IMG/VR virus record: IMGVR_UViG_3300034812_000219
Span: 1-21,099 of that record
Strand: one strand, 5' to 3'
Length of the DNA: 21,099 nt
Source: a virus
In this document: piece by piece, positions 1 to 21,099 of the stretch
Layout of the letters: every line of letters starts with the position of its first letter
Position numbering within the stretch: the first letter of the stretch is position 1
The notes under the pieces: model-generated
What the model was told of the DNA's origin: nothing
The model's database searches: none
What the model saw: only the letters and a program-made list of their open reading frames with translations
Made by a program: the position numbers and the translations under genes

Positions 1-192
1 TGTAGTGGCTGAAGTAGTGCCCCTATCTAATTCATCTAGTTTTTGGTCTTTACTAATTGTATATCTTAAATAAGCACTTGTTCTTGATGCGTGTAATCCT
101 GTCCAAATATACAACTGTAGTTTAACACTATCTAAACTAGCGTTTGATACTTTAAAGTAAAAAGGGCTTCTTGTGTTTATTATTGTTGACAT
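1..192 (-). CDS. Virion-type protein, N-terminal part only
   Basis: The gene starts with ATG at 192 and runs out of the window, so only 64 residues are visible. They begin MSTIINTRSPFYFKVSN and continue with alternating polar and hydrophobic segments, which fits a beta-rich structural domain. It is the last gene in a tail run (chaperone, tail-terminator-like, gp10-like), only 1 base after the gp10-like stop, so a tail or virion role is inferred from position. I recognise no catalytic motif. Confidence 0.7.
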   Translation of the reverse strand, partial: MSTIINTRSPFYFKVSNASLDSVKLQLYIWTGLHASRTSAYLRYTISKDQKLDELDRGTTSATT

Positions 193-193
193 G

Positions 194-742
194 TTATTTT
201 TCTATTCTTTTAAATGTTTGTCCAGTTTTAGAGTAACCTAACATTTGCATAAATTCATCTAAGTTTTCACTTATATCAGTTAATATATTTGGTGTAACCC
301 CAATAATACTATCAACTTCTTTATTAATTAAATTAGTTAAAAATGGAACTGGCTTAATACCTTCTCTGTTTATTTTTTGTGCAATTAAATTAGCAACTCT
401 ATTTTTATTTTTTATAGAATCTAATGTTACAGGTTTTCTATTTATCCAACTTACAATATCGTTTACTCTTACATTAGTTCCTTTTTTTGTTCCTTCATCA
501 ATTTTTTCACCATAGTCAGCACCTGTTATATTGAATTGAAAGAAATCTCCACCTCTTATTATTTTTTTATTTAATTGTATGCTTTTTTCTAAATTACCAG
601 AAGACCTTAAAGGAGAGTTTACAGTTCTGCCAGATTTGTATGTTCTTGTAAATGGCTTGTTTATTTGTGCTTTAGCCATTCTAATTAATTTTTTAGAGTA
701 ATTAGTTAAGAAGTCTTCCGTATTTTTTAATTTAAAACTCAT
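194..742 (-). CDS. HK97 gp10-like neck/tail completion protein
   Basis: A 182-residue protein. The centre contains GADYGEKIDEGTKKG followed by a segment on WI and basic residues, the usual look of HK97 gp10-family head-tail joining proteins, which sit at the neck of siphovirus particles. The N-terminus is basic and the C-terminal third is helical. I use ATG at 742, whose A overlaps the TAA of the upstream gene (TAATG coupling); an alternative TTG at 748 adds only two residues. The place in a tail gene run supports the call. The family assignment rests on pattern and context. Confidence 0.7.
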   Translation of the reverse strand: MSFKLKNTEDFLTNYSKKLIRMAKAQINKPFTRTYKSGRTVNSPLRSSGNLEKSIQLNKKIIRGGDFFQFNITGADYGEKIDEGTKKGTNVRVNDIVSWINRKPVTLDSIKNKNRVANLIAQKINREGIKPVPFLTNLINKEVDSIIGVTPNILTDISENLDEFMQMLGYSKTGQTFKRIEK

Positions 743-1233
743 TAGCAAGCACTTTGTCCATTTGAATTAATATCTGATATTTCATTATTTGGCACTATAA
801 CATCTAATGTTAGAGACCATCCTGCAAGTAGATTCTCAAATCTATCTTCAAACATTTGTGCATCAAAGTCAGAATCTATTTGAAATAAATCACTATACAT
901 CTCACCCCTTCTTAATGCACTTTGCAATCCATTGACAACAAAAAACATTGTATTGAGTACATCTTGTTTATTTGTAATATCATGAAAATAGTTAGTTTGG
1001 TCTTTTAGGTCTTCTTTTGAATCTTGCACAATATCCATACAAATAATTTGCATATTAAATCTAACAACATGCTCTTGAAAAGTACAACTGTTTACGATTA
1101 TGTGTGCCAAAGGAAATATAGTTTGTTTCGCTAAGTCAACCTCAAATAAATCACCAAAGGTAACCGTGTTTATATTATTGTTACCTTGAAGATAAGTTTT
1201 CATTTTGTCTATAATATCATAAAATGTTGTCAT
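742..1233 (-). CDS. Tail terminator/minor tail-like protein
   Basis: 163 residues. It starts MTTFYDIIDKMKTYL and has a long middle section typical of phage tail-completion proteins, where a strand of hydrophobic residues is followed by acidic helices. Near the C-terminus comes MFEDRFENLLAGWSLTLDV followed by VPN and a terminal Cys. This layout recurs in tail genes next to gp10-like proteins, so a role in ending or joining the tail tube is inferred. The ATG at 1233 overlaps the TGA of the frameshift extension of the chaperone gene (ATGA), which suggests translational coupling. A precise function is not shown by any motif. Confidence 0.6.
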   Translation of the reverse strand: MTTFYDIIDKMKTYLQGNNNINTVTFGDLFEVDLAKQTIFPLAHIIVNSCTFQEHVVRFNMQIICMDIVQDSKEDLKDQTNYFHDITNKQDVLNTMFFVVNGLQSALRRGEMYSDLFQIDSDFDAQMFEDRFENLLAGWSLTLDVIVPNNEISDINSNGQSAC

Positions 1234-2011
1234 CCTTTATATGCTTTTTTTAATTCTTGTTGTTCTATTTGTACTTTCTCTTTTTCAAAGGCTAAATAAT
1301 TTAAACATTCGAAAAGTGGTAATTTTGTAACTTGGTTAAATCGAAGGACATTTCCTTTAGCGAGTGCATAAACTGATTGATACCACCCCCATTTTTTTGC
1401 AAATGTGCTTCTAGCTGTTGCATATCCTTCTTCGACAGATTCTTCTCCATAAATCTCGGTATAGCTTGAAGTAACACCTTCCCTAAATCGTAAAAAAAAA
1501 GCATGGCACTTAAAGCAACATCCATTGGCATATTCTTCATTATTTGCTGTACTTCTTCTTTTGCTTCATATGGTGCTATATCATATTTATTACCAAGCTT
1601 AAAATTAACTGGCCTATACATAACACTCATTACAACGTGCATTTTTTGCCAATTAGAAATATTAGATTCTATATCAATATATTCTCCTAATGATATATCA
1701 TCAAGTTTTGGTATGAAACCCATATCTACACCTTCTAATTTAAACCTAGTTATAAGCTTTGGTTTTTCACTAAAAGCTTTATTTAGTATTTCTAATACTT
1801 TGTTAAAACCTCTTACAGAAATCTTATCTACTTCTGCAAGGTTTATGTTGCAAAATATTTCAACAAGTTTCATGTTTAGAAAGTTTGTTAGCTCATCAGT
1901 TTCTTCTGCGTCCTTATGAGCATCCATGACTTTCATATATTTCTGGTACTGCTCAAGCGTTATATCATTTAGCGATTGCGGTACTTCTAATTCTATAAAT
2001 TTCTTAGCCAT
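1230..2011 (-). CDS. Tail assembly chaperone, -1 frameshift fusion product
   Basis: This is the long product predicted from the chaperone gene. Ribosomes read 207 codons in the zero frame to the run of seven A at 1398-1392, slip back one base, and read 53 more residues to TGA at 1232-1230. The extension begins WGWYQSVYALAKGNVLRF and later has FECLNYLAFEKEKVQ. That is the pattern (WGxY, LA, phi-E-x-L-xx-L) seen in T-domain extensions of lambda G/GT-type chaperones, which recruit the tape measure and tail tube. The zero-frame codons are CAA AAA AAT, giving the slippery heptamer A AAA AAT, followed by GGGGGTGG. Total 260 residues. The fusion is inferred; slippage efficiency cannot be seen. Confidence 0.75.
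1301..2011 (-). CDS. Tail assembly chaperone, short (G-like) form
   Basis: 236 residues, the product when no frameshift happens. The N-terminal half is helical (LNDITLEQYQKYMKVMD). The centre carries GFIPKLDDISLGEYIDIE and MYRPVNFK, and the later part has MPMDVALSAMLFFYDLGK. I associate this arrangement with flavobacterial phage tail chaperones that hold the tape measure during tail assembly. The ATG at 2011 follows an A/T-rich leader directly below an array of TTACACTATGTAA repeats. The zero-frame C-terminus after the slippery run (GGGINQFMHS onward) looks less protein-like than the -1 frame, as expected when the fusion is the conserved form. Confidence 0.72.
   Translation of the reverse strand: MAKKFIELEVPQSLNDITLEQYQKYMKVMDAHKDAEETDELTNFLNMKLVEIFCNINLAEVDKISVRGFNKVLEILNKAFSEKPKLITRFKLEGVDMGFIPKLDDISLGEYIDIESNISNWQKMHVVMSVMYRPVNFKLGNKYDIAPYEAKEEVQQIMKNMPMDVALSAMLFFYDLGKVLLQAIPRFMEKNLSKKDMQQLEAHLQKNGGGINQFMHSLKEMSFDLTKLQNYHFSNV
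1391..1398 (-). promoter_or_regulatory. Slippery heptamer for -1 frameshifting
   Basis: Minus strand A AAA AAT in the zero frame, followed at once by GGGGGTGG. After a one-base slip the downstream frame stays open for 53 codons and ends in the start codon of the next gene. An A-rich X XXY YYZ heptamer inside a tail chaperone gene is a classic site. A pause hairpin is not obvious. Confidence 0.72.
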
Positions 2012-2049
2012 ATTATAATTAATAATTATTGTTAATATTGTATTTTAAG

Positions 2050-2189
2050 TATTCCATATGTCTGTTTGTCATATTAATAGTATAATATATATTTAGTATT
2101 ACACCATGTAATATATTACACTATGTATAATATTACACTATGTAATATATATATAATATATATATACTGACTATATGTCATTTGGAATA
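2050..2189. repeat. Three TTACACTATGTAA dyad repeats at 17-bp spacing (array A)
   Basis: Copies start at 2099, 2116 and 2133, exactly 17 bp apart, consensus TTACACTATGTAA. Each is an inverted repeat TTACA-N3-TGTAA, perfect in the first and third copies and one base off in the second. A pure A/T stretch follows (about 2144-2165). An outer imperfect inverted pair, TATTCCATATG at 2050 and CATTTGGAATA at 2179, frames the array. The same repeat, on the same register, occurs at 14608-14671. Iterons of a replication origin and operators of a phage regulator both fit. The array lies between a small gene and the tail chaperone gene. Confidence 0.85.
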
Positions 2190-2378
2190 TTTCTTATAAT
2201 AGTACAGGTATATTTCATAAACCTTATCACTCCATTGTTTTCTTCCATATGTTTTAGGACTACGAGTAATATTACCATTGTTATCTACTTCAACAAAGTA
2301 TTGTTTAGCGTCTCTTGGTACAGCGTAAACCTTTATACCATTTTTTATACACCAAGATATTGCATCATATTTTTCCAT
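2178..2378 (-). CDS. Small conserved phage protein, 66 aa
   Basis: Starts MEKYDAISWCIKNGIKVY and ends in a Tyr-rich helix (YEIYLYYYKK). The middle reads FVEVDNNGNITRSPKTY, a short beta-hairpin with a turn, so the fold looks like alpha-beta-beta-alpha. I do not know its function. It is the last gene before array A and the structural genes, and the first after a 400-base non-coding region. The stop codon lies inside the outer inverted repeat of array A. Confidence 0.65.
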   Translation of the reverse strand: MEKYDAISWCIKNGIKVYAVPRDAKQYFVEVDNNGNITRSPKTYGRKQWSDKVYEIYLYYYKKYSK

Positions 2379-2423
2379 ACCTATTGAATTGCCTAAGGTA
2401 TTGAATTTATTTATAACTGCAAA

Positions 2424-2438
2424 CTGTCAGGTGCAAAC
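2424..2438 (-). promoter_or_regulatory. TGTCAG-type site near a possible promoter
   Basis: The plus strand reads TGTCAGGTGCAAA at 2426-2438. On the minus strand this is TTTGCACCTGACA, nearly the same as the ERF-operon promoter site at 15903-15915 (TTTGCATCTGACA). A weak -7-like TATAAATA follows about 18 bases after the TTG. It could drive the 66-residue gene at 2378. Confidence 0.4.
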
Positions 2439-2725
2439 TATAGTCTGTGTAGAGAGTTGAGTAATATCCAACTTAGGTTTGCATTTGCACAGAGTACCCT
2501 TTATTTAAGGCCATTTAAGGCCATTTAGATTATTTGTGGGGTACTACCATTAAATTGAATTTATAGGCCATTAAATTGAATGTAATACGCTTTAAAATTG
2601 ATGTTTCTTTGTATTTATAGGCCATAAAATAAAAAAAATATATTTAATTAATCTTTTTCAACTGATTATCAACAATTTAAATTTTTTAAGCTATGATTAT
2701 AAAATTAATTAAGACCCCGTAAAGA

Positions 2726-2767
2726 TTAATATAAATTAATAAAATGAACCATAATTTTAATTATGTT
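2726..2767 (-). promoter_or_regulatory. Duplicated dyad with promoter-like spacing, copy 1
   Basis: AACCATAA at 2747-2754 and TTATGTT at 2761-2767 form an inverted repeat with 6 bases between. About 26 of 30 bases match the copy at 4772-4792, with the same arm spacing. Fourteen bases further along the minus strand lies TATATTAA, where the other copy has TAATATTG, a Bacteroidota -7-type box. It sits about 20 bases past the terminator at 2789-2811, so it is well placed to start the next transcript. Confidence 0.5.
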
Positions 2768-2788
2768 AAATTGTTTGAATCAAGACAT

Positions 2789-2811
2789 AAAAAAAAGGGC
2801 CGAAGCCCTTT
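2789..2811 (-). terminator. Factor-independent terminator with UUCG loop
   Basis: The minus-strand RNA has stem AAAGGGC / GCCCUUU closed by a UUCG tetraloop, followed by a run of U (eight in all, the first three shared with the stem). It closes the operon that starts at the promoter near 3754. Confidence 0.92.
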
Positions 2812-2814
2812 GAT

Positions 2815-2877
2815 TTAGTAAGTGAGGATTATGTAAATGAATGTCAAGAACACAACGCCCGTTAATAGTTCTATCAT
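2815..2877 (-). CDS. 20-residue membrane micropeptide
   Basis: ATG at 2877 gives MIELLTGVVFLTFIYIILTY and a stop at 2815. All but the first few residues are hydrophobic, a single predicted membrane helix. It starts two bases after the stop of the 91-residue gene, has the A-rich leader AATTAAAAATG, and ends four bases before the terminator hairpin, so it fills the operon end exactly. A role in the cell envelope (inhibitor, toxin-like or exclusion peptide) is possible but unproven. Chance open frames of this size are common, so the case rests on spacing and composition. Confidence 0.5.
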   Translation of the reverse strand: MIELLTGVVFLTFIYIILTY

Positions 2878-2879
2878 TT

Positions 2880-3155
2880 TTAATTAAGGTTTGTTAATCG
2901 TATTTCTTTATTCTTAATTGCTCTCTCAGTTTCCTTTGTTGTTAATCCTGTAAACTGATTTCTATATTTTGATGTCGTTCTTGAATAATTCCAGTAATAA
3001 TTGTCAAAGGTTATCTTTCCCGTTCTCCTATTCTTTCTTGCTATTAATGAATCGTAGCTTTGAAAGTATAAAAAATTGGGAGAAGTGATAATGAATTGAT
3101 TTGCCACAGGTCTTAACGATTGTGGGCTTCTAAAGTTTCTTACAAGTGTTTTCAT
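2880..3155 (-). CDS. Small conserved phage protein, 91 aa
   Basis: The second half is the recognisable part: YFQSYDSLIARK, GKITFDNYYWNYSRTTSKYR and then LTTKETERAIKN. The pattern 'FxSYxxxIAxxxxGKIxxxxxYWxYSxTTxKYRxxFxGxTxxExxxxI' recurs in small early proteins of unrelated phages and may correspond to a DUF8033-like family, a recollection I cannot check here. It is basic at the N-terminus, which suggests nucleic acid contact. It is the largest gene of its operon. Confidence 0.7.
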   Translation of the reverse strand: MKTLVRNFRSPQSLRPVANQFIITSPNFLYFQSYDSLIARKNRRTGKITFDNYYWNYSRTTSKYRNQFTGLTTKETERAIKNKEIRLTNLN

Positions 3156-3161
3156 ATTATT

Positions 3162-3278
3162 TTAATTTATTTCTATTGAGAAAAATATCACAAAAATTAC
3201 CGCCATTAAATAGACAAATAATTTTATAAATGTATCATGTAAAATGATTTTTTCTATAATTGTTTTTATTGTTTTCAT
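3162..3278 (-). CDS. 38-residue membrane protein
   Basis: ATG at 3278 follows an AATTTAAACTATG leader, three bases after the upstream stop. The product begins MKTIKTIIEKIILHDTF with an amphipathic basic helix, followed by one membrane segment (LFVYLMAVIFVIFFS) and a short tail. It is packed between genes with 3- and 6-base gaps, which supports it being real. The function is unknown; a small single-TM phage protein acting on the host envelope is a reasonable guess. Confidence 0.6.
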   Translation of the reverse strand: MKTIKTIIEKIILHDTFIKLFVYLMAVIFVIFFSIEIN

Positions 3279-3281
3279 AGT

Positions 3282-3485
3282 TTAATTTAAGATTGTTTCT
3301 GCTGAGTGTTTTAATAAATCATTTTTTTCAAGTTGTTTAACTGTTTTTATTACTGTTGTGTAAAGTAAATCAAACTCTTTTTTTGATAATGAGATGTTGT
3401 CGATTTCTTTTAACTCTCCCATAATGTTTAAAGATATTATCTCAGCGTTGTTAAATGCTTTTATTTTCATTGTGTTTTTTTTCAT
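3282..3485 (-). CDS. Small early phage protein, 67 aa
   Basis: Starts MKKNTMKIKAFNNAEIISL and continues as a mostly helical protein (SLSKKEFDLLYTTVIKTVKQLEKN is visible as two helices with a turn). An ATG at residue 6 (MKIKAF) is an alternative start. The leader is AAAAACAATAAATATG. I recognise no family. It is the second gene of the operon from the promoter near 3754. Confidence 0.6.
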   Translation of the reverse strand: MKKNTMKIKAFNNAEIISLNIMGELKEIDNISLSKKEFDLLYTTVIKTVKQLEKNDLLKHSAETILN

Positions 3486-3501
3486 ATTTATTGTTTTTAT
3501 A

Positions 3502-3669
3502 TTAATAATTGTTTTCTATAAATTTGATTATTTGGCTCTCGTCCATTTCATACCATTTCAAACCCTGTTTAATCATGTCCTCCTGAACAATAAAGGGTGA
3601 AACGGCATAAACGCCAGACCAATAATTCATCCAGCTAATTCTATGAAGGCCCTTAATATTTACTTTCAT
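3502..3669 (-). CDS. Small early phage protein, 55 aa
   Basis: ATG at 3669 gives a product starting MKVNIKGLHRISWMNYWSG and ending in an acidic helix with KFIENNY. It is rich in Trp and Tyr, with even codon use and the leader AAAAACAATTATTATG. It is the first gene of the operon, with a roughly 55-base leader from the promoter at 3725-3754. Function unknown. Confidence 0.65.
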   Translation of the reverse strand: MKVNIKGLHRISWMNYWSGVYAVSPFIVQEDMIKQGLKWYEMDESQIIKFIENNY

Positions 3670-3724
3670 AATAATTGTTTTTAAATTGTACTTTGTTTTT
3701 CCGATATGTCAATGAACTTAGAGA

Positions 3725-3754
3725 CAATATTACAAAATTAATTCCAACTGACAA
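3725..3754 (-). promoter_or_regulatory. Bacteroidota-type promoter with TGTCAGTTG
   Basis: Minus strand TTG at 3754-3752, 19 bases, then TAATATTG at 3732-3725. TGTCAGTTG (3753-3745) overlaps the -33 TTG. It drives the 55-, 67-, 38-, 91- and 20-residue genes down to the terminator at 2789. Confidence 0.8.
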
Positions 3755-3813
3755 AACAAATATTAATTTATTTTTGTGTATCTTTGCAAAAATCCCTAAT
3801 CAAAAAAAGGCAT

Positions 3814-3852
3814 AAAAAAACCCCTATTAAATTACTATTGAATTCATAGGGG
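3814..3852 (-). terminator. Factor-independent terminator
   Basis: The minus-strand RNA has stem CCCCUAU / AUAGGGG followed by seven U. The loop carries two AATTYAATA-type repeats. It closes the operon ending with the acidic 102-residue gene. Confidence 0.9.
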
Positions 3853-3873
3853 TATTAAATTTAAGTATTGAAT

Positions 3874-4182
3874 TTATACTTCTACCTCGCTAACAATTTC
3901 ATCAATCAAGTCAGAGATATAAAGTTCTTCTTTTAAATAATCTTCAGACCAGAAAAAAATTGATTCTCCTTCTCTTAATATTTCCTCAATCATTGGCATC
4001 ATGTTTTCTTTGTAATAGTAAACATTCTCATAAATATCAGTTTCCTCGTAAGTTTTTTTAAGTGTATATAATTCATAACTATCTGCGGTTTCGTGTACCT
4101 CGCATTCGTAATCTGCAAGTCCAGCTCTTTCAGGTGTAACTTGCTCAATTAATTTGTTTTTTAATTCTACTTTTTTATTCAT
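3874..4182 (-). CDS. Acidic small phage protein, 102 aa
   Basis: Highly acidic: about 27 Asp/Glu against 10 Lys/Arg, with a strongly negative C-terminus ending VSEVEV. The N-terminal 15 residues are basic (MNKKVELKNKLIEQ), and the rest is Tyr- and Glu-rich helix (YENVYYYKENMMPMIEEIL). No family is recognised. The charge suggests it may imitate DNA or bind a basic host protein, as many early phage inhibitors do, but this is inference only. It is the last gene before the terminator. Confidence 0.7.
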   Translation of the reverse strand: MNKKVELKNKLIEQVTPERAGLADYECEVHETADSYELYTLKKTYEETDIYENVYYYKENMMPMIEEILREGESIFFWSEDYLKEELYISDLIDEIVSEVEV

Positions 4183-4187
4183 TGTTT

Positions 4188-4391
4188 TTAATTATTAGTG
4201 ATAAACATTTTTTTGTCTAAAATCTCTGTTCCAAAATGGTCTTTAATATGCTTATATAACCATTTTTGTGCTGGTACATTTTGAAGTGTTTTTCTATCAA
4301 CTGAGTCGTGTATATCGTACCAATTTACACCAATCAAAGTACCTGCTAATTGAATATTTTGTATGTTATTTTTTAAGTGTTTCATATTCAT
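4188..4391 (-). CDS. Small early phage protein, 67 aa
   Basis: Begins MNMKHLKNNIQNIQLAGTL, then GVNWYDIHDSVDRKTLQNV and a C-terminal amphipathic helix. The leader is AATAAAAACAATG. It overlaps the upstream 53-residue gene by 26 bases. A second ATG at 4385 fits as well. Function unknown. Confidence 0.62.
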   Translation of the reverse strand: MNMKHLKNNIQNIQLAGTLIGVNWYDIHDSVDRKTLQNVPAQKWLYKHIKDHFGTEILDKKMFITNN

Positions 4392-4527
4392 TGTTTTTAT
4401 TTATTTGTTCTTTTAATTCTTTTATTGTGTTAATCAAAGCATATACAATTCCTGTATCTGTTTTGTATTCAAGAGATAAATTTGTATATCTCTGAGCTTC
4501 TTGTTTTGCTAATTTTTTTATTGCCAT
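4366..4527 (-). CDS. Small Lys-rich phage protein, 53 aa
   Basis: ATG at 4527 has the full A-rich leader AACAATAAAAACATG, 28 bases after the -7 box of a promoter. The product (MAIKKLAKQEAQRYTNLSL at the start, then INTIKELKEQINKNN) is a short coiled-coil. It is the first gene of the block read from the promoter at 4555-4585. Function unknown. Confidence 0.62.
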   Translation of the reverse strand: MAIKKLAKQEAQRYTNLSLEYKTDTGIVYALINTIKELKEQINKNNEYETLKK

Positions 4528-4554
4528 GTTTTTATTGTTTTAAATTAATATTTT

Positions 4555-4585
4555 CAATACTACAAAACGCAACTGACATACACAA
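4555..4585 (-). promoter_or_regulatory. Bacteroidota-type promoter with TGTCAGTTG in spacer
   Basis: Minus strand TTG at 4585-4583, 20 bases, then TAGTATTG at 4562-4555. TGTCAGTTG (4578-4570) lies inside the spacer, not over the TTG. It drives the 53-, 67- and 102-residue genes. Confidence 0.78.
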
Positions 4586-4620
4586 GTATTTTAACAATTA
4601 TTTTTTTTATGGTCATTTTT

Positions 4621-4728
4621 CTACCTCTGGAAAATTGCCGTATTTTCACTTTCACAAAGTTTTGATAGTAGTATATTACAGAGCATAGAAAGTCGCTCTA
4701 ACAAGCTAAAAAGGGCCTTATTTGGCAT
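4621..4728 (-). CDS. Possible 35-residue peptide
   Basis: ATG at 4728 to TAG at 4621. The product starts MPNKALFSLLERLSMLC and is amphipathic and helical. It follows the second copy of the duplicated dyad and its TAATATTG box, so it could be the first cistron of that transcript, but the leader lacks the usual A-rich pattern. If it is not a gene, then 4586-4750 holds nothing I recognise. Confidence 0.3.
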   Translation of the reverse strand: MPNKALFSLLERLSMLCNILLSKLCESENTAIFQR

Positions 4729-4750
4729 GTGGGAATATTACGAAAATGTA

Positions 4751-4792
4751 CAATATTAAATTATAAAAATGAACCATAACTTATATTATGTT
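4751..4792 (-). promoter_or_regulatory. Duplicated dyad with promoter-like spacing, copy 2
   Basis: AACCATAA at 4772-4779 and TTATGTT at 4786-4792 match the copy at 2747-2767 in sequence and spacing. The minus-strand TAATATTG box at 4758-4751 is the same -7 type as in the TGTCAGTTG promoters, but the position expected for the -33 TTG holds TTATGG, part of the dyad. The block begins about 20 bases past the terminator at 4811-4841. This looks like an activator-dependent promoter or an operator. Confidence 0.55.
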
Positions 4793-4810
4793 AAATTATA
4801 AAACACGCAC

Positions 4811-4841
4811 AAAAAAAAAGAGGGTCTTTATTGACCCCCTT
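4811..4841 (-). terminator. Factor-independent terminator
   Basis: The minus-strand RNA has stem GGGUC / GACCC with a six-base AAUAAA loop, followed after two bases by nine U. It closes the six-gene operon that starts near 6078. Confidence 0.85.
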
Positions 4842-4872
4842 AATTTATTGTAAATGACTTGTTTTAACTAAT

Positions 4873-5055
4873 TTAAAAATAGGGCACGTCTTTAGCATTT
4901 TTAATTATCTCGTCTCGTAATTTAAAAATACGCTCTGGTATATCTTTACCTTCTTTTGTATCATATACGCAACCATCTGAAAAGATTCGGTATCTATTCT
5001 CAATTAGTAAACTGTCGTCCGATTTAAAATTTGTTATCCATGTTATTTTTTCCAT
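4873..5055 (-). CDS. Small early phage protein, 60 aa
   Basis: Starts MEKITWITNFKSDDSLLIE and ends with a helix (IFKLRDEIIKNAKDVPYF). Beta strands come first (RYRIFSDGCVYD) and helix last. The leader AATAATAAAAACTATG is a clean example of the A-rich initiation signal here. It is the last gene of its operon. Function unknown. Confidence 0.65.
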   Translation of the reverse strand: MEKITWITNFKSDDSLLIENRYRIFSDGCVYDTKEGKDIPERIFKLRDEIIKNAKDVPYF

Positions 5056-5063
5056 AGTTTTTA

Positions 5064-5213
5064 TTATTTAGATTTAATCCATTTTACTAAAATTTCTCTT
5101 GCTTCACGCTTTCCCAATCCGAACTCTTGTTGCAAAAATATTCCAGCACCAAGCATGTTTGTAATGCCAGATTCTCTTAAATTGTCCAAATATTCAAATA
5201 TTTCTTTTTCCAT
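5064..5213 (-). CDS. Small conserved phage protein, 49 aa
   Basis: ATG at 5213. The product reads MEKEIFEYLDNLRESGITN, then MLGAGIFLQQEFGL and a final helix with EAREILVKWIKS. The pattern 'YLDxLRESGxTNMxGA...F.L...EA...L..W' is one I have seen in small proteins of many Bacteroidota and other phages and plasmids. It resembles a compact helical DNA-binding or adaptor module, though no function is established. Length and spacing (nine bases to the next ATG) fit well. Confidence 0.72.
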   Translation of the reverse strand: MEKEIFEYLDNLRESGITNMLGAGIFLQQEFGLGKREAREILVKWIKSK

Positions 5214-5218
5214 AATTT

Positions 5219-5368
5219 TTAGTATTTATCTAATTCTTTTAAATATTCTTGATATTCTGCCAAGTCCTTTTCACAAGCGTTTGGAAAACTCTCTAAGGTT
5301 TGGTCAATGTAGTCCTGTTCATTAGGAACATAACCCATGTGATATAGTATTAATTTATTTATTTTCAT
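5219..5368 (-). CDS. Small acidic phage protein, 49 aa
   Basis: ATG at 5368 with leader AACAATAAAAACTATG. The product starts MKINKLILYHMGYVPNEQD and continues as an acidic helix ending in LKELDKY. It sits between genes of the same operon with gaps of 6 and 20 bases. Function unknown. Confidence 0.62.
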   Translation of the reverse strand: MKINKLILYHMGYVPNEQDYIDQTLESFPNACEKDLAEYQEYLKELDKY

Positions 5369-5387
5369 AGTTTTTATTGTTTTAGTA

Positions 5388-5648
5388 TTAAATTAATTTT
5401 CCATTTTCAAAATACAATTTAGCATTACATTTTAAAGCTGTTTTTGTCAATTTGTTTTTTATAGCGGTTTCATAATCGCATTCAAAACAAGCTGACAACT
5501 TTACTAAATTATTAAAGCTTTCTTTGTCTAAATTAGATAAAGCATTTTCCAACATTGACTTTTTAAAATCAATGTTTAAGTTTGGCAGACAAACGTCAAA
5601 CATTTGCTGAGGTCTGTCCGCATAAGTTAAAATTATATTTGTTTTCAT
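5388..5648 (-). CDS. Small early phage protein, 86 aa
   Basis: Starts MKTNIILTYADRPQQMFDV, then a helical middle (MLENALSNLDKESFNNLVKL) and a beta-like C-terminus (AKLYFENGKLI). Four Cys residues are present, three of them after residue 50 (CFEC, KCN), not in a clear zinc pattern. The leader is AAATAATATG. No family recognised. Confidence 0.62.
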   Translation of the reverse strand: MKTNIILTYADRPQQMFDVCLPNLNIDFKKSMLENALSNLDKESFNNLVKLSACFECDYETAIKNKLTKTALKCNAKLYFENGKLI

Positions 5649-5649
5649 A

Positions 5650-5784
5650 TTATTTAGATTTATTAATTCTGTGTTTTATTTCTCTCTCCATGTCATCACG
5701 AAATTTGTCAATTCTCATTTTCAATTTTCGTTCCTCTCTCTTTTTTCTAATATTGTGCATTATGTTTTTTTCTATTCTGTGCAT
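5650..5784 (-). CDS. Very basic helical small protein, 44 aa
   Basis: ATG at 5784 overlaps the TAA of the upstream gene (TAATG). The product starts MHRIEKNIMHNIRKKREER and is Lys/Arg-rich throughout, with enough Glu and Asp to make a charged single helix. It could bind nucleic acid or be half of a coiled-coil. Function unknown. Confidence 0.55.
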   Translation of the reverse strand: MHRIEKNIMHNIRKKREERKLKMRIDKFRDDMEREIKHRINKSK

Positions 5785-6026
5785 TATAATTCTTTATTTA
5801 ATTTTTTATGTTCGATAAATGCAAAGAGCATTTCACTTGCCTCCTTCATATCTTTGCGTAATTTCTCGCTATCATTTACCATTACAACAGGACACCAAGA
5901 TTTAAATTTCAAATCCTCTGCCCTTTCTCTTATTTTTTCAAGTGAAGTATTTTCTAAATAAGATATTGTGTCTGAGGTTAATTTTACCCCTTTGTATGTT
6001 GTGAACTTTTTTTCTTTTGTTTTCAT
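5784..6026 (-). CDS. Small early phage protein, 80 aa
   Basis: I start at ATG 6026 (MKTKEKKFTTYKGVKLT) because it has the A-rich leader AAAAACTATTAATATG. A longer frame starting with TTG at 6071 would cover the promoter itself. Helical middle (SLEKIRERAEDLKF), then SWCPVVMVNDSEKLR and a C-terminal helix. First gene of its operon. Function unknown. Confidence 0.65.
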   Translation of the reverse strand: MKTKEKKFTTYKGVKLTSDTISYLENTSLEKIRERAEDLKFKSWCPVVMVNDSEKLRKDMKEASEMLFAFIEHKKLNKEL

Positions 6027-6049
6027 ATTAATAGTTTTTAAATTTAGCA

Positions 6050-6078
6050 CAATATACAATTTATTTTGCAACTGACAA
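6050..6078 (-). promoter_or_regulatory. Bacteroidota-type promoter with TGTCAGTTG
   Basis: Minus strand TTG at 6078-6076 overlapped by TGTCAGTTG (6077-6069), 19 bases, then TATATTG at 6056-6050, one base shorter than the -7 boxes of the sister promoters. It drives six small genes from 6026 to 4873. Confidence 0.75.
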
Positions 6079-6118
6079 TAATTATTTTTTTATTATATTT
6101 ATTGGTTGGGTTATGCAC

Positions 6119-6214
6119 AAAAAAAACCCCTGTTAAATTCATGTATTAAATTCACAGATAAGTGTATTAAATTTACACTTGAACTTCACATTTATACATC
6201 AAAGGTAACAGGGG
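6119..6214 (-). terminator. Long-loop factor-independent terminator
   Basis: The minus-strand RNA has a perfect 9-bp stem CCCCUGUUA / UAACAGGGG followed by eight U. The 70-base loop holds a nested hairpin (AAGUGUA / UACACUU, about 6160-6180) and three TGAATTTAATA-type repeats. It ends the seven-gene operon from the promoter near 7691. The large decorated loop is unusual for a terminator. Confidence 0.85.
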
Positions 6215-6240
6215 AATAAAAACAACTCACATAAATATTT

Positions 6241-6362
6241 TAATGTAGGGCGGACAGGACTGGAATGTTAGAGATGCACATTGGACTTACACTCTTTTAT
6301 CTGTTTATCCTGTCTTTCTGGTCTTACCAATTTAGTGCCTTCCAAACTTAGACCCTACATTA
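6241..6362 (-). ncRNA. Candidate structured RNA with three-way junction
   Basis: Read on the minus strand. A perfect 10-bp closing stem is formed by TAATGTAGGG 6241-6250 and CCCTACATTA 6353-6362. Inside are two arms. One has outer pairing GGTCT/AGACC and inner AGTTTGG/CTAAATT around the loop AAGGCA. The other is closed by GACAGGA 6253-6259/TCCTGTC 6308-6314 and has an inner hairpin AGAGTG/CATCTCT. The inner stem of the first arm needs G-U pairs that exist only in the minus-strand RNA. No long open frame crosses it. It starts at the stop codon of the 92-residue gene and ends before the terminator, so it would be released as an operon 3' end. No known family is recognised. Confidence 0.55.
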
Positions 6363-6638
6363 TTTTTCTTTACTTACCATAGGTTTAAATTTAAATCCAT
6401 CCTCTTGTATATTAATTTGTATTTCTGCGCCATTTGGACAACATGGAATTTCCTCATCTAAATCATAGCAGGTTTCATCATGGGGATTCCAAATGAACAA
6501 CCTACTTTGTGCCATATTGATTAGGTGCATAAAATCCTCGTTTGATAATGTATTGTACAATTCACATAAAGCTTCATGTCTTGTTTTGCCCTCAAACCTT
6601 ATTTTATCTATTACATTTTTACTTTCTTTTGTTTTCAT
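6360..6638 (-). CDS. Small phage protein with Cys pair, 92 aa
   Basis: Starts MKTKESKNVIDKIRFEGKT, with a helical N-terminal half (HEALCELYNTLSNEDFMHLI) and a second half with WNPHDETCYDLDEEIPCCP. Cys and His residues cluster there, but not in a standard zinc spacing. The C-terminus is beta-like (EIQINIQEDGFKFKP). Last gene before the structured RNA. Function unknown. Confidence 0.65.
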   Translation of the reverse strand: MKTKESKNVIDKIRFEGKTRHEALCELYNTLSNEDFMHLINMAQSRLFIWNPHDETCYDLDEEIPCCPNGAEIQINIQEDGFKFKPMVSKEK

Positions 6639-6643
6639 AATTA

Positions 6644-6805
6644 TTATATTAAATTCATATATTCTATATTTCTGTTTCTGCTATATTGTTTAATAGTCCA
6701 TTCAACACTTCTATTGGTATTGAATTTCTTGATATAAGGAAATGTATCTTTTTCCTTAATAATAAAAATATAACAATACTCATCTTTTAGATTGCCTGTA
6801 CTCAC
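6644..6805 (-). CDS. 53-residue protein with GTG start
   Basis: GTG at 6805 starts MSTGNLKDEYCYIFIIKE and continues DTFPYIKKFNTNRSVEWTI, QYSRNRNIEYMNLI, stop at 6644. The composition is that of a real small protein: beta strand, turn, helix. It overlaps the end of the coiled-coil gene by 26 bases. A competing ATG frame (6783-6664, 39 residues) is far less protein-like. No family is certain; the FPYIKxF and QYSRxRN segments should find relatives. Confidence 0.6.
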   Translation of the reverse strand: MSTGNLKDEYCYIFIIKEKDTFPYIKKFNTNRSVEWTIKQYSRNRNIEYMNLI

Positions 6806-6950
6806 TCTCTAAGTTTTTATGGTAAACATCAATTTTAGCTTCTAACTCTTTTATCCTGTTTTCATATTCAACATTCTTTGTTGTTGCATTGTTTAACAAC
6901 TGCCTTAAGTGTGTGATTTCTATTCTTATTAAATCTGATTGTCCTGTCAT
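6780..6950 (-). CDS. Small coiled-coil protein, 56 aa
   Basis: ATG at 6950 overlaps the upstream TGA (ATGA). Starts MTGQSDLIRIEITHLRQLL and then runs as a heptad-like helix (NRIKELEAKIDVYHKNLE). Likely a dimeric coiled-coil. Function unknown. Confidence 0.6.
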   Translation of the reverse strand: MTGQSDLIRIEITHLRQLLNNATTKNVEYENRIKELEAKIDVYHKNLESEYRQSKR

Positions 6951-7114
6951 TCCTTAATTTTTATTTTATCTTGTAAAAAACTTATAGTGTCCATAATGAA
7001 CATATCTTTTTGTCTGTGATTATCCATTTTTGATGGAACACAAATCCAATAGTTTGTTGTCTTAGAGGTAAAAAACTTTCTAATCATTTCCCCTATTTGT
7101 CTCATTGGTCTCAT
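6947..7114 (-). CDS. Small basic phage protein, 55 aa
   Basis: I use ATG 7114 (MRPMRQIGEMIRKFFTSKT), two bases after the upstream stop and preceded by an A-rich leader. A GTG at 7135 would add seven residues and overlap the upstream gene. The middle has NYWICVPSKMDNHRQKD and the end is helical. Function unknown. Confidence 0.55.
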   Translation of the reverse strand: MRPMRQIGEMIRKFFTSKTTNYWICVPSKMDNHRQKDMFIMDTISFLQDKIKIKE

Positions 7115-7116
7115 AG

Positions 7117-7329
7117 TTATGATATTTTTATACACATTTTATTTGCGTAATCCTCACTTGGAGTTTGTGCAAATTTCAAAACTCTTTCTATGGACTCAGT
7201 AAAATAATTGTCCCATTGTTTTCTTGTTGGGTGTCTTTTTACTAAATCAATTTTATCTCCTTTTATAGATAATACTTCGCACCATTCATATCTGCCATTG
7301 TGCGGTCTTAAAAATCCTATTTTTTTCAT
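7117..7329 (-). CDS. Small early phage protein, 70 aa
   Basis: Starts MKKIGFLRPHNGRYEWCEV with beta strands (LSIKGDKIDLVKR), then HPTRKQWDNYFTESIERV, a helix. It looks like a small beta-barrel followed by helix, in the manner of SH3-like or OB-like domains, but that is a guess. The ATG overlaps the upstream TGA (ATGA). Confidence 0.62.
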   Translation of the reverse strand: MKKIGFLRPHNGRYEWCEVLSIKGDKIDLVKRHPTRKQWDNYFTESIERVLKFAQTPSEDYANKMCIKIS

Positions 7330-7451
7330 TTTTTCTTTGTTTTATTGTTTATTAATTCTATGTTTTTTTTCATTATCCAATCAAAATCAGAACTATGAAA
7401 GTATCTGTTCTTGTCGTAATGTTCTATTGTTTTCTTAATTTGTTTTTTCAT
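7326..7451 (-). CDS. Small basic phage protein, 41 aa
   Basis: ATG at 7451 overlaps the upstream TGA and the stop overlaps the next ATG. The product starts MKKQIKKTIEHYDKNRYFH and ends in Lys-rich helix. The double ATGA overlap is the main evidence that it is translated. Function unknown. Confidence 0.55.
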   Translation of the reverse strand: MKKQIKKTIEHYDKNRYFHSSDFDWIMKKNIELINNKTKKK

Positions 7452-7633
7452 AACACTTTTATTATTCTGTGTGGCTCACCCAAATTAAATTCATTAATGT
7501 TTTTATAATTTGTTCCAAAGTAATTATTATGTTCACTTAAAAAACTATCTAAATCATTAAAATAATCATTTGCATTAGGGTCATCTGTTTCTATATATTT
7601 GTATTTAAATGTTTTGCCAATAATTGTTTTCAT
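7448..7633 (-). CDS. Small acidic phage protein, 61 aa
   Basis: Starts MKTIIGKTFKYKYIETDDP, then YFNDLDSFLSEHNNYFG and ends GEPHRIIKVL. First gene of the seven-gene operon, with a roughly 27-base leader from the -7 box at 7661. Function unknown. Confidence 0.62.
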   Translation of the reverse strand: MKTIIGKTFKYKYIETDDPNANDYFNDLDSFLSEHNNYFGTNYKNINEFNLGEPHRIIKVL

Positions 7634-7660
7634 TGTATTATATTTAATGTTTCTATATCA

Positions 7661-7691
7661 CAATATTAAGCATTCCAACTGACATATCCAA
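7661..7691 (-). promoter_or_regulatory. Bacteroidota-type promoter with TGTCAGTTG in spacer
   Basis: Minus strand TTG at 7691-7689, 20 bases, then TAATATTG at 7668-7661. TGTCAGTTG (7684-7676) lies inside the spacer. It sits just past the terminase large subunit gene and restarts transcription for the small-gene operon. Confidence 0.8.
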
Positions 7692-7703
7692 ATAAAAAAT
7701 ATA

Positions 7704-8918
7704 TTATTTTACAAAATAACTTCCGTGTGGTACAGAACGAGTAAGTAAATATTGAATTGCATATCTGGAGGAGTCGCACAAATGGTTGTGGGAATCGTGT
7801 GGAATAGAGCCAGATAGTTTCCATGAGTAATTATTAAATTCACGGATTAAATTTATACTACTACTATCAACAATCATTTGGTGGTCTTGCATTAAACTAA
7901 TTCCTGTTAATATGCTTCCTTTTCTTTTTATTGTTGGCACAACATTTAACCCTTTTGATTTTAATTCAGATATTAGTCTTGGCTCAGAATTATCACATAC
8001 TATTAAATTCTTACCAGCGTATCGAATTGATAAATCATATATTTGACTTGTTGTTAATCCTGTTTTATAAAAATGTTCTTTTAACCAAATAATTTTTCTA
8101 ACTTTATCAATCGCAACTTCAACTAAAGCTGAGGGGTCAACACTAAAACCAAAATCTAAACCATATATTGAATCTATTTCCGTATTGAATTTACCTATAT
8201 TCCAATGAGTAAATATAACTCCTTCTGCTCTTTGTAACCATCCACCCATAATCTGATGTTTATATTTCTCTGGTCTTCTTGTTTTCATATCATCAATCTG
8301 TTTTACAAATGATTTAGAAAGGTGTGTTAAATTGTCTAAATATGTTGTATGAATATATGTTATATTATTCTTTGTGCCATTAAAACCATCTGGAATACCT
8401 CTATTCTGAAAAAACCTTTGGTATATCCAGTTCTCTTTTGTAGTGGGGTTTAGAATTAATATACATCTGTTTGTTACATTCTTTGCTCTAATACTAAAAT
8501 CAATTTTATCAAAGCTTTCCTCATCAGTTAACTCCTCTGCTTCGTCTAATACAAATGTAGATACACCTTGTATAGATTTTAGTTTTGCAGTTTGGTCTCC
8601 ACTACTTGTTCTTATACCACTAAAGTATATTGAACTGCCTGTTAAATTATTAATGATTTCTGTTTTAGTTATTGTAAATTGCTCTCCTATTCCCATAAGT
8701 TCAATCTTCTCTATAAACTCTGGTATAATAGACATACCTGCTGAAGTCATTGTAAATCGAGTAAACAATATTCTATGTCCAGCTTCGTATGTTAATAATA
8801 CTAAAAAGGTATTAACTGCAAATGATTTACCACTTCCACGACCACCTGTAATTACAAAGTATCTATCCTTTGAATTGAATAGAGTTTGGTATTTATTGTT
8901 TAGGTTTAGGTTTTTCAT
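7704..8918 (-). CDS. terL: Terminase large subunit (DNA packaging ATPase-nuclease)
   Basis: 404 residues, the normal length. It powers DNA packaging at the portal and cuts the DNA. The ATPase half has Walker A GGRGSGKS (residues 25-32), Walker B VLDEAEE (123-129) and the coupling motif LILNPTT (155-161). The nuclease half has YGLDFGFSVDPSAL with the first metal Asp at 256, VCDNSEP as the second acidic motif, and HLCDSSRYA with Asp382. Start at 8918, overlapping the small subunit gene by 26 bases. After it come promoter and small early genes rather than portal and capsid genes, which is an unusual order. Confidence 0.96.
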   Translation of the reverse strand: MKNLNLNNKYQTLFNSKDRYFVITGGRGSGKSFAVNTFLVLLTYEAGHRILFTRFTMTSAGMSIIPEFIEKIELMGIGEQFTITKTEIINNLTGSSIYFSGIRTSSGDQTAKLKSIQGVSTFVLDEAEELTDEESFDKIDFSIRAKNVTNRCILILNPTTKENWIYQRFFQNRGIPDGFNGTKNNITYIHTTYLDNLTHLSKSFVKQIDDMKTRRPEKYKHQIMGGWLQRAEGVIFTHWNIGKFNTEIDSIYGLDFGFSVDPSALVEVAIDKVRKIIWLKEHFYKTGLTTSQIYDLSIRYAGKNLIVCDNSEPRLISELKSKGLNVVPTIKRKGSILTGISLMQDHQMIVDSSSINLIREFNNYSWKLSGSIPHDSHNHLCDSSRYAIQYLLTRSVPHGSYFVK

Positions 8919-9252
8919 CTACTTCGTTATGTTCAATATCAATAGTAGTGTCTTTATCTAAGAAGTTTATTACAGGAATATTAACTTCTGTTTTAACATC
9001 AAGTTCTTTGCTTTCTTTTGGTTTACCATACTTATATTCCCAAAGTAATCTCATATGAGGGAAACTTTCTTTTGCCATCTTACCAAGTTCTAACCAAGCT
9101 TTCTCCTCACTTCCAAATACTTTTTTCATTGATTGTAAAGCAAAGCTACTTATCTTTTTTTCTTGTGCTTTAGGTTTTCGGCCCTGACCTCTTGATATGC
9201 CTTTTATAGCACCATTATTTCTACGACCATCTTTTTTCTTTATTTCGTCCAT
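8893..9252 (-). CDS. terS: Terminase small subunit
   Basis: 119 residues. The N-terminus DGRRNNGAIKGISRGQGRK is the basic linker typical of small subunits of Bacteroidota phages. It is followed by a helical DNA-recognition core (FALQSMKKVFGSEEKAWLEL) and KLLWEYKYGKPK-like sequence (here RLLWEYKYGKPKES). The acidic tail carries the oligomer or large-subunit contact. It binds the pac or cos site and loads the large subunit. Directly upstream of and overlapping terL. Confidence 0.82.
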   Translation of the reverse strand: MDEIKKKDGRRNNGAIKGISRGQGRKPKAQEKKISSFALQSMKKVFGSEEKAWLELGKMAKESFPHMRLLWEYKYGKPKESKELDVKTEVNIPVINFLDKDTTIDIEHNEVDEKPKPKQ

Positions 9253-9590
9253 AAACCTTTACTTACTAATTGTGCTATAATAGAATAGTTACCTAAGTCC
9301 ATAAAACTATCTACAAGTGATTCGTTGTTGGCTTTTCTTTTTTTCATAATTAGATTTTTCCATCTGCTTATTTTATCATTCATTCTAAACCATAATCCTG
9401 TCAATGCAAAAACTTTACCTTCTTCGGTTTCTAAGTTTGCACCTGTGCTTATATTACTACTACCATAATCTAATTGCTTTTTACAGAACAATTCAAATTG
9501 TTCAAGCATAATAGATTCATAATTGTCATATAAATTTGGCTGTTCTTTTTGTAATAGTTTTCTGTACTTGTTTTCCATTTTTAATTTCAT
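9240..9590 (-). CDS. Nmad1/DUF1599-like protein
   Basis: 116 residues. The sequence F-x-x-F-C-KKQLDYGSSNI, then FALTGLWFRMNDKISRW, NNESLVDSFMDLGNYSIIA matches what I know of the Nmad1 (DUF1599) family: KQxDYG, RxxDKxxR, ESxxDxxxDLxNY. Members are linked to base modification or nucleotide pools in phages; the chemistry is not settled. Two starts fit, ATG 9590 (MKLKMEN) and ATG 9578 (MENKYRK); the latter has the better A-rich leader. It overlaps the upstream gene by at least 53 bases and terS by 13. Confidence 0.7.
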   Translation of the reverse strand: MKLKMENKYRKLLQKEQPNLYDNYESIMLEQFELFCKKQLDYGSSNISTGANLETEEGKVFALTGLWFRMNDKISRWKNLIMKKRKANNESLVDSFMDLGNYSIIAQLVSKGLWTK

Positions 9591-9861
9591 AAATTAATAT
9601 TTCTAGTCTTTGTATCTCTTTTAACAAATTTAACATATCTGCATGTTTTAAGTGTACTCTACCGTGATATTTACCATTAGCAACATAACAGCTATTGGTT
9701 ATAATAAACTGGCATAAACTTTTTTTATAGTTTTCGTAATACTCTATGTCTCTTTCTTTTTGTTTTAAATTCTTAGACATAATTAAAAACTCATCTTTAC
9801 TTATCTTAACACCATTGCAATATATATATATACTGCTTGTAGGTTGTTCTTTTAGCTTCAT
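9526..9861 (-). CDS. Coiled-coil phage protein, 111 aa
   Basis: Starts MKLKEQPTSSIYIYCNGVK, then a helical core (MSKNLKQKERDIEYYENYKK) and a C-terminal helix (LLKEIQRLEILIYEIK) before a basic end. Its tail overlaps the Nmad1-like gene. The start codon overlaps the previous stop (TAATG). Function unknown. Confidence 0.6.
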   Translation of the reverse strand: MKLKEQPTSSIYIYCNGVKISKDEFLIMSKNLKQKERDIEYYENYKKSLCQFIITNSCYVANGKYHGRVHLKHADMLNLLKEIQRLEILIYEIKNGKQVQKTITKRTAKFI

Positions 9862-10076
9862 TATAATATTGTATGACGACTATGTACGCCACCTATTGTT
9901 ATAGTTTTTTTATAATCGTTTATAGCTCTTATAATTCCACTACAACACTCATAATGTTCTTCATGTTCATAATATTGTAAAACAAAATAAACATCTGATA
10001 AAGTAGATATATTTGTTTCTAAGCAAAACATAGTATCTCTATAACATTCTTTTTCTTCTAAATATAATTCATTCAT
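9861..10076 (-). CDS. Small acidic Cys-containing protein, 71 aa
   Basis: Starts MNELYLEEKECYRDTMFCL and has YYEHEEHYECCSGIIRAI. It contains four Cys and several His, but no standard zinc spacing. The start overlaps the stop of the exonuclease gene and its own stop overlaps the next start, so it is co-translated with both. Function unknown. Confidence 0.6.
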   Translation of the reverse strand: MNELYLEEKECYRDTMFCLETNISTLSDVYFVLQYYEHEEHYECCSGIIRAINDYKKTITIGGVHSRHTIL

Positions 10077-10849
10077 TACAAAGTATCTTCTATTAAATAA
10101 TCATTTAGGTCAAATTCATTTTTAATAAAAGTTTCATATACTTTGATTGCTTGTTCTACTTTTTGTTCTCCCCTGTAATAAAAGTCTTGACTTATATCAT
10201 ATATGCCAATCTCATTTGTAGGGCTTTTATCTATTACAACAAATCTGTAATCTTTATATGTTTTGCCAAATAAATTACAATAAATGTACGCTTGGCTATC
10301 ATAATTATACATGTAAGCACTATGCTTAAATTTATGTATGTTTGCCGTACTTTTTAAATCTACCAAACATTCTCCTAATATATCTGCCTTACCTCTAAAT
10401 GGATGATTTAAAACATTATTTATTTCTGGCACTTCAAACTCTGCGTTCAATATAAAATCTGATGCTTCTTTACAATTATAAAATCTATCTCTTAATCTTA
10501 GAGCATTGTCTCTTTCTTTGATAGTAAATACATCCCACCTTTCCTGTTTAGCTAATTTATATTCTTTATTGTTTTTTGTGGCAACATCTAAAAATAAACA
10601 CTCATTAAATTTATCTTGCTCTAGTATAGAAGCATGAAATAAATAACCTTCTGATAATGCAGTCGATTCTGTGGGCAAATCAAAACTCATAAGGTACTCT
10701 CTTGGTGATTTAAGAAGTTTAGATACTGAACTACTTGATAAACAAGCTTTTGCCAAGTAACCATAATAAAATTTATCTTCTCTAGCTTTCTCAATTAGCT
10801 CTTGTCTGTTCCAAAACTCGCCATCTAATGTTGTTATAAAATCTTTCAT
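10076..10849 (-). CDS. RecE-like PD-(D/E)XK exonuclease
   Basis: 257 residues, the usual size for the exodeoxyribonuclease VIII / PDDEXK_1 group. In order: SSSSVSKLLKSPREY (substrate entry helix), SEGYLFHASILE with the conserved His, AEFEVPEI (Glu), FRGKADILGECLVDLKSTA with the catalytic Asp, Asp and Lys, and YDSQAYIYCNLFG (Q-x3-Y helix). Such enzymes chew 5' ends of double-stranded DNA to leave 3' tails for an annealing protein. ERF at 15301-15882 is the natural partner, though the two are 4.5 kb apart. Confidence 0.88.
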   Translation of the reverse strand: MKDFITTLDGEFWNRQELIEKAREDKFYYGYLAKACLSSSSVSKLLKSPREYLMSFDLPTESTALSEGYLFHASILEQDKFNECLFLDVATKNNKEYKLAKQERWDVFTIKERDNALRLRDRFYNCKEASDFILNAEFEVPEINNVLNHPFRGKADILGECLVDLKSTANIHKFKHSAYMYNYDSQAYIYCNLFGKTYKDYRFVVIDKSPTNEIGIYDISQDFYYRGEQKVEQAIKVYETFIKNEFDLNDYLIEDTL

Positions 10850-10850
10850 A

Positions 10851-11093
10851 TTAATTACAGTTTATATTATATTGTGTACTTCTTAATGCTTCCCAACAAC
10901 CACCAACTACTTGATATGTTATAATCTCATTGTAGCTACCATTGTAACATACATAAATGTATTTTACCCAACCATCACTATACTCAACATGATAGGGCTC
11001 TGAATAAGGGGGTGAAGGATAATGACTAAGGTCGCAGTTATCTTCGCAACCAAACAGAAGTATAGCCATCAATAGCTTAAAAAGTGTTTTCAT
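10851..11093 (-). CDS. Small phage lipoprotein
   Basis: 80 residues. A type II signal peptide is clear: MKTLFKLLMAILLFGC, with lipobox LLFGC and the acylated Cys at 16, followed by acidic EDNCD. The mature part is Tyr-rich and beta-like with further Cys (CEDNC, CYNGS, GCWEAL, NCN). It should be exported and anchored in the host envelope. Phage lipoproteins often block superinfection by acting on receptors, so exclusion is the first guess. A palindrome and a TATATTTG box lie in front of it, suggesting separate control. Confidence 0.75.
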   Translation of the reverse strand: MKTLFKLLMAILLFGCEDNCDLSHYPSPPYSEPYHVEYSDGWVKYIYVCYNGSYNEIITYQVVGGCWEALRSTQYNINCN

Positions 11094-11098
11094 TGTTC

Positions 11099-11118
11099 TT
11101 TGTTCAGAACAAATATAA
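11099..11118 (-). promoter_or_regulatory. Palindromic operator over a -7 box, before the lipoprotein
   Basis: A perfect 15-bp palindrome TTTGTTC-A-GAACAAA at 11099-11113 overlaps a consensus minus-strand -7 box TATATTTG (11118-11111). The 16 bases ending in the box (TAATTTATTATATTTG) are identical to the lysis promoter at 17948. No TTG lies at the -33 position. It starts 6 bases before the lipoprotein ATG. Confidence 0.55.
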
Positions 11119-11122
11119 TAAA

Positions 11123-11281
11123 TTATTTTATATATCTACTAAATCTCTTTCTCCAAATGTCATTTGCAACTGCATATCTTTGTTTGTTATCTGGATATTC
11201 AGAAATCATTTTTGCATTGTTCATGAATCTATTTAGAAAAGAATCCTTAGTTTCGTATTGTTTTGGTTTTATAAGTGGCAT
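11123..11281 (-). CDS. Small conserved phage protein, 52 aa
   Basis: ATG at 11281. Product: MPLIKPKQYETKDSFLNRF, then MNNAKMISEYPDNKQRYAV, ANDIWRKRFSRYIK. The pattern 'MPLxKP..E....F..RFM....M..E[FY]PD..QR.AV....W' is one I know from small proteins near head or replication genes in many phages; no function is established. Start is three bases before the end of the upstream gene. Confidence 0.72.
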   Translation of the reverse strand: MPLIKPKQYETKDSFLNRFMNNAKMISEYPDNKQRYAVANDIWRKRFSRYIK

Positions 11282-11283
11282 AT

Positions 11284-11691
11284 TTAAAATTTACATTTTT
11301 CACAATTCCATTTTCTACCTAGAGCATTTATATAAGTTACAAAACTAACTTTGTCATTATAATAAATCCATTTCTTATCATAATAAACACCAGTAACCCA
11401 ACATTCCTCTAAAGGTATGTTTGTGTCATCTGAATTAAATTCATGCTCAACTTTAAGAACAAGAGATTTACCTGTATGCCAAGAATCGCAAATTCTCTCT
11501 AACAATAATCTTTGCCCTGTAGGTATTGAATTAAATTTATATTTAACCTCAATTAAAATTAATATCTCGTTGTCAAACTCTAAAACAGCATCAATGTCTG
11601 ATGGGTGCATGTTTCCGTTTTGTACACCAGTAAAATCAATAACTTGTTTTACTTTATTTCTGTTTCTAATTAAGCTGACTTTTTCTGTCAT
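11284..11691 (-). CDS. PD-(D/E)XK-like nuclease-fold protein
   Basis: 135 residues. The N-terminal half reads IDFTGVQNGNMHPSDIDAV, then LEFDNEILILIEVKYKFN: an Asp before a beta strand and E-x-K at its end, the core of the PD-(D/E)XK fold (Asp in DIDAV, Glu and Lys in IEVK). The C-terminus has two Cys (CEKCKF), maybe a metal site with Cys from elsewhere. It could trim recombination structures or process ends. No exact family is recognised. Confidence 0.62.
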   Translation of the reverse strand: MTEKVSLIRNRNKVKQVIDFTGVQNGNMHPSDIDAVLEFDNEILILIEVKYKFNSIPTGQRLLLERICDSWHTGKSLVLKVEHEFNSDDTNIPLEECWVTGVYYDKKWIYYNDKVSFVTYINALGRKWNCEKCKF

Positions 11692-12098
11692 TAATTTTCT
11701 TTTAAGTATTCTAAATATACCCTTTGCAATTTATCATGTAGTTCATTTTTAAAACAACTGCCACAACTTGTAGGTTGCATATTATCTTTAAATACTCTAT
11801 TATAAATAACTAATAATTCTTTTTGTGTTTCTGAGGTTACTACATTCTTAACATTTTTAAAGTAATTGTCTAAATAATTAAATTCATCTTCATTAAGACA
11901 TTCTGGTTTGTTATACGGAAACAAACGATTAAGTACATCTCTGCGTTTATCACAGCCACAGTCTTCACCTAATATAAACTTAGCTACTTTGTCAACTCCA
12001 GTCTTTTTAAATACCTTTTCAACAGTATCTCCTAAACCTCTAGCTTTTGTATTTTTTGTATTCTTCTTTTGTGTTTTGTCTAATTTTTTCTTTTGCAT
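11691..12098 (-). CDS. Cys-rich conserved phage protein
   Basis: 135 residues. The N-terminus is basic (MQKKKLDKTQKKNTKNTKA). Then GLGDTVEKVFKKTGVDKVA, GEDCGCDKRRDVLNRLFPY and IYNRVFKDN with CGSC. The Cys pattern (CGC, ECL, CGSC) suggests a metal site. I have seen this combination in flavobacterial phages as an unannotated protein. It overlaps the sigma-like gene by 59 bases; a start inside the basic stretch would shorten the overlap. Confidence 0.65.
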   Translation of the reverse strand: MQKKKLDKTQKKNTKNTKARGLGDTVEKVFKKTGVDKVAKFILGEDCGCDKRRDVLNRLFPYNKPECLNEDEFNYLDNYFKNVKNVVTSETQKELLVIYNRVFKDNMQPTSCGSCFKNELHDKLQRVYLEYLKEN

Positions 12099-12618
12099 TT
12101 GTTAATGTATTAAATATTGAACTTAAACTTATCTTTGTCTCCTTGCTTAAATCTCTCATGCTCATACCACTATCAAAATATAATTTAGTTAGTTTTTTAT
12201 CGTACCAGTACCAACTATCAATAGTTTGTTCTATTTTTTCATGTAGTTTATCTAAACTCTTTTTTTTAGATACAGTTTGCATATATGATTCATAATCCTC
12301 AAAATAATTATTATAAACTTTCTTTATTGAATTGTCATCCATTTCTGTAAATAAAAATATTTTTCTAGTTTTTATACTCTTTCCATACTTGGCAAAATTA
12401 CTATAGTATAAGTTTCTTAATGTTATGTATATGTAAAAAGTATTGACTTCTGTTTTATTGTACATAATCTTTTTTATGTCTTTTGTATAATCATAAATTC
12501 TAATATACATTTCTTGTACTATTTCGTTTGCGTCATCATTTGACAAACCAAAGCTTTTTGCCATGTTAAACCAATCTTGGTGTTTGTTAGATAGTATGTC
12601 TAGTATCTCACAATTCAC
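12040..12618 (-). CDS. Phage sigma-70-like factor
   Basis: 192 residues from GTG 12618 (MNCEILDILSNKHQDWF), 11 bases inside the end of the VRR-NUC gene. Region 2-like: QDWFNMAKSFGLSNDDANE, then IVQEMYIRIYDYTKD. Region 4-like helix-turn-helix at the end: KLYFDSGMSMRDLSKETKI, SSIFNTLTNAKEKIR. That is the layout of small sigma-like regulators in flavobacterial phages. Longer frames up to ATG 12738 would sit inside the nuclease gene. It could switch host RNA polymerase to the phage -7 boxes (TAnTATTG or TATATTTG). Confidence 0.65.
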   Translation of the reverse strand: MNCEILDILSNKHQDWFNMAKSFGLSNDDANEIVQEMYIRIYDYTKDIKKIMYNKTEVNTFYIYITLRNLYYSNFAKYGKSIKTRKIFLFTEMDDNSIKKVYNNYFEDYESYMQTVSKKKSLDKLHEKIEQTIDSWYWYDKKLTKLYFDSGMSMRDLSKETKISLSSIFNTLTNAKEKIRQNTKEEYKKYKS

Positions 12619-12895
12619 AAAGCAATATCTCTTTAATTTGTTCAACAGAATTACAGACAAAGTATGAGCCATTCCAATTAGATTGAAATTGTAATTCATC
12701 TCTAGTAAGTCTTTGTTGAGATAGTGTTTTGCTACCATCTTTGATTTCTATTAAATAATTGTTTCCATTGTAACCAACAATAATATCTGGTGCACCTTTG
12801 CCAAGTTGATGAGTATGTAATATACTACAACCCATCTTCCTTAGTTCAGAAACTATTTTTTTTTGGTTACTATCTACTCTTGCTTTAAGTCGCAC
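12608..12895 (-). CDS. VRR-NUC domain nuclease
   Basis: 95 residues, the minimal stand-alone size. LGKGAPDIIVGYNGNNYLIEI carries the fold: catalytic Asp37, Glu50 and Lys52. Then DGSKTLSQQRLTRDELQFQ, with the conserved Gln/Glu helix. Stand-alone VRR-NUC proteins of phages cut branched DNA such as Holliday junctions. It overlaps the primase-helicase end by 22 bases, in keeping with replication-recombination coupling. Confidence 0.85.
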   Translation of the reverse strand: MRLKARVDSNQKKIVSELRKMGCSILHTHQLGKGAPDIIVGYNGNNYLIEIKDGSKTLSQQRLTRDELQFQSNWNGSYFVCNSVEQIKEILLCEL

Positions 12896-14604
12896 CTATA
12901 TTTATCTATTTCAACAAAAGGGGTTTGATTGTTAAAATAATATCGGCTTGACTTCCTGTCGTATGTTATACCAGCTATCTCTTGTGGATAACCAACTAAT
13001 TTTTGTTTTTTTATCTTTTGACTGCCAAATATAACTCTAGTATCGCTAAAGTCAACAGCTCTATTTGGTCTCCAAATAAATAGACAATTATCGCATTTAT
13101 CAGCAAAAGTACCACCACCTTTAATTCTGTTTACATCTGGTTTATAATATCTGTTGTTGTCATCTTTTTGTGGTGTAACTTGGTGTGCAACTAAATGTAC
13201 AGAAATTTTATTCTCTACTGCAAACCTTTTTAATTCACTCATGAATCGAGATATATATAAATCTTCTCTTTCACCTTTTTGCATCCTGTGTTGGATGGTG
13301 TTATAAGGGTCTATTATCAAAGAACGAATACCTTTTGTCTTAACTAAAAATTTAGCCCTGTCAAAGATATCGTCTAATTTATAACTTTTTTTTGGATATA
13401 TAACAAAAAAGTGTTTTTTCATAAACTCTAAACCTTCCTTAAAATCTTTTTCAGTCATATAGTTATTGGCATAAAAAGGGTCTGCGCTTTTGCCAATATA
13501 TGATTCTATTAAATCACTATAGAAATCATTTATAGGCATATTCTCTGGGCTAAATACACCAAACTTCCAACCATCATGAAAAGCTTTTAGTAAAGCTAAT
13601 TGCCCTAGAAACATACTCTTGCCTTCGTTTTGATAACCAGTCCAAATATTTACTTCTCCTATTCTCCAAGTCCAAGCATTGTCTATTGAATCTATGTGTG
13701 TGGTAGTACCCCTTTCTTGACCGTTCCTATAACCATCAATCATGCTATCGTATATATCGTCAATAGAAAATATACCCTCTAGCTTTGGGTCATGAGCATC
13801 TCTTACTCTTTGCTTTAATGATTCTATGCCTTCTTTTAATAAAACCTCATTTGCATCTTTATATGGTTTTAAACTTACTATCTTACATTTTTCTGCGCCA
13901 AATCTTCTGACTAATTCATCTTCTAAATATCTGCCATTGTCATCATTATCTGTTGCAATATAAACTCTTTCGGCCTGTTCAAATACTTCGTAACAATTAG
14001 ATATACATTCTAATTTTTTATCTAAGTTTTTATCTTTTATATTTGGTGCACCCATGTTTACAGAAGTATGCCAAGTAATACCAGCTACTTCCCAACTTAA
14101 TGAATCCATTTCTCCTTCGCATATAATTATTAGCTTTTCGTTTTTTACTCTATCGTAATTATATATAATTGGCAAACTATCTTTACTTTGTGTAAATGTT
14201 TTTTTTACCAAACCTCTAGTCTTATAGTTTATCAGTTCATTGTCTTTGAAATATGGAAATACAATACTATTGCCATCTTTTGTACTTATAATTTTGTTTG
14301 CTTGTATTACATCTTTTGTTATACCTCGTTTATATAAAAACTCTAAACCTTTGTTGTTTATCTTTTGCAGATTATTTTTCTGTGGTTTTGTATATTGTTT
14401 TGTAGGCATAAAATTATCTTTTGGTTTTACACATCCTTTCCAACTACATTTATGGCAATTAAAAAGACCTGTATCTAAGTTAATACTTAGACACAAATCT
14501 TTATAATGTTTTTTGCCAATTTTGTAACAATTAGGGCAAATGACCTTTTGTTGTGTTCTATTACCCTTAGGATATATAGATATATTTTTGAATTCTTGTA
14601 TCAT
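12874..14604 (-). CDS. Toprim primase and DnaB-like helicase
   Basis: 576 residues, T7 gp4-like layout. N-terminal zinc ribbon: CPNC (23-26) and CHKC (50-53). Toprim: IIICEGEMDSLSWE and VYIATDNDDNGR. Helicase: Walker A GYQNEGKS (about residue 325), Walker B LIIDPYN, HLVAHQ (sensor), DVNRIKGGGTFADKCDN and IWRPN. It would prime and unwind the phage replication fork. Start ATG 14604 lies 4 bases below the last repeat of array B. It overlaps the VRR-NUC gene. Confidence 0.93.
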   Translation of the reverse strand: MIQEFKNISIYPKGNRTQQKVICPNCYKIGKKHYKDLCLSINLDTGLFNCHKCSWKGCVKPKDNFMPTKQYTKPQKNNLQKINNKGLEFLYKRGITKDVIQANKIISTKDGNSIVFPYFKDNELINYKTRGLVKKTFTQSKDSLPIIYNYDRVKNEKLIIICEGEMDSLSWEVAGITWHTSVNMGAPNIKDKNLDKKLECISNCYEVFEQAERVYIATDNDDNGRYLEDELVRRFGAEKCKIVSLKPYKDANEVLLKEGIESLKQRVRDAHDPKLEGIFSIDDIYDSMIDGYRNGQERGTTTHIDSIDNAWTWRIGEVNIWTGYQNEGKSMFLGQLALLKAFHDGWKFGVFSPENMPINDFYSDLIESYIGKSADPFYANNYMTEKDFKEGLEFMKKHFFVIYPKKSYKLDDIFDRAKFLVKTKGIRSLIIDPYNTIQHRMQKGEREDLYISRFMSELKRFAVENKISVHLVAHQVTPQKDDNNRYYKPDVNRIKGGGTFADKCDNCLFIWRPNRAVDFSDTRVIFGSQKIKKQKLVGYPQEIAGITYDRKSSRYYFNNQTPFVEIDKYRCDLKQE

Positions 14605-14607
14605 TGT

Positions 14608-14671
14608 TTACACTATGTATTATAATACACTATGTATTATATATATATATATTATATATTACACTATGTAT
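14608..14671. repeat. TACACTATGTA dyad repeats, 17-bp register (array B)
   Basis: Copies at 14608, 14625 and 14659, so spacings are 17 and 34 (two registers); the missing position holds only A/T. Consensus as in array A at 2099-2145 (TTACACTATGTAA or close). It fills the gap between the winged-helix gene (the third copy touches its stop) and the primase-helicase start, next to an A/T-rich stretch. The placement fits a replication origin or an operator controlling the helicase. Confidence 0.85.
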
Positions 14672-14964
14672 TATAAGGAACTGACAAGCTTGACATCTGG
14701 ACTTACATAAATCTTTCTTTCTTTACCACCATTGCCTACACTTTTAGTTACTCTTTTTATATATTCTTTGTCTTCTAATTTGTTTAGTACCCTGTATAAA
14801 GTTCTATCGTTCATTTTTAATGCGCCACAAATAGATTTATTTGAAGCATAGCAAAAACCTTTTTTTCTGGTCAAACCTTCAATATAAGATAAAACAACAG
14901 TTTCTGGTATTGTTAAATTAGTATTCATAAAATTTAAATTAATATTTAAGTATTTGTTATTCAT
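14671..14964 (-). CDS. Winged-helix DNA-binding protein
   Basis: 97 residues. The centre is a winged helix: IPETVVLSYIEGLTRKKGF, CYASNKSICGALKMNDRTL with recognition helix YRVLNKLEDKEYIKRVTK, and a wing ending RKIYVSPD. This matches the helix_turn_helix_36/DnaD-N-like domains in replication initiators and regulators. It ends on the third repeat of array B, so it is the first candidate to bind those repeats. The leader carries a hairpin (14982-15035) and the A-rich AAAACTATG. Confidence 0.75.
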   Translation of the reverse strand: MNNKYLNINLNFMNTNLTIPETVVLSYIEGLTRKKGFCYASNKSICGALKMNDRTLYRVLNKLEDKEYIKRVTKSVGNGGKERKIYVSPDVKLVSSL

Positions 14965-14981
14965 AGTTTTAAAACCACAAA

Positions 14982-15035
14982 CACCCAGTCAAATTGTAAA
15001 AAGCTATTATTATGAAACCATGTAATAACTGGGTG
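14982..15035 (-). promoter_or_regulatory. Leader hairpin before the winged-helix gene
   Basis: Minus strand stem CACCCAGT / ACTGGGTG with a 38-base loop that itself can pair (TATTA/TAATA). It is followed by TTTGTGGTTTTAAAACTATG, the start region of the winged-helix gene. The U content after the stem is modest, so an attenuator or translation control element is more likely than a strong terminator. Confidence 0.5.
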
Positions 15036-15050
15036 CTTATGATTGTTTAT

Positions 15051-15296
15051 TTAGAATGGTAAATCGGTTTCTGGTTTACTCTCTGTTTTTTGCTCTGGCA
15101 CATACTCATCAATCCAAACTGTGTGAGTTTTACCATATTGGTCAACTTCTTTTTTCTTGCCAATACTAAGTTTTAAAAACTTCCTTCCATTATACTCAAT
15201 CCAAGAATCTTTTGTCTTGTCTTCAGCTATTGTAAAATTTATTAAATCGTAGTTCTTTACTTGTCTTCCAGAACCTACATACTTTTTTTCGTTCAT
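15051..15296 (-). CDS. Putative ssDNA-binding-like protein with DLPF tail
   Basis: 81 residues. The body YVGSGRQVKNYDLINFTIA, then FLKLSIGKKKEVDQYGK and THTVWIDEY looks like a compact beta-barrel. The tail is rich in Glu, Lys and Pro and ends TDLPF, similar to the DDDIPF tip that SSB proteins use to recruit partners. It sits five bases below the ERF gene and before the helicase. An SSB role is inference; the fold is not shown by a clear family match. Confidence 0.5.
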   Translation of the reverse strand: MNEKKYVGSGRQVKNYDLINFTIAEDKTKDSWIEYNGRKFLKLSIGKKKEVDQYGKTHTVWIDEYVPEQKTESKPETDLPF

Positions 15297-15300
15297 ATAT

Positions 15301-15882
15301 TTAACTTATTAATAATTTTTCGACTTCTTTACTTACTTTGTATTTTTTTCTGACATCAGCTATTGTTATTCTATTTTCTTTTACAGCTTTTTTTGCATTG
15401 TCAAAATACTTGCCTGTTTTTGGCAACCACTCTTTTTCAGCATCTAGCGTTTGAGTAGTTGTTTGTGTCCAATTAGAGCTTGTTTTCGTGCTCTTAGAGT
15501 GTGTATTAGTAGCATCAACATCTTTAGTATCATCAATTAAAAATAAGCCGTTTAAAGCGTACTTTCTAGCATAACTAGATGATGCACCAAAACATTGAGC
15601 TATGTCCATACCCTTTTTACTAGGGTCAATACCAGCTTGTGCAGTAACACTTATAGTGTCTGTGCCATCACTTATAGTAACAGTAGCCACAACATATAAA
15701 GGGTCATTATTAACAAAATCAGATATTGTCAACAATAAACCTTCTTTTTTAAGTAGTGGTTTTACTGCTTCTAAAATGTCTTCACAACTTCTATAATTGT
15801 AATTACCAAAACTGTTCCTTTGATTTTTAGGTGCTTTCAAACTCGTTTGAATAGCCACCAATTTACTTTGTAGATTTTTCAT
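15301..15882 (-). CDS. erf: ERF family single-strand annealing protein
   Basis: 193 residues from ATG 15882 (MKNLQSKLVAIQTSLKAPK). I reject the longer frame starting at 15951 because its first 23 codons run through a terminator and promoter. Then NSFGNYNYRSCEDILEAVK, DTISVTAQAGIDPSKKGMD and IAQCFGASSSYARKYALNG are diagnostic of ERF (P22 Erf-like) proteins, which anneal complementary single strands in recombination and genome circularisation. The RecE-like nuclease makes its substrate. Confidence 0.9.
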   Translation of the reverse strand: MKNLQSKLVAIQTSLKAPKNQRNSFGNYNYRSCEDILEAVKPLLKKEGLLLTISDFVNNDPLYVVATVTISDGTDTISVTAQAGIDPSKKGMDIAQCFGASSSYARKYALNGLFLIDDTKDVDATNTHSKSTKTSSNWTQTTTQTLDAEKEWLPKTGKYFDNAKKAVKENRITIADVRKKYKVSKEVEKLLIS

Positions 15883-15886
15883 GGTG

Positions 15887-15915
15887 CTAATATATACAAA
15901 AAATGTCAGATGCAA
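15887..15915 (-). promoter_or_regulatory. Promoter of the ERF operon, nearly leaderless
   Basis: Minus strand TTG 15915-15913, 18 bases, TATATTAG 15894-15887. TTTGCATCTGACA carries the TGTCAG core on the opposite strand from the other promoters. The TTG lies in the U-run of the terminator. The expected +1 is about 15883-15882, so the mRNA may begin at or next to the ATG. Confidence 0.55.
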
Positions 15916-15945
15916 AAAAAAAGGGTAACAATTTTCAGCTACCCC
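15914..15945 (-). terminator. Factor-independent terminator after the lysis genes
   Basis: The minus-strand RNA has stem GGGUAGC / GUUACCC (one G-U pair) with an 8-base loop, followed by nine U. It ends the lysis operon; the ERF promoter overlaps the U-run. Confidence 0.9.
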
Positions 15946-16035
15946 TTTCAAACAATGAAAACAAAGAAATCAATGGATATATAATAACACCCTATTGAAT
16001 TCATAAAGATAGTAAAAAATACCTATTAAATTCAC

Positions 16036-16071
16036 AAAGGACATAAATAATGTTTATCTACCCTGTCCTTT
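16036..16071 (-). other. Hairpin over the stop of the basic protein gene
   Basis: AAAGGACA / TGTCCTTT, 8 bp with a 20-base loop that contains the stop codon. Downstream come two TGAATTYAATAGG repeats (15990-16003, 16021-16034) and the strong terminator. It may protect the 3' end of the mRNA. Confidence 0.4.
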
Positions 16072-16188
16072 ATATCTTTTTTTATAATTTTTACTGTGCT
16101 TAACTTTACTTGATTTTGTTTTTGCGTGTATGCCTTTTCTTTTGCGTGATTTAGATTTATAAGTAGTAACCTCTTTACGCCTAGCCAT
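16054..16188 (-). CDS. Small highly basic conserved protein, 44 aa
   Basis: ATG 16188 overlaps the holin stop (TAATG). Product MARRKEVTTYKSKSRKRKG, IHAKTKSSKVKHSKNYK, ending RYKGQGR. Nearly half the residues are Lys or Arg. This KSKSRKRKxGIHAKTKSSxxKxSKNYKK pattern is one I have met beside lysis or late genes in flavobacterial phages. Possible nucleic acid binding; function not established. Confidence 0.72.
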   Translation of the reverse strand: MARRKEVTTYKSKSRKRKGIHAKTKSSKVKHSKNYKKRYKGQGR

Positions 16189-16649
16189 TATCTTTTGAAT
16201 ATACTTGTAGATTTTTCTGCTGTTCTACCACCAAAATATGCAAGTACACAAGCCATCATAACCTTCTCAAAAGTGTCATTCCATACTTCATTTATATGGA
16301 AAGGTATCGACTCAATGCTATCAAATATACCAGCAAAACTAAATACCACAATACACCACACAAGAACAAGAGGGCGAACATTTTTACTAAGCCAGCTATC
16401 ACTAGCCGCATCAGCTTGCCATCTACTCGTAATAGATTCCATTTCTTTATTTTGTTGCTCATATATAAGTTGTTGTAATTTAATTTTATCTCCTGTAGAT
16501 ATTTTTGCTTTACCTATCTCTGCTATTGCTTCTTTTGGTGATGTAACACCTTTTAGTACATTTCCTAATGTAGGATTAACTATAGATGCTGCTCCAAACA
16601 AAAGTTTACCAACGGTACTTTCACTAAATTTTTTTTTAGGTTTACTCAT
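16188..16649 (-). CDS. Holin, GTA/3TM-like
   Basis: 153 residues. The conserved block SRWQADAASDSWLSKNVRP, then LVLVWCIVVFSFAGIFDSI (TM1) and MMACVLAYFGGRTAEKS (TM2), belongs to the three-TM holin family (PF11351-like). The N-terminal section contains a weaker hydrophobic stretch (LLFGAASIVNPTLG). It makes the membrane hole that lets the amidase reach the cell wall. Adjacent to the amidase, which overlaps by 8 bases. Confidence 0.82.
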   Translation of the reverse strand: MSKPKKKFSESTVGKLLFGAASIVNPTLGNVLKGVTSPKEAIAEIGKAKISTGDKIKLQQLIYEQQNKEMESITSRWQADAASDSWLSKNVRPLVLVWCIVVFSFAGIFDSIESIPFHINEVWNDTFEKVMMACVLAYFGGRTAEKSTSIFKR

Positions 16650-17067
16650 TACTAATTAATTTATATTCTTCTTTAGCGTCATAAGACGGACATTGTTTTT
16701 TGTCGGTAAAATCTTTATGACCATATACTATAGCTTCTGGATGCGATTGTTTTAAGTCAACTAAAAGATTGTGTAAAGTTTCTGTTTGTTCAGGTGTTCT
16801 TGTGTCTTTCCAATCTTTCATGTTTTTATCCATACCCCCAATATAACATACACCTATACTATCTCTATTGTGTCCTGCACAATGTGCACCAATTTTCTCA
16901 ACAGGCCTACCTTCTTGTAATTCACCATTAAGTTTTATTACATAATGGTAACCACAGTCTGACCAACCATTACCTTTGACATGCCATTCTCTTATATCCT
17001 CTACATCAAAATCTTTAAACTCAGGTGTAGCTGAACAATGTACTATGAGTTTGTTTATTTTTCTCAT
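16642..17067 (-). CDS. N-acetylmuramoyl-L-alanine amidase endolysin
   Basis: 141 residues, Amidase_2 of the T7 lysozyme type. Zinc ligands His10 (LIVHCSATP), His117 (YGHKDF) and Cys126 (QCPSYD); catalytic Tyr40 (GYHYVI) and Lys124, matching T7 Tyr46 and Lys128. GAHCAGHNRDSIGVCYIGG is the family core. It cuts the bond between muramic acid and the peptide. No signal peptide, so it relies on the holin. Confidence 0.95.
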   Translation of the reverse strand: MRKINKLIVHCSATPEFKDFDVEDIREWHVKGNGWSDCGYHYVIKLNGELQEGRPVEKIGAHCAGHNRDSIGVCYIGGMDKNMKDWKDTRTPEQTETLHNLLVDLKQSHPEAIVYGHKDFTDKKQCPSYDAKEEYKLISNE

Positions 17068-17073
17068 TGTTTA

Positions 17074-17409
17074 TTAATTACTAGCTACTCTCGTATATCT
17101 ACTTTTATCTATAACATCTTGCATTTCTTGTACAGGTGCTTTTATAGATAATGATATACCAGCATCCCAACGGCCTATTAGACTTCTGTCTCTATAAATA
17201 AATATAACTGGTACAGATTTTATTTGTGTTCTTATAGATTGTTTTTGTTCTTCTAACAAAGCTCTTACAATCTTTGCACCTTTTATTTTATTTAAGTCTT
17301 TATAGTCGTTACGAAAGTTCCAAGAGCTGTTTATGTGTAGTACAGTATAATCTTGTGAACTAGCTATTGCAAATACAAATAGTGCAATTAGGGCAAATAT
17401 CTGTTTCAT
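17074..17409 (-). CDS. Exported thioredoxin-like protein in lysis cassette
   Basis: 111 residues with a Sec signal peptide (MKQIFALIALFVFAIASS, cut near 18). The mature protein reads YTVLHINSSWNFRNDYKDL, then KSVPVIFIYRDRSLIGRWD: a thioredoxin-like strand plus the cis-Pro loop (SVPVIF), but with no CxxC active site. It should lie in the periplasm. Redox activity is unlikely; a structural or outer-membrane disruption role is possible. Overlaps the next upstream gene by 4 bases. Confidence 0.7.
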   Translation of the reverse strand: MKQIFALIALFVFAIASSQDYTVLHINSSWNFRNDYKDLNKIKGAKIVRALLEEQKQSIRTQIKSVPVIFIYRDRSLIGRWDAGISLSIKAPVQEMQDVIDKSRYTRVASN

Positions 17410-17693
17410 TTTTGTATAATTTCATATAATTTCTCATCTATTTTATCTAGTTTTTCTGAGTTTTCCTGTACTTGTTCTGCTGTATTTTCGATAGTTTCTC
17501 TAATTAACTGGTCTTTTAAATCATATTCAGTTCTAGTTAACTCTGGTTTTGGCAATTCTTTCGCTAGCTCTATCTCAGCAGTCAATGTAAAATAAAGTCC
17601 AGCAAGTGATACCGCACCAGTTATTACTATTCCTATTGTTTTTAAATCTAAAGTTAGCTTAGTGTCCTCTCCTATTTCACTTGGTTTTCCCAT
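17406..17693 (-). CDS. One-TM coiled-coil protein of lysis cassette
   Basis: 95 residues. One membrane helix (IGIVITGAVSLAGLYFTL, about 20-38), then a long charged coiled-coil (RTEYDLKDQLIRETIENTA, ENSEKLDKIDEKLYEI). The layout resembles inner-membrane spanins or XhlA-type helpers. The ATG of the thioredoxin-like gene overlaps its stop. Confidence 0.68.
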   Translation of the reverse strand: MGKPSEIGEDTKLTLDLKTIGIVITGAVSLAGLYFTLTAEIELAKELPKPELTRTEYDLKDQLIRETIENTAEQVQENSEKLDKIDEKLYEIIQK

Positions 17694-17697
17694 TTTA

Positions 17698-17925
17698 TTA
17701 TTCTTTTATATCTTCATAAGAACCATCTTCTAAATTAATATTTACTTTACCATATTTTTCTTGTAAACCTTCAACCAATTTAGTATTTTCTTCTACAACC
17801 ATTTCGTTTGCTTTTAACAACTCTTGTTCTCTAATTACCATAGTTCCTAAATCATGCTTTATTGCTGCAAATTTTTGTTGTACTTGTTTTAATGATTCTA
17901 ATTCTGATTCTGTTATTTTATTCAT
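17698..17925 (-). CDS. Coiled-coil small protein, 75 aa
   Basis: Starts MNKITESELESLKQVQQKF, heptad-like through EEKYG-type repeats, ends in GSYEDIKE. First gene of the lysis operon, 23 bases below the -7 box. Probably a dimer. The exact role is unknown. Confidence 0.65.
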   Translation of the reverse strand: MNKITESELESLKQVQQKFAAIKHDLGTMVIREQELLKANEMVVEENTKLVEGLQEKYGKVNINLEDGSYEDIKE

Positions 17926-17947
17926 AGTATTAAATTTAATTATATAT

Positions 17948-17978
17948 CAAATATAATAAATTACCAATCAGGTCGCAA
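17948..17978 (-). promoter_or_regulatory. Consensus Bacteroidota promoter of lysis operon
   Basis: Minus strand TTG 17978-17976, 20 bases, TATATTTG 17955-17948, a perfect match to TTG-N19/20-TAnnTTTG. It lies in the last codons of the 106-residue gene. Confidence 0.85.
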
Positions 17979-18281
17979 AACAATATCAACTGGTTTTTCT
18001 TGTATGCCAATTTGATTAGATAAATTGCTTTTCATGCTTTGTACATCTAATCCAGCTTCTAACCAAGAAACAACATCTGATTTTTTTAATTCATCATAAT
18101 CTATAAAATTATCTTTGTCATACTCTACGTAAAATGTACCTATTAAATTTGCATTATAATCTGCCTTATTGGCATTATAAGACCAATGTACATTGTAAAT
18201 AACATTATCGTGTTTGTCTTCTTTGATTTTTGCGTCAAGGGCATTTATTTCCCAACTATAGCTTATTCTATCTTTTGCCAT
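17961..18281 (-). CDS. Small conserved phage protein, 106 aa
   Basis: Starts MAKDRISYSWEINALDAKI, then NVIYNVHWSYNANKADYNA, FYVEYDKDNFIDYDELKKS, VVSWLEAGLDVQ and ends RPDW. This 'W-I-x-x-L-D ... VHW ... G-x-x-x-VE ... F-x-x-Y-x-x-L ... WL ... PDW' pattern resembles small proteins of marine phages (possibly DUF7936-like) next to fibre genes; function unknown. Confidence 0.65.
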   Translation of the reverse strand: MAKDRISYSWEINALDAKIKEDKHDNVIYNVHWSYNANKADYNANLIGTFYVEYDKDNFIDYDELKKSDVVSWLEAGLDVQSMKSNLSNQIGIQEKPVDIVLRPDW

Positions 18282-18334
18282 AATATTAAATTAAATTTAT
18301 ATATAAATAACTAAAAATTATTTTTTTGTATTGT

Positions 18335-18859
18335 TTAACAATTACCACCACCTATTATAGAGCCATTACTACCTACCTGTATAAACTTATTAGTTGATAT
18401 ACCGTTTGTATCAAAAACTTGATAAAAACCAGTAGCTACGGCAGTAAAACCTGTTGCAGTAGTATATGCTTGAAAAGTGCCATTTAATGCACTTGGATAT
18501 TGATTATTTCCGTCAGTATGGTAATACACAGTACCGCTTGGTAAACCAGCAGCACAAGAATCGTTAGATGAACTTGCGTCAAATATAAACTGAAACGCAG
18601 CCCTAGATATATTTTGGTCATAGCTTATAAATTCACCCATTGATAATGGATTTGACCCATCAGGTCTATTGTTCACAGGGTTAAGAGTATTTACTGCTGG
18701 ATAACTTGTACCAGAACCACTTGTATTACCACCAGTCAACCTTGATATATCTGACATATATATTGGTGATGTAACATTTGTAGCAGAATTATAACCATAG
18801 CCTTTTCTTTCTCTAGCTATTTTATTCATACTTAATTCACCGCTACTTGGTACTGCCAT
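18335..18859 (-). CDS. Virion/fibre-associated protein, 174 aa
   Basis: Begins MAVPSSGELSMNKIARERK, a start shared by many tail and fibre-associated proteins of flavobacterial and marine phages. Rich in Gly, Ser, Thr and Asn; beta-rich C-terminus with GGGNC. The start overlaps the fibre gene stop. Probably decorates or attaches to the fibre. Confidence 0.7.
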   Translation of the reverse strand: MAVPSSGELSMNKIARERKGYGYNSATNVTSPIYMSDISRLTGGNTSGSGTSYPAVNTLNPVNNRPDGSNPLSMGEFISYDQNISRAAFQFIFDASSSNDSCAAGLPSGTVYYHTDGNNQYPSALNGTFQAYTTATGFTAVATGFYQVFDTNGISTNKFIQVGSNGSIIGGGNC

Positions 18860-21099
18860 TACTTAATTTGTTTTTTTAGTTCTTCAACTTCTGCTTTCAA
18901 CTCTTTTATAGCTTCAAGTAATATTGGTGCTATACCCTGATGCCTCATTGAAAGCATACCATCTTTATTTTCTCTCACAAGTTCTGGCATTACTTTTTGT
19001 ACATCTTGAGCTATAAATCCAACATCTTCTTTTAATTCTAATATGCTACCAGATTCTTTCCAATTAAATGTTACACCTTGTAATTTACTTACTTTATTTA
19101 AAGCTGACTTAATAGGTTTTATATTTTCTTTTAACCTTTTATCTGATGGTGAACCAAAAGCAACTAAGTCATCTGAAACAGTAAGTGTTCCACCTGCTAT
19201 ACCAGCTGCTGCTGAGTGTGAACTTCCACCATTATAAAAAATAAAATTATTTCCAACAGCTGAAATTAAAGGTTTTGCTGTACCGCTTGTATTATCGCAA
19301 ATTTCTATACCACCATAAGCATCTGTTGACTCAAATCTGGCTAATTGATTATCTGAAGAACTTACATGAAACATTCTATCAGGTGATGTAGTTCCAATTC
19401 CTACATTACCTGAACTATCAATAGTTAATCTAGTTGAAGTATTAAGATTTCCTGAATTAGCTATTTTAAATTTATCACCATCAGAATTATCTATACCCAT
19501 TAGATATTCGCTAATACCAGTCAATCTAAAAGACATAGCAGCATCACCCGTGCTATCTTGGTCAATCATAAATTGTTTTGTACTAGTATCGTTTGAATAA
19601 ATGTGGGTTTTAACTTCAGGCGATGTAGTTCCGATTCCTACACTTCCACCATTAGCAATTCGCATAGCTTCCGAATTATCACCAGTTTTAAAAGTCATAG
19701 CTGTAGACCCGCCAGAAGTTGAAGTCGCTATATAATTTATAGAACCTCTAACACCTGCACCAGAACCAGAGCCATCTGCTGAATAAAAGTTTATACCACC
19801 AATTCTTTCTCCACTCCAACTAGCATCATTTTTAGTACATCCTAAGGTAATTATAGATGTATCTGCTGCCCCTTCTAAATTTAAAAGTGTATCAGGTGAA
19901 GTTGTTCCAATTCCTACATTACCTCCAGATTCTACCATTAATAAAGCGTTTGCAAGTTCACTGGTGCTATCAGTGTGGCTTGCGGTACTTTTATGTCCAA
20001 TTACATAACTATCAAACCCATCAGCATACGGCACTCCTGCATAAAATTCTTGGTCATCATTTGTATTGTGCATAAAAACACCAGCTCCTCTTCCAGCGTT
20101 TTGTGTAGAATTTAAAATTAATCTAGAGTTTGTATGATTAGTACTTCCGTCTGATTGTATATTAATTGTTCCAGATACATCTAATTTTTGTGTAGGGCTT
20201 TCAACGCCAATTCCTACATTTCCTGATGAATTAATAATTAAATCAGTTTCAGCAGCAGTATAATTTGTTCCGAAACCTAATCTTATGTTTGAATTACCAA
20301 TTACTGCAAAACCTGCTGCACCCCTACCATTATAAATCAAAGTTTCAAAATCATTAATAGTTTTTATTCCATTACTACCTAAAGCACCAGTTGTGTCAAA
20401 TAATAATGTAGAACCAACTCCAGAGGCATATATACTTCCAACAACTTGTAAATTTTGTGAGGGAGAATCTGTTCCAATTCCTACATTGCCCCCGCCTTTA
20501 ACTACCATTCTTGCTACACCGCTTGTTCCTAAAACAACAAAGTCTTGTCCATTTCTAGGTTCAACAACTAAATTACCAGATGTTCCTGTAAATGGATATG
20601 CACCACCCGTATTTTCAGTAGAGTATATTGTAGAATATGTTAAATTAGAAGCTGCTACTATATTATTTCTAATACCTATTCTTCCTCCATTTATATCTAA
20701 TTTACTAGCAGGTGATGTAGTTCCTATTCCTACATTTTGTGATGTATCTATGAACATAGCCATTGAACTCGCATTTGTTCTAAACTCTAAAGCTTTACCA
20801 CTTAACCCAGCAATTATTGCTTTTCCTGTGTCCCATGTTAAATTACCATAATCTGCTGCACCACCCCAATCTAAAGTACCATCAGATTGCATAATAATTT
20901 TACCAGCATTAGATATTGACTGACCTGATGCAGTAGTTATACTACCTTCAAAAGTTGCATCTTGTGATGAATCTAATGTTAAAGCTAGTGTGTTAGATGG
21001 AGCAAACTGAATACCGCCTGTTGCTCTTATATAAGGACTATTAGCTAAAGCACCAGTAAAAGTATTATTAACATCACCATTTAATCCGAAATATGCACT
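18859..21099 (-). CDS. Tail fibre with C-terminal S74 chaperone, 5' part outside window
   Basis: The frame stays open to the window edge, so the true start is upstream; the Met at 20892 is internal. At least 746 residues. The body has six repeats of GNVGIGTTSP or close forms, each followed by a beta-rich section, typical of trimeric fibre stalks. The last 95 residues are a peptidase S74 (intramolecular chaperone) domain: SDKRLKENIKPIKSALNKV with the Ser-Lys dyad, DVGFIAQDVQKVMPELV and a terminal helix. The chaperone is expected to cut itself off after folding. It binds host surface glycans. Confidence 0.9.
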   Translation of the reverse strand, partial: SAYFGLNGDVNNTFTGALANSPYIRATGGIQFAPSNTLALTLDSSQDATFEGSITTASGQSISNAGKIIMQSDGTLDWGGAADYGNLTWDTGKAIIAGLSGKALEFRTNASSMAMFIDTSQNVGIGTTSPASKLDINGGRIGIRNNIVAASNLTYSTIYSTENTGGAYPFTGTSGNLVVEPRNGQDFVVLGTSGVARMVVKGGGNVGIGTDSPSQNLQVVGSIYASGVGSTLLFDTTGALGSNGIKTINDFETLIYNGRGAAGFAVIGNSNIRLGFGTNYTAAETDLIINSSGNVGIGVESPTQKLDVSGTINIQSDGSTNHTNSRLILNSTQNAGRGAGVFMHNTNDDQEFYAGVPYADGFDSYVIGHKSTASHTDSTSELANALLMVESGGNVGIGTTSPDTLLNLEGAADTSIITLGCTKNDASWSGERIGGINFYSADGSGSGAGVRGSINYIATSTSGGSTAMTFKTGDNSEAMRIANGGSVGIGTTSPEVKTHIYSNDTSTKQFMIDQDSTGDAAMSFRLTGISEYLMGIDNSDGDKFKIANSGNLNTSTRLTIDSSGNVGIGTTSPDRMFHVSSSDNQLARFESTDAYGGIEICDNTSGTAKPLISAVGNNFIFYNGGSSHSAAAGIAGGTLTVSDDLVAFGSPSDKRLKENIKPIKSALNKVSKLQGVTFNWKESGSILELKEDVGFIAQDVQKVMPELVRENKDGMLSMRHQGIAPILLEAIKELKAEVEELKKQIK
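19378..20745 (-). repeat. Six direct repeats coding GIGTTSP in the fibre gene
   Basis: On the plus strand, copies of GTTCCAATTCCTACATT or close forms occur near 19390, 19628, 19899, 20200, 20473 and 20718. They encode the repeated NVGIGTTSP motif. Identity within each core is high enough to allow recombination between them. Confidence 0.8.

Follow-up and report, generated by a model that had tools for sequence, protein, structure and literature searches.

Paired repeat arrays that change together in a group of uncultured phages: candidate origins under one initiator

Control of two replication origins by one initiator is already known and is best described in phage SPP1. In this phage, oriL and oriR lie 12-13 kb apart, each carries repeats and an A/T-rich unwinding element, and both are bound by gp38; one origin is at the initiator gene and the other among the late genes, and a scheme has been proposed in which the second site is an origin or a fork-arrest site that sets off recombination-dependent concatemer synthesis (PMC6316719, PMC3485210). 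Semi-palindromic direct repeats are usual for RepA_N initiators (PMC7145576), and lambda has, at its initiator gene, iterons in the form of imperfect inverted repeats with an A/T tract next to them (PMC7466680).

We compared these systems with a 21,099-bp IMG/VR record (G000) from an uncultured phage; this whole stretch is referred to here as the window. Like SPP1, it carries one type of direct repeat in two arrays that lie far apart (arrays A and B), each with a candidate A/T-rich unwinding element as judged by computed duplex stability. One array adjoins an initiator-like gene and lies 12.5 kb from the other (11.8 kb in the relative G011), and genes for an annealing protein, an exonuclease, and a nuclease are present in both phages. 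Several differences stand beside these similarities. Array B lies just after the initiator-like gene rather than inside it, the helicase is fused to a primase, none of the window proteins searched (a subset of the open reading frames) was recognised as a helicase loader, and the likely host belongs to a phylum other than that of Bacillus, the host of SPP1. The candidate reader of the arrays is a bare 97-aa domain; the likeness to SPP1, whose initiator is G38P (gp38), is one of layout. The locus also recalls lambda, whose O protein is an initiator that binds imperfect inverted-repeat arrays by an A/T tract; the candidate reader has an O-like PHROG match and shares a winged-helix DNA-binding domain with lambda O, RepA_N, and the phrog_270 and phrog_428 families. 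In contrast, lambda has a single origin inside gene O, with 19-bp iterons and the P protein as partner.

Layout of the arrays and their flanks

All recognised genes in the window lie on one strand. In order of transcription, they encode a tail fibre and an amidase (both called from reading the sequence only), an Erf annealing protein, and the winged-helix protein, followed by array B, the primase-helicase, a small nuclease, a sigma-like protein, an exonuclease, the terminase, and small genes, and then by array A and the structural genes. A small protein matching DUF1599 (nucleotide modification associated) is encoded at 9240-9590, near the terminase gene. The relative G011, a 38-kb contig, has the same gene order in circular form, and its inexact terminal repeat implies a genome of about 36 kb; contig terminal repeats gave no fixed genome ends. 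The named relatives infect Tenacibaculum and Nonlabens, and the host is therefore likely to be a member of the Flavobacteria. The features of the window are as follows.

1301-2011, minus strand: phrog_32199 gene, function unassigned, first downstream of array A and head of the structural-gene block
2037-2046, minus strand: AAAATACAAT box, a conserved, promoter-like RTACAA-like box shortly past element D
2051-2072, minus strand: element D, a mirror-image copy of element U on the side of array A that faces the structural operon
2099-2145, minus strand: array A, three repeats that read as the TACATAGTGTA type in the coding strand and are set 17 bp apart
2143-2166, no strand: A/T-only tract of 24 bp beside array A, a candidate unwinding element
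2167-2187, minus strand: element U at array A (TTCCAAATGACATATAGTCAG), the conserved flank upstream of the array
2178-2378, minus strand: small conserved gene (phrog_5945) just upstream of array A
10076-10849, minus strand: exonuclease VIII/DUF3799-type nuclease
12040-12738, minus strand: sigma-70-like protein, with weak family matches (homologue at E 1.7e-4)
12608-12895, minus strand: small nuclease (phrog_93 endonuclease), weakly Holliday-junction resolvase-like (Hjc, E 0.047)
12874-14604, minus strand: primase-helicase (Toprim and DnaB_C), its closest named helicase being that of Tenacibaculum phage JQ (49%)
14608-14671, minus strand: array B, which takes up the space from the winged-helix gene to the start codon of the primase-helicase gene
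14635-14661, no strand: A/T-only tract of 27 bp inside array B
14671-14964, minus strand: stand-alone winged-helix protein (HTH_36) of 97 aa, the likely reader of both arrays
14677-14702, minus strand: element U at array B, within the 3' end of the winged-helix gene
15301-15951, minus strand: Erf-family single-strand annealing protein

The repeat common to both arrays is semi-palindromic, 11-13 bp long, and set at 17-bp steps. An earlier note, made from the sequence alone, had reported three copies at array A in this register, two of them perfect dyads, next to pure A/T DNA and inside an outer inverted repeat, with the same repeat and register at 14608-14671. The copies at array A are TTACACCATGTAA (2099), TTACACTATGTAT (2116), and TTACACTATGTAA (2133); the steps are exactly 17 bp, and the first and third copies are perfect TTACA-N3-TGTAA dyads, as described. 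The copies are not identical, however: TTACACTATGTAA itself is present exactly once, so "three copies" is approximate. The pure A/T DNA is the 24-bp tract at 2143-2166. At array B, copies begin at 14608, 14625 (with two mismatches), and 14659, and the slot at 14642 is pure A/T, which leaves the 17-bp register intact in the window, again as reported.

Element U (TCCA..TGnC-N5-TGnCA) lies ahead of both arrays, in many relatives as well as in the window. The outer inverted repeat also held up, in that 2051-2072 and 2167-2187 are mirror copies of this one element and are conserved in relatives. A hairpin or terminator role for the inverted repeat was set aside, as the element is present singly at array B. 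Array A sits where the small-gene block meets the structural operon, with mirrored elements on both sides. The distance of element D to the start codon is about 60 bp for most relatives and 72-81 bp for the most distant ones. D and the RTACAA box together look like a putative late promoter; no D-type block follows array B. D-type elements (TGAC..GTCA followed by TGGAA) also occur past the terminase gene in relatives, namely at 15551 in G013 and 4110 in G014 (minus strand) and at 22031 in G007 and 6291 in G005 (plus strand), where they are followed by a start codon and by sequence similar to the -7 box of flavobacteria. Elements of this type are possibly a class of phage promoter.

By computed duplex stability in 100-bp stretches, array A is the least stable part of the record and array B the second least stable. 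Array A ranks first or second in instability in 17 of 21 genomes, array B is one of the three least stable stretches in no more than 12 of the 21, and both arrays are in the top three in 11. GC skew, which the earlier note had proposed as a check, showed no switch around the arrays; it follows the single coding strand and is therefore uninformative.

Conservation and concerted change of the repeat

We considered whether the arrays might be chance occurrences or an artefact of A/T-rich, low-complexity sequence. The local DNA is indeed A/T-rich, and the loose motif, with two mismatches allowed, is not enriched in the window (36 found versus 38.6 expected). However, when the window was shuffled 1,000 times with dinucleotides preserved, and each site 2,000 times locally, neither clusters of three TACANNNTGTA nor pairs at a 17-bp step were ever obtained, and both conservation and concerted change among relatives, described below, argue against such an origin, to which we give almost no credence. 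A further exact TTACA-N3-TGTAA dyad, the third in the window, stands isolated inside the tail-fibre gene (19071-19083) and is probably there by chance. Scattered, unphased copies across the genome, which would have spoken against the earlier note, were absent: in longer records searched for TACATAGTGTA, clusters were found essentially at the places of A and B only, in the coding-strand orientation at both, and the long relatives carry no arrays other than these two. No arrays were found at other putative promoters in these longer records. The observation of paired arrays is confirmed.

In dozens of related IMG/VR contigs, an array occurs at the same place upstream of the helicase gene, and one is also kept upstream of the first structural gene. 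Array A contains three to six copies in relatives, at a spacing near 17 bp (15-18 bp). At array B, one step is 16-17 bp in most relatives and the other is 26-34 bp, so that a step of about 17 bp is kept only once there. The register, the loss of which in close relatives would likewise have counted against the note, is therefore kept in close relatives, exactly so at A and in one step at B.

The motif itself varies by clade, and each new motif is common to arrays A and B of that genome. The clade of the window has TACATAGTGTA, whereas TACATAAAGTA is found in G013, TACAATGTA in G016, G018, and G021, GTTACAAGTAAC in G015, and TACACTTAGTGTA in G026. Across eleven clades, the agreement obtained by pairing A with B of the same genome was reached by none of 500,000 random permutations, and with one representative from each of eight clades, no other among the 40,320 permutations did better than pairing within genomes. 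Agreement is weak in some clades (G017 and G019), and array B was not recognisable in G023. Nonlabens phage P12024L gave no array comparison, since its relative of the array A gene directly follows the terminase gene and its primase is of another type. Because A and B are different loci that change together, they are most simply explained by one reader that acts in trans, and on this sequence comparison it is very probable that one factor reads both arrays. The idea of one protein acting at two places, put forward in the earlier note, is borne out to that extent by a motif that differs between clades and agrees within each genome. Many IMG/VR contigs (L018, L030, L035, L052, L083, L085, L087, L107, L110, L114, L120, and L134) start no more than a few hundred bases away from array A or B; these starts are probably assembly breaks in A/T-rich repeats.

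A winged-helix protein as the candidate reader

The winged-helix gene lies directly upstream of array B in nearly all loci examined that have sequence there. Its product matches the DNA-binding N-terminal domains of phage replication initiators in PHROGs and phage records, and the PHROGs matched (428, 270, 19658, 186, and 678) are almost all replication initiators. An AlphaFold model of the protein (pLDDT 87) has its best PDB fold matches in 4pql, 5kbj, and 4pt7, which are initiator or Rep-DNA structures of RepA-type plasmid initiators; RepA_N initiators of plasmids and satellites (pSK41, pTZ2162, and Vibrio cholerae PLE RepA) are the best solved-structure matches. The fold is shared almost as closely by MarR/PadR regulators, and the protein has no RepA_N Pfam match. 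RepA_N proteins differ in having a C-terminal domain, and their iterons converge on a poly-A tract. The protein encoded here is 97 aa long and stops where its winged-helix domain does, with no C-terminal domain for recruiting a helicase or loader.

With overall divergence controlled for, covariation with the motif is strongest in the wing and in residues 45-58, which lead into the recognition helix (helix 3); partial r reaches up to 0.37, which is suggestive only because the sequences are related. On these data, both arrays are likely read by the 97-aa protein. A 247-aa replication initiation protein is encoded immediately ahead of the related helicase gene in Tenacibaculum phage JQ. This initiator gene contains a 12-bp tandem repeat (L227, 36735-36779), a possible in-gene origin, which is not comparable with the window arrays and was not taken as their counterpart.

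Origins, operators, and other proposed roles for the arrays

As the main alternative to replication origins, the arrays might be operators of a transcription regulator, with A activating the late structural operon and B repressing or autoregulating the helicase operon. Array A lies upstream of the conserved promoter-like block formed by D and the RTACAA box, which most relatives have at about 60 bp from their first structural gene, and the fit of MarR/PadR regulators to the fold is compatible with such a role. The phage also carries the sigma-like gene, whose syntenic gene in P12024L is annotated with sigma-70 region 2; its product may be a late sigma factor that serves the late promoter near array A. 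However, the geometry is unequal, with the proximal copy 3 bp from the helicase start codon at B and 87 bp from the downstream gene at A in the window, and with no D-type block after B the arrays do not hold a fixed position relative to a promoter at each site. The absence of arrays at other putative promoters, the almost exclusive PHROG matches to replication initiators, and the extreme instability of the DNA at both sites also argue against operators. Because of the promoter-like block at A, we still allow this explanation a limited but real chance. A second alternative is that only B is an origin and that the same protein makes A a fork barrier, a packaging-related site, or a DNA-organising site. 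The initiator-like gene and the primase-helicase gene adjoin B alone, A, with its mirrored flanks, is placed where the small genes give way to the structural operon, and the shared orientation of the arrays would suit polar fork arrest. Against this, A is made up like B, of repeats, an A/T tract, and element U, and often has more copies and lower stability than B, and the terminase genes do not adjoin A; we judge this alternative quite improbable.

In lambda, OL and OR each present three palindromic operators, one set at each of two places. The arrays recall this arrangement, and the winged-helix protein has a very weak match to TubR (E 0.35), so a lysogeny switch or a partition site of the TubC/parS kind was also considered. 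One array lies beside replication genes, which is a difference from OL/OR. No tyrosine integrase was found in the 14 records searched, and a search of 84,980 bacterial and archaeal genomes for prophage or plasmid relatives of the winged-helix protein gave none. These two results suggest that the phage is virulent, and lysogeny operators of the OL/OR type are disfavoured on the same grounds. No partition NTPase was seen, the TubR match is not significant, and TubR-like partition was rejected; a lysogeny or partition role appears very remote.

We favour, with moderate confidence and on the pattern of oriL and oriR of SPP1, the reading that A and B are two iteron sets, and two origins, under one initiator, most likely the winged-helix protein. 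The earlier note had offered an initiator with two origins, looping, and a switch between replication and late genes. The protein family, the gene neighbourhood, and the instability of the DNA favour the first of these, and the late-gene switch is less probable but has a real chance. In support of two origins, the arrays have fixed paired places, agreeing motifs, the same orientation, and unstable DNA, with an initiator-type gene at B and genes for Erf and an exonuclease in the genome. Counted against it are the bare-domain protein, the lack of a recognised loader among the proteins searched, the MarR/PadR fit, the absence of a GC-skew switch, the promoter-like element between A and the structural genes, the clades with a weak shared motif (G017 and G019) or an unrecognisable B (G023), and the less consistent instability of B. 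As for the individual sites, it is fairly likely that B is a replication origin, and it would be the primary one because the initiator-like and primase-helicase genes adjoin it. For A, a role as second origin or as fork-arrest site is a more evenly balanced proposition, which we hold slightly more probable than its opposite.

Under two origins, the winged-helix protein would bind each semi-palindrome as a dimer. At B, the main (early) origin in this scheme, bound protein would open the adjacent A/T DNA, which would be passed to the primase-helicase encoded next door. Array A would serve as a second origin, or protein bound there would stall the fork coming from B, and the stalled fork could let Erf and the phage nucleases set off recombination-dependent concatemer synthesis, in line with the scheme for SPP1. 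A further, doubtful extension is that the bare 97-aa protein is a minimal initiator at two co-evolving origins, that A both arrests forks and controls the late promoter, and that replication from B directly triggers both concatemers and late expression.

If the two-origin reading is true, the initiator would be unusually small, and the arrays would provide origin landmarks for an uncultured group of Flavobacteria phages. In this group, known from many metagenome samples, the repeat sequence has changed many times and both arrays have kept pace, which would open initiator-DNA specificity and the theta-to-concatemer switch to comparative study.
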